NCBI GenBank assembly: GCA_947624005.1
Contig: CANQHV010000001.1
Span: 177,432 to 241,431, forward strand
From: an uncultured Clostridia bacterium
GTDB lineage: Bacteria > Bacillota > Clostridia > Christensenellales > Borkfalkiaceae
Length of the DNA: 64,000 nt
Direction: 5' to 3'
Shown here: piece by piece, positions 1 to 64,000 of the stretch
How the letters are laid out: the number at the start of each line of letters is the position of its first letter
Numbering within the stretch: the first letter of the stretch is position 1
The notes under the pieces: model-generated
What the model saw: the letters and a program-made list of their open reading frames with translations, nothing else
The model's database searches: none
What the model was told of the DNA's origin: nothing
Program-made: the position numbers and the translations under genes

Positions 1-1434
1 GATAAGCAGTACGTATATCGCGCTTGTAGCGACGGCGAACAGCACAATCCCCGTCATCCATAAAATAATCTTCGGCTTTCCGAATTTCATTCGGTTGTAC
101 CATACGCTTTCGCTTAAACCGTAGGTTATAAGCGCGGGTATCAATATAAGTATAGAGGGAATGAAAATAAGCGACGAATTTACCGTGGCTACGCCCATAA
201 TAAGGGGGGCAAGCCCCATAATAAGCCCCGCAAGCACCGAAAACATTATCGAAACGCCCATACTTACCGTATTGTACATACCTTTCGTATGCGCGTCCAC
301 GCGCTGTCTAATCGTCCCCACGCTGTTTGCGAAAGAGGAATTTTTGGACGGATTCACTTCGTATCTTGTGCCGAAAAGCTTATTGAAAGCTATGTGCTGG
401 TAATCGGGGCTGTCGGCGGGAAGCGCGGACACCTCGCGCAGTATCACGGGGTTGTTCTGGTCTTCCATATTCAGCCTTACGTAGCCTTTATCCGCCCAAT
501 AGAAGATAAGCGCGGTTATATCCTCGGGATTTACCTTGTTGTCTATAAGTTTGCCTATTAAAAGGGGGTCCATTCCGTCGGGGGCGTCGAACCCGACTAC
601 GGGCGCGACTTTAAGCTTGTTGAAGAATAAAAGTTTTACAAGCGCCGCCGCAAGGAGCAGTATAACCAGCGCGATTATAAACCAATAGGGGGTGAAGTCG
701 AAGTACTCCGAAAAAGTTCCGTCCTCGAATCCGAGCGCAAAAGTTACGGGCGTAAGCGAGGGGAGTCCTTCCAAATCCGCGGCGACATTAACCCGCCCGT
801 CGATAGTCGAAACGTTAACTTCAAGCACTTCTTCACTGCCCGCGCCGACGTACATTTCAGCGCTGCCGTCGATATAGCCGTCGGGAAGAGCTATTCGCAA
901 CGAAGCCGAGTTTATATTGCACGACCAGCCGCTTCCCACAAGGTTGACGTTTAGCGTATTGTCCTTTATTTTCCGCAGTGGGAAAATAAAGTCGTATGTA
1001 AGCGTATACGTGCAGGTGGTTTGGTATTTGTTCGACGAGTCGCCTATATCGACGTTGATATTTTCGTCGGCATAGTCTACCGAGTAGTCAACGTCCTTTT
1101 TTCCGTCGGTGATTTCGTATACCGAAATATTTTTTATGCTTTCGCCGCTGTTTAAGGGGAGAACGCGCACAAAGCCCGTCGATTTTCTGCCGAGATAGTT
1201 CACCCGCATAACTTCGGTGACCGCGCATTTCAAATCGGACGACACGTCGTAAAATACGTCGTATTCGTCAAGTTCGAAGTTATGCGCGGTGTCAATTACG
1301 CTTTGTCCGCTTTCTTCGGCGCGCGCAAAACGTGCGGTACCGTCTTTGAATACCGCCGTTATCATCACGCCCGCAAGCGCAATTATAATCGCAAACAGGC
1401 ATAATATGCGAAAAGAGGCGACCTTTTTCATCAT
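1..1434 (-). CDS. DUF2207-family membrane protein, C-terminus cut by window edge
   Basis: Reading the minus strand from the ATG at 1434 (a second ATG follows directly) gives an open frame that runs off the left edge, so at least 478 residues are present and the end is missing. It starts with a hydrophobic signal or anchor (FRILCLFAIIIALAGVM). A roughly 200-residue beta-rich extracytoplasmic domain follows, then a transmembrane segment near residue 235 (FIIALVILLLAAALVKLLFF). Next is a soluble segment with an IDNKVNPEDITALIFYWADK stretch typical of DUF2207, and then at least two or three further membrane helices. A GAGAG ribosome-binding site precedes the start. The stop of lemA lies 18 bases upstream, and DUF2207 and LemA proteins are commonly paired in Firmicutes. 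The molecular function of the family is unknown; a role in the cell envelope is inferred. Confidence 0.85.
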   Translation of the reverse strand, partial: MMKKVASFRILCLFAIIIALAGVMITAVFKDGTARFARAEESGQSVIDTAHNFELDEYDVFYDVSSDLKCAVTEVMRVNYLGRKSTGFVRVLPLNSGESIKNISVYEITDGKKDVDYSVDYADENINVDIGDSSNKYQTTCTYTLTYDFIFPLRKIKDNTLNVNLVGSGWSCNINSASLRIALPDGYIDGSAEMYVGAGSEEVLEVNVSTIDGRVNVAADLEGLPSLTPVTFALGFEDGTFSEYFDFTPYWFIIALVILLLAAALVKLLFFNKLKVAPVVGFDAPDGMDPLLIGKLIDNKVNPEDITALIFYWADKGYVRLNMEDQNNPVILREVSALPADSPDYQHIAFNKLFGTRYEVNPSKNSSFANSVGTIRQRVDAHTKGMYNTVSMGVSIMFSVLAGLIMGLAPLIMGVATVNSSLIFIPSILILIPALITYGLSESVWYNRMKFGKPKIILWMTGIVLFAVATSAIYVLLI

Positions 1435-1452
1435 TTTCTCTCGTTAATCAAG

Positions 1453-2049
1453 TCAGAATTCCACTTTCACGTTTTTGCGCTCTTCGGGGCTTTCAAGCTC
1501 GAAGTAAGCGCATTTTTCTATCTTCATACGCTTTGCGACGATTGAAGAGGGGAACGACTCGCGCGCGGTGTTAAGCTCGCGTGCAAGCGCGTTGTAATAC
1601 CTTCTTTGGTTTACAAGTTCGTTTTCGATACTCCTCAACTGCTGTTGAAGGTCCATAAAGTTTGCGTTCGCTTTCAGTTCGGGATATCTTTCAAGCGTCA
1701 TATTAAAGCTTCGGATGGCCTGCGAAAGTTCTGCGTTGGCTTCTATCTTTTCGGTGTTGGTGGTAGCGGCGCTTACTTTCGAACGCGCCTCGGTAACCTT
1801 TGTAAACACCTCTTTTTCGTGTTCGGCATAGCCCTTGACCGTCGCGACGAGGTTGGGTATAAGGTCGAACCGCTTTTTCAGATATACGTCTATGGTGTTA
1901 AACGCCTCTTCCGAGGAATTGCGCATTTTTACCAATTTGTTGTGAGTCGTGATATACCATACCGCAATTACAACCAAAAGCAGTACGACAACGCACGCGA
2001 CTGCAATACCGGCGATTGCTCCGCCTGAAAGTTTTCCGAGTAAGTTCAT
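1453..2049 (-). CDS. lemA: LemA family membrane protein
   Basis: This 198-residue protein has one N-terminal transmembrane helix (about residues 11-33). A long helical region follows that carries the LemA signature: a short YITTHNKLVKMRN stretch after the membrane and then FDLIPNLVATVKGYAEHEKE. LemA proteins are membrane-anchored four-helix bundles of unclear biochemical role. The gene sits nine bases downstream of a Nudix gene and 18 bases upstream of a DUF2207 gene on the same strand, which supports one envelope-related operon. The C-terminus (SPEERKNVKVEF) matches the usual end of the family, so the gene appears complete. Confidence 0.92.
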   Translation of the reverse strand: MNLLGKLSGGAIAGIAVACVVVLLLVVIAVWYITTHNKLVKMRNSSEEAFNTIDVYLKKRFDLIPNLVATVKGYAEHEKEVFTKVTEARSKVSAATTNTEKIEANAELSQAIRSFNMTLERYPELKANANFMDLQQQLRSIENELVNQRRYYNALARELNTARESFPSSIVAKRMKIEKCAYFELESPEERKNVKVEF

Positions 2050-2058
2050 ATGTTACCT

Positions 2059-2553
2059 CTATTTAAGATTTTTTATTTCGGGGATTGCGCTCTTCAAAAA
2101 CGCCTCCGCCGTCGAATCGGGTTTAATGGCTTTAAGCGCGTCATCGGGCGTAAACCACTTGATTTCGTCAAGTTCTTCTTCGTCTATCGCGCTTTCGCCC
2201 TCTTCGGCGACCATCAGAAAGTTAAGCATAAGCACGTTTTTCGGCTCGTGATAGCGGCTGGACATAAAGCGGTATTTAACCGTGTTCAGCTTTGTTTCTT
2301 CCTTGAATTCGCGCACAATCGCCTTTTCGGCGGATTCGCCCTTTTTGATATAGCCCGCAAAAAGCACAAAGTCGTTTTCGCCCTTGTTTCTCGCAAGCAG
2401 AATTTTGTCTTTCGCGCGGTTTACCACAACCATCGAAACGGCGGTTGCAAACTGCGGAAAGCGGTATTCGGCGCAATTTTTGCAGTAAGGCACCAATCCT
2501 TCGCCTTTGCAGAACATCAACGTAAGTTTTTCTCCGCATTCCGTACAAAACAT
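2059..2553 (-). CDS. Nudix hydrolase with N-terminal zinc ribbon
   Basis: The 164-residue protein begins with two CxxC pairs (C3/C6 and C24/C27), a zinc ribbon as seen in NudC-like NADH pyrophosphatases. A Nudix fold follows. The Nudix box starts at G67 and runs through E73 and REFKEE (81-86), ending T-K-L, so the usual glycine near its end is a lysine (K88). The glutamates that bind the metal and pyrophosphate are all present, so it should cleave a nucleoside-diphosphate-linked substrate; which one cannot be told. A strong ribosome-binding site (AGGGAGG) and a clear promoter at 2608-2636 precede it, and it leads the operon with lemA and the DUF2207 gene. Confidence 0.85.
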   Translation of the reverse strand: MFCTECGEKLTLMFCKGEGLVPYCKNCAEYRFPQFATAVSMVVVNRAKDKILLARNKGENDFVLFAGYIKKGESAEKAIVREFKEETKLNTVKYRFMSSRYHEPKNVLMLNFLMVAEEGESAIDEEELDEIKWFTPDDALKAIKPDSTAEAFLKSAIPEIKNLK

Positions 2554-2607
2554 AAAATCGCCTCCCTATCGTCTTTGCCGATATAATACTACAAACATAT
2601 CACAATT

Positions 2608-2636
2608 ATTATAATACACGCCGAAATTTTTTTCAA
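2608..2636 (-). promoter_or_regulatory. Promoter of the Nudix-lemA-DUF2207 operon
   Basis: On the minus strand TTGAAA (2631-2636) is followed after exactly 17 bases by TATAAT (2608-2613). It fires away from the promoter at 2664-2692, so this is a divergent promoter pair. Confidence 0.8.
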
Positions 2637-2663
2637 TAGGTAATTGCAAAATTACCATATTTC

Positions 2664-2692
2664 TTGACATATTTTTTGCGTTAATATATAAT
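2664..2692 (+). promoter_or_regulatory. Promoter of the UDP-sugar pyrophosphorylase gene
   Basis: TTGACA (2664-2669), a 17-base spacer and TATAAT (2687-2692) form a perfect vegetative promoter. The transcript would start near 2700, with an AAGGAG ribosome-binding site at 2721-2726. Confidence 0.9.
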
Positions 2693-2732
2693 TGTTAATA
2701 ATTTAGCGCACGCTTTTTATAAGGAGTTCGAG

Positions 2733-3950
2733 TTGGATTACAAAAGAGCCGTAACATATTTGACCCAGCGCGGTCAGGCGCATTTGCTCGATTATTTCGA
2801 CGAACTGTCGCCGAGCGAGCAAAAACAACTTCTTTGCGACGTCGAAAACGCGAACTTCGCCGTCGTGAAAAACATAAAAAAAGCGCAGAACCACAAGACG
2901 GGTAAACTTACGCCCATACCCGCCGTTACCGTGGAAGAAATAAACGCGCGCCGTTCGGTATTCGAGGACGTAGGTCTTAAACTTCTCGAAGACTGCAAAG
3001 TCGGCGCGGTTCTGCTTGCGGGCGGACAGGGTACGCGCCTCGGCTCGGATAAACCCAAGGGAATGTTCAATATAGGCGTAACAAGAACGCTTACCATATT
3101 CGAACAGCAGATGAACAACATAAAGCAGGTCGTCGCCAGAACGGGCAGATTTTTTCCGCTGTTCATAATGACGAGCTATATAAACGACGCCGCCACCCGC
3201 GCGTATTTCGAAGAAAACGGCTATTTCGGCTTCCCGAAAGACAGAGTGCACTTCTTTATACAGAACGTTGCGCCCACCTGCGATTTCGACGGCAAGGTGT
3301 TCCTCGACGAAAAATACAGAATATCTTTTTCGCCCAACGGCAACGGCGGTTGGTATTCGTCGCTTATAAATTCGGGTCTGAACAGCGTTTTGGAACGCGA
3401 AAATATCGAATGGCTCAACGTATACAGCGTAGACAACGTTCTGCAACGCATCTGCGACCCCGCGTTTATCGGCGCGACCGTTCTTAAAAGGTGTAGCTGC
3501 GGAGCCAAAGTGGTAAAAAAGGTAAGCGCGGAAGAAAAGGTGGGAGTGCTTTGCCGCGAGGACGGCAAGCCCGCCATAATCGAGTATTACGAAATGCCCG
3601 AAAAATTGGCGAACAAGCGCAAAAAGGGCGAACTTGTGTTCTGCTACGGCGTTACGTTAAACTACCTTTTCAGCGTTCAGGCTTTGAACTCGACGCTTTC
3701 GGGCAAACTTCCGTACCACCTCGCTGTAAAGGCTATACCTCACGTCGAGGGCGGCGAGCGTATAACTCCCGTAACGCCCTGCGGATATAAATTCGAAACG
3801 CTTATAGTCGATATGGTCAAGATGATGGACAGCTGTCTTGCGTTCGAGGTCGAGCGGGAAAGGGAATTTGCGCCCGTCAAAAACAGCACGGGCGTGGACA
3901 GCGTAGACACCGCGCGGGCTTTGCTTGCGCTTAACGGCGTTACGCTTTGA
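2733..3950 (+). CDS. UDPGP-type nucleotidyltransferase (UDP-sugar pyrophosphorylase)
   Basis: The 405-residue protein starts at a TTG codon six bases after an AAGGAG ribosome-binding site. The nucleotide-binding loop LAGGQGTRLG (residues 95-104) followed by PKGM is diagnostic of the eukaryotic-type UDP-N-acetylglucosamine/UDP-glucose pyrophosphorylase family (UDPGP). The protein is expected to couple UTP to a sugar 1-phosphate in the cytoplasm. Further family hallmarks are NGNGGWYSSL, the VYSVDN metal-binding region and KVGVLC. Sequence alone does not decide between glucose-1-phosphate and N-acetylhexosamine-1-phosphate. It is not the usual bacterial GalU or GlmU fold. It has its own promoter and a short hairpin after its stop, so it looks monocistronic. 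Confidence 0.85.
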   Translation: MDYKRAVTYLTQRGQAHLLDYFDELSPSEQKQLLCDVENANFAVVKNIKKAQNHKTGKLTPIPAVTVEEINARRSVFEDVGLKLLEDCKVGAVLLAGGQGTRLGSDKPKGMFNIGVTRTLTIFEQQMNNIKQVVARTGRFFPLFIMTSYINDAATRAYFEENGYFGFPKDRVHFFIQNVAPTCDFDGKVFLDEKYRISFSPNGNGGWYSSLINSGLNSVLERENIEWLNVYSVDNVLQRICDPAFIGATVLKRCSCGAKVVKKVSAEEKVGVLCREDGKPAIIEYYEMPEKLANKRKKGELVFCYGVTLNYLFSVQALNSTLSGKLPYHLAVKAIPHVEGGERITPVTPCGYKFETLIVDMVKMMDSCLAFEVEREREFAPVKNSTGVDSVDTARALLALNGVTL

Positions 3951-3969
3951 CCGTTTAATTTTAATACTT

Positions 3970-3987
3970 CGCGGCGTTTTCGCCGCG
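3970..3987 (+). terminator. Short GC hairpin between two genes
   Basis: Seven-base-pair arms CGCGGCG and CGCCGCG enclose a TTTT loop between the UDPGP gene and the protease gene. No strong T-run follows (only a short TTTTT just before the next ATG), so termination would be weak. It could also shape translation of the protease. Confidence 0.4.
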
Positions 3988-4000
3988 TAACGGAATTTTT

Positions 4001-5365
4001 ATGAAGAAATTTTTTAAAGCGTTTGTAACTGTAATCGCAACAATATGTATTGTTTTTGCGCTTTTCGTTTCGGGTTGCGCGGTTCGCGACGGCGCGGACG
4101 GCAGGGACGGAAAGGACGGCAAAGACGTTACGTTAGACGAACTGTACGCCGCCGCGCGGTCAATCCCCGGCAACGAAAATATGACAATCGACGAATTTCT
4201 GCACGAGTATTTAAGCTATGACGACGCGCAGATTAAGCAGTTGGCGGATATGCAGTCGATAATAAACGGTTCCCTGCGTTCGGCGGTAGTGGTGGTTTCG
4301 GAATTCAAAACCACAAACAGGGGCATAAGCTATTCCGCCTCGGCGGGTTCGGGCGTGATTATAGAAGCGGATACCGCCGCAGGCGACGCGTACGTGGTTA
4401 CAAACTGCCACGTCGTGTATAAACAAGGCGCGGACAATAACGGTTTTTCAAGCAACATATATCTGTTTTTGTATGCGCAACAGACAATAGGTTATCTCGG
4501 CGCAAGCGCTCAAAGGGGCGTTCAGGTGAACGAAAAATACGCAATCGAAGCCGAAGTCGTAGGGGCGTCGCCCGCGTACGACATCGCGCTTTTAAAGGTT
4601 ACGGGTAGTTCGGTTCTCAAAGAAAACGCTTCTTTCGTCAAGCCCGCCGAATTCAGCGAAGAGGACGACATAAGCCTCGGCGAATACGTTTACGCCGTCG
4701 GCGACGCGGTAGGCGCGGGTACCGCCGTAACTTCGGGCGTAATTTCGATGGACAGCGAAACGATAAACGTCACCATAGACAAAACCCGTTCCGTTCGCGT
4801 TATGCGTACGGACGCGGCGATAAACAGCGGCAATTCGGGCGGCGGACTTTTCAACCGCGACGGCAAAATAGTGGGCATAGTAAACGCAAGGCGGAATACG
4901 GACTCGGACGGCAGCGCCGTAGACAATCTATGTTACGCCTTGCCCGTTTCGAACGTAAGACGGCTTGTATCGCTTATGAAAGATATGTATACGGCAAATC
5001 TCGGCGTTCCGGGCGCGACGAAAATCGCAAGGCTCGGCGTTACGCTTACAAGCACGGACATATATGCGGAATATAACGACGGGCGCGTCGAAATTATCGA
5101 ACAGGTCGGAGTTTCCGCGGTTCCCGAAGATTCCGTGATAAAGGGGCTTGACGTGGGCGACGTCGTAAAACATATCGAAATTTCGGACGGCGAGGGCAAC
5201 GTGAAAGAAAGCAAGGACGTCACGCGCCGCTATCACGTAACCGATACGCTTATTTCGGTTCGCGCGGGCGATACCGTAAAACTTGCAATCGCGCGCGGCA
5301 CGGAAGATAAGGAAGTAAGCGTTACTTTTTCGCAAAGCGATTTGACGGACGTAGACGAACAGTAA
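4001..5365 (+). CDS. Lipid-anchored trypsin-like (HtrA-type) serine protease
   Basis: A 454-residue predicted lipoprotein: a signal sequence ends in a lipobox VSGC with C26 as the acylated residue. A short collagen-like linker follows (DGADGRDGKDGKD, residues 30-42). The trypsin-like domain carries a full catalytic triad: H137 in NCHVV, D194 in YDIALLKV and S279 in GNSGGG. The C-terminal part (about 345-454) resembles a PDZ-like domain (KGLDVGDVVKHIEI). It therefore probably acts at the outer face of the membrane in protein quality control or regulated cleavage, like HtrA/DegP relatives. The PDZ assignment is from pattern only. The start is supported by the signal peptide although the ribosome-binding site is weak. 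A strong hairpin follows the stop. Confidence 0.88.
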   Translation: MKKFFKAFVTVIATICIVFALFVSGCAVRDGADGRDGKDGKDVTLDELYAAARSIPGNENMTIDEFLHEYLSYDDAQIKQLADMQSIINGSLRSAVVVVSEFKTTNRGISYSASAGSGVIIEADTAAGDAYVVTNCHVVYKQGADNNGFSSNIYLFLYAQQTIGYLGASAQRGVQVNEKYAIEAEVVGASPAYDIALLKVTGSSVLKENASFVKPAEFSEEDDISLGEYVYAVGDAVGAGTAVTSGVISMDSETINVTIDKTRSVRVMRTDAAINSGNSGGGLFNRDGKIVGIVNARRNTDSDGSAVDNLCYALPVSNVRRLVSLMKDMYTANLGVPGATKIARLGVTLTSTDIYAEYNDGRVEIIEQVGVSAVPEDSVIKGLDVGDVVKHIEISDGEGNVKESKDVTRRYHVTDTLISVRAGDTVKLAIARGTEDKEVSVTFSQSDLTDVDEQ

Positions 5366-5379
5366 AAGGTAAAAGGGTA

Positions 5380-5407
5380 CGCCCCGCGGCAAACTTGCCG
5401 CGGGGCG
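5380..5407. terminator. Bidirectional terminator between protease gene and metAA
   Basis: A 12-bp perfect stem (arms 5380-5391 and 5396-5407) with loop AACT lies between the convergent genes. AT-rich flanks on both sides make it suitable for both directions. Confidence 0.8.
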
Positions 5408-5422
5408 TTATATTAAAAGTAC

Positions 5423-6346
5423 TTATTTCGTAATTTCGCCGATATTGTAAGGCGTAACCTGATATACGTAATAGTTCAGCCAGTTTATGTAAAACAGATT
5501 GGCGGTGGAGGACCAGTTCATTTTCACTTCGTTCATTTCCCTGTCCGCAAAATAGTTTACGGGCGGTTTTATGTCAAGCCCCTTTTCCTTGTCGCGTTCG
5601 TACTCCTTTTTAAGGGTATATCTGTCGTATTCCATATGCCCCGTGACGAACACCTGACGGTTGTCGTTGCTCTTTATAATCGACGCGCCCGCGCGCTTTG
5701 AATAAGCTAAAATTTTAAGCTCTTTTACCTTTATTATATCCTTGGCGTAAATTATCGTATGGCGGGAATGCGGCATATGAAATTCGTCCGAAATACCGCG
5801 CATAAGCGGCTCGATAGAGCCGTCGCGCACGCATTGGTGCGCAAAAATTCCGAAGCACTTTTCTTTAAGAGGGTGCTTTTTAATATTGTAAAAGTGGTGC
5901 AACGCCGCCTGCGCGCCCCAGCAAATGAACAGCGTAGACGTGACGTTTGTCCGCGTCCAGTCCAGAATTTCTTCGAGTTCGCGCCAATACGTCACCTTTT
6001 CGAACTGCATATTTTCGACGGGCGCGCCCGTCACTATCATTCCGTCGAACTTTTCAAAGCGCACTTCGTCGAAAGTCTTGTAAAACTTGTCGAGGTGCGA
6101 CTTGTCCGTATGCGTGGAAGAATAGGTAGAAGTTTTTATAAGCGTAATGTTTACCTGCAACGGCGAGTTCGAAAGCAGCCGCATAAACTGCGTTTCGGTG
6201 GTTTCCTTGGTGGGCATAAGGTTTAAAATGGCAATTTCGATGGGGCGTATTTCCTGCGATACCGCCCTTTGCTTATCCATTACGAACAGCCCCTCGCCCG
6301 TCAAAACTCCGTATGCGGGAAGTTCTTTGTCTATGACTATGGGCAT
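5423..6346 (-). CDS. metAA: Homoserine O-acetyltransferase (MetA family, acetyl-CoA type)
   Basis: This 307-residue MetA-family enzyme acylates homoserine, the first committed step of methionine synthesis. The catalytic cysteine is C142 (FICWGAQ), and the His/Glu pair is H237/E239 (GHMEYDRY). Family name alone would suggest succinyl transfer. However, the residue that sets acyl-CoA choice in this family is E111 (TGAPVE), and Glu there is established as favouring acetyl-CoA whereas Gly gives succinyl-CoA. The call is therefore homoserine O-acetyltransferase. That fits the gene seven bases upstream, metY, which uses O-acetylhomoserine. The two genes form one minus-strand unit ending at the hairpin 5380-5407. 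Confidence 0.93.
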   Translation of the reverse strand: MPIVIDKELPAYGVLTGEGLFVMDKQRAVSQEIRPIEIAILNLMPTKETTETQFMRLLSNSPLQVNITLIKTSTYSSTHTDKSHLDKFYKTFDEVRFEKFDGMIVTGAPVENMQFEKVTYWRELEEILDWTRTNVTSTLFICWGAQAALHHFYNIKKHPLKEKCFGIFAHQCVRDGSIEPLMRGISDEFHMPHSRHTIIYAKDIIKVKELKILAYSKRAGASIIKSNDNRQVFVTGHMEYDRYTLKKEYERDKEKGLDIKPPVNYFADREMNEVKMNWSSTANLFYINWLNYYVYQVTPYNIGEITK

Positions 6347-6353
6347 AATTACC

Positions 6354-7625
6354 TCACACTTTTTTCAGCGCGTTTTCAAGGTCGTCTATTATATCGTCCG
6401 CGCTTTCTATTCCGACCGACAGCCGCACAAGATTTTCGGGCACGCCCGCCTTTTTAAGGTCCTCTGCGGACAGCTGTCTGTGAGTGGTGGAAGCGGGGTG
6501 CAGAACGCAGCTTCGTGCGTCCGCGACGTGCGTTTCCTGCGTTACGAGTTTAAGCGCTTCCATAAACGCCGCGCACTTTTTAACGTCGCCGCGTATACCG
6601 AAACTCATCATTCCGCCCTGTCCGTTGGGCAGATATTTTTCAGCGAGCTTATGATATTTGTTATCTTTCAGCGACGGGTGATTTATCCACTCGATTTTAG
6701 GGTGATTTGCAAGATATGTTGCGACTTTTGCGGCGTTTTCGGAATGTCGCGCCATTCTCAAAGCCAAAGTGTCGCAGCCGAGATAGGTTAAAAACGCGTT
6801 CTGCGGCGACATAATCGCGCCGATATCCCGCATCATCTGCGCGCGGCATTTCGTGCCGAACGCAACCGCGCAGTCGGCGTACACAAGTCCGTGATAACTT
6901 TCGTCGGGCGCGTTGAACGAGGGATATCTCGGGTTGTTTGCAAACCCGAAGTTGCCCGCGTCCACTATTACGCCGCCGAGCGCCGCCGCGTGCCCGTCGA
7001 GGTACTTTGACGAGGAGTGCAGAATAAGGTTTGCGCCCCATTCGGCGGGTCTGCACAAAACGGGGGTGGCAAGCGTGTTATCCACCGCGAAAAGCACACC
7101 GTGTTTTTTGCAGATTGCGGCGATTTTTTCAAAGTCGAGTACAACTATCGCGGGGTTTGCAATCGTTTCGCAGAATACAAGCTTGGTTTTGTCGTCGATA
7201 AGCTTTTCGATTTCGTCCGACGGTGCGTCGGGGTCGAAAAAGCGACATTCTATTCCGAACTTCGGAAGGGTTGTCGAAAACAGATTGAACGTTCCGCCGT
7301 ACACCGCCTGCGAACAGACTATGTTGTCGCCCGCGCCCGCAACGGTCATAACCGCGAGCGTAGTCGCGCTCATACCCGAGGCGCAGCCTATCGCGCACGC
7401 GCCCCCTTCGAGCGCGGCGACTTTGCCTTCGAGATTTGCGACGGTGGGGTTCGCAAGCCGCGTGTAAAAGTAGCCGTCGCTTTTTAGGTCGAAAAGGTCC
7501 GCCATATCCTGCGTTTTTTCGTAGACGTAGGTGGTGGACTGAATTATCGGCGGTATTCTCGGCTCTCCCGTGCGGGGAGAATACCCCGCCTGTACGCACA
7601 ACGTGTCCAAACTTTTCTTTTTCAT
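6354..7625 (-). CDS. metY: O-acetylhomoserine sulfhydrylase (Cys/Met metabolism PLP enzyme)
   Basis: A 423-residue fold-type I PLP enzyme that would convert O-acetylhomoserine and sulfide to homocysteine. The PLP lysine is K207 in SSSKYLDGHA, and the family signatures YTRLANPT and GCASGMSA are present. I start it at 7625 (MKKKSLDTLC). The open frame extends 32 codons further upstream, but that part lies inside smpB and lacks family similarity. The chosen ATG overlaps the smpB stop as ATGA, so its translation is probably coupled to smpB. Together with metAA just downstream it makes a direct-sulfhydrylation route to homocysteine. A cystathionine gamma-synthase activity cannot be excluded by sequence alone. 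Confidence 0.93.
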   Translation of the reverse strand: MKKKSLDTLCVQAGYSPRTGEPRIPPIIQSTTYVYEKTQDMADLFDLKSDGYFYTRLANPTVANLEGKVAALEGGACAIGCASGMSATTLAVMTVAGAGDNIVCSQAVYGGTFNLFSTTLPKFGIECRFFDPDAPSDEIEKLIDDKTKLVFCETIANPAIVVLDFEKIAAICKKHGVLFAVDNTLATPVLCRPAEWGANLILHSSSKYLDGHAAALGGVIVDAGNFGFANNPRYPSFNAPDESYHGLVYADCAVAFGTKCRAQMMRDIGAIMSPQNAFLTYLGCDTLALRMARHSENAAKVATYLANHPKIEWINHPSLKDNKYHKLAEKYLPNGQGGMMSFGIRGDVKKCAAFMEALKLVTQETHVADARSCVLHPASTTHRQLSAEDLKKAGVPENLVRLSVGIESADDIIDDLENALKKV

Positions 7626-8077
7626 GATTTTATTACATCCTTTAATTGCCTTTCGAGCGCGCGTTTTTCGTCGCGTTCGGCAATTGTCCTCTTTTTGTCG
7701 TAATTCTGTTTGCCGCGGCAAAGCGCGATTTCCACTTTGACAAGGCTGTCCTTGAAATACACCGAAAGCGGCACCAACGTAAAGCCCTTTTGGTTTATTT
7801 TGCCCGTTATTCTGTCGATTTCGCCTCTGTGCATCAGCAGTTTTCTGTCGCGTTTGCTGTCTTTGGAAGAAAACGCCCCCGCCTTGTCGTATACGGGGAT
7901 ATGCACGTTTTTAAGCGTGACTTCGCCGTCGCGGATAAGGCAAAAGCCCTCTTTTAAGTTGCAGTTGCCCGCGCGCAGGCTTTTTACCTCCGCGCCTTCC
8001 AGAACTATTCCCGCCTCGAACTTTTCCTGTACGGAATATTCGAAAAGAGCGTACTTGTTATAGGCAATCTGCTTCAT
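7622..8077 (-). CDS. smpB: SsrA-binding protein SmpB
   Basis: The 151-residue protein shows the SmpB signatures EAGIVLEGAEVKSLR, the KLLMHRGEI stretch and a basic C-terminal tail (KRTIAERDEKRALERQ). SmpB binds tmRNA and delivers it to stalled ribosomes in trans-translation. Upstream lies rnr, and the secG-rnr-smpB order is the classic Firmicute arrangement. The tmRNA gene itself is not visible nearby. A promoter-like element at 8084-8111 can transcribe smpB with metY and metAA separately from rnr. Its stop overlaps the metY start. Confidence 0.96.
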   Translation of the reverse strand: MKQIAYNKYALFEYSVQEKFEAGIVLEGAEVKSLRAGNCNLKEGFCLIRDGEVTLKNVHIPVYDKAGAFSSKDSKRDRKLLMHRGEIDRITGKINQKGFTLVPLSVYFKDSLVKVEIALCRGKQNYDKKRTIAERDEKRALERQLKDVIKS

Positions 8078-8083
8078 ATATCA

Positions 8084-8111
8084 ATTATACCATAAATTTA
8101 ATCAAAGTAAA
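8084..8111 (-). promoter_or_regulatory. Promoter in front of smpB
   Basis: Minus-strand TTTACT (8106-8111) and TATAAT (8084-8089) are 16 bases apart. They lie directly upstream of smpB in the 86-base gap after rnr. Confidence 0.6.
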
Positions 8112-8163
8112 TACTTTTTTGCCGTCACCAGCGCGCGAAAAGCAACGAAAAACAGCGCGTAAA

Positions 8164-10221
8164 TCATAAAAGTCCGAAAATCGGTCGCAGGTTATCTCTG
8201 TCGCACCCCGCGACGCGCACTTTTACGGGGTCGCCCAGACGGTAGGTATGCCTTTTTCCCGCAAGCGTGAATTTTTCTTCGTAAAATTCGTAGCCGTCCG
8301 CAGGCAGGTCTTCAATCGGCACAAACCCCTCGATACCTTTACTTGTTTCGCAGAAAAGCCCGAAGTTCGTAACGCCCGAAATCACCGCGTCGTATTCTTC
8401 GCCGAGCCGTTCTTCCGTATATGCGCATATATACAGCTTGTCCACGTCGCGTTCGGCTTCGTCGGCGACCCTTTCGCAAAGCGACAGGTGCTTGCCCGCC
8501 TCGCCCGCTTCGCGCGCGTACTTTGAAATTCCGTCGTCGCTTCCGCGTAGCGCCGCCTTTACCATACGGTGGCAAAAGAGGTCGGGGTATCGACGTATGG
8601 GCGAAGTGAAGTGGCAGTAGTCGTCCAGCGCAAGCCCGAAATGCCCGCAATTCACGCTGTCGTAGCGCGCTTTCTGCATACTTCTTAGCATTACTTTATT
8701 TACCACTTCAAAGTACGGTTTGCCCTCGGCGGCGGAAATTATATTGCGGAAATCGGCGGGTTTTACCCTTTGGGCGTCGAAATCGGCCCTCATTCCCAAA
8801 CCGCGCACAAATTCCGCAAAGCTTTCGCATTTTTCTTCCGCGGGCTTTTCGTGGATTCTGAAAAGACAGGGCAGTTTTTTGCTTTTCAGAAATTCCGCAA
8901 CGGCGCAATTCGCCGCAATCATAAACTGTTCGATAATTCTTTCGGAAATCCCACGCTTGCAGTCGGGTATTTCGATTTTCCCGTCGGCAACGGTAATTTT
9001 TACTTCGTTGACCGCAAGGTCCACCGCGCCGTCGGCGGAGCGCCGACTTTCGAGTTTTAAGCACAGCCCGCGCATAGCCTTTAAAACGTCCGCAAGGTCC
9101 GCATACTTTTTCAAAAGCTTTTCATCGCCGTCCAAAACGGCGTTTGCCTCGGTATAGGTAAGCTTTCTGCGGCTTTTTATAACGCTTTCGCACAGCTCGT
9201 AAGACAGCCTTTTCCCGTCTTTCGAATAAGTTATAAAGCAGGAAACGGTCGCTCTGTCCTCGCCCTCGTTCAACGAACACGCGCCGTTCGAAAGCGAGCG
9301 GGGGAGCATCGGAAGCGACCTGTCGGGGAAGTAGACCGAGGTGCCGCGCGCGTACGCCTCGCCGTCGAGCTTTCCGAAGGGCTTCACGTATTCCGCAACG
9401 TCCGCAATGTGCACGCCCAGAATATATTTACCGTCGCGAATTTCAAGCGAAACCGCGTCGTCCATATCGCGCGTATCTTCGCCGTCAATCGTAAACGCCG
9501 TAAGCCCGCGCAAATCCCTGCGCCCGTCGGTTGTAACGGGTCGGCGCGCGCTTTCGTCCGCTTCGGCTTTTGCGGCGGCGGAAAAATCTTCTTTAAGCCC
9601 GTGCGCGCGAATCAAAGCCAGCTCGTCCGTCAAAAAATCGCCGTCGCGCCCCAAAATTTCCGTAACTTTTGCAAACGGCACGCCGCCTTGGGGGTAAGAC
9701 GTGATTTTCGCCGCGACTTTATCGCCCGTCTGCGCGCCGCCCGTAAGCGAGAGTGGCACGCTGACTTCGGGAAATCTGCGGTTGTCGGGTCTTACCCGTC
9801 CGACGCCTTTAAGTTTGTAAAATCTGCCGATTACCTCTTTTACGCCCCGTTCGAGAACGCGCAGAATCCTGCCCTCGTCCTCGGTCCCGCGCACGGGCGC
9901 GCATAAAACAGTGTCGCCGTCGTAAGCTCCGCACAGCGAACGGCGGGGGATAAACATATCCGCGCCGTTTTCGGGTCTGACAAACGCGAAACCGCGCGCG
10001 TTCGCCTGAACGACGCCGCGTACCGCGCCCGTCTGTTCGGATGTAGCCCAGCCGTCGCCGCAACTTAAAATAAGCCCGTCCTTTTCAAGCTCGCGCAGTA
10101 TTTTTTTGACCGCTTTCCTTTCGGAGGGGTGAATGTTAAGCGCGGCGAAAAGTTTTTCGGCGGGTTTAAAAGCGTATTCGCCGCTTTTTATAAGTTGTAG
10201 AATTTTATCGCGTACGTTCAT
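8164..10221 (-). CDS. rnr: Ribonuclease R (VacB/RNase II family exoribonuclease)
   Basis: This 685-residue 3'-to-5' exoribonuclease has an N-terminal winged-helix region, cold-shock domains (GFAFVRPE near residue 80), the RNB catalytic domain and a C-terminal S1 domain (YDAVISGVTNFGLF). The metal-binding aspartates lie in DGEDTRDMDDAV, and the FTSPIRRYPDL motif is intact. RNase R degrades structured RNA and works with tmRNA-SmpB on faulty messages, which matches its neighbour. I start at ATG 10221. An in-frame TTG at 10251 lies inside the secG terminator hairpin and is rejected. No strong ribosome-binding site is visible. Expression probably depends on read-through from secG. Confidence 0.95.
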   Translation of the reverse strand: MNVRDKILQLIKSGEYAFKPAEKLFAALNIHPSERKAVKKILRELEKDGLILSCGDGWATSEQTGAVRGVVQANARGFAFVRPENGADMFIPRRSLCGAYDGDTVLCAPVRGTEDEGRILRVLERGVKEVIGRFYKLKGVGRVRPDNRRFPEVSVPLSLTGGAQTGDKVAAKITSYPQGGVPFAKVTEILGRDGDFLTDELALIRAHGLKEDFSAAAKAEADESARRPVTTDGRRDLRGLTAFTIDGEDTRDMDDAVSLEIRDGKYILGVHIADVAEYVKPFGKLDGEAYARGTSVYFPDRSLPMLPRSLSNGACSLNEGEDRATVSCFITYSKDGKRLSYELCESVIKSRRKLTYTEANAVLDGDEKLLKKYADLADVLKAMRGLCLKLESRRSADGAVDLAVNEVKITVADGKIEIPDCKRGISERIIEQFMIAANCAVAEFLKSKKLPCLFRIHEKPAEEKCESFAEFVRGLGMRADFDAQRVKPADFRNIISAAEGKPYFEVVNKVMLRSMQKARYDSVNCGHFGLALDDYCHFTSPIRRYPDLFCHRMVKAALRGSDDGISKYAREAGEAGKHLSLCERVADEAERDVDKLYICAYTEERLGEEYDAVISGVTNFGLFCETSKGIEGFVPIEDLPADGYEFYEEKFTLAGKRHTYRLGDPVKVRVAGCDRDNLRPIFGLL

Positions 10222-10231
10222 AAATAGGCGT

Positions 10232-10265
10232 AAATTAAAACGGGGCGGCAATAACTCGCCGCCCC
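10232..10265 (-). terminator. Terminator/attenuator between secG and rnr
   Basis: On the minus strand an 8-bp stem (arms 10258-10265 and 10242-10249) is followed by a TTTTAATTT tail. It lies between the secG stop and the rnr start, so rnr would be expressed by partial read-through. Confidence 0.7.
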
Positions 10266-10278
10266 TTAAAGAATTTGC

Positions 10279-10575
10279 TTATCTGTAAATAACCTGCAAA
10301 ATAAACAGCACTATCGACAAAACGCCGATAATCGCAAGACAAATCCACGTCCATCTTTTGAGTTTGGATTCAATAGATTTGCCCTTGTGCTTACCGAAGA
10401 AGGTTTCGCTTGAAGCGGTTATGCCCTGAATACCGTCGGAATTGCTCTTTTGCATAAGCACGATTATAATCGTAAGCAATGCGACGAGGAAGATAATAAT
10501 AAGTCCCGCTATCGTCAACCCAATATAGGTTTTATACAGCGCGTCGCTCATTTCCGCGGCTATCATATTAAGCAT
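10279..10575 (-). CDS. secG: Preprotein translocase subunit SecG
   Basis: The 98-residue protein has two transmembrane helices (about residues 17-40 and 75-95). Between them is the conserved SecG loop (VLMQKSNSDGIQG, then SSETFFGKHKGKS). SecG is the accessory subunit of the SecYEG channel. It is somewhat longer than typical SecG because of a 10-15 residue N-terminal extension. An AGAGGT ribosome-binding site precedes the ATG, and a promoter lies at 10607-10635. It heads the secG-rnr group. Confidence 0.93.
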   Translation of the reverse strand: MLNMIAAEMSDALYKTYIGLTIAGLIIIFLVALLTIIIVLMQKSNSDGIQGITASSETFFGKHKGKSIESKLKRWTWICLAIIGVLSIVLFILQVIYR

Positions 10576-10606
10576 ATTTTTACCTCTGAAAGTTTTTTAC
10601 CGAAAA

Positions 10607-10635
10607 AGTATAACACAAATTTAAAGCTTTTACAA
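10607..10635 (-). promoter_or_regulatory. Promoter of secG
   Basis: Minus-strand TTGTAA (10630-10635), 17 bases, TATACT (10607-10612). Confidence 0.75.
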
Positions 10636-10662
10636 TCATTTTGCGGCTGTTTTTTCAAAAAT

Positions 10663-11622
10663 TTACTCAGGCGGCGGTTTTTGCGGACGTTTTTCGCCGA
10701 ATTTATTGATAATAAAAATGCCCGCGCACACAAAAAACAGCGAAATCAGCGTAAACACGTTTAAAAGTTTGTCGCTTTCCGAAAGTATTATCGCCGAAAA
10801 TACCGCACCGAAAAGGGGGTTGGTGGATTTGTACACGGCGATTTTCGAAACGGGGTTGTATTTTAAAAGAAACCCTTGCAAAGTAAAGGCGCACGCCGAC
10901 AAAAACGCGAGGTATAAAAGCATAAACGCGCTTCCCGCGTTTACGGCGCGTATTCTGCCCCCGAACGCAAGCCCGACCGCCGTAAGCGCAAGCCCGCCGA
11001 AAAGAAATTGGTAGCCGCATAAAACGGTCGTGTCCTCGGACTTCGAAAAAATCTTCACAAGCCCCGCCGCAATCGCCGCCGACAGCCCCGAAAATATTAC
11101 GAAGCCCTCGCCGAGCAAGGAAAAATCGAACGAAAAGTCGCCGCCGAAGTTTATAAGCGCAACTCCCGCGAACCCCAGAACGCACCCCGCAAGCTTTATA
11201 AGGTTGAATTTTTCGGTGCGGAACAGAAAACACGCGGCTATAATCGAAAAAAACACGCCCAGCCCGTTTAAAACCGAAGCTTTAACGCCCGCGGTATTCG
11301 CAAGCCCGATATAAAAAAAGGTGTACTGCGCCGCCGTTTGAAAAACCGCCACAAGCCCGACCCGCCACAGGTTGCGCGCTTTCGGAAATATGAATTTTCT
11401 GTTTAAAATACTGCCGAAAATTATCACCAAAACGCCCGCAAGCGTAAATCTTACGCCCGCGAAAAGTATAAGCGACGGCGCGTGCGAGGAATCGACCGCA
11501 AACAGTCTGTAACCTATTTTAACGCACGGAAAGGCGCTGCCCCACAGCACGCAACAGGTCAGCGCAAGCAGACAAACCGCCAAAGGTCTTGTAAAAAATT
11601 TTTCGGCTCTTCCGTTATCCAT
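10663..11622 (-). CDS. EamA/DMT-family transporter
   Basis: The 319-residue protein is almost entirely hydrophobic, with about ten membrane helices in two repeated halves. Motifs typical of the drug/metabolite transporter superfamily are present (LTCCVLWGSAFPCVKIGYR near the start and the second-half KYNPVSKIAVYKSTNPLFG). Members export amino acids or other small metabolites. The substrate here cannot be inferred. It lies downstream of gpmI on the same strand but behind a hairpin (11686-11715), and it has no clear promoter of its own. The C-terminus is short, basic and proline-rich. Confidence 0.88.
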   Translation of the reverse strand: MDNGRAEKFFTRPLAVCLLALTCCVLWGSAFPCVKIGYRLFAVDSSHAPSLILFAGVRFTLAGVLVIIFGSILNRKFIFPKARNLWRVGLVAVFQTAAQYTFFYIGLANTAGVKASVLNGLGVFFSIIAACFLFRTEKFNLIKLAGCVLGFAGVALINFGGDFSFDFSLLGEGFVIFSGLSAAIAAGLVKIFSKSEDTTVLCGYQFLFGGLALTAVGLAFGGRIRAVNAGSAFMLLYLAFLSACAFTLQGFLLKYNPVSKIAVYKSTNPLFGAVFSAIILSESDKLLNVFTLISLFFVCAGIFIINKFGEKRPQKPPPE

Positions 11623-11685
11623 TCTTTATTATTATATTTATTTTCTGAATTTTTCGCAAACGCCGTAAAAAGCGCAAATTTTCAA

Positions 11686-11715
11686 GCCCCGCCGCGGCGA
11701 CTGCCGCGGCGGGGC
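11686..11715 (-). terminator. Hairpin after gpmI
   Basis: A perfect 13-bp GC stem (11686-11698 with 11703-11715) has loop GACT on the plus strand. The following minus-strand tail is only moderately T-rich, so termination strength is uncertain. Confidence 0.65.
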
Positions 11716-11730
11716 GAAAATTCGGGGTTG

Positions 11731-13284
11731 TCAGTGTTTTATAAGGCTTTTGCCCGTCATTTCCGCGGGAATTTTTTCTCCCATAACTTCCAAAAGAGTG
11801 GGGGCGAGGTCGGCGAGTATTCCGCCGTCGCGGAGTTTTGCGCCCTTGTACTTGTCCGAAACGAGTATGACGGGCACGGGGTTTGTCGTGTGCGCGGTAA
11901 AGGGCGAACCGTCGTCCTGCAAAAGTTTGTCCGCGTTGCCGTGGTCGGCGGTGACGATAGCGCTTCCGCCCATCGAAAGTATCTTGTCGCACACCCGCTT
12001 TACACATTCGTCCACAACGCCCACGGCTTTTATTACCGCGGGTATAACGGCGGTATGCCCTACCATATCGCAGTTTGCGAAGTTAAGTATAACAACGTCG
12101 AACTGCCCGCCGTCAAGCTCTTCTATCACCTTATCGGTCACCTCGTACGCGCTCATTTCGGGCTGTAAGTCGTAGGTTGCAACTTTGGGAGAATTTATAA
12201 GGTCGCGCACTTCGTTTTCGTTCGGCTTTTCCACGCCGCCGTTGAAAAAGAACGTAACGTGCGCGTACTTTTCGGTTTCGGCTATGCGCAGTTGCTTTTT
12301 GCCGAGCGAAGCGAGGTACTCGCCCAGCGTATTTTTAAGCACGGTTTTGGGGAACGCGATATCGACGCCCTCGAACGCCGCGTCGTAAACGGTAAAGCAG
12401 ACGTATACGGGCGCAAGAAAGCCCGTCTTTCTTTCGAACGCGGTGCCCTTGGGCACTATAAATTCTTTCTGCGAAACCGCGCGGGTAATCTCGCGCGCTC
12501 TGTCGGGGCGGAAGTTGAAGCATATAACGCTGTCGCCCTTTCCGATTATGCCGACAGGCTTTCCGTTTTCGTAAATTTTAATGGGTTTGAGGAACTCGTC
12601 GGTAACGCCCGCGGCATAGCTCTTTTCGACCGCCGCCGCCGCGTCGTCCGCCCTTTCGCCCTCGCCGAGCGTAAGCATATCGTAAGCCTTTTCAACTCTG
12701 TCCCAGTTGTTGTCGCGGTCCATAGCGTAGTATCTTCCGCATACCGAGGCGACTTTGCCGCAACCTATCTGTTTCATTTCGGCTTGGAGCGCGCGTATAA
12801 AACCCGCGCCCGAGGTAGGCGAAACGTCGCGCCCGTCCATAAAGCAATGCACGAACACGTTTTTCACGCCGCGCATTTTCGCCATTTTCAACAGCGCGTA
12901 AAGGTGCGAAAGGTGGCTGTGAACGCCGCCGTCGGAAATAAGCCCGTATATATGCAGATTTTTTCCCGCCGCCGCGTTGTCCATAGCCTTTATAAGCGCG
13001 GGGTTTTCAAAGAAATCGCCGTCCTCAATGGCTTTGGTGATTTTGGTAAGGTCTTGATAGACTATTCTGCCCGCGCCGATATTAAGGTGACCCACTTCGC
13101 TGTTTCCCATCTGCCCGTCGGGAAGTCCTACTGAAAGTCCGCTTGCGCCGAGAGTGGACGAGGGGTACTCGCGCATAAGTCTGTTTACGTTTACGCTGCC
13201 GTTTGTGGTGACGGCGTTGCCCTTACCGGGCGCGGCAATGCCGTAGCCGTCCATAATAATTAAAGCATAAGGTGTTTTTTTCAT
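11731..13284 (-). CDS. gpmI: 2,3-bisphosphoglycerate-independent phosphoglycerate mutase
   Basis: The 517-residue enzyme interconverts 3- and 2-phosphoglycerate in glycolysis. It belongs to the alkaline-phosphatase superfamily with two metal ions. The phosphorylated serine is S62 in GNSEVGHLNIGAG, and metal ligands are seen in IIMDGYG near the start and VTADHGNAD near the end. Length matches the family (about 510). The ribosome-binding site is AAGGATAC, and the promoter is at 13314-13342. tpiA and pgk follow a few kilobases upstream on the same strand, but an XRE/lipoprotein island separates gpmI from them. That may be a later insertion into a glycolytic cluster. Confidence 0.97.
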   Translation of the reverse strand: MKKTPYALIIMDGYGIAAPGKGNAVTTNGSVNVNRLMREYPSSTLGASGLSVGLPDGQMGNSEVGHLNIGAGRIVYQDLTKITKAIEDGDFFENPALIKAMDNAAAGKNLHIYGLISDGGVHSHLSHLYALLKMAKMRGVKNVFVHCFMDGRDVSPTSGAGFIRALQAEMKQIGCGKVASVCGRYYAMDRDNNWDRVEKAYDMLTLGEGERADDAAAAVEKSYAAGVTDEFLKPIKIYENGKPVGIIGKGDSVICFNFRPDRAREITRAVSQKEFIVPKGTAFERKTGFLAPVYVCFTVYDAAFEGVDIAFPKTVLKNTLGEYLASLGKKQLRIAETEKYAHVTFFFNGGVEKPNENEVRDLINSPKVATYDLQPEMSAYEVTDKVIEELDGGQFDVVILNFANCDMVGHTAVIPAVIKAVGVVDECVKRVCDKILSMGGSAIVTADHGNADKLLQDDGSPFTAHTTNPVPVILVSDKYKGAKLRDGGILADLAPTLLEVMGEKIPAEMTGKSLIKH

Positions 13285-13313
13285 AAATGTATCCTTGATT
13301 GTTTCTACCCGAA

Positions 13314-13342
13314 ATTATACTACAACCGTTTGCGATTTACAA
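13314..13342 (-). promoter_or_regulatory. Promoter of gpmI
   Basis: Minus-strand TTGTAA (13337-13342), 17 bases, TATAAT (13314-13319). Confidence 0.8.
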
Positions 13343-13369
13343 GCGATACGATAAAGTTTTTTCAATAAA

Positions 13370-13405
13370 CGCCCTTGCCGCGCCCGAACGCGCGCGGCAA
13401 GGGCG
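13370..13405. terminator. GC-rich hairpin upstream of gpmI
   Basis: A 14-bp perfect stem (13370-13383 with 13392-13405) lies between the gpmI promoter and the terminator of the XRE gene. It probably insulates gpmI from transcription coming from the XRE gene. Confidence 0.6.
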
Positions 13406-13411
13406 TAAAAA

Positions 13412-13450
13412 AACAGCGGCGCGCCGTTTTTTTAACGTCGCGCCGCTGTT
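13412..13450 (-). terminator. Intrinsic terminator of the first XRE gene
   Basis: On the minus strand a 12-bp stem (arms 13439-13450 and 13412-13423) directly after the XRE stop codon is followed by seven T residues. Confidence 0.85.
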
Positions 13451-13452
13451 AT

Positions 13453-13758
13453 TCATATATTCAAAATTCTGTTTGTAATAATTCTGAACTCGTCGTCCTT
13501 TCGGTACGCGTTTAAAACCTTTTTTTCCGTTTCGGACAAAAGACTTGTATCCGTCAGTCCGAAAAGTTCGTACAGCGTTATGTCAAGCATTTCGCAGATA
13601 ACGGGTATATACCTTATAGGTATGCTAACTCTGCCCTCGACCCAGTGCGAAACCGTTCCCTCGGTTTTTCCGCATGCGATTGCAAGCTCCTTTTGCTGAA
13701 TCCGCGATTGACTTAAATATTTTTTTAAATTTCGGCTTACAGCCTTTTCGTCAAACAT
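13453..13758 (-). CDS. XRE-family transcriptional regulator
   Basis: The 101-residue protein has an N-terminal helix-turn-helix of the lambda-repressor (Cro/C1) type. It reads QQKELAIACGKTEGTVSHWV, followed by a conserved RYIPVICEMLDITLYELFG packing segment. I start at ATG 13758 because a good ribosome-binding site (AAGGTGA) sits in front; the frame extends nine codons upstream without support. The short C-terminal tail has no recognisable sensor domain. The intergenic region upstream holds two palindromes (13798-13818 and 13831-13845) that could be its operators, so autoregulation is likely. Its targets are unknown. Confidence 0.85.
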   Translation of the reverse strand: MFDEKAVSRNLKKYLSQSRIQQKELAIACGKTEGTVSHWVEGRVSIPIRYIPVICEMLDITLYELFGLTDTSLLSETEKKVLNAYRKDDEFRIITNRILNI

Positions 13759-13797
13759 AAAAATCACCTTAATTTTTATGTTCAATATATAGTAATT

Positions 13798-13818
13798 TTA
13801 AACTTAAATAAAGTTTAA
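13798..13818. promoter_or_regulatory. Palindromic operator candidate 1 (first XRE gene)
   Basis: Perfect inverted repeat TTAAACTT-AAATA-AAGTTTAA between the XRE gene and a strong outward promoter. A direct repeat TAGTAATTTT occurs at 13790-13799 and 13821-13830, 31 bases apart. Confidence 0.65.
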
Positions 13819-13830
13819 TTTAGTAATTTT

Positions 13831-13845
13831 CAAGATTTAATCTTG
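13831..13845. promoter_or_regulatory. Palindromic operator candidate 2 overlapping the -35 box
   Basis: Perfect inverted repeat CAAGATT-T-AATCTTG. Its right arm ends inside the TTGACA box at 13843-13848, so a bound repressor would block that promoter. Its centre is 30 bases from that of candidate 1. Confidence 0.65.
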
Positions 13846-13871
13846 ACAATTTAATTTTACTAAACTATAAT
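13843..13871 (+). promoter_or_regulatory. Consensus promoter with no obvious downstream gene
   Basis: TTGACA (13843-13848), 17 bases and TATAAT (13866-13871) form a perfect promoter pointing right. The transcript would run antisense into the second XRE gene (13947-14156). No convincing plus-strand gene with a ribosome-binding site follows before 14294. Confidence 0.75.
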
Positions 13872-13946
13872 GCAGGTATACTTTAAAAATTTGAAACAGC
13901 GGAGGCGCGCCTACGCAAACCCTCGCAGTAAACCGACAGCCGAGTT

Positions 13947-14156
13947 TTATTCCCAACCGAAAAGTTCGTTCGGAGTAATTTCGAATCTTTTACAAAGATA
14001 TACTATTTTTTCGTAATCGAGTTGAATTTTTCCCGTTTCGTATTCGCTGTAATCCGATTGATATTTTTTCAATTCGGCGGCAATCTGCCTTTGAGTCACG
14101 CCTTTTTCGATTCTTGCCCTTTTCAAATTTTCCCCGACGGTTTTCCCTATGTCCAT
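13947..14156 (-). CDS. Small XRE-family regulator
   Basis: This 69-residue protein is essentially one helix-turn-helix domain (GVTQRQIAAELKKYQSDYSEY, then KIVYLCKRFEITPNELFG). A GAGGTGA ribosome-binding site precedes the ATG. Between it and the divergent lipoprotein gene lie two copies of a palindrome (14177-14195 and 14208-14226), the second between the -35 and -10 boxes of the lipoprotein promoter. The simplest reading is that this protein represses the lipoprotein gene and possibly itself. It is a stand-alone DNA-binding domain without a ligand-binding part, as in phage Cro or small immunity repressors. Confidence 0.85.
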   Translation of the reverse strand: MDIGKTVGENLKRARIEKGVTQRQIAAELKKYQSDYSEYETGKIQLDYEKIVYLCKRFEITPNELFGWE

Positions 14157-14176
14157 ATTTCACCTCACGGTATAAA

Positions 14177-14195
14177 TATAGGAAAAAATCCGATA
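14177..14195. promoter_or_regulatory. Operator candidate, distal copy (second XRE gene)
   Basis: Imperfect palindrome TATAGGA-AAAAA-TCCGATA, one mismatch from the copy at 14208-14226 and 31 bases (about three helical turns) away from it. Confidence 0.65.
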
Positions 14196-14201
14196 TTATT
14201 G

Positions 14202-14230
14202 TTGACTTATAGGAAAAAGTCCTATATAAT
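14202..14230 (+). promoter_or_regulatory. Promoter of the island lipoprotein gene
   Basis: TTGACT (14202-14207), 17 bases, TATAAT (14225-14230). The spacer is almost entirely occupied by the palindrome at 14208-14226, which would let a repressor shut it off. Confidence 0.85.
14208..14226. promoter_or_regulatory. Operator candidate inside the lipoprotein promoter
   Basis: Perfect palindrome TATAGGA-AAAAG-TCCTATA lying between the -35 and -10 boxes. Confidence 0.75.
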
Positions 14231-14293
14231 TTATTATAAGTTTTTAAAGGAGAATGTCCCCTCATAGGACAAAAATAAAAAAGAGGATAAAAA

Positions 14294-15286
14294 ATGAAGA
14301 TAAGTAAAATTATTTTAAGCTTGATTTTGGGGTGCGCGTTCGCTTTTTCGGCGTTTACGTTCGCCGCTTGCAAGGTGAGCGGAGGTGAAGCCGCGCCGTC
14401 GGAACAAACCCCAAGCGGCAGTAATAGCGGCGATACAAATAATAATGGCGGCAATAATAACAGTCAAGACGGCAACAAGGATGACAAGACACAAGAATTT
14501 AGCGATATTCTATATACGATTTTAACTGATAAATACTATGATGATTTAAGAATAGAATCTAGAGACAATGGTATGGTTGTTCACAATAATATGAAACCAA
14601 TCCCATATAAATTTTTAAGAAATCGCGGGCATAACGTTGACGCGTATCTTGACGGCACGTTAGACGCCTTTGCAAGCAGTTATATATACGATAGCGATAA
14701 AAACCATATATATGTTTCGGTCAAGGCGGAAAACGTTTCAATCAGTCAATACGGCAACTATTATACAAACTATGTGCTGAAATATCCGCTCACCGACCAA
14801 GAATATGACGAGTATATAAATTTATGTGAAGGCGGATATTTGCAAGGGTTATTATTTATACAAGAGTTGGATAATCAAAAAACTCCCGAAATGCTATCCA
14901 AAGTAAATATTGCTAAAATAACATATGACACAATGGTTGAAGAATTCCCTGACCTTACAATTAATGTTAACAACTATAACGAAATGGATATAGATATTAG
15001 TTTTGCGGACTTGGAAAAAATTTGTATTTCCATTAGAAAAAAATCAAACAGTAATATGATGAAAAACGAAATTGGTTTTGTCGATATGAGATATAAAAAG
15101 TTGGCTCACCCAAATGTGTATGATGATAATGCTATATATGTAGCTAAACCTACATCCGTTAATTATGATATTGATAAATATTATTCAATAATACAGAATA
15201 TAACCTCATTCGGTTATGGAACTAATATAAACACAACAAACCCATACAATTTATATGAAATAAAAACCGCCCTGCAATTTTTGTGA
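14294..15286 (+). CDS. Predicted lipoprotein of unknown function
   Basis: The 330-residue protein has a signal peptide ending in a lipobox FAAC (C26). A roughly 40-residue low-complexity linker rich in Gly, Asn, Ser and Asp follows, and then a soluble domain of about 260 residues rich in Tyr, Asn and Asp. I do not recognise the domain. The gene is clearly more AT-rich than its neighbours and uses AT-ending codons (TTA, AAT, ATA, GAT), which suggests different ancestry. An AGAGG ribosome-binding site precedes the ATG. It has a strong promoter with a palindrome in the spacer, probably controlled by the adjacent small XRE protein. A strong hairpin follows at 15382-15417. Confidence 0.8.
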   Translation: MKISKIILSLILGCAFAFSAFTFAACKVSGGEAAPSEQTPSGSNSGDTNNNGGNNNSQDGNKDDKTQEFSDILYTILTDKYYDDLRIESRDNGMVVHNNMKPIPYKFLRNRGHNVDAYLDGTLDAFASSYIYDSDKNHIYVSVKAENVSISQYGNYYTNYVLKYPLTDQEYDEYINLCEGGYLQGLLFIQELDNQKTPEMLSKVNIAKITYDTMVEEFPDLTINVNNYNEMDIDISFADLEKICISIRKKSNSNMMKNEIGFVDMRYKKLAHPNVYDDNAIYVAKPTSVNYDIDKYYSIIQNITSFGYGTNINTTNPYNLYEIKTALQFL

Positions 15287-15381
15287 ACGCTTATAAATAA
15301 CGGCGCAAGAAAAACAACGCTTTTCAATCTTACAAAAATATTTGCGGTAACTCTATGGCGTTAGCACGATACATCGTAATA

Positions 15382-15417
15382 TAAAAGCCGCGGGCGCGAC
15401 TGCGCCCGCGGCTTTTA
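15382..15417. terminator. Terminator after the island lipoprotein
   Basis: Perfect 16-bp stem (15382-15397 with 15402-15417), loop GACT. The A- and T-rich ends of the arms make it usable from both sides. Confidence 0.8.
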
Positions 15418-15464
15418 TTCCGATTTTTATATAAATTTAAAACTTGCACCGCCCGCAAATCACG

Positions 15465-15500
15465 AAAAATTGCGGGGCGCGCAATCGCCCCGCAATTTTT
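15465..15500 (-). terminator. Intrinsic terminator of tpiA
   Basis: Perfect 15-bp stem (15465-15479 with 15486-15500). Read on the minus strand just after the tpiA stop it ends in TTTTT. Confidence 0.85.
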
Positions 15501-15509
15501 GTGAACCTA

Positions 15510-16256
15510 CTATTTATCGTAATTCACAATGGTGGCGAAGTCGAGTTTCAGCGACGCGCCGCCTATAAGCCCGCCGTCAATGTCGGGTTGAGCCATAAGA
15601 CCCTTGCAGTTTTTGGCGTTCATACTGCCGCCGTACTGTATGCGCACTTTTGCCGCCGCCTCGGGGCTGAAAAGCTCGCCTATTCTTTTTCTGATAAACG
15701 CAATGCTGTCCTGCGCCTGTTCGTCGGTTGCGGTTTTGCCCGTTCCGATAGCCCAGACGGGTTCGTAAGCGATAACGGTTTTCGAGATATCTTCGATACC
15801 GCCGAGGTCGATGGTAAGCTGTCTTGAAAGCACCGCGTTGGTTCTGCCCGTTTCGCGTTCTTCAAGCATTTCGCCCACGCAGATAATGGGTGTAATTCCC
15901 GCGCGCAAAGCCGCCTGCGCGCGCATATTTATCGCCTCGTCCGTTTCGCCGAAGTATTGCCGTCTTTCGCTGTGCCCGACAATGACGTATTCAACGCCGT
16001 ATTCTTTAAGCATATCGCACGAAATTTCGCCCGTGTACGCGCCCGAGGGCGCCCAGTGTACGTTTTCCGCGCCGATTTTTATGTTACTGCCTTTTGCAGC
16101 CTCGGTTGCGGCGGGAATTAAAACGGCGGGAACGCAAAGCGCAACGTCGCAGTTCGCGTCTTTTACAAGCGGTATAAGCTCGCGTATAAGCGCCGCGCCG
16201 CTCGCCGCTGTCATATTCATTTTCCAGTTGCCCGCGATAAAGGGTTTTCTTGCCAT
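15510..16256 (-). CDS. tpiA: Triosephosphate isomerase
   Basis: The 248-residue TIM-barrel enzyme interconverts dihydroxyacetone phosphate and glyceraldehyde 3-phosphate. The N-terminal FIAGNWKMN, the catalytic His in VGHSERR, the catalytic Glu in IAYEPVWAIGTGK and the phosphate-binding QYGGSM are all present. I start at ATG 16256, preceded by GAGGAGA; an upstream in-frame start nine codons earlier lacks support. It has its own promoter (16287-16315) and its own terminator (15465-15500), so it is monocistronic although pgk lies upstream on the same strand. Confidence 0.98.
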   Translation of the reverse strand: MARKPFIAGNWKMNMTAASGAALIRELIPLVKDANCDVALCVPAVLIPAATEAAKGSNIKIGAENVHWAPSGAYTGEISCDMLKEYGVEYVIVGHSERRQYFGETDEAINMRAQAALRAGITPIICVGEMLEERETGRTNAVLSRQLTIDLGGIEDISKTVIAYEPVWAIGTGKTATDEQAQDSIAFIRKRIGELFSPEAAAKVRIQYGGSMNAKNCKGLMAQPDIDGGLIGGASLKLDFATIVNYDK

Positions 16257-16286
16257 AACTTTCTCCTCAATAAATTTTACCAAAAT

Positions 16287-16315
16287 ATTATATCACAATT
16301 AATTTGCGATTGCAA
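16287..16315 (-). promoter_or_regulatory. Promoter of tpiA
   Basis: Minus-strand TTGCAA (16310-16315), 17 bases, TATAAT (16287-16292). Confidence 0.8.
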
Positions 16316-16390
16316 CCGCCCGCAGATAAAATGTCGTGCAACGCAAAAAAAATTCCCCGTCGGAATACCGTCGGGGAAGATAAATTTTTA

Positions 16391-17701
16391 TTATTTTTTG
16401 TCGTTGAGGCAGGCGATGCCGGGAAGAACCTTGCCCTCGAACAGTTCGAGCGACGCGCCGCCGCCCGTCGAAATATGGGTGACTTTATCCGCAAAGCCGA
16501 GTTGCTGAACCGCCGCCGCGCTGTCGCCGCCGCCTATAATGGTGGTGCATTTGCCGTACACGTCCGCAAGAGCCTGCGCCACCGCGATAGTGCCCTTTGC
16601 AAGTACGGGGTTTTCGAATACGCCCATAGGACCGTTCCAGATAACCGACTTCGCTTTCTTTATGCGGCTTGCGTAAAGCTCGCGGGTTTTTTCGCCGATA
16701 TCCATACCCATTTTGTCCGCGGGAATTTTGTCGGCGGCAACCGTTTCGACATCTACGGGCGCGTCGATGGGGTCGGGGAAAGCCGAGCAGACGACCGCGT
16801 CTACGGGCAGAAGAAGTTCTTTGCCCGCCTTTTCGGCTTTTGCCATCATTTCGCGGCAGTAGTCGATTTTTTCTTCGTCCAAAAGCGATTTGCCCACTTC
16901 GTAGCCCTTTGCTTTAAGGAAGGTGTACGCCATACCGCCGCCGATTATAAGCGTGTCGCACTTTTCGAGAAGATTTGAAATAACGTTAAGCTTGTCGGCA
17001 ACTTTCGCGCCGCCGAGAATAGCGACGAAAGGACGTTTGGGGTTTTCGAGCGTGTCCGCCATAACCGAAAGTTCTTTTTCTATGAGGAAGCCGCAGACCG
17101 CGGTTTTGATAATGCCGTATTCGACGATAGCGGCGGTGGAAGCGTGCGAGCGGTGCGCCGTTCCGAACGCGTCGTTCACATAAATTTCGGCGTCGCGCGC
17201 AAGCGCCTTGCAGAATCCCTCGTCCTTTTTTTCTTCTTCCCAATGGAAGCGGAGATTTTCGAGGAGTACGGCCTCGCCGTTTTTAAGCGCGTCGCGTTTA
17301 GCCGAGGCGTCTGGTCCGATAACGTCTTTCGCGAAAATAACCTTACCGCCCAAAAGTTCGGAAAGTCTTTTAGCCACGGGCGCAAGCGTAAGCTTTACGG
17401 GTTCGTCCTTTTTCGCCTTTTCGATAACGGCTTCTTTCGTGGTTTCGCCCGCGTCGACTTTTTTCTGGTCTTTCTTGTTAAGCTTAACCTCGTCCGAGAA
17501 AATCGAGTGAGGTTTGCCCATATGCGAGCAAAGCGTGACTTTCGCGCCCGCGTCAAGCAGATATTTGATGGTGGGAAGCGCGCCGATAATTCTGTTTTCG
17601 TCCGTAATCGCGCCGTCTTTCATGGGCACGTTAAAGTCGCAACGTACAAGCACTTTTTTGCCTTTAAGGTCTTTAAGGTCCTTGACCGACATCTTGTTCA
17701 T
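16391..17701 (-). CDS. pgk: Phosphoglycerate kinase
   Basis: The 436-residue glycolytic kinase transfers phosphate from 1,3-bisphosphoglycerate to ADP. The N-terminal substrate-binding [14 protein letters not shown] and the C-terminal nucleotide-binding region ([10 protein letters not shown] and the GGGDSAAAV loop) are intact. It is longer than typical bacterial Pgk (about 395). An insertion of lysine-rich sequence near residues 60-85 ([18 protein letters not shown]) accounts for much of this and occurs in other clostridial enzymes. I start at ATG 17701 after an AAGGAG at 17712-17717. The open frame runs 97 codons further up, but through tandem repeats and the promoter, so that extension is not real. 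Confidence 0.97.
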
Positions 17702-17738
17702 AGAAAAATAAACTCCTTGTAAATTTAGTTCGTACATA

Positions 17739-17766
17739 ATTATAAATAAAAAAATATAAAAGTCAA
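17739..17766 (-). promoter_or_regulatory. Promoter of pgk
   Basis: Minus-strand TTGACT (17761-17766), 16 bases of almost pure A/T, TATAAT (17739-17744). Confidence 0.8.
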
Positions 17767-17843
17767 CCGATTGCGGGCGCGGGTGCATATTTCCGCTTGA
17801 ACGGAACGGAAGATTGGCAGTAGCGGCGGCTTTGTGGGGCGGC

Positions 17844-18011
17844 GGTTGAAAAGATACCCCGCTCAAGCGTAAGGCTTGTTGATTGGAGCGGAAGTCGGGC
17901 AAGAGCGGTTGTTGAAAAGATACGCCGCTCAAGCGTAAGGCTTGTTTGATTGGAACGGAAGTCGGGCAAGAGCGGTTGTTGAAAAGATACATCGCTCAAG
18001 CGTAAGGCTTG
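17844..18011. repeat. Tandem repeat, about 66-bp unit, 2.6 copies
   Basis: Units at 17844-17906 (63 bp), 17907-17973 (67 bp) and 17974-18011 (partial, 38 bp). Each begins GGTTG(TTG)AAAAGATAC, continues with CGCTCAAGCGTAAGGCTTG and, in full units, ends CGGAAGTCGGGCAAGAGC. The CAAGC-GTAAG-GCTTG core is a small hairpin. A decayed further copy may lie at about 17790-17843. It fills the gap between divergent pgk and tyrA and is not protein-coding. A diverged single copy of part of the unit is at 61327-61354 in the opposite orientation. Confidence 0.85.
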
Positions 18012-18038
18012 ATATTGTAAAAAATTAATATGAAATCC

Positions 18039-18067
18039 TTGAAATAATCGTCGGGGTGTGATATAAT
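18039..18067 (+). promoter_or_regulatory. Promoter of the tyrA cluster
   Basis: TTGAAA (18039-18044), 17 bases, TATAAT (18062-18067), just after the tandem repeat. Confidence 0.8.
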
Positions 18068-18110
18068 GACAATCGGCGGTATATTTTAAAAAACCGCGGA
18101 AGGTGCGTAT

Positions 18111-18971
18111 ATGAAAATCTGTATTGCGGGTCTGGGACTTATAGGCGGTTCGCTTGCGCTTGCGCTTAAACGCGCGGGTTATAAAGTCTGCGGTTACAAC
18201 CGTACCCGCGAAAAGCTTGACTACGCGCTGTCGCACGGCGTGGTAGACGAAGCGGCGGACGGTTTTTCGGACTTCGACGTCGTTTTCGTCGCGCTTCCGC
18301 CCGAGGCGTGCGTAAATTTCATAAATTCCGCGAACTTCAAAGACGGCGCGGTTGTCGCCGACATATGCGGCGTAAAAAGGCGGCTCGAACTCGAAGTCTA
18401 CTCTCGCCCGCGCAACTTTTTCTACGTCGGTTGCCACCCGATGGCGGGCAAAGAGGTTTCGGGCGTCGAAAACGCCTGCGCCGACCTTTTCGACAAGGCG
18501 AGTATGGTAATAACGACTTGCGAAAAGACCGACCCCGCCGCAAAAGAAAAGATAATAAAGCTTACCCGCGATATGGGCTTTGCCTGCGTCGTGGAGTGTT
18601 CGGCGGCGGCGCACGATAAAAAAATAGCGTACACCAGCCAATTGCCGCACGTGCTTTCGAACGCGTACGCGTCCTCGCCCTCGATAAAATCGAGCCTCGG
18701 TTTTACGGGCGGAAGTTTCGACGATATGACGCGTATAGCGGGCGTGGACGAGGTCGGTTGGTCGTCGCTGTACGTTATAAACGGCGAAAATCTCGCCGAG
18801 GAAATCACGACGGTAATACGCGCGCTCGAAAGAATAAAAGAAGCCGTGCAGTCGGGTGACAAAAAGGCGCTTGCGCAAGTTCTCGCCGACAATAAATCGG
18901 CGTATGTAAGCGGCGAAAGGTCGCTTTCTTCGCCCGAATTCAAAATAACGCAACTAAAAAAGAACAAATGA
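18111..18971 (+). CDS. tyrA: Prephenate dehydrogenase
   Basis: The 286-residue enzyme has an N-terminal NAD-binding Rossmann fold (IAGLGLIGGS at residues 4-13) and a helical C-terminal half with the conserved YVGCHPMAGKE and the SQLPHVLSNA helix. It oxidatively decarboxylates prephenate to hydroxyphenylpyruvate for tyrosine synthesis. No C-terminal ACT domain is present, so feedback control by tyrosine through ACT is not expected. Other aromatic genes are not adjacent. Its stop overlaps the start of the next gene by four bases, and it heads a plus-strand run reaching yhbY. Confidence 0.94.
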   Translation: MKICIAGLGLIGGSLALALKRAGYKVCGYNRTREKLDYALSHGVVDEAADGFSDFDVVFVALPPEACVNFINSANFKDGAVVADICGVKRRLELEVYSRPRNFFYVGCHPMAGKEVSGVENACADLFDKASMVITTCEKTDPAAKEKIIKLTRDMGFACVVECSAAAHDKKIAYTSQLPHVLSNAYASSPSIKSSLGFTGGSFDDMTRIAGVDEVGWSSLYVINGENLAEEITTVIRALERIKEAVQSGDKKALAQVLADNKSAYVSGERSLSSPEFKITQLKKNK

Positions 18972-19369
18972 AAGGTTTTCTGACAATAGCCTCGGAAGGC
19001 GCAAACTATTCCGAAGAAATAACCGTCCCCGCCGAAATCGACGCGCTGGGCGGCGCGGTGCGCGTCGCCTACTATCTCGACGGCGACAAATGCCTTTTGA
19101 CAGTTGCGGGCGACACGGTTACGCAGTACAGAAAGGGCGGAATAGACACCGTATTGAAATTCGTCGCGGGCGCGGAAACGCCGTGTACTGTTTCGTCGGG
19201 CGGGCTTGAAACGCATTTCAGCGCATACACCGAAAGACTGTTATACAAGGAAACGGTCGGGGGCTTTACCCTCGATATACGCTATAAAAGCGAAATAAAC
19301 GGGGTCGTCCGTTTGAAAATAAAAACGACGTGCGCCGAAACGGGCGCAAAGGAGATTTATGAAGATTGA
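18968..19369 (+). CDS. DUF1934 (YwiB-like) beta-barrel protein
   Basis: A 133-residue protein, mostly alternating beta-strand sequence, starting GFLTIASEGANYSEEI and containing a YRKGG and a YTERLLYKE segment as in DUF1934/YwiB proteins. These have a lipocalin-like barrel and no assigned function. Its ATG overlaps the tyrA stop and its end overlaps the next gene by 11 bases, so all three are translated together. Assignment rests on overall resemblance and size. Confidence 0.7.
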   Translation: MKGFLTIASEGANYSEEITVPAEIDALGGAVRVAYYLDGDKCLLTVAGDTVTQYRKGGIDTVLKFVAGAETPCTVSSGGLETHFSAYTERLLYKETVGGFTLDIRYKSEINGVVRLKIKTTCAETGAKEIYED

Positions 19370-20009
19370 ATATCTCGGGCATTCTTGCTTCAAACTGACC
19401 GAAAGCACGGGTACAAGCGTAGTATGCGACCCGTACGGCGCAGAAGTGGGTTATAAAATGCCCGCGGTAAAGGCGGACCTCGTCACCGTATCGCACAACC
19501 ATTTCGACCATAACGCCGTAAAAAACGTCGGCGGAAAGCCCAAAGTACTCGACGGCGACTGCAACCTCGACTTCAACGGCGTGAAAATCACGGCTATAAA
19601 GTCTTTTCACGACGGGGTACGCGGTAAAAAGCGCGGCGAAAACACGATTTTCAAATTCCGAATGGACGGTATCGATATCTGCCACCTCGGCGACCTCGGC
19701 GAGGCGTGTTCGCCCGAGCTTATCGAGCTTATTCTGCCCGTAAACGTTCTTTTGATACCCGTCGGCGGCAATTACACCATCGACGCGGAAATGGCGAAAG
19801 AATATGTCGAGCGCATTATGCCCGAGGTGGTAATTCCGATGCATTACCGCACGAAAGACTGCAAGATAGATATCGACAAGGCGGACGACTTTCTGGAAAT
19901 GTTCGACGAAGAAGAAATATACGACGACGGCAACAGCGAAATAGAGTTTGCGCGCAGCGACTTCGACAATTCGCCCGACACGCGCGTTATAGTATTGAGG
20001 AGAGAGTGA
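19359..20009 (+). CDS. UlaG-like metallo-beta-lactamase-fold hydrolase
   Basis: The 216-residue protein begins with MKIEYLGHSC, typical of UlaG-type MBL proteins. The metal-binding HxHxDH motif is at residues 46-51 (HNHFDH), with further ligands in the HLGDLG and MHYRTK segments. Such enzymes hydrolyse phosphoester or lactone substrates; the substrate here is unknown. It lies between the DUF1934 gene and the Rho-like gene, overlapping both (one base with the latter as TGATG). Confidence 0.88.
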   Translation: MKIEYLGHSCFKLTESTGTSVVCDPYGAEVGYKMPAVKADLVTVSHNHFDHNAVKNVGGKPKVLDGDCNLDFNGVKITAIKSFHDGVRGKKRGENTIFKFRMDGIDICHLGDLGEACSPELIELILPVNVLLIPVGGNYTIDAEMAKEYVERIMPEVVIPMHYRTKDCKIDIDKADDFLEMFDEEEIYDDGNSEIEFARSDFDNSPDTRVIVLRRE

Positions 20010-21355
20010 TGCAGGTCCGCCCCGAAGAATTGCTTGACAATATATTGGGCAGGCTCAACCGTAAAACCATACACGAATTAAGGCAGATAGGTCGGGTATG
20101 CGGCGTATTCCGCCCCGCGGACGGCAAAAAAGAGCGTATAATCGACGACCTTGCCAAAATCGCGCGCGGGGAACTTCAACCCGCGCCCCGAACCAACCGC
20201 GGCGCGCCCCCCAAGTCCGACGAATACGACAGACAGCTCGTCGCCGATTTCGAAAGGTGCAGGGCGTGCTTTATCGCGGCGGAAAACGGCGGCGACGGGG
20301 CTTACACGCTTACCCTTTCGGACGCGGTCGAGGACGTAGACGGCTTCGGGATACTGTATAAGTCGGGAAAAAACTATTTTCTCGCTTCAAGCGGCGGCGG
20401 CTTTTCGCGCGAGGACGTATTCGTTGACGAATCGTTCGTAACCCGCTTCAATCTGAAAGAGGGCGACAAAATAGTCGGCGCGGCGCGCAAAAAAGAGGGC
20501 AAAACCGCGGGGCTTTCCGCGATTTCATCGGTCAACGGCGGCGCGCCCGAAGAGTGCCTTAAAAGACCCGATTTCGACAAATTGCCCCCCGAATATGCCT
20601 CGGTTAAGCTCAATTTAAGCGGAATGGGCGCGGCGGGTAAACTTATAGATTTATGCGCTCCGCTCGCGCTCGGACAGCGCGGAATAATAGCGGGGGAAAA
20701 AAGGACGGGCGCGACTACGCTCTGCCTTGCAATCGCCCGCGAGATAAGCGAAAAATATCGGGATATAAGCCTTGTTTTGCTTTTGACGGGGGCAAGACCC
20801 GAAGAAGTTTCGCTCTTTTCCGAAATAGGCGCGCAGCTTTTTTATTCGACGTTCGACAAAAGCGACGAGGAAAAAACGGCGCTTTCTTCGCTTGCCCTCG
20901 AATACGCGAAGCGCAGAACGGAAGCAGGCAATAATACCGTGCTTATATGCGACGGGCTGACCCGTCTTAACCGCGCGTTCGTAAATCTTGCGCGCGTCGG
21001 CGGCGATTCGTCCACGGGCGCGAAAAAATTTATGTCCTGCGCCAAGGCGTGCGGCGGCTGTTCGCTTACGGTGATAGCCACCGTTTTAAAAGGCGCGGGC
21101 GGCGCGGACGGCGATTTTTACGACGAAATTTCCGAGGCGTGCAATTGGCAGGTAAGCCTTTCGGAGGAATTGCGTCTTAAAAGGCAATTTCCCGCAATCG
21201 ATATTGTAAATTCCTATTCGGCAAGCGCCGAAAAGGTAAATTCCGAAGCCGAGGCGGCAAAACTTTCCTCTCTTTTGAAAGCCGACCCCGCAAAAGCCGT
21301 GGAACTTGCGAATATTGACGGAGTATATAGCGACTTTTTGGATAAAATAAAGTAG
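20009..21355 (+). CDS. rho: Rho-like protein with degraded ATPase motifs
   Basis: The 448-residue protein matches transcription termination factor Rho along its length. It has an N-terminal helical RhoN region (KTIHELRQIGRVCGV), an OB-fold with DGFGIL and VTRFNLKEGD, and a RecA-type motor with RPEEVS, DGLTRLNRA and RQFPAID. Two catalytic motifs are broken. The P-loop reads GEKRTGATT (229-237) with A235 in place of the essential lysine, and the DERPEEV motif reads TGARPEEV, so the catalytic glutamate is A262 and the preceding Asp is G261. It may bind RNA without efficient ATP hydrolysis. A canonical Rho could exist elsewhere in the genome. I start at ATG 20009; the frame extends upstream inside the hydrolase gene. 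Confidence 0.85.
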   Translation: MQVRPEELLDNILGRLNRKTIHELRQIGRVCGVFRPADGKKERIIDDLAKIARGELQPAPRTNRGAPPKSDEYDRQLVADFERCRACFIAAENGGDGAYTLTLSDAVEDVDGFGILYKSGKNYFLASSGGGFSREDVFVDESFVTRFNLKEGDKIVGAARKKEGKTAGLSAISSVNGGAPEECLKRPDFDKLPPEYASVKLNLSGMGAAGKLIDLCAPLALGQRGIIAGEKRTGATTLCLAIAREISEKYRDISLVLLLTGARPEEVSLFSEIGAQLFYSTFDKSDEEKTALSSLALEYAKRRTEAGNNTVLICDGLTRLNRAFVNLARVGGDSSTGAKKFMSCAKACGGCSLTVIATVLKGAGGADGDFYDEISEACNWQVSLSEELRLKRQFPAIDIVNSYSASAEKVNSEAEAAKLSSLLKADPAKAVELANIDGVYSDFLDKIK

Positions 21356-22636
21356 ATGGCAGATAAAAATTTATTTACCGACAAAGTAAAAATAACTGTA
21401 AAATCGGGCGACGGCGGCGACGGAATGAATTCGTTCAAGTCGTATAAAGGCAAGCCCGCCTGCGGTCCCGACGGCGGCGACGGCGGCGACGGCGGCGCGG
21501 TATACGTCGTTGCGGACGGGTCTTTGTCGGACCTTCTTTTTTACCGTTTCACCACCAAATTCACGGCGGGTGACGGCGAGCGCGGCGGAAGCAACAAACG
21601 CTTCGGCAAGCGCGGCGGCGACGTCGTTTTGAAAGTGCCCGTCGGCACAATCGTAAAAGACGCCGAAACGGGCGTCGTGATTTCGGATATGTTCTGCGAC
21701 GGCGAAAAAAAGCTTATCGCCGAGGGCGGCAGGGGCGGTAAGGGCAACGTCCGCTTTACCACGGCGACGCGGCACGCGCCCAACTTCGCGCAAAAAGGCG
21801 AAAAAACAAGCGCGCATACGCTTATTCTCGAACTCAAAGTAATAGCCGACGTGGGCATAATAGGCTTTCCCAACGTAGGCAAAAGCACTTTGCTTTCCAA
21901 AATTTCCGCGGCGAAACCCAAAATCGCCGATTATCATTTTACCACTCTTTCACCCAATCTCGGCGTAGTTTCGTACTACGACGACTCGTTTGTCGCCGCG
22001 GACATTCCGGGGCTTATCGAGGGCGCGTCTGCGGGCGCGGGGTTGGGTCACGACTTTTTAAGGCATATCGAGCGCACGCGTATGCTTTTGCACGTCGTGG
22101 ATATTTCGGGCGTCGAGGGCAGAAATCCCGTCGACGACTTCGTAAAAATCAACGCCGAACTTTCGGGGTACAGCAAAAAACTCGCCGCGTTGCCGCAGAT
22201 TATAGCCCTTAACAAATCGGACGGTTACGACGCGGAGAAAAACGCGGCGGCGTTTATAAAAAAATACGGAAAAAAATACAAAATTTTTTCGATTTCCGCC
22301 ATAAAAGGCGAGGGGTTGAACGAATTGCTTTCCGCAATATGCGAAACGCTTAAAACCCTGCCGCCCGTCGGGCGCGTGGAAAGCGACGAAAACTTCACAT
22401 ACAGAAAGCCCGCCGACCTCGGCTTTGAAATTTACGAGGACGACGGCGCGTTCGTGGTGGTGGGGTCGCTTGTCGATATGCTGTGCCGTAACGTCGCTTT
22501 GAACGACGCGGACTCTATGGCTTATTTTCAGAAGATTCTGCGCGAAAAGGGCGTTATAGAAAAGCTTAAAGAACTCGGCGCAAAAGAAAACGACACCGTT
22601 ATAATAGGCGATGTCGAATTTGATTTCATACCTTAA
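21356..22636 (+). CDS. obgE: GTPase Obg
   Basis: The 426-residue protein has the glycine-rich Obg domain at the N-terminus (GGDGGDGGAVYVVAD) and a central GTPase domain with GFPNVGKST (G1), DIPGLIEGA (G3) and NKSD (G4). A C-terminal OCT domain (FEIYEDDGAFVVVG) marks the Firmicute form. Obg acts in 50S ribosome assembly and stress responses. It starts on the base after the Rho-like gene's stop and is followed by yhbY, another 50S-associated factor. Confidence 0.97.
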   Translation: MADKNLFTDKVKITVKSGDGGDGMNSFKSYKGKPACGPDGGDGGDGGAVYVVADGSLSDLLFYRFTTKFTAGDGERGGSNKRFGKRGGDVVLKVPVGTIVKDAETGVVISDMFCDGEKKLIAEGGRGGKGNVRFTTATRHAPNFAQKGEKTSAHTLILELKVIADVGIIGFPNVGKSTLLSKISAAKPKIADYHFTTLSPNLGVVSYYDDSFVAADIPGLIEGASAGAGLGHDFLRHIERTRMLLHVVDISGVEGRNPVDDFVKINAELSGYSKKLAALPQIIALNKSDGYDAEKNAAAFIKKYGKKYKIFSISAIKGEGLNELLSAICETLKTLPPVGRVESDENFTYRKPADLGFEIYEDDGAFVVVGSLVDMLCRNVALNDADSMAYFQKILREKGVIEKLKELGAKENDTVIIGDVEFDFIP

Positions 22637-22660
22637 ATTTACACAAAAAGGTCAATATAT

Positions 22661-22957
22661 ATGCTCACTTCCAAACAACGCAGCAAACTCCGCAGTCTTG
22701 CGGCAAATCTTTCGCCCGTCGCGCAGGTCGGCAAAGACGGCATAGGCGACAATCTTTTAAAGGCGGTTTCGGCGTGCCTCGACAAATACGAACTCGTAAA
22801 AATTCAGGTGCTTGAAAACGCGCCCGACGCGCCTTTCGACACTGTTGAAACGCTTGCCGCCGCCCTTGGCGCAATCCCCGTAACGGTTATAGGCAGAAAG
22901 GGCGTTTTGTACAGACGTTCGACCGCTCCCGACGTAAAGCACATCGAACTCAATTGA
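22661..22957 (+). CDS. yhbY: CRM-domain RNA-binding protein YhbY
   Basis: The 98-residue protein is a single CRM domain: it starts LTSKQRSKLRSLA, has the VQVGKDG-like AQVGKDGIGDN loop and ends with GRKGVLYRRS. YhbY binds pre-50S ribosomal particles, and the obg-yhbY-nadD-yqeK-rsfS order is widely conserved in Firmicutes. Its last eight bases overlap the end of a convergent membrane-protein gene. Confidence 0.94.
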   Translation: MLTSKQRSKLRSLAANLSPVAQVGKDGIGDNLLKAVSACLDKYELVKIQVLENAPDAPFDTVETLAAALGAIPVTVIGRKGVLYRRSTAPDVKHIELN

Positions 22958-23690
22958 CGACGAGCGCAACTGCCGCAAGCAACAGCAGTATCCCGCCCGA
23001 AACTATATAGTAAACGGGGAAGTAGGTGAAGTAGCTCAACGCAAGCAGCGCAATGCCCGACCAGAACAGCGGCGCGCACAGTTTTCTTGAAAACCGCGCG
23101 CGGATTTTAGTCCAGACGCCCACTTTTTTCGCCCCCTCGTAAACGTATTTTTCGGGCAGCATTTTCTTTTCTTTCAACAGATTGTAAACGTTGTCCACCG
23201 TGCAGATTTCTATTCCGAAATTCGCGCACAGTTCCGCGGCTTCGGGGCTTGCTTTACAGCAATATATAACCTTTTTAAGCTCGGTGCGGCTCTTTATGAC
23301 CGCCGCCGCGTCGTCCTCGGTGATGGGGCTCATTTTAAAACAGAAATAGTGCGTACGCTCGGCGAAATTCAGCCTTTTTCCGCTTATTTTCGCGCCCTCG
23401 CCGAAAGCCTTTTTAAACAGGTTTCTGACGTAGATATCGCTTGAAAGCGAAAGGTGGAGCGAAAGCAGTTTTTTTTCTTTTTCGTCGCGCGAAACAAGCA
23501 GTTTTCTGTTATGTCTGCCGCTTATGTATAAAAACGCAAGCGCGCCGAACAGAAACAGGGCGCAAGCGGCGAAAGCAAGCGCCACCCATACGTTTTTGGT
23601 GTAAAAGCGTATCGCCGTAAAAAACAGCAAAAACGCGCATACGCCCGCAAACAAAGTGTCTAAAACCAAAGGCAAATCTATTCTTCTCAT
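22950..23690 (-). CDS. Membrane protein of unknown function
   Basis: A 246-residue protein with two N-terminal transmembrane helices (about residues 7-29 and 33-55), a soluble cytoplasmic middle of roughly 130 residues, and two C-terminal helices (about 203-245). The middle segment has a ERTHYFCFKMS and DDAAAVIKSRTELKKVIYC pattern that could be a small Rossmann-like or restriction-endonuclease-like fold, but I cannot name it. I start at ATG 23690; the larger open frame upstream is antisense to nadD. It is convergent with yhbY (8-bp overlap of 3' ends) and interrupts the otherwise conserved yhbY-nadD block. Confidence 0.7.
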   Translation of the reverse strand: MRRIDLPLVLDTLFAGVCAFLLFFTAIRFYTKNVWVALAFAACALFLFGALAFLYISGRHNRKLLVSRDEKEKKLLSLHLSLSSDIYVRNLFKKAFGEGAKISGKRLNFAERTHYFCFKMSPITEDDAAAVIKSRTELKKVIYCCKASPEAAELCANFGIEICTVDNVYNLLKEKKMLPEKYVYEGAKKVGVWTKIRARFSRKLCAPLFWSGIALLALSYFTYFPVYYIVSGGILLLLAAVALVVN

Positions 23691-23726
23691 ATGTAGGTTA
23701 TTGACGCGGAAAACACAGTTCAAACC

Positions 23727-24857
23727 ATGAAAATAGCAATTTACGGCGGGGCGTTCAACCCCGTACATTCCGAACACGTAAACATAGTGAAAAAAGCGCG
23801 CGAAAGTCTGTCGCTCGACAAGGTGATAGTAATTCCCACCTTTATTTCGCCGCACAAACGCGACGCAATCTGCGCCCGCCCGCGCGAACGGCTGAAAGCC
23901 GTGCGCCTCGCTTTTTCGGACCTTGATTTTGTCGAGGTTTCGGACGAGGAACTTAAACGCGGCGGAATAAGTTATTCTTTTGTAACCTGCCGCGCCGTCA
24001 AAAAGCGTTATCCCGACGCGCTTATATACTTTCTGATGGGCGCGGATATGCTTAAAACCTTTCACCTTTGGAAAAATCCCGAAGAAATTCTCAAATGCGT
24101 TACGCCCGCCGTGGCCGCGCGCGAGGGCGAAGAGGATGTAGAGCGAATAATACGCGCGTTCTCGGCGCGTTTTTCGGGCGAGGTCGCAAAGGTGGATTAT
24201 AAGGGCGGAAAGGTGAGTTCGGCAAGGGTACGAACGCTTGCCGCGCTCGGTTGCGACCTGTCGCGGTACGAACCTCCCGCCGTGCGCGATTTTATAGCCG
24301 AAACGGGCTTGTACGCCCGCCCCGATTTGCAAAAAGTCAGAACATATCTTACGGAAAGCCGCTGGGAACACACCGTGCGCGTGGCGGTTACGGCGTGCGA
24401 AAATTGCCGTAAGTTCAATATCCCCGAGGACGAGGCTCTTACCGCCGCGGCGCTTCACGACTGCGCGAAATATCTCGGCGCCGCCTCGCCCGAGCTTGCG
24501 GGATTTACGCCGCCCGACGGCGTGCCCGAACCCGTTATTCACCAATTTTCGGGCGCATACGTCGCGGAGCATACTTTCGGCGTTACGGACGTAAATATTC
24601 TGAACGCCGTCAGATACCATACAAGCGGCAGAGCGGGAATGAGCGGTTTGGAAAAGCTTATCTTTTTAAGCGATATGCTTGAAGAGGGGCGGGATTTCGA
24701 GGGCGTGGACGAACTCCGCCGCGCTTTTTCCGACGGGCTTGACAAGGGTATGACGGCGGCACTTTCGCATCAGATAAATTATCTTAAATCGTCGGGCAAA
24801 AAAATCTACCCGCTCACCCAAAAGGCTTACGATTTTATGACGTCGGTCAACCGTTAA
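23727..24857 (+). CDS. nadD: NadD-YqeK fusion: nicotinate-nucleotide adenylyltransferase with HD hydrolase
   Basis: This single 376-residue frame joins two proteins usually encoded by adjacent genes. Residues 1-about 198 are NadD, which adenylates nicotinate mononucleotide for NAD synthesis: GGAFNPVHSEH at 7-17, and the KMSKS-like SSARVR at 164-169, a variant of the usual SSTxIR. Residues about 203-376 are YqeK, an HD-domain hydrolase known as a symmetrical Ap4A hydrolase. Its ligands include H215 (EHTVRV), H244-D245 (ALHDCAKYL) and later histidines. There is no stop or start codon with a ribosome-binding site at the junction, so the fusion is real in this sequence. rsfS follows, as in Bacillus. 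Confidence 0.93.
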   Translation: MKIAIYGGAFNPVHSEHVNIVKKARESLSLDKVIVIPTFISPHKRDAICARPRERLKAVRLAFSDLDFVEVSDEELKRGGISYSFVTCRAVKKRYPDALIYFLMGADMLKTFHLWKNPEEILKCVTPAVAAREGEEDVERIIRAFSARFSGEVAKVDYKGGKVSSARVRTLAALGCDLSRYEPPAVRDFIAETGLYARPDLQKVRTYLTESRWEHTVRVAVTACENCRKFNIPEDEALTAAALHDCAKYLGAASPELAGFTPPDGVPEPVIHQFSGAYVAEHTFGVTDVNILNAVRYHTSGRAGMSGLEKLIFLSDMLEEGRDFEGVDELRRAFSDGLDKGMTAALSHQINYLKSSGKKIYPLTQKAYDFMTSVNR

Positions 24858-24927
24858 GCGGGCGAAATTCAAAAGTTTATAACGGCGCAACCGCCGAAAA
24901 TACGAAAAATTGTCAAGTGAGGAAATT

Positions 24928-25278
24928 ATGACGAGTTTGGAAAAAACCTTGCAGATATGCAAACTTTTATCAGAAAAAAAGGCGACGGGAATAGTCTATA
25001 TTTTCGTTGAAAACAAAACGTCGCTGTGCGATTATTTCGTAATCGCGGGCGGCAAAAACAAAACGCAGGTAAAGGCGATTGCCGAAAACGTCGAAGAGAA
25101 GATGCAAAAGCTTTACGACCTTTCGCCCCGCAGAACCGAGGGCGTCAAAGAGGGGCGTTGGGCGGTTATGGACTATTCCGACGTAATAGTTCACGTGTTC
25201 GGTGACGAAGAGCGCGATTTTTACTGCCTCGAACGCCTTTGGGAGGACGGCGGGAATCTGATAAGATACGAAGATTGA
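24928..25278 (+). CDS. rsfS: Ribosomal silencing factor RsfS
   Basis: The 116-residue protein has the RsfS/Iojap pattern: KKATGIVYIFVENKTSLCDY, a serine-to-glycine variant of the usual VIASG motif (VIAGGKNKTQVKA), then GRWAVMDYSDVIVHVF. It binds L14 on the 50S subunit and blocks subunit joining under starvation. I chose ATG 24928, which has GTGAGGAA just upstream; a TTG six codons earlier is in frame but less likely. A terminator follows at 25293-25315. Confidence 0.94.
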   Translation: MTSLEKTLQICKLLSEKKATGIVYIFVENKTSLCDYFVIAGGKNKTQVKAIAENVEEKMQKLYDLSPRRTEGVKEGRWAVMDYSDVIVHVFGDEERDFYCLERLWEDGGNLIRYED

Positions 25279-25292
25279 TTTTGCCGCTTTTC

Positions 25293-25315
25293 AAGCCGCA
25301 AACGCGCGGCTTTTT
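25293..25315 (+). terminator. Intrinsic terminator of the rsfS transcript
   Basis: Arms AAGCCGC (25293-25299) and GCGGCTT (25306-25312) with a six-base loop, followed by TTTTTG. Confidence 0.8.
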
Positions 25316-25360
25316 GTCTTAACCGAAAAAATATCAATATATATGCGCACTTTTTAAGTT

Positions 25361-25386
25361 GCCCGCGGTTTTCGCGGGCTTTATTT
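25361..25386 (+). terminator. Second hairpin with T-run between rsfS and a convergent gene
   Basis: Arms GCCCGCG (25361-25367) and CGCGGGC (25373-25379) with loop GTTTT, then a T-rich tail that overlaps the end of the convergent small gene. Confidence 0.7.
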
Positions 25387-25602
25387 TTTGAATTTTATTT
25401 CTTTCGGTTCGGAATATTGCGATTTTGCCCGCCGTTTTTCCACTATATAATATACGGGCTCGGGCTTGGGCGCGGGCTTCGGCTTTTCGGGCTGGTCCTT
25501 CTTTTTTACGAATTTGAACCCGTAATACGCAAGTTTTATTACGACTACGAGAATAAAACAGAAAATAAAAGTTAAAAACAAATATAAAATTCCGTAAAAC
25601 AT
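25381..25602 (-). CDS. Small single-pass membrane protein with proline-rich tail
   Basis: A 73-residue protein with one N-terminal transmembrane helix (about 3-28), a KKKDQPEKPKPAPKPEP linker and a basic tail ending SEPKEIKFKK. I do not recognise a family. Codon use resembles the neighbours, and it sits convergent to rsfS and divergent from deoC, both real genes, which supports it being expressed. No strong ribosome-binding site is seen. It could be a small membrane regulator, but no function can be claimed. Confidence 0.55.
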   Translation of the reverse strand: MFYGILYLFLTFIFCFILVVVIKLAYYGFKFVKKKDQPEKPKPAPKPEPVYYIVEKRRAKSQYSEPKEIKFKK

Positions 25603-25674
25603 ACGTCCATTTTACCGCGTTTCAAGCGGCGCATTTTAAATATTTTGGGGCGTATTTGTAAAAAAGAGTAAAAT

Positions 25675-26409
25675 ATGAGCGTAGAAATCACAAACAAAGA
25701 GCGCGAGATGTATCTCGAATTCAAAAAGCGTATGACAATTTCCGCCGCCCGCGCGCAAATAAGGAAGCTCGAATATAACCTTGCCGAAAGGGTGGTAGAC
25801 AGCAATTCGGCGCGCCGAGCCTGCGCTGACGCCGCGTCTTTGGGGCTTGGCGCGGTGTGCGTTCTGCCCTGCCACGTAAGGTGTTGCGCTTCCCTGCTTT
25901 CCAAAAGCGACGTTACGCTTGTCGCCTGCATTTCTTACCCCGCGGGCGGCGATACCACCGACGTAAAGGTAAAGGCGGTAAAGCGCGCGTTCAAGGACGG
26001 CGCGGGCGAGGTGGAGGTATCCGCACCCGTGCATTTTATAAAGGACGGAAATTTCGGCGCGTTCAGGCGCGAGCTTAAAAAACTCAAAAAAGCTTCGCGC
26101 GACAGAGCGTTGAGAATAGACGCCGAATGTTTCAACCTCACTTCCGACGAATTGAAAAAGCTGTGTGCCATCGCCGCCGACGCGGGGATAACCGCCCTTA
26201 AAACCTCGTCCGATTCCTTGGGCGCGGGCAAGGATTTCAACGCCATTTCGAGTATGAAGCAGGCGGTAAAGGACAGGTGCACCATAAAGGCGGAGGGCGT
26301 GCAGACCATTTTCGAAATGTCGTCCGCAAACGATATGGGCGCGGAGGTAATAGGCAGCAAAAACGCCCTCGATATCGCAAAGCAAGTCCTCGCCGCCGCC
26401 GAAAACTGA
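25675..26409 (+). CDS. deoC: DeoC-like class I aldolase
   Basis: The 244-residue TIM-barrel protein resembles deoxyribose-phosphate aldolase. The Schiff-base lysine is in TALKTSSDS and the second active-site lysine in CTIKAEGV. The third catalytic residue, an aspartate in the usual EVDMVI strand, is replaced: here the strand reads EVEVSAP with Glu. The N-terminal 40 residues (REMYLEFKKRMTISAARAQI) are also unusual. It may therefore be a diverged aldolase acting on another deoxyribose-like phosphate rather than true DeoC. It has no nucleoside-catabolism neighbours. Confidence 0.75.
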   Translation: MSVEITNKEREMYLEFKKRMTISAARAQIRKLEYNLAERVVDSNSARRACADAASLGLGAVCVLPCHVRCCASLLSKSDVTLVACISYPAGGDTTDVKVKAVKRAFKDGAGEVEVSAPVHFIKDGNFGAFRRELKKLKKASRDRALRIDAECFNLTSDELKKLCAIAADAGITALKTSSDSLGAGKDFNAISSMKQAVKDRCTIKAEGVQTIFEMSSANDMGAEVIGSKNALDIAKQVLAAAEN

Positions 26410-26427
26410 AAAGTCGCAATATACTTT
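26409..26427 (+). repeat. 19-base exact repeat, copy 1
   Basis: The 19 bases starting at the last base of the deoC stop codon (AAAAGTCGCAATATACTTT) recur exactly at 45591-45609 directly after the typA stop codon. Both copies are followed by an A/T-rich stretch. Confidence 0.6.
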
Positions 26428-26443
26428 ATATTTTTTATGCGAA

Positions 26444-26521
26444 AAGCCGCCGCCCGCGCAAATTGCACGGGCGGCGGCTTGCGGTATGCTTTTTTCGGGC
26501 GCGCCGTTTACGGCGCGCCCG
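26444..26521. terminator. Two GC-rich hairpins between convergent genes
   Basis: Hairpin A has 13-bp arms (26444-26456 and 26468-26480). Hairpin B has 11-bp arms (26496-26506 and 26511-26521) with loop TTTA and a TTTTTT run before it. Together they separate deoC from the convergent helicase gene. Confidence 0.7.
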
Positions 26522-26528
26522 TAAAAAG

Positions 26529-27734
26529 CTATCTTAAAATAATCAGTTTTTTCTTCGCCCGCGTTACGGCGGTGTAAAGCCACTTGTTTCTGTCCTCTTT
26601 AAAGGCGTAGCTTTCGTCGAAAACGACAACGTTGTCGAATTCCGACCCCTGCGCCTTGTGGCACGAAATGCAATAGCCGAATTCGAATCTGTTAAGCGTA
26701 AATACGCCCGATTCGTTCCCGTCCTCGTCGAATTTGGCGAAATAGTCGTTAATCTTATATCTGAACGCGCCGTCCGTGAAAATCCCCGCGTCGAACGGGA
26801 GCGCTTCGGGGCAGAAATCGTCGAGAAATTCGGGTTTGAACCTTATAAACCCTATGCCTTTCTGCGCGTCGTAAAACGGGTCGTAAGCAGTGCCTATTAT
26901 GCCGTTCACAAGGTTGAAGCGGTATTCTGGGTCTATATATTGTTCCCAATTGTTCTGCACGCATATAAGCTTGTCGCCCGACTGCGGCAGTGAGGAAAAG
27001 CCGAGGTACGACCGTACTTCCGCGTTTATCTGCGCCCGCGTTCTGTTTATGCCGCATATAATCTGGTCGGCGGCGAGCAGACTGCGCTTGCGCCTCTCGC
27101 CCGTAAAAATTCTCGCCGAGGCGACCGCTACCGTGCCGTAATTGCCGTAAGGTATGTGCTTTCCCTCGCGCGCGGCTTCCGAAAGTTTGATTATAGGGTT
27201 GTCGAGCTGTTGTCTGACTATTGTTTTCAGCGTGTAATCGGGCGTTTTTAAGGGCGAGTTCGCGCCCTCGACGGGAGGGAGCTGTGCGTTGTCGCCGCAT
27301 ATAAGAAGCTTAACCCCGAACCGCAAAAGGTCGTCGATAACCTCGTCCGAAACCATAGAAGCCTCGTCCAGAACGATAAGCTTTATCGACTTGTCGATAG
27401 TTTCGCGGCGGCGGAACGACAGCTTTTCGATTTTTATCTTTTTGCCGTTGACTTCGACCTCGACCTCTTCGGTAATGCTTTGGTATATAAGTCTGTGAAG
27501 CGTGGTGGCGGAAATGCCCGAGCGTAAAAGCACGGTCGCCGCCTTACCCGTAGGCGTGACAAAGGCGGTCTGATTTTCCGTAAGTTCCAACGTTTCGTAA
27601 ACGGCGTGCCGAAGAAGCGTGGTCTTGCCCGTGCCCGCATAGCCAGAAAGCACGAAGTACGGGAAATCCGAGCGCAAAAACCATTCTTTTATTTTTCCGT
27701 CCGCTTCGCGTTGGTCGCGGGTCAACTCTTCCAT
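26529..27734 (-). CDS. RecD/Dda-like SF1 DNA helicase
   Basis: The 401-residue protein has the full set of superfamily 1B helicase motifs: Walker A GYAGTGKTT (about 31-39), Walker B LIVLDEAS, motif III GDNAQLPPVEG, motif IV region ICGINRTRAQIN, and the C-terminal CHKAQGSEFDNV and YTAVTRAKKKL motifs (UvrD_C_2). It lacks the long N-terminal region of RecD2 and is close in size to phage T4 Dda. Such enzymes unwind DNA in the 5'-to-3' direction. A stand-alone repair or replication-restart role is inferred. It is divergent from pgi. Confidence 0.88.
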   Translation of the reverse strand: MEELTRDQREADGKIKEWFLRSDFPYFVLSGYAGTGKTTLLRHAVYETLELTENQTAFVTPTGKAATVLLRSGISATTLHRLIYQSITEEVEVEVNGKKIKIEKLSFRRRETIDKSIKLIVLDEASMVSDEVIDDLLRFGVKLLICGDNAQLPPVEGANSPLKTPDYTLKTIVRQQLDNPIIKLSEAAREGKHIPYGNYGTVAVASARIFTGERRKRSLLAADQIICGINRTRAQINAEVRSYLGFSSLPQSGDKLICVQNNWEQYIDPEYRFNLVNGIIGTAYDPFYDAQKGIGFIRFKPEFLDDFCPEALPFDAGIFTDGAFRYKINDYFAKFDEDGNESGVFTLNRFEFGYCISCHKAQGSEFDNVVVFDESYAFKEDRNKWLYTAVTRAKKKLIILR

Positions 27735-27831
27735 AACTGAAATTATAACTTTTCGGTTGACCTTTCCGCAAGCGATTTAAGCGTTTTGCGCCGTTTTTAT
27801 CAAAAAAACAGCCTAAATTTTTCCATCGCTA

Positions 27832-27860
27832 TTGACTAACGCCGCAATTTATTGTATAAT
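27832..27860 (+). promoter_or_regulatory. Promoter of pgi
   Basis: TTGACT (27832-27837), 17 bases, TATAAT (27855-27860). Confidence 0.85.
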
Positions 27861-27896
27861 TTGATATGTTTAAAAAATTATTTCGGGGAGGAAACC

Positions 27897-29333
27897 ATGA
27901 GTTACAAGACAAAGGAATGGCGCAACCAAATGCGCGTTACCGTAGACTACAATTATATGATGAGCAAAAACCTCGGCGATAAGGGCATAACCGACGCCGA
28001 TATTCGCGCCGTCAAAACCCAAGCGGAAGAAGCTTTCAGATATGTCGCGGAAAACCGCGGCAGGGACGACCTGTTTATGGGCTGGACCGAACTCCCCTAT
28101 AACCAGAACGAAATCGTCGCCGATATTTTACAGACGGCAAAAGAAGTCAGAAAAAAGTTCAAGTACTTCGTAGTTTTGGGTATAGGCGGAAGCGCGCTCG
28201 GTCCCATAATGGCGTTCAATGCGTTAAAGCATCTTCACTATAACGAACTGCCCCAGAAAATGCGCGGCGGTCCCAAGTTTTACGTTGAGGACAACGTAGA
28301 CCCCGTCAGAATGCAGGCTCTGCTCGACGTAATCGAACCCGAAAAAACCTGCTTTAACGTAATTTCGAAGTCGGGCGCGACAAGCGAAACGATGACGCAG
28401 TATCTCATCATTTCCGATATACTCAAAAAGGCGGGCGTAAACCTTCCCGACAATATGATATTCACAACCGACGCAAGCCGCGGCAACCTTATAAAAATCG
28501 ACAAGGCTTTCGGCGGCAAGTTCAAAAAGTACGTTCTTCCCGACGGCGTCGGCGGCAGATTTTCCGAACTCTGCCCCGTGGGGCTTCTTCCCGCGGCGGT
28601 GCTCGGAATCGATATAAAGGGTATGCTTGCGGGCGCGGCGTATATGGACAGCCTTTGCTCGAAGCCCTCGGTTGCCAAAAACCCCGCCCTCGCGTGCGCG
28701 GTTCTGCAATACATAGCAATGAAGCAGGGCAAAAACATTCACGTAATGATGCCCTATTCCGACAACCTCAAACTTATGTCCGATTGGTACTGCCAGCTTT
28801 GGGCGGAATCGCTCGGCAAGGCGCAGGACTATGTGGGCAACACGGTAAACGCAGGCTCGACCCCCGTCAAAAGTCTGGGCGTAACCGACCAACATTCGCA
28901 GGTTCAGCTGTATATCGAGGGTCCTTTCGATAAGGTAATAACCTTTATTTCCGTCAAAAAATACGCGACCGAAATGCCCATTGCGCGCGGTTGCGAAGAT
29001 ATCCCCGACGTGGGCTTCCTCGGCGGTCATACTATGCAGGAACTCATTCAGGCGGAGAACAAGGCAACCGCTTACGCGCTTATGCGTGCGGGCAGAATGA
29101 ATTACACGATAGAAATGCCCGAAGTCAACGCGTTCACCCTCGGCGAACTCATGTTCCTGCTCGAAATGCAGACGGCTTACGCGGGCGCGCTTCTCAATAT
29201 CAATACGTTCAATCAGCCGGGCGTTGAAAACGGCAAAAAAGCCACCTTTGCATTGCTCGGCAAGGCGGGTTACGAGGCGAAGAAAGAAGAAATCGACTCC
29301 GCGCCTCCCACCGACGAAAAATATATCGTTTAA
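27897..29333 (+). CDS. pgi: Glucose-6-phosphate isomerase
   Basis: The 478-residue enzyme interconverts glucose 6-phosphate and fructose 6-phosphate. Hallmarks are VLGIGGSALGP near residue 80, the SKSGATSETM substrate-phosphate loop and DQHSQVQLYIEGP near residue 330. It is of the short Firmicute type. I start at ATG 27897 behind a GGGGAGG ribosome-binding site; the open frame extends 15 codons upstream through the -10 region, which rules that extension out. A terminator follows at 29342-29370. Confidence 0.97.
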   Translation: MSYKTKEWRNQMRVTVDYNYMMSKNLGDKGITDADIRAVKTQAEEAFRYVAENRGRDDLFMGWTELPYNQNEIVADILQTAKEVRKKFKYFVVLGIGGSALGPIMAFNALKHLHYNELPQKMRGGPKFYVEDNVDPVRMQALLDVIEPEKTCFNVISKSGATSETMTQYLIISDILKKAGVNLPDNMIFTTDASRGNLIKIDKAFGGKFKKYVLPDGVGGRFSELCPVGLLPAAVLGIDIKGMLAGAAYMDSLCSKPSVAKNPALACAVLQYIAMKQGKNIHVMMPYSDNLKLMSDWYCQLWAESLGKAQDYVGNTVNAGSTPVKSLGVTDQHSQVQLYIEGPFDKVITFISVKKYATEMPIARGCEDIPDVGFLGGHTMQELIQAENKATAYALMRAGRMNYTIEMPEVNAFTLGELMFLLEMQTAYAGALLNINTFNQPGVENGKKATFALLGKAGYEAKKEEIDSAPPTDEKYIV

Positions 29334-29341
29334 AAAAGGAA

Positions 29342-29370
29342 TGCGGGGCGGGCGACCGCCCCGCAAATTT
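29342..29370 (+). terminator. Intrinsic terminator after pgi
   Basis: Arms TGCGGGGCGG (29342-29351) and CCGCCCCGCA (29356-29365), loop GCGA, tail AATTTTT. It ends two bases before the ATG of the next gene, so that gene depends on read-through or another start site. Confidence 0.85.
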
Positions 29371-29372
29371 TT

Positions 29373-30368
29373 ATGCTTGCACTGTATATAATTTTGGGCA
29401 TAGTCGCTTTTTTGCTTTTGGTATGCCTTGCGCTGTCGTTTATAACCGCGTACGTCGGGTTCGCCCGCCGCGCCGACAAAAATCCCCTGCTTAAATATTT
29501 CACTGCCGAAGAATTGGGGCTTGAAAAGCAAAAAGTTGACATATATCTCGGCAAAACGCGGCTTACGGGTTATGTTTACAGCGCCGCGCCGACAAAAGAA
29601 ACGCTTATAATTTTCTGCCACGGAATGGGTCCGGGGCACTGCGCGTATATGCGCGAGGCGGAGTATTTCTGCCGCGCGGGATACAAAGTTCTCGCTTTCG
29701 ATTACGCGGGCTGCGGCGAATCAGAAGGCAGGTCTACGCGCGGATTTTTTACGGGCGTAAAGTCGGTTGTCGCGGCGATAGATTATGCAAAAAATACTCT
29801 TTGCGCGCGCGATATCGTACTCGTCGGACACAGTTTGGGCGCGTATTCCGCGCTTTGCGCCGCGGGCGAGCGTAAGGTGAGCAAAGTCGTCGCGCTGTCC
29901 GCGCCCGCTTCGCCGTCCGAAGCAATTTGCCATATCGCCTCGTCTAAACTTTCGGCGGCGGCGTATATTCTTAAACCTTTCGTCGCGTTCTGGCTTTTCG
30001 TTTTCGGCGGCAGGCGCGGAAACGCAAACGCCGCGAAGATTATAGTAAAATCGCAAACGCCCGCGCTTTTGATTCACGGCTCTCTCGACGTCGCGGTACC
30101 TCGCAAAAACTCCGCCGCTTTTAAGGCGGCAAAGGCAAAAAGCGCAAACATAAAGGTAATAACCGACGTCGGCAAGGCGCACAATCCCTATAACACGGCA
30201 GAGGCGGAAAAACGCCTTGCGGCGCTTTCGGGCGCTCTCGCCTGCGCGGGCAAGATGACCGAGGACGAACGTAAAGCGTTTTTTTCGACGTTCGACTATA
30301 CCGCGGCGACCGAACAGGACGGGCGGATTATGGGCGAAATTGCCGAGTTTATCGCCAAAAACGATTGA
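29373..30368 (+). CDS. Membrane-anchored alpha/beta hydrolase
   Basis: The 331-residue protein has an N-terminal transmembrane helix (about 3-28) and an alpha/beta-hydrolase domain. The oxyanion region is FCHGMGPG, the nucleophile elbow is GHSLGAYS (Ser nucleophile), the acid is in LIHGSLDVAV and the catalytic His in GKAHNPY. Substrate is unknown; esterase or peptidase activity on extracellular or membrane substrates is inferred from the anchor. The ATG at 29373 has no ribosome-binding site because the pgi terminator lies directly upstream, so the exact start is uncertain. Confidence 0.85.
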   Translation: MLALYIILGIVAFLLLVCLALSFITAYVGFARRADKNPLLKYFTAEELGLEKQKVDIYLGKTRLTGYVYSAAPTKETLIIFCHGMGPGHCAYMREAEYFCRAGYKVLAFDYAGCGESEGRSTRGFFTGVKSVVAAIDYAKNTLCARDIVLVGHSLGAYSALCAAGERKVSKVVALSAPASPSEAICHIASSKLSAAAYILKPFVAFWLFVFGGRRGNANAAKIIVKSQTPALLIHGSLDVAVPRKNSAAFKAAKAKSANIKVITDVGKAHNPYNTAEAEKRLAALSGALACAGKMTEDERKAFFSTFDYTAATEQDGRIMGEIAEFIAKND

Positions 30369-30393
30369 CAATACGTTGCGATTATTGTATACT
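30365..30393 (+). promoter_or_regulatory. Promoter of the polyamine operon leader
   Basis: TTGACA (30365-30370), 17 bases, TATACT (30388-30393). The -35 box overlaps the hydrolase stop codon. Confidence 0.85.
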
Positions 30394-30399
30394 TCGTAT

Positions 30400-30628
30400 A
30401 TAGTATGCGACTTTCGGAGTCCATGCAAATATTTCGCGGAAAATTTCCGCATTATTGATAGAGTTAAAAGCTCGGTTTTTTAAGTTGATTACTTTATAAT
30501 CAAACCCCTTAAAGGTCACTTGTGAAACGTCAATAAGAGTAGTAATAAGTATTTGCTATATAGACTCTGATTTTGCCGCCGCGGATTTGCACCCGTTTCA
30601 GACGACCGTTAAGGCCGTCTTATTTTTT
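30400..30628 (+). ncRNA. Structured leader RNA with terminator upstream of speA
   Basis: Between the promoter and speA the transcript can fold into a rod. The closing stem is CGGAGTC (30415-30421) with GACTCTG (30563-30569), then GCAAATATTT (30425-30434) with AAGTATTTGC (30547-30556). Inside are a GCGGA/TCCGC hairpin (30436-30450), a TTATTGA/TCAATAA stem (30452-30458 with 30530-30536) and a TTGATTA/TAATCAA hairpin. An intrinsic terminator follows (30600-30620, then TTATTTTTT), ending seven bases before the speA ATG. This is a riboswitch-like or attenuator layout. I cannot match it to a known class, and the ligand is unknown. Confidence 0.6.
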
Positions 30629-30634
30629 ACCGTT

Positions 30635-32077
30635 ATGAAAGATCAGAAAAGCGCGCCCCTTTTCGAGGCGCTCGAAAAATTCAGAAAAATGCGCATAGTC
30701 CCGTTCGACGTCCCGGGGCATAAGAGGGGGCGGGGAAATCCCGAACTCGTGCAGTTGCTCGGCGAAAAGTGCGTCAGCCTCGACGTCAATTCCATGAAGC
30801 CGTTGGACGACCTCTGTCACCCCTCGTCGGTCATACGCGAGGCGGAGGCGCTCGCCGCCGAAGCGTTCGGCGCGGCGAACTCGTTCTTTATGGTCGGGGG
30901 CACCACGTCGGCGGTGCAGAGTATGATACTTTCGTGCTGTAAGGCGGGCGACAAGATAATAATGCCCCGAAACGTGCATAAAAGCGTGATAAACGCGCTT
31001 ATTTTATGCGGCGCGATTCCCGTATACGTCAATCCCGAGGTAGACAACCGCCTCGGCATTTCTCTCGGAATGGAGTTTGAAAAAATCAGACAGGCTGTAT
31101 ACGACAACCCCGACGCAAAGGCGGTTTTCGTAAACAATCCCACCTATTACGGCATATGTTCCGACCTTAAAAGCATAACCGAGCTTGCTCATTCGCGGGG
31201 GATGAAAGTGCTTGTGGACGAAGCGCACGGCACGCATTTTTACTTCAATGAAAATCTGCCCGCGTCGGCTATGTCCGTAGGCGCGGATATGGCGGCGGTT
31301 TCAATGCATAAATCGGGCGGCAGTCTTACCCAAAGCTCGCTTTTGCTTCTGAATAAATCGGTGAACTGCGATTACGTCCGCCAGATAATAAACCTTACGC
31401 AGACGACTTCGGCTTCATATCTTCTTATGGCAAGCCTCGACGTTTCGCGCCGCAACCTCGCTTTGAACGGCAGGGAAGCCTTCGGCAAGGTTATCGAAAT
31501 GGCGCAGTACGCCCGCGACGAGATAAACGGGCTGGGCGATTACTACGCTTACGGCGTGGAAATGATAAACAAAAAAAGCGTATTCGATTTCGACGTCACA
31601 AAACTCGCAGTATATACCCGCGATTTGGGACTTGCGGGCATAGAGGTGTACGACATTCTCCGCGACGAATACGACATTCAGATAGAATTCGGCGATATAT
31701 GCAACATACTTGCATACGTTTCGATAGGCGACAGAATACAGGATATCGAACGGCTTGTCGGCGCGCTCGACGATATACGGCGGCTTTATAAAAAGGACAA
31801 GTCGGGAATGCTCGAAACCGAGTATGTGACCCCCAAGGTAACAGTTCCGCCGAGGCAGGCGTTCTACGCCGAAAAAATCTCGCTCCCGCTCCGCGAAACC
31901 GAGGGGAAAATCTGCACGGAGTTCGTAATGTGCTATCCCCCGGGAATACCCATCATCGCCCCCGGCGAGCTGATAACAAAGGAAATTATCGAATATATTC
32001 TGTACGCAAAGGCGAAAGGTTGCAACATTCAGGGTACCGAGGACTTTGCGGTAAACAATCTTAACGTATTGAAGTAA
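30635..32077 (+). CDS. speA: Arginine decarboxylase (Orn/Lys/Arg decarboxylase family, biosynthetic)
   Basis: The 480-residue fold-type I PLP decarboxylase has VPGHKRGRGN near the start, VGGTTSAVQSM and the PLP lysine K226 in VSMHKSGGS. The C-terminal PPGIPIIAPGE motif is also present. It is the short form without the N-terminal wing domain of inducible decarboxylases, as in Bacillus SpeA. Arginine is the likely substrate because the operon encodes agmatine deiminase and N-carbamoylputrescine amidase downstream; lysine or ornithine cannot be excluded by sequence alone. I start at ATG 30635, since the frame upstream crosses the terminator. Confidence 0.92.
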   Translation: MKDQKSAPLFEALEKFRKMRIVPFDVPGHKRGRGNPELVQLLGEKCVSLDVNSMKPLDDLCHPSSVIREAEALAAEAFGAANSFFMVGGTTSAVQSMILSCCKAGDKIIMPRNVHKSVINALILCGAIPVYVNPEVDNRLGISLGMEFEKIRQAVYDNPDAKAVFVNNPTYYGICSDLKSITELAHSRGMKVLVDEAHGTHFYFNENLPASAMSVGADMAAVSMHKSGGSLTQSSLLLLNKSVNCDYVRQIINLTQTTSASYLLMASLDVSRRNLALNGREAFGKVIEMAQYARDEINGLGDYYAYGVEMINKKSVFDFDVTKLAVYTRDLGLAGIEVYDILRDEYDIQIEFGDICNILAYVSIGDRIQDIERLVGALDDIRRLYKKDKSGMLETEYVTPKVTVPPRQAFYAEKISLPLRETEGKICTEFVMCYPPGIPIIAPGELITKEIIEYILYAKAKGCNIQGTEDFAVNNLNVLK

Positions 32078-32123
32078 ACCGTAAAGAGAAAAAAAGACGG
32101 GCGCGCCCGTCGGGAGGAAGATT

Positions 32124-32984
32124 ATGGAAATGTGGTTTTCGGATATAAGCACCCCCAACATAAAGCTCAATATCCGCGTCAGAAAACAGCTCTTTTCCGA
32201 GCGCAGCGACATTCAGCAGGTCGATGTTTTCGACAGCGACGACCTCGGTAAATTCATATCGCTTGACGGCGAAATAGTTTTTTCCGAAGCCGACGAATTT
32301 ATATACGACGAAATGGTGACGCACGTCCCCATGGCGGTGCATCCGAACGTAAAAAAGGTGCTTGTCATAGGCGGCGGCGACGGCGGGGTGGCAAAGGAAC
32401 TCTGCCGATATTCCGAAATCGAACGTATAGACGTCGTAGAGGAAGACGAAATGTTCGTGGACGTTTCGAAAAGGTTTTTCCCCGAAACGGCGGCGGGGCT
32501 TGCGGACAAGCGCGTAAACCTTTATTTGCAGGACGGGCTTAAATTTATCCGCGGCAAAGAAAACGAGTACGACCTTATAATCAACGACTCCACCGACCCT
32601 TTCGGACCCACCGAGGGGCTGTTCACCAAAGAATTTTACGGCAGTTGCTATAAGGCGTTGAACGGCGAGGGCGTTATGGTTTATCAGCACGGCAGCCCGT
32701 TTTACGCGGACGACAAGGAAGAGTGCATAAAAATGCACAAAAAGGTGTTTAACTGCTTCCCCGTTTCAAAGGCGTATCAGGCGCACATTCCCACGTGCCC
32801 GTCGGGCTATTGGCTTTTCGGCTTCGCTTCGAAAAAGTACCACCCCGTAAAAGATTTCGACGCCGACCGCTGGAACAGGCGGGGTATAAAGACGTCGTAC
32901 TATACCACAAATCTTCACCTCGGCGCGTTTATGCTCCCGAGGTATGTCGAAGAAACTCTGATGAAAGCGGAGGAAAACGAATAA
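32124..32984 (+). CDS. speE: Spermidine synthase family aminopropyltransferase
   Basis: The 286-residue protein has the SpeE methyltransferase-like fold: the N-terminal beta domain begins MEMWFSDI and later VTHVPM, the cofactor loop is VIGGGDGGVAKEL, and the catalytic aspartates lie in YDLIINDSTDPFGP. Canonically it moves an aminopropyl group from decarboxylated S-adenosylmethionine to putrescine. No speD gene for making that donor is in this operon. A GGAGGAAG ribosome-binding site precedes the ATG. It ends directly before the carboxyspermidine dehydrogenase gene. Confidence 0.93.
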   Translation: MEMWFSDISTPNIKLNIRVRKQLFSERSDIQQVDVFDSDDLGKFISLDGEIVFSEADEFIYDEMVTHVPMAVHPNVKKVLVIGGGDGGVAKELCRYSEIERIDVVEEDEMFVDVSKRFFPETAAGLADKRVNLYLQDGLKFIRGKENEYDLIINDSTDPFGPTEGLFTKEFYGSCYKALNGEGVMVYQHGSPFYADDKEECIKMHKKVFNCFPVSKAYQAHIPTCPSGYWLFGFASKKYHPVKDFDADRWNRRGIKTSYYTTNLHLGAFMLPRYVEETLMKAEENE

Positions 32985-34241
32985 ATGAAACTTCTTGTTA
33001 TAGGTTGCGGCGGCGTTGCGAGCGTGGCTATACGCAAGTGCGCCAAAGCCGACGACATTTTTACGGATATACTTATCGCCTCGCGCACCAAATCGAGGTG
33101 CGACGAGCTTGTCGCAAGCATAAAGGACGGCACCCGCGCGCGCCTTTCGACGGCGAAAGTTGACGCGGAAAACGTGGAAGAGCTTAAATCGCTTATAAAG
33201 GCTTTCGCGCCCGCGGCTGTTTTGAACGTCGCGTTGCCCTATCAGGATTTGACGATAATGCGCGCCTGCCTCGAAAGCGGCGTACACTATATCGACACTG
33301 CAAACTACGAATGCGAGGACACAAACGACCCCGTCTGGCGTAAAAGGTACGAGCAGCGCGTGCGTGAAAAGGGCTTTACCGCCTATTTCGATTATTCCTA
33401 TCAGTGGGAAATGCACGCCGAATTTAAAAAAGCGGGTCTTTGCGCGCTTCTCGGAAGCGGCTTCGACCCGGGCGTTACGCAGGTTTTCTGCGCTTACGCG
33501 CAAAAACATTATTTCGACGAAATCGAAACCATAGATATTCTCGACTGCAACGGCGGCGACCACGGCTACGCCTTTGCAACCAACTTCAATCCCGAAATAA
33601 ATTTAAGGGAGGTTTCGGCAAACGGCTCGTATTGGGAAAACGGCAAGTGGATAGAAACTTCGCCCCTCGAAATAAAACGCGAGTACAACTTCGACGGCGT
33701 GGGCGTAAAAGATATGTATCTTCTGCACCACGAAGAAATCGAAAGTCTTGCAAAAAACATAAAGGGAGTAAAGCGCATACGCTTTTTTATGACTTTCGGA
33801 CAGAGTTATATACAGCATATGAACTGCCTTAAAGACGTGGGAATGCTTTCCACCGAACCCGTTGATTTCGGGGGCGTAAAAATCGTGCCCATTCAGTTTT
33901 TAAAGACTTTGCTGCCCGACCCCGCTTCGCTCGGTCCCCGTACGAAGGGCAAGACGAATATAGGTTGTATCTTCACGGGGAAAAAGGACGGAAAGAAAAA
34001 GTCGCTGTATATCTATAATATCTGCGACCATCAGGAGTGTTATAAAGAGGTGCGCTCGCAGGCGATTTCGTACACGACGGGCGTTCCCGCAATGATAGGC
34101 GCGGCGCTTGTCGCGACGGGCGTATGGCGCAAGGCGGGCGTTTACAACTGCGAGCAGTTCGACCCCGACCCTTTTATGGACGCGCTTACAAAGTACGGCT
34201 TGCCGTGGAAGACAGAAGAAAACCCCGTTTTGGTGGATTGA
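32985..34241 (+). CDS. Carboxynorspermidine/carboxyspermidine dehydrogenase
   Basis: The 418-residue saccharopine-dehydrogenase-family protein starts with a Rossmann loop (LVIGCGGVASVAI). It has YIDTANYE and LLGSGFDPGVTQVF, typical of the carboxy(nor)spermidine dehydrogenase branch. It would reductively condense aspartate semialdehyde with putrescine (or diaminopropane) to carboxyspermidine (or carboxynorspermidine). The partner decarboxylase gene nspC overlaps its stop (TGATGA), and the putrescine-forming genes are in the same operon, so carboxyspermidine is the more likely product. Confidence 0.9.
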   Translation: MKLLVIGCGGVASVAIRKCAKADDIFTDILIASRTKSRCDELVASIKDGTRARLSTAKVDAENVEELKSLIKAFAPAAVLNVALPYQDLTIMRACLESGVHYIDTANYECEDTNDPVWRKRYEQRVREKGFTAYFDYSYQWEMHAEFKKAGLCALLGSGFDPGVTQVFCAYAQKHYFDEIETIDILDCNGGDHGYAFATNFNPEINLREVSANGSYWENGKWIETSPLEIKREYNFDGVGVKDMYLLHHEEIESLAKNIKGVKRIRFFMTFGQSYIQHMNCLKDVGMLSTEPVDFGGVKIVPIQFLKTLLPDPASLGPRTKGKTNIGCIFTGKKDGKKKSLYIYNICDHQECYKEVRSQAISYTTGVPAMIGAALVATGVWRKAGVYNCEQFDPDPFMDALTKYGLPWKTEENPVLVD

Positions 34242-35356
34242 TGAAATTTTCCGAGCTTCCCACCCCCGCGTACGTGGTGGACGAAGACAAATTAACAGAA
34301 AATCTCGGCATTTTACGGCGGGTAAAAGAGCAAACGGGTTGCAAAATTCTGCTTGCGCAGAAAGCGTTTTCCTGTTTTCATTTTTACCCGTTGATTTCGC
34401 GTTATCTCGACGGAACAACGTCGAGCGGGCTTTTCGAAGCGCGGCTTGCGGCGGAAGAGGCAAAGGGCGAACGCCATATTTATTGCCCCGCCTATACAGA
34501 CGCGGAATTTCCCGAAATTGCCCGAATATGCGACCATATTGTGTTCAATTCGGCGGCGCAATTGGAAAAATTCGCCGAAAAGGCGCGCGGTAAAAGCTTG
34601 GGAATAAGAATAAATCCCGAATTTTCCACGCAGTCCTCGCAAATATACGACCCCTGCGCCGCATACAGCCGTTTAGGCGTGACAAAGGCGGCGTTTTCCG
34701 AAAACCTGCTCGACAAAACAGAGGGCTTTCATATTCATACCTTATGCGAACAGTCGGCGGAGGACCTCGCCGCGACCGTCGCCGCGTTCGAAAAGAATTT
34801 CGGCGGGTATTTCAAACGTCTTAAATGGATTAATCTGGGCGGCGGTCACCATATCACCCGCGAGGGCTATAACCTCGGGCTTTTGATAAAGGTAATCTGC
34901 GGACTTTCCGACAAGTACGGCGTTCAGGTCTATCTCGAACCGGGCGAAGCCGTGGCTCTGAACGCGGGCGTACTTATAACCAAGGTACTCGAAATAGTAA
35001 AAAACGGCAAGTATATTGCGATTCTCGACGCGTCCGCCGAATGTCATATGCCCGACGTGCTTGAAATGCCCTACCGCCCGCCCCTTAAAAATGCGGGCAA
35101 GGCGGGGGAGTACGGGTACGATTACAGGCTTTCGTCGCGCACCTGCCTTGCGGGCGACGTAATAGGCGACTATTCTTTCAAAACGCCGCTTAAAGAGGGC
35201 GACATACTCGAATTCGGCGATATGGCGATATATACGATGGTAAAAAACAACACCTTCAACGGAATGCCCTTGCCCGCAATCGTAAAAAAATCGGGCGACG
35301 AATACACGGTTATAAAGCAGTTCGGATATTCCGATTTCAAGGGGAGGCTGTCGTGA
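34241..35356 (+). CDS. nspC: Carboxynorspermidine/carboxyspermidine decarboxylase
   Basis: The 371-residue alanine-racemase-fold PLP decarboxylase has its PLP lysine at K41 in LLAQKAFSCF. The glycine loop is NLGGGHHIT, and SSRTCLAGDVIGDY provides the active-site Cys and Asp. It removes the carboxyl group to give spermidine or norspermidine. I start at ATG 34241, which overlaps the dehydrogenase stop and begins MKFSELPTPAYVVDE, the normal N-terminus; the longer open frame upstream is out of family. It overlaps aguA by four bases. Confidence 0.93.
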   Translation: MKFSELPTPAYVVDEDKLTENLGILRRVKEQTGCKILLAQKAFSCFHFYPLISRYLDGTTSSGLFEARLAAEEAKGERHIYCPAYTDAEFPEIARICDHIVFNSAAQLEKFAEKARGKSLGIRINPEFSTQSSQIYDPCAAYSRLGVTKAAFSENLLDKTEGFHIHTLCEQSAEDLAATVAAFEKNFGGYFKRLKWINLGGGHHITREGYNLGLLIKVICGLSDKYGVQVYLEPGEAVALNAGVLITKVLEIVKNGKYIAILDASAECHMPDVLEMPYRPPLKNAGKAGEYGYDYRLSSRTCLAGDVIGDYSFKTPLKEGDILEFGDMAIYTMVKNNTFNGMPLPAIVKKSGDEYTVIKQFGYSDFKGRLS

Positions 35357-36420
35357 ATTACACTATGCCCGCGGAGTGGGAACCCCACTTCGGAACAATT
35401 ATGATTTACCCCGAAAGACCGGGCAGTTGGTGCAACGGCGGCGCGGCGGCAAAACGCGCTTTCGGCGAAATTGCCCGCCACATATGCTGCAACGAAAAGC
35501 TTTTTATCGCCGTTTCGCCCGCCGCGTTCGGCGAGGCTTCGTCGGTTTTCGGAAGCGAAATCGCAGACGGCAAAATCGAGCTTTGGGAATATGCTTGCAA
35601 CGACTGCTGGGCGCGCGACACCGCGCCTACGTTTACGACTAACGGAACGGGCATACACGGCGTGGATTGGCAGTTCAACGCATGGGGAGGCGACTTTGAC
35701 GGACTTTACAAAGACTACGCCGCCGACGACGCGTTCCCGCAGTTCTGCCGCGAAAAGCTCGGCGTTCCCGTCGTGTCGGCAAAGCCTTTCGTACTCGAAG
35801 GCGGCTCGGTACATTCCAACGGCGAGGGCGTGATTTTAACCACCGAAGAATGCCTTTTGTCGCGCGGCAGAAACCCCGGGCTTTCGAAAAAAGACGTAGA
35901 GTACAGACTGTCGTATTTCCTCGGCGCAAAACGCGTAGTTTGGCTGCCTTACGGAATAATGGGCGACGAAACCAACGGACATATAGACAATATGTGCGCG
36001 TTTTCAAAGCCCGACGAGGCGCTTCTCGCGTGGACGGACGAGGGTGAACAGGGTCGCCGTTGCCGCGTGAACGAAAAAATTCTGATAAGCGAAGGGTTTA
36101 AGGTAATCCGCCTGCCTCTGCCCCGAAAACCCGTGACGTTTACCGATTCAGAGCTTGCGGGATTTACCTACGAAGAGGGCGAAATAGTCAGAAAAAAGGG
36201 CGATATACTTGCCGCTTCGTATATAAATTTTTATATATGCAACGCGGGCGTGCTTGCGCCGCAGTTCGGCGACGAAAACGATAAAGTCGCGGTCGGGATT
36301 CTTTCCGAAGCTTTCAAGGGCAGAAAAATCATACCCGTATATACGCGCGACATAATAGTCGGCGGAGGAAATATACACTGCTTGACGCAGCAAATACCCA
36401 AAGCGTCGGCAAAAATTTAA
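35353..36420 (+). CDS. aguA: Agmatine deiminase
   Basis: The 355-residue enzyme of the guanidine-modifying superfamily converts agmatine to N-carbamoylputrescine and ammonia. The N-terminal MPAEWEPHFGTIMIYPER, the CWARDTAPTF strand, EGGSVHSNGEGVILTT and the catalytic cysteine in GGGNIHCLTQQ are present. The frame begins at a GTG overlapping the nspC stop; an ATG five codons in (MPAEWE) is the alternative. It works between speA and aguB. Confidence 0.96.
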   Translation: MNYTMPAEWEPHFGTIMIYPERPGSWCNGGAAAKRAFGEIARHICCNEKLFIAVSPAAFGEASSVFGSEIADGKIELWEYACNDCWARDTAPTFTTNGTGIHGVDWQFNAWGGDFDGLYKDYAADDAFPQFCREKLGVPVVSAKPFVLEGGSVHSNGEGVILTTEECLLSRGRNPGLSKKDVEYRLSYFLGAKRVVWLPYGIMGDETNGHIDNMCAFSKPDEALLAWTDEGEQGRRCRVNEKILISEGFKVIRLPLPRKPVTFTDSELAGFTYEEGEIVRKKGDILAASYINFYICNAGVLAPQFGDENDKVAVGILSEAFKGRKIIPVYTRDIIVGGGNIHCLTQQIPKASAKI

Positions 36421-36431
36421 CGGATTTAATT

Positions 36432-37301
36432 ATGAGAAAAGTAAAAATTGCCTGCGTGCAGTCGTCTTTTGCGCGCGGGGCGGAAGAAAATCTGAAAAAG
36501 GCGTTAAAGCTTACCGAAACCGCGGCGAAAGAGGGCGCGAATATAGTTCTGCTGCCCGAACTTTTCGAAAGGCGGTATTTCTGTCAGGAACGCCGCTACG
36601 ATTATTACGGCTTTGCCTCAAAAACGAGCGAAAACGCCGCCGTCCGCGCGTTTTTGACCGTTTCGGAAAAACATAAGCTTGTAGTTCCCGTCAGCTTTTA
36701 CGAAAAGAGCGGAAACACGCTTTACAATTCGGTCGCAATGCTCGATTGCGGCAAAATTGCGGGCGTATACCGCAAAACGCATATCCCCGACGACCATTAC
36801 TATCAGGAAAAATTCTATTTCACCCCCGGCGATACGGGATTTAAGACTTTCAAAACGGCTTACGGCGTCGTTGGATGCGGAATATGCTGGGACCAATGGT
36901 TCCCCGAAACCGCCCGCGCCCTTGCGCTCAACGGGGCTGAAATAATACTCTTCCCGACCGCCATCGGGTCCGAACCCATTCTTGGCTCGGACAGTTCGGG
37001 GCATTGGCAAAGGGTAATGCAGGGACACGCCGCGGCGAACCTCGTGCCCGTCGCCGCCGCCAACCGCACGGGGACGGAAAAGGTCGAACCCTGCCCCGAA
37101 AACGGCGGGCAAACCTCGTCGCTTACTTTTTACGGCAAATCGTTTATAACCGATAACACGGGCAAAATAGTCTGCGAGGCGGAAAAGGACGAGGAAATAA
37201 TTTACGCCGAGTTCGATTTCGACGAACTTTCAAAGTCTCGCCTCGAATGGGGGCTGTTCCGCGACCGCCGCCCCGAAACCTATAAAGACATAGTAAAATA
37301 A
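36432..37301 (+). CDS. aguB: N-carbamoylputrescine amidase
   Basis: The 289-residue nitrilase-superfamily enzyme has the Glu-Lys-Cys triad in LLPELFERRYF, YRKTHIPDDHYYQEKFYF and GCGICWDQWFPE. The last two are specific to carbamoylputrescine amidases. It releases putrescine, carbon dioxide and ammonia. It is the last gene of the speA-to-aguB operon and is followed by a 36-base perfect palindrome. Confidence 0.96.
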   Translation: MRKVKIACVQSSFARGAEENLKKALKLTETAAKEGANIVLLPELFERRYFCQERRYDYYGFASKTSENAAVRAFLTVSEKHKLVVPVSFYEKSGNTLYNSVAMLDCGKIAGVYRKTHIPDDHYYQEKFYFTPGDTGFKTFKTAYGVVGCGICWDQWFPETARALALNGAEIILFPTAIGSEPILGSDSSGHWQRVMQGHAAANLVPVAAANRTGTEKVEPCPENGGQTSSLTFYGKSFITDNTGKIVCEAEKDEEIIYAEFDFDELSKSRLEWGLFRDRRPETYKDIVK

Positions 37302-37320
37302 CGTAAAAATTTCAAAACAC

Positions 37321-37356
37321 AGCCGCCGCGCAGAAAAATTTTTCTGCGCGGCGGCT
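37321..37356. terminator. 36-base perfect palindrome after aguB
   Basis: Left arm 37321-37338 is the exact reverse complement of 37339-37356. The arms end in AAAAA/TTTTT at the centre, so the loop will open there. It is the likely terminator of the polyamine operon. The AT-rich stretch from 37357 to 37501 also holds a 9-bp ATATATGC-type hairpin near 37385 and no gene. Confidence 0.7.
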
Positions 37357-37501
37357 TAATATTTGTAACATTTTGAAATTATATGAATATATGCTCTGTT
37401 TTGCATATATTGCGTAAATTACGCGTAATTTTTCAGACTTGTAAACGCCTTTGAAAACGCGTAAAAAATCACAAAAAAAACCGAAAAAATCCGTCGGGCT
37501 T

Positions 37502-38188
37502 TCAAAGCCCCAAAAACGCCGCCGCGCCCGAAAAAACGGCAAAGGCAATCTTTTTCTGATATTCCGCGGTCGCAAGCAGTCTGTCGTCGTCGGCGTTGGA
37601 CATAAAGCCGCATTCGACTATTACCGAGGGGCTTTCGGTGCATTTAAGCATATAATAATCCCCCGTCAGCGCGGACGACTTTTTTACGCATTCTTCCATA
37701 GAGTTCAGACTTTGCTGTACGCTTTCCGCAAGCGCCTTTCCCGCCGCGCTCGCGCCGTCGTAAAACACCTGCCCGCCGCGGCGCGAAGGAATGGGGCAGA
37801 AGTTCTGGTGTACCGAAATCACCATATCGGGATTGTTGTCCTGTATGATTTTCCGCCGCTTTTTCATATCGCGCATTTTGAAGCCGTTTGTGGGAAGCCC
37901 GTAAAGCCCCGCGTTCGTAGTCCTTGTCATAACCGCGCAAAAGCCCGCTTCCGCAAAGTAACCGCGCAGATATTTCGCTATTGCGAGGTTTATGTCGCTT
38001 TCGCGCTCGCCCGTGGCAACGCCGACCACTCCCGCGTCCACGCCGCCGTGCCCCGCGTCTATGACCACGACTTTTTCCGCGACCGAAAAAGACGCCGCCG
38101 CAGACGCGCCAAGCCCCAGCGTCGCCCCCGCAAGCGCGATTGCAAGCAAAATAAAAAATACGCTTCTTTTAACGAACAGAAATTTCAC
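37502..38188 (-). CDS. cwlD: N-acetylmuramoyl-L-alanine amidase, CwlD-like
   Basis: The 228-residue Amidase_3 protein has an N-terminal signal or anchor helix, and zinc ligands in VIDAGHGGVDAG (H47), the ERESDINLAIAKYL Glu and ISVHQNF. The catalytic Glu is in VIVECGFMSN. Size and the QVFYDGASAAGKALAESVQ segment match CwlD, which removes peptide from muramic acid on the way to spore-cortex muramic lactam. That fits the sporulation genes elsewhere in the window. The start is taken at GTG 38188, before the signal helix, but no ribosome-binding site is clear, so the start is uncertain. The long frame upstream is antisense to mrnC. Confidence 0.8.
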   Translation of the reverse strand: MKFLFVKRSVFFILLAIALAGATLGLGASAAASFSVAEKVVVIDAGHGGVDAGVVGVATGERESDINLAIAKYLRGYFAEAGFCAVMTRTTNAGLYGLPTNGFKMRDMKKRRKIIQDNNPDMVISVHQNFCPIPSRRGGQVFYDGASAAGKALAESVQQSLNSMEECVKKSSALTGDYYMLKCTESPSVIVECGFMSNADDDRLLATAEYQKKIAFAVFSGAAAFLGL

Positions 38189-38207
38189 GCTATATACTAT
38201 GGAATAT

Positions 38208-38236
38208 TTGATTTTTTTATGATAAAGTAGTATAAT
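38208..38236 (+). promoter_or_regulatory. Promoter of the mrnC-rlmB-sigH-dnaX run
   Basis: TTGATT (38208-38213), 17 bases, TATAAT (38231-38236), followed by a GGAG before the mrnC ATG. Confidence 0.8.
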
Positions 38237-38260
38237 CAAATCGTATGGAAACGGAGCGCT

Positions 38261-38647
38261 ATGTTTGACTTGCCTATGACCGAAGAAAAGGTTAAAAATA
38301 TAAGTCCCGTAACCCTCGCGTTCGTGGGGGACGCGGTGTACAGCCTTTATGTGCGCGAAAAACTCATAAAAGCGGGCGACCGACCTTTGCGCGACTTGCA
38401 GAAGGCGTCGTCCGAAATTGTTTCGGCGCACGGGCAGAGCGCGTTTTTGCAGTCCCTCCTTGAAAAATTCACCGAGGAAGAGGCGGCGATTTTCCGCCGT
38501 GGCAGAAACGCGAAAAAGACCACGCGCGCCAAAAGCGCGACAGTTTCCGAGTATAACCGCTCGACGGGCTTCGAGGCGGTGCTCGGATATCTGTACCTCA
38601 CGGGCAACGAAAGCCGCATAAAACAACTTCTTGGAGAAAGCGATTGA
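38261..38647 (+). CDS. mrnC: Mini-ribonuclease III
   Basis: The 128-residue protein is an RNase III catalytic domain without the double-stranded RNA-binding domain. It has LAFVGDAVYSLYVRE for the signature helix and STGFEAVLGYLYLTG for the second metal-binding helix. MrnC matures the ends of 23S rRNA. It is followed by rlmB with a four-base overlap, as in the Bacillus cysS-mrnC-rlmB-sigH order. Confidence 0.95.
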   Translation: MFDLPMTEEKVKNISPVTLAFVGDAVYSLYVREKLIKAGDRPLRDLQKASSEIVSAHGQSAFLQSLLEKFTEEEAAIFRRGRNAKKTTRAKSATVSEYNRSTGFEAVLGYLYLTGNESRIKQLLGESD

Positions 38648-39351
38648 AAACCGAAGGCAGAAACGCCGTTTCGGAACTTCTGAAAACGGGCAAAAATATA
38701 GATAAGCTGCTTATTGAGCGCGACCCGCAGGGGAGTCTTTTGAAAATTTTCGCCGAAGCGAGAAAGCGGGGCGTGCGCGTGCAGTTCGTAGACAGGCGCG
38801 TACTCGACAAAGAGAGCGCGGACGGCAGACATCAGGGCTGTATTGCCTACGCTTCCGACTTCGAATACAGCACGCTCGACGATATCTGCGGCGAAAACGC
38901 GTATTCGCTTGTTATCCTCTGCGACGGTATCGAGGACGTGCATAACCTCGGCGCGATAATCCGCGTCGCCGAATGCGTGGGCGCGGACGGCGTTATAATC
39001 CCCAAAACCAACTCGGCAAGCGTAACCGAGGCGGTGGTAAGAATTTCCGCGGGCGCGGCAAACCACCAGAAAATCGCAAAAGTCACGTCTATAAATCAGA
39101 CGATAGACTTTTTGAAGAAAAAGGGCTATTGGGCGTACGCTCTCGAAGCCGACGGCGAAAGCATATACAAGGCGAACCTCGGCGGCAGAATTGCGCTTGT
39201 GGTGGGCGGCGAAGATTCGGGCGTAAAACGCCTCACCCGCGAAAGGTGCGACGGTACGCTTTCGTTGCCGCTGTTCGGCAAGGTAAATTCTTTAAACGCG
39301 TCGGTGGCGCTCGGCGTCGCCGCGTACGAAATAGCGAGGCGCAGATTATGA
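38644..39351 (+). CDS. rlmB: 23S rRNA (guanosine-2'-O-)-methyltransferase, TrmH/RlmB type
   Basis: The 235-residue SPOUT methyltransferase has an N-terminal substrate-binding domain and the SPOUT knot motifs: DGIEDVHNLGAIIRVAECVG, LVVGGEDSGVKR and the final SLPLFGKVNSLNASVALGVA. It starts at a TTG that overlaps the mrnC stop. It methylates the 23S rRNA P-loop region (Gm2251 by analogy). Its stop overlaps the sigma-factor start as ATGA. Confidence 0.94.
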   Translation: MKTEGRNAVSELLKTGKNIDKLLIERDPQGSLLKIFAEARKRGVRVQFVDRRVLDKESADGRHQGCIAYASDFEYSTLDDICGENAYSLVILCDGIEDVHNLGAIIRVAECVGADGVIIPKTNSASVTEAVVRISAGAANHQKIAKVTSINQTIDFLKKKGYWAYALEADGESIYKANLGGRIALVVGGEDSGVKRLTRERCDGTLSLPLFGKVNSLNASVALGVAAYEIARRRL

Positions 39352-39902
39352 CGGACGAAGAATGGGTCGCTCTCGCCCAAAAGGGCGACAAGTCCGCGGA
39401 AGAACATATTTTAAAAAAATACGCGCCCTTTGCGGGGTCAATCGCGAACAGCTTTTTCAGCTGTTCGGGGCGCGAGGACCTTGTGCAGGAGGGAATGGTC
39501 GGGCTTTACTCGGCGATAGGTTCTTATAACGGCAAGGCGGGTTTTTCGACTTACGCATATTCCTGCGTTAAGAACAGAATTATCGACGCCGTAAAGCGCG
39601 AAAACGGCGCGAAGTATTCCGCGCTTAACAACTTTCTGCCGATAGTCGAACTCGGCGAAGAGCTGTATTTTTCGGACAGCGACCCCGAGGCGGAAGTTAT
39701 AAAGCGCGAATATAAGCGCGAATTTTACGCAAAAATAAACAAGGCGCTTTCGGGGCTTGAATTCAAAGCCGTGGTAATGCACCTTGACGGTATGACGCTT
39801 TCCGAAATAGCCGCCGCGCTCGACCGCGACGAAAAAAGCGTGGGCAACGCGCTTTCGCGCGCAAAGCGCAAAATACAGCAGATTTTTTCGACGGAGGAAT
39901 AA
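39348..39902 (+). CDS. sigH: RNA polymerase sigma factor, SigH-like
   Basis: The 184-residue sigma-70-family protein has region 2 (EDLVQEGMVGLYSAIGSYNGKAGFSTYAYSCVKNRI, an abbreviated description of the -10 recognition helix) and a C-terminal region 4 helix-turn-helix (MTLSEIAAALDRDEKSVGNAL). Region 3 is absent. The position right after rlmB is where Firmicutes carry sigH, which starts sporulation and competence programmes. It is shorter than Bacillus SigH (about 218), so exact orthology is inferred from synteny. dnaX starts on the next base. Confidence 0.8.
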   Translation: MTDEEWVALAQKGDKSAEEHILKKYAPFAGSIANSFFSCSGREDLVQEGMVGLYSAIGSYNGKAGFSTYAYSCVKNRIIDAVKRENGAKYSALNNFLPIVELGEELYFSDSDPEAEVIKREYKREFYAKINKALSGLEFKAVVMHLDGMTLSEIAAALDRDEKSVGNALSRAKRKIQQIFSTEE

Positions 39903-41651
39903 ATGGCTTACCTCGCGTTTTACCGCACGTTCCGCCCCTCGACTTTCGACGAGGTGGTACGGCAGGAACACATAGTAAGAATACTTAAAAATCAGATTAC
40001 GACGGGCAAAATAGGTCACGCCTATTTATTCTGCGGACCGCGCGGAACGGGCAAAACCACGCTCGCCAAAATCTTCGCGCGCGCCATAAACTGCGAAAAC
40101 CCCGTAAACGGTTCGCCGTGCGGCAAATGCGCGACCTGCCGCGCGCTTGCCTCGGGCGGGAATCTCGATATTTCCGAAATCGACGCCGCTTCGAATAACG
40201 GCGTGGACGAAATGCGCGATTTGCGCGAAAAGGTGCAATATCCCCCCGTCGCGGGCAAGTACAAGGTGTATATCATCGACGAAGTGCATATGCTTACCCC
40301 GCAGGCTTTCAACGCCGTTTTAAAGACGCTTGAAGAACCGCCCCGTCACGCGATTTTTATTCTCGCTACCACCGAACCGCAGAAAATCCCCGCGACTATT
40401 CTGTCGCGCTGTATGCGTTTCGATTTCAAACTTATACCCCAAAAGGATATCGAAAATCTCATTAAAGAAGTGCTTACCAAGGTGGGCAAGGAGTTCGAGG
40501 ACGAGGCTGTGTCGCTTATAGCCCGCGCGGGAGCGGGGAGCGCGCGCGACAGCCTTTCGATAGCCGACACCTGCGCTTCGTATTCCGAGGGCAAGCTTAC
40601 CTACGACGACGTAAACGCGGTTCTCGGCAGCGCGGACGCCGTTCAGATAGCCGACCTTTGCGGCAAAATACTTAAAGAGGACGAGGCGGGCGCGCTCGAA
40701 AACGTCGAGCGCATACTTTCGACGGGCAAAAGCGTGGGCGTGCTTATAAAAGATATGCTTTCGTTTTTAAACGACTGCGCCGTCGTAAAAATTTGCAGAA
40801 ACGCCCGCAATATAGTAAATCTTCCCGAAGAAACCTATCTCGCGATAAAAGATATCGCGGACGGCGCGGACGGTCACAAAATTCTCCGCGCAACCGAAGT
40901 GCTGGCGGAGGCGGAAAACGATATGCGCTATTCGCTTAACGGCAGAATAACTCTCGAAACGGCTATTTTAAAATGCGCGATGCCGCAGGCGGATTACAAC
41001 ATAGACGCCATGATAGGCAAAATCGACCGCCTCGAAAAACGCGTCGCCGAGCTTGAAAACCGCCCCGCGGCAGGCGTTTCTTTCCAAACGCCTGCAAAAG
41101 CCCCGTATTCGGACGTGGCGCCCGCAAGCGGTACGGCGGCAAAACCGTCGCCCGTGCCCGAAGCGCCCGCGAAGGATAAGGAAAAAGAAAAAATGCCCGT
41201 CGCGCTCGAAATCAACGAGGACGACCCGTTCGGCGCTTCCGAAAGCCCGAGTACCGCAAAAAGCGAAGTACAGCCCACTTTATGGGAGGCGGGCGACGTA
41301 AAGAATATGGTCGCGCCCGTCGGCAATCTGTCCGAAGAGGAAAAGTCGGCGGTATTCGGCAAGTTTGTGCGCGCCCTGCGCACCACTCATAAAAACGCGG
41401 TGCTGTTTACCCTTTGTATGGACCTGAAATCGCAGTTTTCGGGCGAAAAGATGGTGTTTATCACCGACAGCGAACCCGTATACAAGGCTTTGACCCGCGC
41501 CGAAAACGAAAAATTCATAGCCGATTTGCTTCTTACTTTCGGCGTTTCGGAACACGAAGTGCGTCTTGAAAGCAAGGGCGAAAGCGATTACGACGCCGCG
41601 ATAAGGGAGTTGAAAAACAATTTCGGCGGCACGGATATAAATATAAAATAA
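39903..41651 (+). CDS. dnaX: DNA polymerase III subunit gamma/tau
   Basis: The 582-residue clamp-loader subunit has Walker A GPRGTGKTT, a four-cysteine zinc module (CENPVNGSPCGKCATC), Walker B IIDEVHML and sensor ILSRCMRF. A linker rich in Pro, Ala and Lys (about 385-450) and a tau-like C-terminal domain follow. It loads the sliding clamp at the replisome. The dnaX-ybaB-recR order is conserved throughout Firmicutes. I found no convincing programmed frameshift for a short gamma form. Confidence 0.97.
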   Translation: MAYLAFYRTFRPSTFDEVVRQEHIVRILKNQITTGKIGHAYLFCGPRGTGKTTLAKIFARAINCENPVNGSPCGKCATCRALASGGNLDISEIDAASNNGVDEMRDLREKVQYPPVAGKYKVYIIDEVHMLTPQAFNAVLKTLEEPPRHAIFILATTEPQKIPATILSRCMRFDFKLIPQKDIENLIKEVLTKVGKEFEDEAVSLIARAGAGSARDSLSIADTCASYSEGKLTYDDVNAVLGSADAVQIADLCGKILKEDEAGALENVERILSTGKSVGVLIKDMLSFLNDCAVVKICRNARNIVNLPEETYLAIKDIADGADGHKILRATEVLAEAENDMRYSLNGRITLETAILKCAMPQADYNIDAMIGKIDRLEKRVAELENRPAAGVSFQTPAKAPYSDVAPASGTAAKPSPVPEAPAKDKEKEKMPVALEINEDDPFGASESPSTAKSEVQPTLWEAGDVKNMVAPVGNLSEEEKSAVFGKFVRALRTTHKNAVLFTLCMDLKSQFSGEKMVFITDSEPVYKALTRAENEKFIADLLLTFGVSEHEVRLESKGESDYDAAIRELKNNFGGTDINIK

Positions 41652-41685
41652 CGGTGGAAAACCGTAAAGATTAAAGGAGTGAAAT

Positions 41686-42042
41686 ATGTCTTTTAAAGGC
41701 GGCGGCAACAATATGCAGAACCTGATAAAACAGGCTCAGAAAATGCAGGAGCAGATGCAGGAAGCCGACAAAGAGCTTGAAGAGCTTGAAGTGGTAGGGC
41801 TTTCGGGCGGCGGCGAAGAGGGCGACGAAACGGTCGTCGTGTATATGAACGGCAAAAAGATTATCAACGGCATAGAGTTCGGCAGTAAGCTTTCCGAAAT
41901 GATAGATATAACCGACGAAGACGACGTGGAAATGCTCGAAGACCTTATCCTTGCGGCGATTCTGGACGGTTATAAAAAGGCGGACGAGGTATACGAAGAA
42001 AAAATGGGTCCGTTTGCGAAAGCGGGCGGCGGGCTTATCTGA
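41686..42042 (+). CDS. ybaB: YbaB/EbfC nucleoid-associated protein
   Basis: The 118-residue protein has a YbaB fold: NNMQNLIKQAQKMQEQMQEADKELEELEV, a GGG turn, then VVVYMNGKKIINGIEF and a final glycine-rich tail. It forms DNA-binding dimers. An AAAGGAG ribosome-binding site precedes it, and it sits between dnaX and recR as usual. Confidence 0.95.
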   Translation: MSFKGGGNNMQNLIKQAQKMQEQMQEADKELEELEVVGLSGGGEEGDETVVVYMNGKKIINGIEFGSKLSEMIDITDEDDVEMLEDLILAAILDGYKKADEVYEEKMGPFAKAGGGLI

Positions 42043-42071
42043 CGCGCCGCGGAAAAATTCAAGGGTAACAG

Positions 42072-42662
42072 ATGGACGTATTCATAGAGCCTATCGGCAG
42101 GCTGATAAACGAATTTACAAAACTCCCGGGCGTGGGCAAAAAGACGGCGCAGCGGTACGCCTATAAAATTATAGGTATGTCCGACGCCGAGGCAAAGCAG
42201 TTCGCCGAAAGCGTGCTGTACTGCAAACAGCGCGTGCGCTACTGCAAGGTATGCGGCAACTTTACCGAGGACGAGGTCTGCGATATCTGCAAGCGCAGGG
42301 AAAAAACGCAGATTTGCGTGGTAAAAGAGCCTAAGGACGTCATAGCGATGGAAAAACTGCACGAATATAAGGGCGTTTACCACGTTCTGCACGGCGTAAT
42401 AAGCCCTATGGACGGCGTCGGGCCCAACGATATAAGAATAAAGGAACTGCTTTCCCGCATAGACGGCGACGTGCGCGAAGTTATAATGGCAACAAATCCC
42501 GACGTCGAGGGGGAGGCAACCGCAATGTATATAGCAAAACTCTTAAAGCCGTTGGGGGTGAACGTAACGCGGCTCGCGCACGGAATCCCCATAGGCGGCG
42601 AACTCGAATACACCGACGAAGTTACGCTTTCGCGCGCGCTGTCGGAAAGGAAATCAATATGA
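42072..42662 (+). CDS. recR: Recombination protein RecR
   Basis: The 196-residue protein has a helix-hairpin-helix ([13 protein letters not shown]), a zinc finger with four cysteines ([16 protein letters not shown]), a Toprim domain ([14 protein letters not shown], then [14 protein letters not shown]) and the C-terminal Walker-B-like [16 protein letters not shown]. It acts with RecO/RecF in gap repair. It overlaps gpsA by four bases (ATGA). Confidence 0.97.
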
Positions 42663-43648
42663 ACATTTCAGTTTTGGGCTGCGGGCGTTGGGGCTCGTTT
42701 ATCGCATGGTATCAGGCGACCGTACTTAAAAACAAAGTCGTTTCGTGGGGACCCGAGGGCGACTATTCATACGAGGTGCTTAAAAACACGGGCAAAAACG
42801 AATACGTCACGCTCGACAAAAGCATAACGCTTACCTCCGACCTCGGTTACGCCCTCGGCGCAAGCGATATAATAATAATTTCGATATCTTCGCAGGGGCT
42901 TCGCGGGTTTATGAAAAAAATCACCGCGTACGACGTTTCGCAAAAGACTTTCGTGCTTTGTATGAAGGGCATAGAAGAAAGCACGGGCAAACGCCTTTCC
43001 GAAGTGCTTATCGAAAGCGGAATAGACAAAAACAAAATCGCGGTATGGGTCGGACCGGGGCACATTCAGGCGTTTACCCGCGGCGTTCCCAACTGTATGA
43101 TAATAGACAGTTACGACGAAAACCTTAAAAAATTCATTGCCGACAACTTCAAAAGCAACCTTATACGCTTTTACTACGGCAACGACATAATAGGCAGCGA
43201 AATCGGCGCGGCGGCAAAAAACGTCTTGGGGATAGCGGCGGGCGTACTCGACGGAAGCGGGTATGTAAGCCTTAAAGGACCCCTTATGGCGCGCGGCGCG
43301 TACGAAGTCGGCAACCTTATAAAGGCGATGGGCGGCTCGTTTTTCTCGGCTTACGGTCTTGCGCACCTCGGCGACTACGAAACCACGCTGTTTTCAGAGT
43401 ATTCGCATAACCGCAAATACGGCGAAATGATGGCGCACGGCACGAAGTTCGAAAAACTTGCCGAGGGCGTTATGACGTCGAAAGCAATGAAACAGCTCGG
43501 CGACAGATACGGGCTCGAACTCCCCATAACCAACGCCGTGTACGAAGCGTGCTTTTTAACCGACGCTTTCGGAAGCGGCGACGGCGCGAAAGACTGTATG
43601 CGCATAATTTTAAAACTTTTCGACCGCGCCACGAAAAGCGAATTTTAA
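42659..43648 (+). CDS. gpsA: Glycerol-3-phosphate dehydrogenase [NAD(P)+], GpsA family
   Basis: The 329-residue protein has the N-terminal dinucleotide loop [10 protein letters not shown] and the GpsA hallmark [16 protein letters not shown] with its catalytic lysine. A C-terminal helical domain includes [11 protein letters not shown]. It makes sn-glycerol 3-phosphate for phospholipids. It is a diverged member: the usual GAWGTALA reads GRWGSFIA and the C-terminal LGDL.TC reads HLGDYETT. Substrate is therefore likely but not certain. Confidence 0.85.
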
Positions 43649-43758
43649 TAACGTATAAACGCGCAAAAGCGTTGATATTGCGGCGAGCGGACTTTTTAAG
43701 CAAAATTTCCGCCGCCCGCGAAAAAATTCAAAAGTAAATACCGAAATTTAAGGACATT

Positions 43759-45588
43759 ATGTTAAGAGAAGATTTACGCAACGTCGCGATAATCGCGCAC
43801 GTTGACCACGGTAAAACCACGCTTGTGGACGCAATGTTAAAACAAAGTCATACTTTCCGCGACAATCAGACTGTCGAAGAAAGGGTGATGGACTCGAACG
43901 ACCTCGAACGCGAGCGCGGCATAACAATACTTGCAAAAAATACGTCCATACACTATAAGGGCGTCAAAATAAACGTCGTAGACACGCCGGGACACGCCGA
44001 TTTTTCGGGCGAAGTCGAGCGCGTAATGATGATGGTAAACGGCGTTCTCGTTTTGGTGGACGCCGCCGAGGGTCCGATGCCCCAGACGCGTTTCGTCGTG
44101 CAGAAAGCCCTCGAAATGGGGCACCGACTTATAATAGTCGTCAACAAAATCGACCGCCCTGACGCGCGGCTTACGGAAGTTCAGGACGAAATACTCGAAC
44201 TTCTGCTCGAACTCGACGCGTCCGACGACCAGCTTTTAAGCCCCGTGGTATGGTGTTCGGGGCGCGACGGTACGGCGACCCTCGACCTGAACGAACCAGG
44301 CAAAGACCTTTCGCCCCTTTTCGACACGATTTTAAACCATATTCAGCCTATGGACGCGGACGTGGACGGACCCGCCCAACTGCTTGTTTCGTCAATCGAC
44401 TACAACGATTACGTCGGAAGAATAGGCATAGGAAGGATTGAGCGCGGCAAATTCTGCGCGGGACAGTCTGTCGTCGTGTGCAATTACAACAACCCGCACC
44501 TTAAAACAAGCGCGAAGATAGCCAACCTTTATCAGATAGAGGGACTTGAACGCCGCCCGAGCGACGGGGCTATGGCGGGCGATATAGTGTGCTTTTCGGG
44601 GCTTGAAAAAATCAATATAGGCGATACGGTGTGTTCGCCCGACTGCGTAGAGCCGCACAAATTCGTCAAAATCACCGAGCCGACGGTCGAAATGACCTTT
44701 TCGGTCAACGATTCGCCTTTTGCGGGCAAAGAGGGCAAGTGGGTCACCACCCGCCACCTGCGCGAGCGGCTGTTCCGCGAACTTTTGCGCGACGTTTCGC
44801 TCCGCGTGGAAGAAACCGACTCCGCCGACAGTTACAGGGTCTGCGGCAGGGGCGAAATGCACCTTTCTATTCTCATCGAAAATATGCGCCGCGAGGGGTA
44901 CGAATTTCAGGTTTCCACGCCGCGCGTTATGTATAAAGAAATAGACGGCGCGCGTTACGAGCCTATGGAAAGGCTTATCGTAGACGTTCCCGACGAATTT
45001 ACGGGCGCGGTATTCCAAAGTATGGGCAACCGTAAGGGCGAACTTCTCCATATGAGCGCGATAGGTTCGCGCACGCGCCTCGAATTTATAATCCCCGCGC
45101 GCGGTCTTTTCGGCTATAAGTCGGAATTTCTGACTTCCACAAAGGGCGAGGGCGTAATGAACAGCATATTCTTCGAATATCAGCCCTTCAAAGGCGAACT
45201 TACGCGCCGAAGCACAGGCTCTCTCGTCGCGTTCGAAACGGGCGAGGCGGTAACCTACGGTCTTTTCAACGCGCAGGGGCGCGGCACGCTTTTCATCGAC
45301 CCCGGCACAGCCGTTTACGAGGGTATGGTTATAGGCGAAAATCCCAAAAACGAGGATATAAACGTAAACGTATGTAAGACGAAACACCTTACAAACACCC
45401 GTTCGAGCGCAAGCGACGACGCGCTCCGCCTTATAACGCCCAAGCGTATGAGCCTTGAAGAATGTCTTGAATTTATCGCCGACGACGAACTTCTCGAAAT
45501 CACGCCCAAAAACATAAGAATACGCAAGCGCATACTCGACAGCGAACTTCGAGCAAAGGCGCGCGCAAAAGAAAAGAAGGGAATTTAG
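43759..45588 (+). CDS. typA: Translational GTPase TypA/BipA
   Basis: The 609-residue GTPase has [11 protein letters not shown] (G1), the switch [18 protein letters not shown] (G3) and NKIDRPDAR (G4). EF-G-like domains follow, and the BipA-specific C-terminal domain includes [19 protein letters not shown]. It associates with ribosomes under stress and in assembly. Start ATG 43759 follows AAGGACAT. The preceding 110-base gap shows no clear promoter. Confidence 0.97.
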
Positions 45589-45590
45589 GC

Positions 45591-45609
45591 AAAAGTCGCA
45601 ATATACTTT
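45591..45609 (+). repeat. 19-base exact repeat, copy 2
   Basis: Identical to 26409-26427. Here, too, it begins right after a stop codon (typA), and its end overlaps the -35 box of the yabP promoter. Confidence 0.6.
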
Positions 45610-45636
45610 GATATTTTGCATATCGGTTAATATAAG
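45608..45636 (+). promoter_or_regulatory. Promoter candidate of yabP
   Basis: TTGATA (45608-45613), 17 bases, TATAAG (45631-45636). A second TATAAT at 45641-45646 with TTGCAT 18 bases upstream is an alternative. Confidence 0.55.
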
Positions 45637-45647
45637 CGCATATAATG

Positions 45648-45674
45648 TACCACCCGCACGGGTGGTATTTTTTT
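45648..45674 (+). terminator. Intrinsic terminator between typA and yabP
   Basis: Arms TACCACCC (45648-45655) and GGGTGGTA (45660-45667), loop GCAC, seven T residues. It terminates typA but lies downstream of the yabP promoter, so it would also act on yabP transcripts. Confidence 0.85.
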
Positions 45675-45685
45675 GCGAGGTGAAT

Positions 45686-45940
45686 ATGGAAAATTCGGCT
45701 CATTCTCTCGAAATAAGCGAGCAAAGAAAGGTTTCGGCGACAGCAATTGAAAGCGTAGACGCCTTTTCCGACAGACAGATAGTACTTTCGTTTCAGGGCG
45801 GACGGATAGTAATCGCGGGCAGCGGAATGAAAATCACGGGCTTTTCGAAGTCAAGCGGAAATTTTTCGGCGACGGGCGAAATAATTTCCGCGCGCTACAT
45901 AAAAAAGGGAGCGTCTTTCGCCAAAAAGCTGTTTAAATAA
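45686..45940 (+). CDS. yabP: Sporulation protein YabP
   Basis: The 84-residue YabP/YqfC-family protein has the pattern LEISEQRKVSATAIESVDAF, then IVIAGSGMKITGFSKSSGNF and a final GEIISARYIKKG. Family members act in spore coat or envelope formation; in Bacillus yabP is under sporulation sigma control. I start at ATG 45686 behind GCGAGGTG; the frame extends upstream across the terminator, which excludes earlier starts. It is followed by yabQ with a one-base overlap. Confidence 0.92.
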   Translation: MENSAHSLEISEQRKVSATAIESVDAFSDRQIVLSFQGGRIVIAGSGMKITGFSKSSGNFSATGEIISARYIKKGASFAKKLFK

Positions 45941-46329
45941 TGGAGATATTCATATTTTTAATCTGCAGTATTTGCGGCATAGTGTCGGGCGTGGCGTACG
46001 ATATCCTGTATATTGCGCGTTGCGCCGTGTGCGGCGTGTATAAAGAGGCGTACACCGTAAAGGACAGAATTTTCACCGCGGCGTGCGACCTTTTGTACAT
46101 GCTGTTATTCTGCGCCGTATTCGTTTTCGCCTCGGTCGTGTTCGATTTTTACGAAATCAGATGGTATATGTTTCTCGGCTGTGCGGTGGGCGCGTTGCTC
46201 TATTTAAAAAGTTTTCATTTAATTGTTGCTTTTTTCGTAAAGAAAGTGTATAATAAAATCACACGTAAGAGGGAGGTTGCAAATGACGAGCGAAAAACGC
46301 GAAAGATTATCCGCGGCTCTGACGGTTAA
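45940..46329 (+). CDS. yabQ: Sporulation membrane protein YabQ
   Basis: The 129-residue protein has three to four membrane helices and the YabQ signature VSGVAYDILYIARC close to the N-terminus, with a basic cytoplasmic tail. In Bacillus YabQ is needed for spore cortex formation. The gene order yabP-yabQ-divIC is preserved. Its last 47 bases overlap the divIC frame. Confidence 0.92.
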   Translation: MEIFIFLICSICGIVSGVAYDILYIARCAVCGVYKEAYTVKDRIFTAACDLLYMLLFCAVFVFASVVFDFYEIRWYMFLGCAVGALLYLKSFHLIVAFFVKKVYNKITRKREVANDERKTRKIIRGSDG

Positions 46330-46534
46330 TACGGTGATTTTAATCGTTATTCTGATAGCTGTTATAATCTATCAGATAGTTACGCTTGCGGTTGTCAATA
46401 AAAAGAAAAAAGACGTCCGCGCCGAAATATCGTATTACAGCCAGCAGATAGAAGTCGGCGGTTCGCGGCTCGACTATTTGCAGTCCGACGAATATCTGCG
46501 TTTGCGCGCATACGAGTTGGGCTATCTCGATTAA
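46283..46534 (+). CDS. divIC: Septum formation initiator (DivIC/FtsB-like)
   Basis: The 83-residue protein has one transmembrane helix (about 13-36) and a short coiled coil (KKKKDVRAEISYYSQQIE) ending with the SDEYLRLRAYELGYL motif of FtsB/DivIC. It forms the divisome complex with FtsL and DivIB partners. I start at ATG 46283, six bases after GGGAGG, and not at the TTG two codons earlier. Its stop overlaps the following ATG (TAATG). Confidence 0.9.
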   Translation: MTSEKRERLSAALTVNTVILIVILIAVIIYQIVTLAVVNKKKKDVRAEISYYSQQIEVGGSRLDYLQSDEYLRLRAYELGYLD

Positions 46535-47400
46535 TGAAAACAGGTGCAATAGATATCGGTTCGAATTCCGTTCGCCTTATGATGTGGGCGGACGGAAAAA
46601 CTTTATATAAACGCATAAACACCACGCGTTTGGGTCAGGGCGTGAGTTCGTCGCGTATGCTTTCGCCCGAGGCTATTGAAAGAACGGCTGCCGCGGTCGC
46701 CGATTTTTATTTTAAAGCGCAAGCCGAGGGCGCAGGCAGAATTTACGCCTTTGCCACGGCGGCTGTCCGCGCCGCCCGCAACCGCGACGACTTTCTGAAC
46801 CGCGTAAAAGAGCTGTGCGGGCTTGACGTTGACGTCGTAGACGGCAAAACCGAGGCGACGTTGGGCGCGATAGGCGCGATAAAGGGCGGCGTAGGCGGAG
46901 TTATCGATATCGGCGGCGCAAGCTCGGAAGTGTGCTTTATGCGCGGCAAAGACGAGCTGTATTCGTACAGCGCGAATACGGGCGCGGTTACGCTGTTCGA
47001 CGCGGCGGGCAGAAACGAGCAAAAACTCTATGCCGAAATTGCGCAAAAGACGGCGACGTTTCCGCCTTTCGACGGTTCGGCTTACAGACTTTACGCCGTC
47101 GGCGGCACCGCTACCGCGGTAGCCGCGCTCAAACACAAGCTTGCTGTTTACGACCCCGAAAAGGTTGACGGCACCGTGCTTTCCGCCGACGAAACCGAGG
47201 CGCAGGCAAAATATATTCTTTCGCTTTTGGTCGAGGACGTCAGAACGCTTGCGGGTATGGACGTTCGCCGCGCGGACGTAATAGGCGGCGGAATGCTTCT
47301 GCTTGCCGCAGTTATGCGCGCTTTCGGCGCGGAAGAGGTCACAGTTTCCGAAAGCGACAACCTCGAGGGTTACGTAATGCTTAAAGAGGGATTTGTATGA
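46534..47400 (+). CDS. Ppx/GppA family phosphatase
   Basis: The 288-residue ASKHA-fold protein starts IDIGSNSVRLMM and has TAAVRAARNRDDFL, VIDIGGASSE (phosphate loop) and YAVGGTATAVAAL. Only the catalytic two-lobed core is present; the C-terminal domains of long exopolyphosphatases are absent. It should hydrolyse polyphosphate or pppGpp; which cannot be decided. It overlaps divIC and the following protease gene. Confidence 0.88.
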   Translation: MKTGAIDIGSNSVRLMMWADGKTLYKRINTTRLGQGVSSSRMLSPEAIERTAAAVADFYFKAQAEGAGRIYAFATAAVRAARNRDDFLNRVKELCGLDVDVVDGKTEATLGAIGAIKGGVGGVIDIGGASSEVCFMRGKDELYSYSANTGAVTLFDAAGRNEQKLYAEIAQKTATFPPFDGSAYRLYAVGGTATAVAALKHKLAVYDPEKVDGTVLSADETEAQAKYILSLLVEDVRTLAGMDVRRADVIGGGMLLLAAVMRAFGAEEVTVSESDNLEGYVMLKEGFV

Positions 47401-48149
47401 AGTACAAAATAATGACGGCAGCCGCCGTCGTGTTTTCCGCAGGCTTGCTTGCAGGCATTCTCGCGGTGTGCTGGTTCGAATACGGAAGCCCGCTTATTAT
47501 ATCGCTTACGGGCGTAGGCGCGTGCCTGTTTTTGCCGATATGTTCGTTTTTACACGAGCTTGGGCACGCGCTTTTCGGCTTGTTTTCGAAAATGCGCGCC
47601 GAAGTGAACATTTCTTCGGCGTTTACTTGCTTTTCGCCGTCCTTTTGCAAAATCGTTCCGCACACCGACAGAGGGGTAAGAGGCAGATATCTTGCGACGG
47701 CTTGCGGCGGGCTTGCGGTCAATCTTCTTTTAATCGCTTTCGGACTGTGCGCCCTTGCCGTTCCCGAAATCCCCACTTTTCTTGCGGCGGTTCTGCCCGC
47801 TTCGTTCTATATCTTTGCGGTAAACATAGCTCCCGCGGCGGGCAATAACAAAACCGACGGCGAGGTTATCTGCGGTCTTATTCGCTTTGACGACAGCGCG
47901 CGGGTAGCCGTAAACGTCCTTACCATACAGTCGAAAATACTTGCGGGTACGCCGATAAGCGATATCGACGAAAAGCTGTTTTTCGACCTCCCGCAACTTC
48001 CCGAGGACGATATTGAATTTATAATTCTTACCGACCTGCGCCGCAGATACTTCGAAGCGAGGGGGGACCTAGCTCTTGCGGCAAAGTATGCCGAAAGGTT
48101 CGAAAGTCTTAAAGAATACCTGCCCGATTGTTATACGGAAAAACCGTAA
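47397..48149 (+). CDS. M50-type intramembrane metalloprotease-like protein
   Basis: The 250-residue protein has about four to five membrane helices. The zinc motif HELGH lies in the second helix (SFLHELGHALFG), and the second site-2-protease motif N-x-x-P-x(n)-DG is seen in NIAPAAGNNKTDG. A soluble C-terminal part of about 90 residues (SKILAGTPISDIDEKLF) is present. It may be an intramembrane protease; a SpoIVFB-like role is conceivable in a spore former but not shown. It overlaps the phosphatase gene by four bases. Confidence 0.75.
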   Translation: MKYKIMTAAAVVFSAGLLAGILAVCWFEYGSPLIISLTGVGACLFLPICSFLHELGHALFGLFSKMRAEVNISSAFTCFSPSFCKIVPHTDRGVRGRYLATACGGLAVNLLLIAFGLCALAVPEIPTFLAAVLPASFYIFAVNIAPAAGNNKTDGEVICGLIRFDDSARVAVNVLTIQSKILAGTPISDIDEKLFFDLPQLPEDDIEFIILTDLRRRYFEARGDLALAAKYAERFESLKEYLPDCYTEKP

Positions 48150-48168
48150 AAGTTATCGGTCGTAATAA

Positions 48169-48198
48169 TACGGCGCGCGGCAATCGCCGCGCGCCGTA
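48169..48198. terminator. Convergent terminator hairpin
   Basis: Perfect 13-bp stem (48169-48181 with 48186-48198), loop AATC, between the M50 gene and the small convergent zinc-ribbon gene. Confidence 0.75.
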
Positions 48199-48215
48199 TA
48201 AATTTTCACCCCTTG

Positions 48216-48371
48216 TCAGCTTATATTAAAAAGCCGCCCAAAGCAGTGCGGACACACCCTTTTGCATATTTCCGCCTGCGTTTTGCAGACGTGATTTCCG
48301 CAGTCGGCGCACTCGAAAACGTCCTTTGAAAAGCTTTCCGACAGCATTTTTTTACATTCGCTGTTTTTCAT
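48216..48371 (-). CDS. Small zinc-ribbon protein, 51 residues
   Basis: Reading the minus strand from ATG 48371 gives a 51-residue protein starting MKNSECKKML. Its cysteines are arranged as C-A-D-C, then C29, C36 and C-P-H-C near the end, with a histidine at 27. This is a plausible treble-clef or double zinc-ribbon. It ends just before the terminator at 48169-48198. The ribosome-binding site is weak, and I do not recognise the family. The cysteine spacing is too regular to be chance, but expression is unproven. Confidence 0.6.
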   Translation of the reverse strand: MKNSECKKMLSESFSKDVFECADCGNHVCKTQAEICKRVCPHCFGRLFNIS

Positions 48372-48411
48372 ACCCGAAGTTTACGCAAAATAGCGGAATT
48401 TATTCTTTTTT

Positions 48412-48435
48412 ACGCCTTGAAACGGCGTTTTTTTT
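48412..48435 (+). terminator. Small hairpin with T-run upstream of gyrB
   Basis: Arms ACGCC (48412-48416) and GGCGT (48424-48428) followed by eight or more T residues. It would stop plus-strand read-through before the gyrB promoter. Confidence 0.55.
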
Positions 48436-48445
48436 GTTCAGATAT

Positions 48446-48474
48446 TTGCGTTATTTCTAATAATATGGTATAAT
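48446..48474 (+). promoter_or_regulatory. Promoter of gyrB-gyrA
   Basis: TTGCGT (48446-48451), 17 bases, TATAAT (48469-48474). The weaker -35 is in line with supercoiling-sensitive gyrase promoters, but that is only inference. Confidence 0.75.
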
Positions 48475-48513
48475 GATATTAAGAAAATTTTTTTTGAATT
48501 TCAGAGGTAAAAT

Positions 48514-50439
48514 ATGCCCGAAAAAATCGAGAATAATTATACCGCGGACAGCCTCCGCGCGCTTAAAGGGCTTGAACCCGTGCGCGAGCACCCCGGTATG
48601 TACATCGGTCCTACCGACGAAAAAGGTCTGCACTGCCTCGTAAGGGAAGTCATCGACAATTCCATAGACGAAGCGCTGGCGGGGTATTGCGACAAAATCG
48701 ACGTCACGATAACCGCGGACGGCTCGTGTTCGGTAAAGGACAACGGCAGAGGTATCCCCACAGGCATAAACAAAGAAGAAGGTATTTCAGGCGTCGAGCT
48801 TGCGCTTACCAACCTTAACGCGGGCGGTAAATTCGGCGGCGGCAACAAGGCGGGCGGATACAAAATTTCGTCGGGTCTGCACGGCGTGGGCGTTTCCTGC
48901 GTAAACGCGCTGTCCGACAAACTCACAGCCGAGGTCTGCCAGAACGGCAAAATATACAAACAGGTGTATCATTGCGGCATTCCCGAAGAACCGCTTAAAA
49001 TCGTCGGTGAAACGCAGGAAACGGGTACCACGATAACTTTCCACCCCGACGCGACTATTCTCGAAACGGTGGAATTCAACTACGACACGCTTAAAACGCT
49101 GCTCCGCGAGCTTTCTTACCTCAACAAGGGACTTACGCTTACGCTTACCGATTTGCGCGGCGAAAAGGAACGCCACGACGAATTTTGTTACGCGGGCGGC
49201 GTGGTACACTTTATAGAGGACATAAACAAGGGCAAAGAAACGCTGTTCGAAAAGCCCGTGTACTTCGAAGATTCGGAGGGCGACGACAGATTTCTCGAAG
49301 TCGCCATTCAGTATAACGACAGCTATCAAGAGCAGATATTCCCGTTCTCAAACAACATACGCCAACCCGACGGCGGCACCCACCTCGACGGCTTCAAAGC
49401 CGCGCTTACAAAGGTAATAAACGACGCGGGGCATAAGCTCAATATTTTGAAAGATAACGAAAAACTTTCGGGCGAGGACGTGCGCGAGGGCATAACTGCC
49501 GTCGTTTCGGTAAAGATTGCCGACGCGCAGTACGAAAGCCAGACCAAAGCCAAACTCTGCTCGACGTATGTGCGCGGCTTCGTGCAGAAGTCGGTAACCG
49601 AAAAATTCGGCACATACCTCGAAGAACACCCCGCCGAAACGCGCGAGCTTATAATGCGTTGCATAACCGCCCAGCGCGCAAGGGAGGCGGCGCGCCTTGC
49701 CCGCGAAGAAACGCACAGAAAGGGCGTTCTCGAAAGCACCAAACTCCCCGGCAAGCTTGCCGACTGTTCGGACAAACGCCCCGAACTCTGCGAAATTTAT
49801 ATAGTTGAGGGCGATTCGGCGGGCGGTACCGCAAAACAGGGTCGCGACAGAAGATTTCAGGCGATTTTACCCCTCCGCGGCAAGATATTGAACGTTGAAA
49901 AAGTGCGCATAAACCGCGTACTCGAAAACGAAGAGATAAAGGCTATGATAACCGCGTTCGGTTGCGGCATACAGGAAAATTTCGACGAAAGCAAACTCCG
50001 CTACGACAGAATAATAATTATGACCGACGCGGACGTTGACGGAAGCCATATCCGCATACTTTTGCTTACTTTCTTTTTCCGCTATATGCGCCCGCTTGTC
50101 GAAAACGGCCACGTCTACGCGGCGCAGCCCCCGCTTTACAAAGTTTCGGCAAAGGGAATGGAAGACAAATACCTTTACGACGACAAGGCGCTTGAAGATT
50201 TCAAAAACACTTTCGAGGGCAAATACGAACTTCAACGCTATAAAGGTCTTGGCGAAATGAACAAAGAACAGCTTTGGGATACCACGATGGACCCCGCGCG
50301 CCGAACGCTCGTAAGAATAAACGTAGAGGACGCGGTCGAAGCGGACAAAACTTTCGCTCTTCTGATGGGCGAACAACCCGAACTGCGCCGCCAATTCATA
50401 GAAGACAACGCAAAGCTCGTCGAAGAGCTCGACGTATAA
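48514..50439 (+). CDS. gyrB: DNA gyrase subunit B
   Basis: The 641-residue ATPase subunit has the GHKL motifs (VREVIDNSIDEA, VKDNGRGIPT, GLHGVGVSCVNAL), the transducer domain and the Toprim domain (EGDSAGGTAKQGRDR, IIMTDADVDGSHI). The tail is QRYKGLGEMN and QLWDTTMDP. Length is normal for Gram-positive GyrB. gyrA follows after nine bases with its own GGAGAG. It is not next to dnaA/recF here. Confidence 0.98.
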   Translation: MPEKIENNYTADSLRALKGLEPVREHPGMYIGPTDEKGLHCLVREVIDNSIDEALAGYCDKIDVTITADGSCSVKDNGRGIPTGINKEEGISGVELALTNLNAGGKFGGGNKAGGYKISSGLHGVGVSCVNALSDKLTAEVCQNGKIYKQVYHCGIPEEPLKIVGETQETGTTITFHPDATILETVEFNYDTLKTLLRELSYLNKGLTLTLTDLRGEKERHDEFCYAGGVVHFIEDINKGKETLFEKPVYFEDSEGDDRFLEVAIQYNDSYQEQIFPFSNNIRQPDGGTHLDGFKAALTKVINDAGHKLNILKDNEKLSGEDVREGITAVVSVKIADAQYESQTKAKLCSTYVRGFVQKSVTEKFGTYLEEHPAETRELIMRCITAQRAREAARLAREETHRKGVLESTKLPGKLADCSDKRPELCEIYIVEGDSAGGTAKQGRDRRFQAILPLRGKILNVEKVRINRVLENEEIKAMITAFGCGIQENFDESKLRYDRIIIMTDADVDGSHIRILLLTFFFRYMRPLVENGHVYAAQPPLYKVSAKGMEDKYLYDDKALEDFKNTFEGKYELQRYKGLGEMNKEQLWDTTMDPARRTLVRINVEDAVEADKTFALLMGEQPELRRQFIEDNAKLVEELDV

Positions 50440-50448
50440 GGAGAGAAT

Positions 50449-53001
50449 ATGGCTAAAAAACAGACAAGCCCCGAGCTTACCGAAGAATTCAGAAAAACGC
50501 TCGAAATGACCCGCCTTTTGGACGTCGAGGTCGACCAAGAGCTTAAAAAATCTTTCATAGCCTACGCTATGGCCGTAAACGTTTCCCGCGCGATACCCGA
50601 CGTGCGCGACGGCTTGAAGCCCGTACACAGACGTATACTTTACTCTATGCACGAACTCGGCTTATACTCTGACAAGGCGTTCAGAAAATGCGCCCGTATA
50701 GTCGGCGACTGTTTAGGTAAATATCACCCCCACGGCGACATTTCGGTTTACGACGCGCTTGTGCGGCTCGCTCAGGATTTCTCGATAAATTTCCCACTCG
50801 TCGAAGGACACGGCAACTTCGGTTCGGTGGACGGCGACCCCGCCGCCGCGATGAGGTATACCGAAGCGCGCCTTTCGCGCCTTGCCTCGGAAATGCTCCG
50901 CGACCTCGACAAGGAAACGGTTGATTTCTACCCCACTTTCGACGATACGGGTATGCAGCCCACGGTGCTTCCCTCGCGTTTCCCCAATATGCTTGTAAAC
51001 GGCTCGGACGGCATCGCGGTAGGTATGGCGACAAACATACCGCCCCATAACCTCGGCGAGGTAATAGACGGCGTTTGCGCAATGATAGACAATCCCGACA
51101 TAACGGTAGACGAGCTTATGGAATACGTCCCCGCGCCCGACTTCCCCACGGGAGCAGTCATAATGGGAAGAGGGGGCGTAAGGAAGGCTTATAAGACGGG
51201 TCGCGGCAGTATAATACTGCGTTCGCGTTGCGAGATTGAGGACTATCAAAGCGGCAATCAGACCCGCACGCGTATAATAGTCACGGAAATTCCCTATCAG
51301 GTGAACAAGGCGAAACTCATCGAACAGATTGCCGACCTTGTCAAAAACAAGCGTATCGAGGGCATTTCGGACATACGCGAAGAGTCCGACCGCGACGGTA
51401 TGCGCATAGTCATTGAAATAAAAAAGGACGCGAACGCGCAGGTCGTGCTCAATCTTTTATACAAGCACACCAATCTTCAGATTTCGGACGGTATTATAAT
51501 GTTGGCGCTCGTTGACGGCGCGCCCAAGATACTTAATTTAAAAGAGTGCATATATTACTACCTCGAACATCAGAAAGACGTTATAACCCGCAGGTCGAAG
51601 TTCGACCTTGCGAAAACCGAAGAAAGGGCGCATATATTGCGCGGTCTTGTAATAGCGCAGGCAAGCATAGAAGAAGTAGTCGAGGTCTGCCGCAACGCAA
51701 AGGACAAAAGCGACTGCGTGGAACAGCTTACCGCAAAATTCGAACTCGACGTTCCTCAGGCGACGGCGGTGGCGGAATTAAGACTTTACCGCATTTCGCA
51801 CCTCGAAGTCGATAAAATCAACGAAGAACTCGCCCAGCTCGAAGCGACTATCGCAGACCTTAAAGACATTCTCGCAAACGAAAGCCGCGTTTTGGAGATA
51901 ATACGCACCGACCTCCTCGAAATCAAACGCAAATACCCTTCGGAGCGCAAAACGGGCATCGAAACGGACTTCGGCGACATAGAGGACGCCGACCTTATTC
52001 CCGAAGAGCAGGTCGTAATCTCTATGACCCACACGGGATATGTAAAGCGCCTGCCCGTAAGCGAATACCGCGCGCAGAACAGAGGCGGTATGGGCGTGAC
52101 GGCGCACAGACCCAAGGACGAAGATTTTGTCGAAAAAATGTTTGTCTGCTCGTCGCACGACGATATTCTGCTGTTCTCCGACTTCGGCAAGGTATACAGA
52201 ATAAAGGCGTATATGATTCCCGAAGCGGCGCGGACGGCGCGCGGGCGCGCTATTGTGAACCTTGTGCAGATAGCGCAGGAAGAAAAGATAAACACTATGA
52301 TTCCCGTCAAAGAGGGAGCCGAGGGCTATATAGCTTTCGCGACCTCGTGCGGGCTTATCAAAAAGACCGCACTTTCCGAATTCGAACGCATAAACCGCAA
52401 CGGCAAAATCGCCATAAAGCTCAACGAGGGCGACAAGCTTGTTTCGGTACAGTTTACGAACGGCTCGGCTGAACTTATGATTGCTTCCCGCGCGGGCAAG
52501 TGCATAAGATTTTCGGAAACCGACGTGCGCAGTATGGGCAGAGATACCGCGGGCGTGCGCGCAATGAAACTCGAAGGCGCGGACGACGCGCTTGTCGATA
52601 TGCTTGTCGTAGACGAAAGCAAAGACGTTTTAACCGTTACTTCCAACGGCTTCGGCAAACGCAGCGACATAAACGATTACCGCGTTCAGGGCAGAGCAGG
52701 CAAGGGAATAAAAGCGGGCATATTCAACGAACTGACGGGCAATCTTGTCAATCTGAAACAAGTCACCGACGATGACGACGTAATGATTATCTCGGCAGGC
52801 GGCACGGTTATAAGAATGCACTGCTCGTCCATTTCGAAGATAGGCAGAAGCACAAAAGGCGTGCGCCTTATGCGCCTTAAAGACGGTCAGGTGGCGACAA
52901 TCGCAATAACCGACCGCGACGACGAAATGGAGGCGGAAGCGCCCGAAGAAACCGCTACCGCAGAGGAAGCGGCGGAAGATACGTCCGAAAGCGAAGAATA
53001 A
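50449..53001 (+). CDS. gyrA: DNA gyrase subunit A
   Basis: The 850-residue breakage-reunion subunit has its catalytic tyrosine at Y137 ([11 protein letters not shown]) and a GyrA-box in the C-terminal beta-pinwheel (QNRGGMG), which marks it as GyrA and not ParC. The quinolone-resistance segment reads GDISVYD, so the residue equivalent to E. coli S83 is I98 while D87 is kept (D102). The C-terminus is a short acidic tail rich in Glu and Ala, a feature known to tune gyrase activity in other species. A weak hairpin follows at 53024-53055. Confidence 0.98.
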
Positions 53002-53023
53002 TCCGCCGCAAAAAATAATCAAG

Positions 53024-53055
53024 CGGCGCGGGTTAATTTAAGGTAACCCACGCCG
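53024..53055 (+). terminator. Hairpin after gyrA
   Basis: Twelve-base arms (53024-53035 and 53044-53055) with one mismatch and no strong T-run. Confidence 0.5.
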
Positions 53056-53148
53056 TTGCTTTAATAAAGGGTGTGATAAAATCAAGTATTTTCAGTTTTT
53101 CTGCAAAGAATAAAGCCGTTGCGTTGATAAACGGTAATAAAATCAAAG
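53052..53148. repeat. Two imperfect direct repeats after gyrA
   Basis: GCCGTTGC-T(T)-ATAAA-GGT-...-ATAAAATCAA occurs at 53052-53086 and again at 53115-53148. A weaker third trace starts near 53202. Between 53002 and 53435 I see no gene. The region is AT-rich, with these repeats and two strong hairpins (53275-53307, 53397-53432). Confidence 0.5.
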
Positions 53149-53274
53149 TAAAAATCGCGCATTGAGTTTATTCGCGAAAAAGTATTGAAGTTTATTAAAT
53201 GGCGTTGCATTTATAAAAATTTAATAATACGGTAAAAGTACCTTTCTTTGATTTATTGAAAAATTCAAGACAAC

Positions 53275-53307
53275 CCCCCGCGCCGCAACATCGTTGCGGC
53301 GCGGGGG
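53275..53307. terminator. Strong GC hairpin in the gyrA-acyltransferase gap
   Basis: Perfect 15-bp stem (53275-53289 with 53293-53307) and a three-base loop. Confidence 0.6.
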
Positions 53308-53396
53308 TCGTTTATAAAGTTAATTTACTTGACTTCTTCGTGCTTTCAGCCAACCCGAAAGGGGGCGCCGAACCGAATAAAATTACGGTTAATAAT

Positions 53397-53432
53397 AAAG
53401 CCGAGGGAATTTTAAAAAATTCCCTCGGCTTT
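53397..53432. terminator. Terminator-like hairpin before the second leader RNA
   Basis: Arms 53397-53411 and 53418-53432 (AAAGCCGAGGGAATT and its complement), A-rich on the left and T-rich on the right. It insulates the promoter that follows. Confidence 0.75.
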
Positions 53433-53435
53433 ATA

Positions 53436-53464
53436 TTGATTATTTTAATTTTTAGTGGTAAAAT
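53436..53464 (+). promoter_or_regulatory. Promoter of the second leader RNA
   Basis: TTGATT (53436-53441), 17 bases, TAAAAT (53459-53464). Confidence 0.7.
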
Positions 53465-53469
53465 AGTAT

Positions 53470-53677
53470 ATGCCAAATATAGAAATTGAATAATGTGTGC
53501 TTATGCGGTTTTTTTCGCATTTTTTTTCCGATCATATTTATAGGCTCATTGTACCTGAATTTAAGATCGGTAACTTAATGCTATGCGCATAAGCGGTATA
53601 TTCACTTAAATTTCTATGTTTGGCGACTGGTAAAGGTACATTGTGCGGGCAACCTTTATCGGTTGCCCTTATTTTTT
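53470..53677 (+). ncRNA. Structured leader RNA with terminator upstream of the acyltransferase
   Basis: A 16-bp closing stem pairs 53472-53487 with 53609-53624 (one G-U). Inside, GCTTATGCG (53499-53507) pairs with CGCATAAGC (53586-53594) and CCGATC with GATCGG. ATGCG at 53503-53507 can instead pair with CGCAT (53516-53520), giving a hairpin followed by seven T residues. That early terminator would be mutually exclusive with the long-range stem. A second terminator (GGGCAACC/GGTTGCCC, 53647-53668, then TTATTTTTT) ends about 20 bases before the next gene. The class is unknown to me. Confidence 0.6.
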
Positions 53678-53696
53678 GTTCCGCGCGTTCGGTACT

Positions 53697-54800
53697 ATGC
53701 GGGAAGTAACACGGAAAACCGAAAAACGCAAGCGCAATCCGGCTATGGATATAATCAGAATCATAGCTATGTTCTTTATTGTCGGTTTGCACCTCGTTCA
53801 GTCAAACGTGGGTTTAAAACTAATCGAAAGCGCAAAAATTCCCGCCGCGCACTTCGTCCCGCTGTCGCTTCTGAATTGCGTTTTTATAATAGGCGTAAAC
53901 CTTTTCTTTCTGCTTTCGGGTTATTTTAAAATCAATTTCAGCCCCGCTAAAATTTTATCGCTTGTTTTCAAAGTCTATTTTTATTGGCTTATATCTCAAC
54001 TTATCGCGCTTGCCTGCGGCATATATACTCCAAAAACCGCGCTCGACTTTTTCTTCGGTTTTGTAAGCGCAATAACGAAATATTGGTTTATAGCCGTTTA
54101 TATTCTTCTATGCGTCGCCGCCCCGCTTCTTAATTCCTTCGTGCAATCGTTGACAAAGAAAACAGCTTTATACTTCGTATTTGTAAGCGTAGTGTTTTTT
54201 ATGATTGCGGGCTTTGTCGCGGACGCGTTCTATCCGTATTTCGGCACGGGCGAGGGCTTTTTACCCGTTTGGGCGTGGGTGGTGTACGTTTACGGCAGAC
54301 TTATCCGAATTTATCGCGGCGAAATACGAATAAAAACAGTTTGGCTCTACGTGATATGGGCGGCTTCAACGCTACTGAATTTTGCGGCGATACTTATTAT
54401 ATATCTCGGCTTCGGCGACGGAAACCTTGTTTTTCACTTCTATGCATATAATAATCCGCTTGTAATGCTGTCGTCTTTGAGTATCTTTGTCGCTTTTGAC
54501 AGAATAAAAGCGGAGGAGAACGGCAAAGTATCGTGTATTGCTGGGCATACGCTCGCCGTTTATTTGCTTCACTCAAACAATCCGCTCGTTTCGCCCTACC
54601 GCGGCTTGCCCGTCGAGTCGGTCACGCCTTTTTGGGCAAAAATTGCGTTGCTGTTTCCAAATATGCTATGTCTGTTTGCGCTCGGAATTACAGTTGACAT
54701 AATATATGAATTTCTGCTCGGCAGATTTGTTTACAAGGGGCTTTCAAAGCTTGAATTAAAGATTAAGCGGCGTTTTTCGGAACGCGAAGTCCGTGAGTAA
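53697..54800 (+). CDS. Acyltransferase family 3 membrane protein
   Basis: The 367-residue protein has about ten membrane helices. It opens with the family motif NPAMDIIRIIAMFFIVGLHLV, containing the arginine and histidine typical of acyltransferase_3 (OafA/WecH-like) proteins, and later shows FFLLSGYF. It would move acetyl or other acyl groups onto cell-surface glycans. I take ATG 53697 as start; an in-frame ATG 16 codons later (MDIIRI) is an alternative, and the GTG at 53643 falls in the leader terminator. No strong ribosome-binding site is visible. It is controlled by the structured leader upstream, if that acts as an attenuator. Confidence 0.85.
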   Translation: MREVTRKTEKRKRNPAMDIIRIIAMFFIVGLHLVQSNVGLKLIESAKIPAAHFVPLSLLNCVFIIGVNLFFLLSGYFKINFSPAKILSLVFKVYFYWLISQLIALACGIYTPKTALDFFFGFVSAITKYWFIAVYILLCVAAPLLNSFVQSLTKKTALYFVFVSVVFFMIAGFVADAFYPYFGTGEGFLPVWAWVVYVYGRLIRIYRGEIRIKTVWLYVIWAASTLLNFAAILIIYLGFGDGNLVFHFYAYNNPLVMLSSLSIFVAFDRIKAEENGKVSCIAGHTLAVYLLHSNNPLVSPYRGLPVESVTPFWAKIALLFPNMLCLFALGITVDIIYEFLLGRFVYKGLSKLELKIKRRFSEREVRE

Positions 54801-54808
54801 TATCAAAA

Positions 54809-54845
54809 AAAGCGCGCCGCGGCGTTCAACGCCGCGGCGCGCTTT
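54809..54845. terminator. Bidirectional terminator between convergent genes
   Basis: Perfect 17-bp stem (54809-54825 with 54829-54845), loop TCA, A-run on the left and T-run on the right. Confidence 0.85.
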
Positions 54846-54859
54846 AAATAATATACGAT

Positions 54860-57697
54860 TTATTTGATTTCCTCGGGTTTTTCCTTTAATTGTTTGTGTT
54901 TCTTCTGAACCGACGACGGCATAATTATGTGCATTATCGAAATCAGCCAGTTCGAAACGGGCACGGCGGCTTCGATGACGACTATAACCACAAGCACTTT
55001 CGCGTAGTCCCAATCGAGCGTAGACCATTTGTTTGTGTCGCTCTTGAAGTACAACAGGTCGCCGATTTGCGGTATACTGAACGCCGCTATACACAGCGCA
55101 AGCATAGTCACGCACAGCACCGAGCGGTAGACGTTCAGCGGCTTGCATATTCTGTAAACCATTACAAGCCCCGAGAAAGTCAGCGCAAGCATACACATAG
55201 GCAGGTAGTAATCCCCGAATTCCTCGGGTTTTATTACGTTTGTCAGATACATTGCCATTACGCACATAATCATCAGAATTGCGCCCGAAACCGCGCCGCT
55301 CATAACGTGCGTAATAAACTTGCCTTGCACTCTGTCCTTGTTCGGTTGCAACGAGAGGAAGAACGAGGGTATTGCGATAATGCAGAATTCCAGAAGAAGT
55401 ACGTTCTGCGGCATAAACAGATAAGGTTCCCGCATTGCGATACACAAAATCGCCAATATCGCCGTAAACAGCGTTTTCATAAGAAACAGCGACGACGAGT
55501 TTTTGATATTGTTTATAACTCTTCGACCCTCGGCAACGACTTTTGGCATATTGTTAAAGTTGTTATCCATCAGAACAAGGTGGCTTACGTTTCTCGCCGC
55601 CTCGCTGCCCGAAGCAACCGAAATCGCGCAGTCGGCTTCTTTAAGGGCAAGTATGTCGTTTACGCCGTCGCCCGTCATTGCGACGGTATTGCCGTGCGAC
55701 TTTATCGAGCGCACCAAAATTGCTTTCTGTTCGGGCGTAACTCTGCCGAAAACCGTATATTCGTTGGCCACCGAGGCGACTTCTTTGTCGTTCAAACCGT
55801 CAAGCGATATAAATTTATCGGCGTTTTTAATTCCCGCGCGCTTCGCGACTTCGCACACCGTAACGGGATTGTCGCCCGAAATTACTTTTACGGCGACGTC
55901 GTTTTCTTCGAACCACTTTATAGTGTCTATCGCGTCGTCGCGAATGTTATCGGCAATGGAAATAATCGCGACGGGCTTTAAAAGCGCGGGGAGTTTGTCT
56001 GCGACGATGGGGGAGGGCGAGTGCGCAAGCACTATAACGCGTAAGCCCATTGTCGCGTATTGTTTTACTATTCTTTCGACTTTCGCGGGGTAGGGTTTAA
56101 GCACGAATTCGGGCGCGCCCATAACAAAGGTGCCCACGTCCTCGAAACTTACAGCCGAAAGCTTTCTTTTAGACGAGAACGGAATTTTTACCGTCGCGGT
56201 CAGCGCGTCGCTGTGCCCGAAATGATTGTTTAAGGCTATCGACGTCTGATTGTTTCCGTCAAGCGCGGCGAGCATACTGCCCATTATATCGTTAAGCGAG
56301 TACCCGCCTACCGTATTCAGAATAATACAGTCGTTTACCCGCATCTTGCCGTCGGTTATGGTGCCCGTTTTGTCAAGACACAGCACGTTTACGCGCGCAA
56401 GCATTTCGAGGGAGTACATATCCTGCACGAGGGTATGATTTTTTGCAAGCCGCACAATGCCCACGGCAAGCGCGACGCTTGTCAGAAGCAACATACCCGA
56501 AGGTATCATACCTATTACGACCGAACAGGTGCGCTGTATGGCAAAGCTTACTTCCGCCGAGAATATAAAGTCCGTAACGCCCGCGCTCGCATCGTAATTC
56601 GCTTTCGAAATGAAGAACATTCCGATAGCTATGGGAATTATCAAAAGCGCGATGCACTTTATTATAAGTTTGGTGGAATTCATCAATTCCGAATTGGGGC
56701 GCTTGTATTTTTTCGCTTTCTGCGTAAGTTTTTCGAGATACGTTTCCTTGCCGACTTTTTCGACGCGGAACTTTCCGCTGCCCGACGAAATAAAACTGCC
56801 CGCGTACAGAATGTCGCCGACGTTCTTTTTAATCGAAACCGATTCGCCCGTCAGAAGACTTTCGTTTACCTCGACAGCGCCCTCCGCGAGAATACAGTCG
56901 GCGGGAACCTGCTGACCGAGGTCCAAAAGTATAACGTCGTCAAGCACGACTTCGTTTACGGGGATTTCCGACTTTTCGCCGTCGCGTATAACCGTAGCCG
57001 AACTCTTTGCGAGTATCGACAGCTTATCGATAGACAGTTTCGAGCGTATTTCCTGTATAATGCCTATTACGATATTCGCCGTCGTGATAAATATAACCAG
57101 ATAGTTGGTAATTACTTTCGTACCCGCGATTATAAGCGCGATAAAGGCAATAAGGCACAACAGGTTGAAAAACGTGCAGATATTGCCTATAAAAATACTT
57201 GCGTACGAGCGCGAATACTTTTTATTTGTATCGTTGAAGAGGAACTGCGTAAACCGTTCCTGCACCTGCGCGGTGGAAAGCCCTTCGTTAAGTTTTGGCG
57301 AAAACCTTTCGGCTTTTTCCGAAACGGCTTTTTTGGGGTGCCGCTTGAAGTACCGTATTATTTTGTCTTTGTCGAACGACTTTTTATTATGCTCGACCGT
57401 GCGCGCGCTGTCCGCGCTTGCCGCGTTCTGCACGCTTTCTGCGGACGCGGCTGTCGCCGCTATTTCGCTTTCCGCCGATTTTTCGGGGCGAGGCGAAGCC
57501 GCGGAAGAAGAGGACGACCGCGACGACGCGCGCGAAGACGACGGGCGCGGTTTCTGCGTTCCCGTTTTTTCTTCGTCCTTTACCGCCCCGCCTTTAACTT
57601 CGGCGGCAGAGGACTTTGCAACCTCTTCGGCGGCTTGCGGAGCCGATTCCCCGTCCTGAACGGGCTTGTTATTTACTTTGAAAATTATTTTGCTCAT
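54860..57697 (-). CDS. P-type cation-transporting ATPase with disordered N-terminal extension
   Basis: The 945-residue pump has the P-type hallmarks: TGES at 283-286, phosphorylated D442 in DKTGT, a TGDGVND hinge and a GDNPVTV segment. There are about ten membrane helices. The fourth helix reads GMIPSGM (P399-S-G-M), where many cation pumps have PEGL or PEAL, so ion specificity is open; relatives resemble the CtpE/calcium or magnesium branch. The first ~110 residues are low-complexity, rich in Ser, Ala, Glu and Arg (residues 52-68 almost all Ser/Arg/Ala), and are not part of the family core. It has a clear promoter (57730-57758) divergent from serS. Confidence 0.88.
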   Translation of the reverse strand: MSKIIFKVNNKPVQDGESAPQAAEEVAKSSAAEVKGGAVKDEEKTGTQKPRPSSSRASSRSSSSSAASPRPEKSAESEIAATAASAESVQNAASADSARTVEHNKKSFDKDKIIRYFKRHPKKAVSEKAERFSPKLNEGLSTAQVQERFTQFLFNDTNKKYSRSYASIFIGNICTFFNLLCLIAFIALIIAGTKVITNYLVIFITTANIVIGIIQEIRSKLSIDKLSILAKSSATVIRDGEKSEIPVNEVVLDDVILLDLGQQVPADCILAEGAVEVNESLLTGESVSIKKNVGDILYAGSFISSGSGKFRVEKVGKETYLEKLTQKAKKYKRPNSELMNSTKLIIKCIALLIIPIAIGMFFISKANYDASAGVTDFIFSAEVSFAIQRTCSVVIGMIPSGMLLLTSVALAVGIVRLAKNHTLVQDMYSLEMLARVNVLCLDKTGTITDGKMRVNDCIILNTVGGYSLNDIMGSMLAALDGNNQTSIALNNHFGHSDALTATVKIPFSSKRKLSAVSFEDVGTFVMGAPEFVLKPYPAKVERIVKQYATMGLRVIVLAHSPSPIVADKLPALLKPVAIISIADNIRDDAIDTIKWFEENDVAVKVISGDNPVTVCEVAKRAGIKNADKFISLDGLNDKEVASVANEYTVFGRVTPEQKAILVRSIKSHGNTVAMTGDGVNDILALKEADCAISVASGSEAARNVSHLVLMDNNFNNMPKVVAEGRRVINNIKNSSSLFLMKTLFTAILAILCIAMREPYLFMPQNVLLLEFCIIAIPSFFLSLQPNKDRVQGKFITHVMSGAVSGAILMIMCVMAMYLTNVIKPEEFGDYYLPMCMLALTFSGLVMVYRICKPLNVYRSVLCVTMLALCIAAFSIPQIGDLLYFKSDTNKWSTLDWDYAKVLVVIVVIEAAVPVSNWLISIMHIIMPSSVQKKHKQLKEKPEEIK

Positions 57698-57729
57698 GGT
57701 TTACCGTACAAAAACAATCTGTCATATTA

Positions 57730-57758
57730 ATTATACCACGTAAATTTGTTTTTTTCAA
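57730..57758 (-). promoter_or_regulatory. Promoter of the P-type ATPase gene
   Basis: Minus-strand TTGAAA (57753-57758), 17 bases, TATAAT (57730-57735). Confidence 0.8.
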
Positions 57759-57776
57759 GATATTACGGCAATTTAA

Positions 57777-57805
57777 TTGCATTTATAAGCTTTTTAAAGT
57801 ATAAT
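57777..57805 (+). promoter_or_regulatory. Promoter of serS
   Basis: TTGCAT (57777-57782), 17 bases, TATAAT (57800-57805). The leader is only about 20 bases, so there is no room for a T-box. Confidence 0.75.
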
Positions 57806-57829
57806 TGTCTTATCTTCGAGGTAAATCAA

Positions 57830-59122
57830 ATGATAGACATCGCGCTGATAAGGGAAAATCCCGAACTTGTAAAAAACAACCTTAAAAAGAAATTTCAGGA
57901 ACGAAAAATTCCGCTCGTAGACGAAATATGCGAGCTTGACGCAAAAAAGCGCGCCCTTCAAAGCGAGGGCGACAATCTCCGCTCGACGCGCAACGCGCTT
58001 GCAAAAGAAATAGGTTCGCTTATGCGCGAAAAGAAGTTCGCCGAAGCGGAAGAGGCAAAGGCGAAATCCAAGGCGAATAACGACAGAATAGCGCAAATCG
58101 AAAGCGAGTGCGCGGAAGTCGAAGAACGGCTTAAAAAGGATATGATGAGTATCCCCAACATAATCGCCGACGACGTTCCCATCGGAAAAGACGACAGCGA
58201 AAACGTCGAGGGCAAACGTTTCCTCGAACCCGCCGAAAAGCCGTTCGAGGTGCCCTATCACGTCGATATCCTCGAAAAACTTGCGGGCATAGACCTCGAT
58301 TCCGCGCGCAGGACAAGCGGCAACGGCTTTTACTATCTGACGGGCGACGTGGCGCGCCTTCATTCCGCGATTTTAACCTACGCCCGCGACTTTATGATAG
58401 ACAAGGGCTTTACTTACTGCATACCGCCTTTTATGATAAGGGGCGACGTCGTATCGGGCGTTATGAGCTTTGAAGAAATGGAGGGTATGATGTATAAAAT
58501 CGAGGGCGAGGACCTGTATCTTATAGGCACGTCCGAACACTCGATGATAGGTCGCTTTATGGGTTCCGTCCTGCCCGAAGAAAAACTGCCCTTAACGCTT
58601 ACTTCGTATTCGCCCTGTTTCAGAAAGGAAAAGGGCGCGCACGGCATAGAAGAAAGGGGCATATATCGCATACACCAATTCGAAAAGCAGGAAATGATAG
58701 TCATATGCAAGCCCGAAGAAAGCGACTATTGGTACGAAAAACTCTGGAATTACACCGTCGAACTGTTTGTTTCGCTTAAAATTCCCGTGCGTCAGCTTAT
58801 ATGCTGTTCGGGCGACCTTGCGGACCTTAAATACAAGAGTTGCGACGTGGAGGCGTGGAGCCCCCGCCAGAAAAAATATTTCGAGGTCGGAAGCTGTTCC
58901 AACCTCACCGACGCGCAGGCAAGGCGGCTCGGCATACGCTACCGCAATTCCAGGACGGGCAAAAACGAGTACGCGCATACGCTTAACAACACGGTTGTCG
59001 CACCCCCGAGAATGCTTATTGCTTTCCTCGAAAATCACCTTAACGAGGACGGGAGCGTCGATATTCCCGAAGCGCTTCAAAAATATATGGGCGGCAAAAC
59101 CAAGATAATCCCCGCGAAATGA
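57830..59122 (+). CDS. serS: Seryl-tRNA synthetase
   Basis: The 430-residue class II synthetase has the N-terminal long antiparallel coiled coil (about 30-105) that binds the tRNA variable arm. Motif 2 is FRKEKGAHGIEERGIYRIHQFEKQE (described here by its ends FRKEKG and HQFEKQE), and motif 3 is around NNTVVAPPRMLIAFLE. It charges tRNA-Ser. I start at ATG 57830 behind GAGGTAA; the frame extends 28 codons upstream through the promoter, which rules that out. It overlaps the next gene by four bases. Confidence 0.97.
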   Translation: MIDIALIRENPELVKNNLKKKFQERKIPLVDEICELDAKKRALQSEGDNLRSTRNALAKEIGSLMREKKFAEAEEAKAKSKANNDRIAQIESECAEVEERLKKDMMSIPNIIADDVPIGKDDSENVEGKRFLEPAEKPFEVPYHVDILEKLAGIDLDSARRTSGNGFYYLTGDVARLHSAILTYARDFMIDKGFTYCIPPFMIRGDVVSGVMSFEEMEGMMYKIEGEDLYLIGTSEHSMIGRFMGSVLPEEKLPLTLTSYSPCFRKEKGAHGIEERGIYRIHQFEKQEMIVICKPEESDYWYEKLWNYTVELFVSLKIPVRQLICCSGDLADLKYKSCDVEAWSPRQKKYFEVGSCSNLTDAQARRLGIRYRNSRTGKNEYAHTLNNTVVAPPRMLIAFLENHLNEDGSVDIPEALQKYMGGKTKIIPAK

Positions 59123-60066
59123 ATCTTCTGTTCTTCGACATAGAGTGCGCAGGCGTATACAAGACTGCGGCAAAAATTTGCGCTTTCGGGTATGTGCTGT
59201 GCGACGGGCAATTCAATATCCTTAAAAAGGAAGATATTCTTATAAACCCGCTCGGCAAGTTCCGCCTGACAAGCCCGAGGGGCGACGGCATAGTTCTCCC
59301 CTACGACGAGGCGGAGTTCAAAAAACAGCCCACGTTCCCCAAAGTATACAGGCGAATTAAAGAGCTTTTAGAAGATAAAGACACAGCCGTTTTGGGGCAC
59401 GCCACCTTAAACGACGTCAGATATCTCAACCTCGAAACCAGACGTTTCCGTCTGCCGTCGTTCGATTTTCTGTTTTCTGACAGCCAACTGCTGTTTATGA
59501 GCATAAGAAACGACTTTTCGCACCAATTCGGGCTCGGGCATATCGCGGACGAGCTGGGAGTGGAATTTACTCCCCACCGCGCCGCCGACGACGCTTACGC
59601 CACAATGCGCGTGGTAGAGGCAATGTGCCGCGAAAAGGGAATGGATTATAAAGAGTTGTCAAGCTTTCTCAAAATAAAAAACGGCAGAATCACGGGGTAT
59701 TCCGTAACATCGCCGTCGTCGGAAGCAAGCAGAATTTACGCGGCGAAAAAGCAGGAAGAAAAGCTTAAAAAAACCCGCGCTCACATAGAATTTTTCAAGT
59801 ACTTAAACCGCAAACGCCCCGCAAAGGACGGGTCGCTACGCGGCAGAGTTTTTTCGTTTTCACGCGATATAGAAGAGGATTTGGAACTTTCCAAACCGCT
59901 AATCGACAAAATTTACGCAAAGGGCGGCAGGTATGTGCAACAACTGTCGCGCGCCGATACATATGTGCTTTTGCCCGACGACAGCTCGGTGCGCACCAAA
60001 AACGCGCAGTCCGCAAGCCTTACGCTTTTGGAACTTCCTGCGCTTTGGGAGCTTTTGAATGATTAA
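59119..60066 (+). CDS. DEDDh 3'-5' exonuclease domain protein
   Basis: The 315-residue protein has an N-terminal DnaQ-like exonuclease domain: FDIECAG (ExoI), GHATLNDVRYL (ExoII) and HRAADDAYAT (ExoIII, DEDDh type). The C-terminal ~130 residues are basic (KKQEEKLKKTRAHIEFFKYL) and include a BRCT-like FSFSRDIEEDLELSKPLI-DKIYAKGGRY segment, a guess from the pattern. It could act in DNA or RNA proofreading or repair. It overlaps serS and the methyltransferase gene on either side. Confidence 0.85.
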   Translation: MNLLFFDIECAGVYKTAAKICAFGYVLCDGQFNILKKEDILINPLGKFRLTSPRGDGIVLPYDEAEFKKQPTFPKVYRRIKELLEDKDTAVLGHATLNDVRYLNLETRRFRLPSFDFLFSDSQLLFMSIRNDFSHQFGLGHIADELGVEFTPHRAADDAYATMRVVEAMCREKGMDYKELSSFLKIKNGRITGYSVTSPSSEASRIYAAKKQEEKLKKTRAHIEFFKYLNRKRPAKDGSLRGRVFSFSRDIEEDLELSKPLIDKIYAKGGRYVQQLSRADTYVLLPDDSSVRTKNAQSASLTLLELPALWELLND

Positions 60067-61339
60067 TCTTCCCGAAAAATTTTTAACAAGAATGAAGTCC
60101 GCCCTCGGTGCGGACTTTTCGCTGTTTTTGAAAAGTTATGACCAGCCCGCAGTAAAGGGCGTAAGGGTAAACACGCTTAAAATTTCCGCGGAAGATTTTT
60201 TAAAAATTTCGCCCTTCCCGCTTGAAAGGGTGGAATGGGAAAAGTCGGCTTTTTACGCCGCCGCCGAAAGCCTCGGCAAAAGCGTGTATCACGCCGCGGG
60301 GCTGTATTACGCGCAGGAACCCTCGGCTTGCGCGCCCGTACCCGCTCTCGGCGTGCAAAGGGGCGACGTAACGCTCGATTTATGCGCCGCGCCGGGCGGC
60401 AAGTCTACGCAGATTGCACAGTATCTCGGCGGCGAGGGCTTGCTCGTTTCAAACGAAATCAATTTTCCGCGCGCGAAAATTCTGTCGCAGAATATCGAAA
60501 GATTGGGCGTGAAAAACGCCGTCGTCGTCAACGCGCACCCCGACGTTTTGTGCACAAAATTCGCGGGCTTTTTCGATAAAGTTCTCGTTGACGCGCCTTG
60601 CTCGGGCGAGGGTATGTTCCGCAAGGACCCCGCCGCGGTTTCCGAATGGAGCGAGGCGGCGGTAAAAGCCTGCGCCGTTCGTCAGCGCGCCGTTTTGCAA
60701 AGCGCGTACGTCGCGCTTGCGGCGGGCGGTACTCTCGTCTATTCGACCTGCACGTTTTCGCCCGAAGAGGATGAAGAGCAGGTAGAGGCGTTTTTGTCGG
60801 CGCACCCCGATTGCACGCTTTTGAAAACGGAAAAGCTGTACCCGCACGAAGTGCGCGGCGAGGGTCATTTTTTCGCGGCGATAAAAAAGGCGGGCGAAAA
60901 AGCGTGCGACGTTCCGACTATGAAAACGGTCGTTCCGAACGCCGACGAAAAGGTGTACAGACAGTGGGAGCGCGATAATCTACGCGAAAAATTCGGGCGT
61001 TTGCACTGCGTTGACGGAGTTTTATATTCTCTGCCCGAAAACTGCCCCGATTTAAACGGCTTGCGGGTATTGCGCGCAGGCGTAAGGCTCGGCGAGGTTT
61101 CGCACGGACTGTTTACGCCCTCGCATTCCCTCGCAATGTGCCTTGAAAAGGACGGCGCGCCGTCCGTAGAAGTGGACGAGGCAGAGGCTTTAAAATATCT
61201 TTCGGGACTGACTTTCGGCGCGGACGGGAAAGGCTGGAAGCTCGCGGTTTTCAACGGCTTTCCGCTCGGCTGGTGCAAGGTTTCCGACGGCGTAGCCAAA
61301 AACCGTTACCCCAAAGGTCTGCGTAAGCCTAACGCTTAA
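60059..61339 (+). CDS. RsmF/NSUN-type RNA (cytosine-5)-methyltransferase
   Basis: The 426-residue protein has a short N-terminal domain, then the SAM-binding motif LDLCAAPGGKSTQIAQ. The two catalytic cysteine motifs follow: VDAPCSGEGMFRKD and VYSTCTFSPEEDE. The C-terminal ~140 residues are a RsmF-like PUA-type tail with a final FPLGWCKVSDGVAKNRYPKGLR. It likely makes m5C in 16S rRNA, as RsmF-like Firmicute proteins do; the exact site is unknown. Its last codons coincide with a diverged copy of the 66-bp repeat family. Confidence 0.92.
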   Translation: MINLPEKFLTRMKSALGADFSLFLKSYDQPAVKGVRVNTLKISAEDFLKISPFPLERVEWEKSAFYAAAESLGKSVYHAAGLYYAQEPSACAPVPALGVQRGDVTLDLCAAPGGKSTQIAQYLGGEGLLVSNEINFPRAKILSQNIERLGVKNAVVVNAHPDVLCTKFAGFFDKVLVDAPCSGEGMFRKDPAAVSEWSEAAVKACAVRQRAVLQSAYVALAAGGTLVYSTCTFSPEEDEEQVEAFLSAHPDCTLLKTEKLYPHEVRGEGHFFAAIKKAGEKACDVPTMKTVVPNADEKVYRQWERDNLREKFGRLHCVDGVLYSLPENCPDLNGLRVLRAGVRLGEVSHGLFTPSHSLAMCLEKDGAPSVEVDEAEALKYLSGLTFGADGKGWKLAVFNGFPLGWCKVSDGVAKNRYPKGLRKPNA

Positions 61340-61354
61340 TCGGTGTATCTTTTC
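61327..61354 (-). repeat. Diverged single copy of the 66-bp repeat
   Basis: The plus strand here reads GCCT-ACGCTT-A-CGG-GTATCTTTTC with gaps at differing bases. This matches about 21 of 25 bases of the reverse complement of the repeat core at 17844-18011. It spans the stop codon of the methyltransferase gene. Confidence 0.5.
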
Positions 61355-61400
61355 GGCGGGCGTTCCCGTCGAGTTTACGTACAGTTCAAACATAAAAAAG

Positions 61401-61434
61401 TGAGCCGCGCGGGCAATTTTGCCCGCGCGGCTCA
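61401..61434. terminator. Hairpin after the methyltransferase gene
   Basis: Perfect 15-bp stem (61401-61415 with 61420-61434) with an ATTT loop; AT-rich flanks. Confidence 0.75.
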
Positions 61435-61481
61435 CGGTTAGCATAAATAAAATGTGCGCGGGCGCGCGCGTTTTAAAGTTC

Positions 61482-61510
61482 TTGACAAATGAAATGCCCC
61501 GTGGTATATT
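61482..61510 (+). promoter_or_regulatory. Promoter of the third leader RNA
   Basis: TTGACA (61482-61487), 17 bases, TATATT (61505-61510). Confidence 0.85.
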
Positions 61511-61515
61511 TTAAA

Positions 61516-61738
61516 TACCACATAATTGCAACTGAATATAAGTGCGGTATTTTTATGCCCTTTTAAGGGTATAATCTTTTCGCTTACGTTAATAATTTTT
61601 CATGCTGAAATATGGCATTGTGTATCTCTGCATGAAATTTATTTGACGTTTTATAATCGTACTTTTAAGTTGCAATGGTGTGGTAACCGTAAGAGATACC
61701 ATGCGGTGTACTCTTTCGGGAGTACACCTTATTTTTTT
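61516..61738 (+). ncRNA. Structured leader RNA with terminator upstream of the LRR protein
   Basis: The closing stem pairs TACCACA (61516-61522) with TGTGGTA (61679-61685) and ATTGCAACT (61525-61533) with AGTTGCAAT (61668-61676). Further in are AAGTGCG with CGTACTT, a CCCTT/AAGGG hairpin, and TTTCATGC with GCATGAAA. After the closing stem a linker (GGTAACCGTA...ATGCGG) leads to a terminator (GGTGTACTC 61705-61713 with GAGTACACC 61720-61728, then TTATTTTTTT). The terminator ends about 21 bases before the ATG, behind which lies AAAGGAG. The architecture matches the leaders at 30400 and 53470. Confidence 0.6.
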
Positions 61739-61759
61739 ACCGCAAAAAAGGAGAAACTT

Positions 61760-64000
61760 ATGAAAAAATGTTCAAAGTGCGGTGCGGAAGCGGACGAAAG
61801 CGCGAGATTCTGCCCCAAGTGCGGCAACCCGCTTGACGAAGCCCCGCAACCGACGGGCGAAACCCCGCAACCGACGGGCGGCGGCGGTCGGAAGCCCGTA
61901 CAGAATACAAAAATGTATTCCGTGCTCGGGTTTATACCGCCGATACTGTTAATACTGTTTGCCGCTCTTTCAATGCTGTTTTTTATCGCGCCCGTGGCGG
62001 TAACTCCGGGTATGACGATATTGGGCGAAAAAATTCCCGCCGAAAATTCGGGCAACGTCTATAAATTTTCCGAACTCGGCGAATTAGGCGTAACGGGTTC
62101 GGCGATATCGTTGATAATTTTTGCGATAATACTTCTTGTAATCGCGTTTATACTTTTAGTGGTCTGCGTAAACGCCAAAACGCGTAATTCGTATTTTAGT
62201 TTCGGCAATAAAAAAATCACAGTCCGCTCGTTCTTGTCCGTTTTGGGATATATTTTCGTCATTGTGCAGTTTATAACCGCTTGCGCAATGTTCGCGCAGA
62301 TATCGGAAGCGGACGGTGGTTTGGGTCTTATAGAGGCGGGAGCCGCGCCCATACTTATATTGGTATTTTCGCTTATATTCGGCGTTATCTCGGCGGTCTG
62401 CGCGGGCGCGTGCGTATACCTTGCGAAAAAACGCCCCGAACTTGCGCAAAGCGTATACGGCGCAAACGCGGGCGAATGGTTAAAGCGCAATAAAAAGCCC
62501 GTGATAGTAGCTTCGGTTATAATAGCGGTAGTGCTTATACTTTCGATAGTTCTTCCCGTAACAATAACGACCGTTAAGAAGAATAAGCATAACGGCACGT
62601 ATTACTATTACGACGCGGCGGCGGACGAATACGACCGCGATTACTACATAAAGCTTAACGGCGATAAATTCACCGACAGCGACGGCGAAACGGGCAAAGT
62701 AAAATTCGACGGCGAAAAGGTTACCTTTACCACCGAATTTTTCGGTATCGAGGACGTAGCCGAGGGCACGATAAAAAATCACGTCATAAAACTCGGCGGC
62801 AACACTTTCGTCAGCGAAAAGCATAAGCACGAATATGATTGGGAAACCGCAACAGAGCCGACATGTGAAACCGCAGGGTTGGAAAAAGGTATTTGCGAAT
62901 GTGGCAAAATTGGCGAAAATCGCGAAATTAAAGCATTAGGGCATACATTTAACGAAAATCTTATATGTTCAGTATGTTCGAAAAGCGGTTTTACTTTTGA
63001 ACAAAATGATACGGGTTATACTTTAAGCGGCGTATTATCGGGAGCAGAACGCAATGAACAAATCATTATACCCGATACTTATAACGGTTTATCCGTGACA
63101 AAAATCGGCTATGAGGCGTTCAAAAATTGCTATTCGCTTACATCCGTCACCATTCCCGAGAGCGTGACATCAATCGGTGGGGATGCGTTCGAATATTGCC
63201 GCTCGCTTACTTCTGTAACTATTCCCGAAAGTGTGACTGCTATCGGTGTTAGTGTATTCGGCGGTTGCTCAAAGCTTGAAAGCATAGAAGTAGCCGCGGG
63301 AAATGCAAATTACGTAAGTCAAGGCGGAATACTTTATAACAAAGAAAAAACAGAAATAGTAGAAGTTCCGCAAGGTATAAAGGGTTCTGTAACGATATCC
63401 GAAGGCGTGACCTCAATCGACAGCAGTGCGTTCGAGGATTGCCGCTCGCTTACTTCTGTAACTATTCCCGCGAGCGTCACTTATATTGGAAGTCAGGCGT
63501 TCTATTATTGCACCTCGCTTGCTTCCGTAACTATTCCCACGAGTGTAACTTATATTGGAAGTCAGGCGTTCTACTATTGCACCTCTCTTACTTCAATCTC
63601 TATTCCCACGAGTGTAACTTCTATCGGAGATAAGGCGTTCGAAAATACGGCAATTTACAATAATTCCAACAATTGGGTTGATAATGTGCTTTACATAGAC
63701 AACTGCCTTATTGAAGCAGAAAGAGATATTTCGGGCGCATACGAAATAAAGTCGGGTACAAGACTTATTGCCGAATCTGCGTTCGAGGATTGTGCCTCGC
63801 TTACTTCCATTACCATTCCCGACAGCGTGACTGAAATCGGCGAAGAAGCGTTCTATTATTGCACCTCGCTTGCTTCCGTAACTATTCCCACGAGTGTAAC
63901 TTCTATCGGAGATGGGGCGTTCAAAAATACGGCAATTTACAATAATTCCAACAATTGGGTTGATAATGTGCTTTACATAGACAACTGCCTTATTGAAGCA
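61760..64000 (+). CDS. Zinc-ribbon, multi-pass membrane protein with BspA-type leucine-rich repeats, 3' end missing
   Basis: The frame from ATG 61760 stays open to the window edge (747 codons). It begins with a zinc ribbon (C4/C7 and C18/C21), then a Pro/Thr/Gly linker and five predicted membrane helices up to about residue 270. An extracytoplasmic part follows, with a TC...G...CxC cysteine module typical of clostridial surface proteins, and from about residue 430 a run of BspA/LRR_5 repeats (SVTIPESVTSIGGDAFEYC-like units of about 23 residues). A 282-base stretch is duplicated: the segment from 63642 recurs from 63924 almost unchanged. Such repeats mediate surface binding in other bacteria. 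An AAAGGAG ribosome-binding site fixes the start. Confidence 0.85.
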   Translation, partial: MKKCSKCGAEADESARFCPKCGNPLDEAPQPTGETPQPTGGGGRKPVQNTKMYSVLGFIPPILLILFAALSMLFFIAPVAVTPGMTILGEKIPAENSGNVYKFSELGELGVTGSAISLIIFAIILLVIAFILLVVCVNAKTRNSYFSFGNKKITVRSFLSVLGYIFVIVQFITACAMFAQISEADGGLGLIEAGAAPILILVFSLIFGVISAVCAGACVYLAKKRPELAQSVYGANAGEWLKRNKKPVIVASVIIAVVLILSIVLPVTITTVKKNKHNGTYYYYDAAADEYDRDYYIKLNGDKFTDSDGETGKVKFDGEKVTFTTEFFGIEDVAEGTIKNHVIKLGGNTFVSEKHKHEYDWETATEPTCETAGLEKGICECGKIGENREIKALGHTFNENLICSVCSKSGFTFEQNDTGYTLSGVLSGAERNEQIIIPDTYNGLSVTKIGYEAFKNCYSLTSVTIPESVTSIGGDAFEYCRSLTSVTIPESVTAIGVSVFGGCSKLESIEVAAGNANYVSQGGILYNKEKTEIVEVPQGIKGSVTISEGVTSIDSSAFEDCRSLTSVTIPASVTYIGSQAFYYCTSLASVTIPTSVTYIGSQAFYYCTSLTSISIPTSVTSIGDKAFENTAIYNNSNNWVDNVLYIDNCLIEAERDISGAYEIKSGTRLIAESAFEDCASLTSITIPDSVTEIGEEAFYYCTSLASVTIPTSVTSIGDGAFKNTAIYNNSNNWVDNVLYIDNCLIEA

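Follow-up and report, generated by a model that had tools for sequence, protein, structure and literature searches.

The window, the whole 64,000-nucleotide stretch of DNA that was analysed, holds a rho-like gene between mbl and obg (Table 1). Base 20009 is both the last of the mbl stop codon and the first of the rho start codon, and the obg start at 21356 follows directly on the rho stop codon, in agreement with a preliminary description of an intact gene with tight junctions to both neighbors. A 133-aa ORF at window positions 18968–19369, without NCBIfam match, lies between prephenate dehydrogenase and mbl and is found in most relatives at the locus.

Table 1. Features of the mbl–rho–obg locus (coordinates of the window)
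Feature	Coordinates	Strand	Evidence or remark
mbl, metal-dependent hydrolase, 1-base overlap with rho	19359..20009	+	NF001911 80.6 bits, under the cut-off of 144; synteny
rho-like gene (pseudo-Rho), 448 aa, catalytic residues lost	20009..21355	+	uninterrupted ORF
N-terminal module, residues 1–85: helical Rho_N-like part and RGAPPKS linker	20009..20263	+	conservation in the dead clade like that in canonical species
OB fold, putative primary RNA-binding site, residues 100–181	20306..20551	+	Pfam Rho_RNA_bind 37.9 bits
P-loop GEKRTGATT, Lys replaced by A235 (codon 20711–20713)	20693..20719	+	GAT also in P0002–P0004
TGARPEE, catalytic Asp-Glu replaced by G261-A262 (20789–20794)	20786..20806	+	GARPEE also in P0002–P0004
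Walker B region ICDGLTRLNRA with Asp retained (D315)	20945..20977	+	motif alignment
Shortened Q-loop region (secondary RNA site)	20978..21016 (approximate boundaries)	+	8 residues against 16 in 27/27 canonical relatives
Arginine-finger position, A405 in the window	21221..21223	+	R366 equivalent missing from 37/37 dead-clade sequences
obg GTPase, abuts rho	21356..22636	+	NF008955 519 bits, over the cut-off; synteny

The protein belongs to the Rho family: an OB fold (Rho_RNA_bind) is followed by a RecA-type domain (ATP-synt_ab), both over the Pfam cut-offs, and the predicted structure is a confident Rho fold. With Rho of E. coli and B. subtilis (TIGR00767 / NF006886) it shares the domain order and the OB and RecA folds, and its locus is orthologous within the genus. 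Its scores against the Rho equivalog models are far under the curated cut-offs (180.7 against 509.45 for TIGR00767; 198.2 against 315 for NF006886). The TIGR00767 score alone is not decisive, since canonical relatives of the genus also fall below that cut-off (452–477 bits). The short-form Rho paralogue model NF041509 (paralog_Rho2) is likewise Rho-like, but is matched with 165.8 bits where 628 are needed, and it describes a paralogue, whereas no rho besides the window gene was found in the same genome.

Unlike canonical Rho, the window protein lacks the P-loop lysine, the catalytic Asp-Glu, the arginine finger, R347 and most of the Q-loop. In E. coli numbering, K184 corresponds to A235, D210 to G261 and E211 to A262, so that DER of DERPEE reads GAR. 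Motif alignment confirms these replacements, described earlier as GAT for GKT and GA for DE, together with the DGLTRLNRA region and its aspartate. The arginine finger R366 has become A405, with no arginine near this position, unlike in some clade members, and R347 has become E386. Among the residues that mark a functional Rho, the Walker A lysine, catalytic glutamate and arginine finger are gone and only the Walker B aspartate is kept. Neither loop of the secondary RNA site has its functional form: the Q-loop segment comprises 8 residues instead of 16–17, and the R-loop equivalents of T323 and K326 are G362 and G365. In the OB fold, the RNA contacts F64 and R88 have kept their equivalents, while R66 is changed to A and E108 to K. 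With ATPase and RNA-pulling sites mutated, ATP hydrolysis and RNA translocation are predicted to be impossible.

The genome to which the window belongs has 1.22 Mb and is 77.2% complete; a second, canonical rho had been thought worth seeking there, and the genome's single TIGR00767 match is this gene. The search covered a genus set of 37 genomes, 19 of which fall in the window's clade, 15 of these 19 being at least 90% complete. No second rho was found in the 19 clade genomes: a single locus is present in 17, and two lack it. In one of the latter (G009) obg lies at a contig edge; in the other (G025, 93% complete) mbl is directly followed by obg, with no rho match elsewhere in the genome. A canonical Rho hidden in this clade is unlikely. 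The earlier suggestion of an antagonist of Rho loses its ground in the same result, because no second Rho on which to act was found in the clade genomes. A dominant-negative or inhibitory partner forming mixed rings with canonical Rho would be helped by the fold, which is predicted to be retained, and in G127, from another family, a canonical Rho is accompanied by a short degenerate copy; as none of the 19 genomes of the window's clade showed a second rho, such a partner is extremely improbable here.

Recurrence of dead Rho among relatives

The three best protein matches after the window's own cluster (P0002–P0004; 99 matches listed, 7998 candidates scored) are 43–46% identical to the window protein and carry GAT and GARPEE exactly. 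The cluster itself, P0001, differs from the window protein at two residues. A scan anchored on obg kept 80 named loci with a related mbl–rho–obg locus out of 146. Among them, 71 have a complete rho ORF, in two the contig ends within rho (L125, L144), three begin at obg (L115, L155, L164), two pass from mbl to obg without rho (L162, L165) and two outgroup loci have no rho in the flank analysed (L166, L167). Complete ORFs were called dead or canonical by a rule on K184, T/S185, E211, D265, R366 and Q-loop length, which gives 43 dead and 28 canonical of 71, or 44 dead of 72 with the window. L112 passes as canonical but looks altered, and was excluded from the canonical set (n = 27). Many of the locus records (L) come from the same genomes as the genome set (G), and the two sets are not independent.

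Because P0002–P0004 share GAT and GARPEE and 43 of 71 ORFs at the same locus are dead, the changes are neither chance nor an assembly quirk. Orthologues with intact motifs, which would have spoken against the preliminary description had the changes been private to this assembly, do occur in sister clades; the nearest relatives of the window, however, have the same changes.

A tree of 81 taxa was built from five flanking proteins by a fast search with SH-aLRT support and rooted on L166/L167. It places the window's group in one 41-taxon clade (SH-aLRT 98.2); in a smaller 39-taxon tree the clade is weakly supported (bootstrap 36). Of the 41 taxa, 37 have a complete rho ORF, in every case open and dead; rho is deleted in two, cut in one and at a contig edge in one. 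The rho tree likewise unites the 37 dead sequences. Dead Rho outside the clade is found in L110 and in six sequences near canonical L127 and L148. Counted without regain, losses number eight and seven on the two trees, and five on both by Fitch parsimony. A single origin of the six sequences near L127 and L148 is not rejected by the AU test (p = 0.137), and the rho tree groups them (0.976). Thus, the rho motor was lost at least three times within the genus, and the six may stand for one to six losses. The same catalytic positions are changed in 6 of the 7 dead sequences outside the clade; this pattern, considered as a test of convergence, was dropped, since with a single origin of the six not rejected these are not seven independent events.

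A wider scan of 121 genomes of the order (E 1e-13) gave 106 genomes with a match, 77 of them over the cut-off, and 15 genomes without match. Calls of dead Rho were made by eye on selected stretches (nine low scorers or second copies, three controls and two others). By this means dead Rho was recognized in family f4 (G039, G088, G104, G118, G154), f9 (G044), f26 (G114) and f29 (G065, G102), and in another genome of the genus (G157); the three control stretches are canonical Rho. At the same threshold, the other sampled members of f26 (six) and f29 (five) have no Rho match. The copies in G114, G065 and G102 (L200, L201 and L202) are very divergent full-length remnants of Rho in families otherwise without match. 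In G127, of family f28, a degenerate 373-aa Rho (L203, G127:C70:1010-1864) stands beside a canonical one (603 bits) and is a candidate Rho antagonist.

The genus, Ca. Coproplasma, was placed by its describers in the Christensenellales, family Borkfalkiaceae, according to PMC8035907; the NCBI taxonomy gives Clostridia, Eubacteriales incertae sedis. Judging by record titles, several relatives come from gut samples of chicken, rabbit ('Lapin' being taken as rabbit) or deer.

Residues lost, residues kept and selection

Losses in the dead clade (n = 37, against 27 canonical sequences) are concentrated in the catalytic and RNA-pulling machinery. The arginine finger is kept in 0/37 against 27/27, DER in 0/37 against 26/27 and E211 in 5/37 against 27/27. 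The Q-loop is shorter than 10 residues in 26 of the 37 and has 16 in all 27 canonical sequences; T323 of the R-loop persists in one dead sequence. Some clade members have an arginine one residue off the finger position, where a shifted finger is possible. Other positions are often kept in the clade, i.e. the P-loop lysine (29/37), Walker B aspartate (30/37), E214 (37/37) and, in the OB fold, F64 as F or Y (33/37) and R88 as R or K (34/37). In E. coli, E211A abolishes hydrolysis and leaves ATP binding and oligomers intact, and M. tuberculosis E386A also keeps both but does not hydrolyse ATP, as reported in PMC4499133. The window protein shares the Glu to Ala change with these laboratory mutants; it differs in being natural, in having lost several more catalytic and RNA-pulling sites and in that its losses are kept across species. 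For most of the dead clade the pattern is as expected for a protein that binds ATP but does not burn it. The distribution suggests that hydrolysis was lost first and the P-loop lysine later, in the window's sublineage; there, with this lysine gone, nucleotide binding was probably lost as well. The RGAPPKS linker (window 20198–20218, residues 64–70) hardly varies within the genus, whether Rho is canonical or dead.

Constraint was measured as dN/dS by NG86, in which values at dS > 1 are imprecise. Five close pairs of dead sequences have low ω: 0.158 for L095/L102 (dS 0.11), 0.131 for L099/L131 (dS 0.31), 0.090 for L092/L122 (dS 0.89), 0.125 for L104/L121 (dS 0.98) and 0.275 for L093/L128 (dS 1.09), with bootstrap upper limits of 0.124–0.348. 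Simulated neutral drift predicts from 5.4 to 18.1 stops in these pairs. The first four keep the P-loop lysine and Walker B aspartate. L093/L128 has lost the P-loop threonine, E211, D265 and R366, so that its constraint can hardly serve an ATPase. Three further dead pairs give 0.160–0.266 at dS 1.1–2.0, and four canonical pairs 0.08–0.17. Distant dead pairs are relaxed (L141/L146 0.51; L142/L149 0.38; L153/L158 0.56), and the window stands at dN 0.72 and dS 1.63 from G013. Dead Rho is therefore under purifying selection among close kin, relaxed over longer spans. Catalytic loss and purifying selection, the two marks of a pseudoenzyme, are both present, selection being measured in relatives of the same clade and not in the window's own gene. 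The earlier statement that the gene is maintained is upheld by dN/dS among close relatives and qualified by the deletion of rho in two sister records and by a stop in the copy of G021.

That copy (L052, G021:C84:15986-17253) has its rho split over two frames, with a TAA; no other interrupted copy was seen in this clade, and the break may be an assembly error.

These signs of loss invite the view that Rho is dispensable in the genus and is slowly decaying, with ORFs that have no function of their own, are dying at different stages and stay open through drift or because their translation is coupled to that of obg. The clean deletions in L162 and L165, the interrupted G021 copy, the higher dN/dS of distant pairs, and families f26 and f29, where most sampled members have no match and three hold remnants, all accord with it, and coupling could operate where rho abuts obg. 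Coupling alone, however, would constrain stops and not amino acids, and the five close pairs have ω of 0.09–0.28 where neutrality predicts 5–18 stops. All 37 complete ORFs of the clade are open, and their N-terminal module has kept the canonical level of conservation. Decay is thus unlikely, though it deserves to be kept in mind.

Constraint is unevenly spread along the protein. The fraction of columns at least 80% identical in dead and canonical sequences is 0.36 and 0.38 in the N-terminal module (residues 1–85), 0.17 and 0.60 in the OB fold, and 0.12 and 0.66 in the RecA domain. Flanking controls show no such fall (dead/canonical: obg 0.74/0.71, pgk 0.85/0.83, mbl 0.60/0.59, nadD 0.45/0.39, rsfS 0.66/0.63). 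Similarly, P0001 is 63–70% identical to P0002–P0004 in the N-terminal module, 33–45% in the OB fold and 41–43% in RecA. The module alone might then matter, binding RNA, RNA polymerase or another partner, with OB and motor domains as mere scaffold and no need for an RNA-binding ring. The N-terminal side of Rho can indeed contact RNA polymerase, as described in PMC9908020, although the same account doubts that this contact matters for termination. Against such a role, the RecA domain is constrained too (ω 0.06–0.26 between close dead pairs) and is predicted to fold well, and none of the 71 complete ORFs is truncated to the module. A function confined to the N-terminal module is accordingly rated as distinctly improbable.

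Signals outside rho and a possible motor-free role

Loss of termination might leave traces outside rho. Following an idea from PMC13323073, purine content at fourfold sites was compared in flanking genes. For genes on the rho strand, 19 dead-clade genomes have a value of 0.402 and 14 canonical genomes one of 0.388 (p = 0.16), and the opposite strand gives no difference either (p = 0.20); the value is below 0.5 in every genome. Four dead genomes outside the clade, few and close kin, have 0.317 against 0.383 in their canonical neighbor G001, the direction that lost termination would predict. Intrinsic terminators, by a crude measure, exceed a reversed-sequence null by 2.6 per 10 kb at 35 dead or rho-less loci and by 2.1 at 26 canonical ones (p = 0.69); at seven other dead loci their density is under the null. 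NusG is found in 34 of the 37 genomes of the genus and in 24/24 of good quality. No co-change of NusG with dead Rho was seen by eye in 28 sequences (G024, G036 and four matched genomes left out). The NusG of G025 is the lowest of the 34 matches (134.1 bits, under the cut-off).

Might the protein still terminate transcription, either by a hydrolysis-free route in which it binds RNA polymerase and inactivates it, or through an active site of unusual design? NusG, alike in dead and canonical species, the retained Walker B aspartate and the unchanged purine content of flanking genes in the clade are compatible with this. The loss of catalytic glutamate, arginine finger, R347 and Q-loop together is not easily reconciled with it, and a claim of motor-free termination by M. 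tuberculosis Rho is contradicted by later work, as presented in PMC4499133. Continued termination is very improbable.

The reading that fits best, and that is held to be probable with some reserve, is a full-length Rho with mutated motor sites that is kept as a motor-free, RNA-binding ring. The protein would still assemble into a ring and hold RNA through its OB fold, and the N-terminal module, as the best-kept part, would be the surface that matters most. Rho-dependent termination by pulling would be gone in these cells, while contact with NusG would be possible for a dead Rho. Both a non-hydrolysing RNA-binding hexamer and a Rho that has lost termination function, offered earlier as separate options, would fit this pattern of residues and are mutually compatible. 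Several observations weigh against a maintained ring: two rho deletions, one copy with a stop, the relaxed distant dead pairs, the partial loss of RNA contacts in the window (R66, E108), the strong fall in conservation of the OB and motor domains in the clade relative to canonical species, and the lack of a clade-wide shift in purine content or terminator density. It is tempting, though somewhat speculative, to extend the proposal to an ATPase-independent task of Rho that outlives termination. Ca. Coproplasma, in at least three of its lineages, and several other families of the order would then have motorless RNA-binding rings, retained over many speciations after Rho-dependent termination was given up.

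Pseudoenzymes are catalytically dead homologues kept under selection, and the window Rho resembles them. Work on Rho treats it as a motor, and accounts of its loss in evolution usually record whether the gene is present or absent. In this genus, stages are seen at one conserved locus, i.e. working, motor-dead but selected, and deleted; side by side, they open the question of what a Rho that is unable to pull still does. A motor-free role, if true, would bear on models that have Rho bind RNA polymerase and inactivate it ahead of translocation. Text searches of part of the literature found no natural ATPase-dead Rho, a result that leaves novelty unproven. A recent study of Rho conservation, by the account given in PMC11829017, used complete genomes only and would on that basis miss genera known from MAGs. 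Dead Rho can also escape automatic annotation: three related proteins in the search are named hypothetical protein, and scores are under the Rho cut-offs.

Loss of ATP synthase in dead-Rho genomes was considered and rejected, the V-type A subunit being over its cut-off in 15 of the 19 clade genomes. This subunit passes in 18 of the 37 genomes, the other three being canonical (G007, G023, G032); most remaining genomes of the genus have partial ATP synthase matches only, which look F-type.
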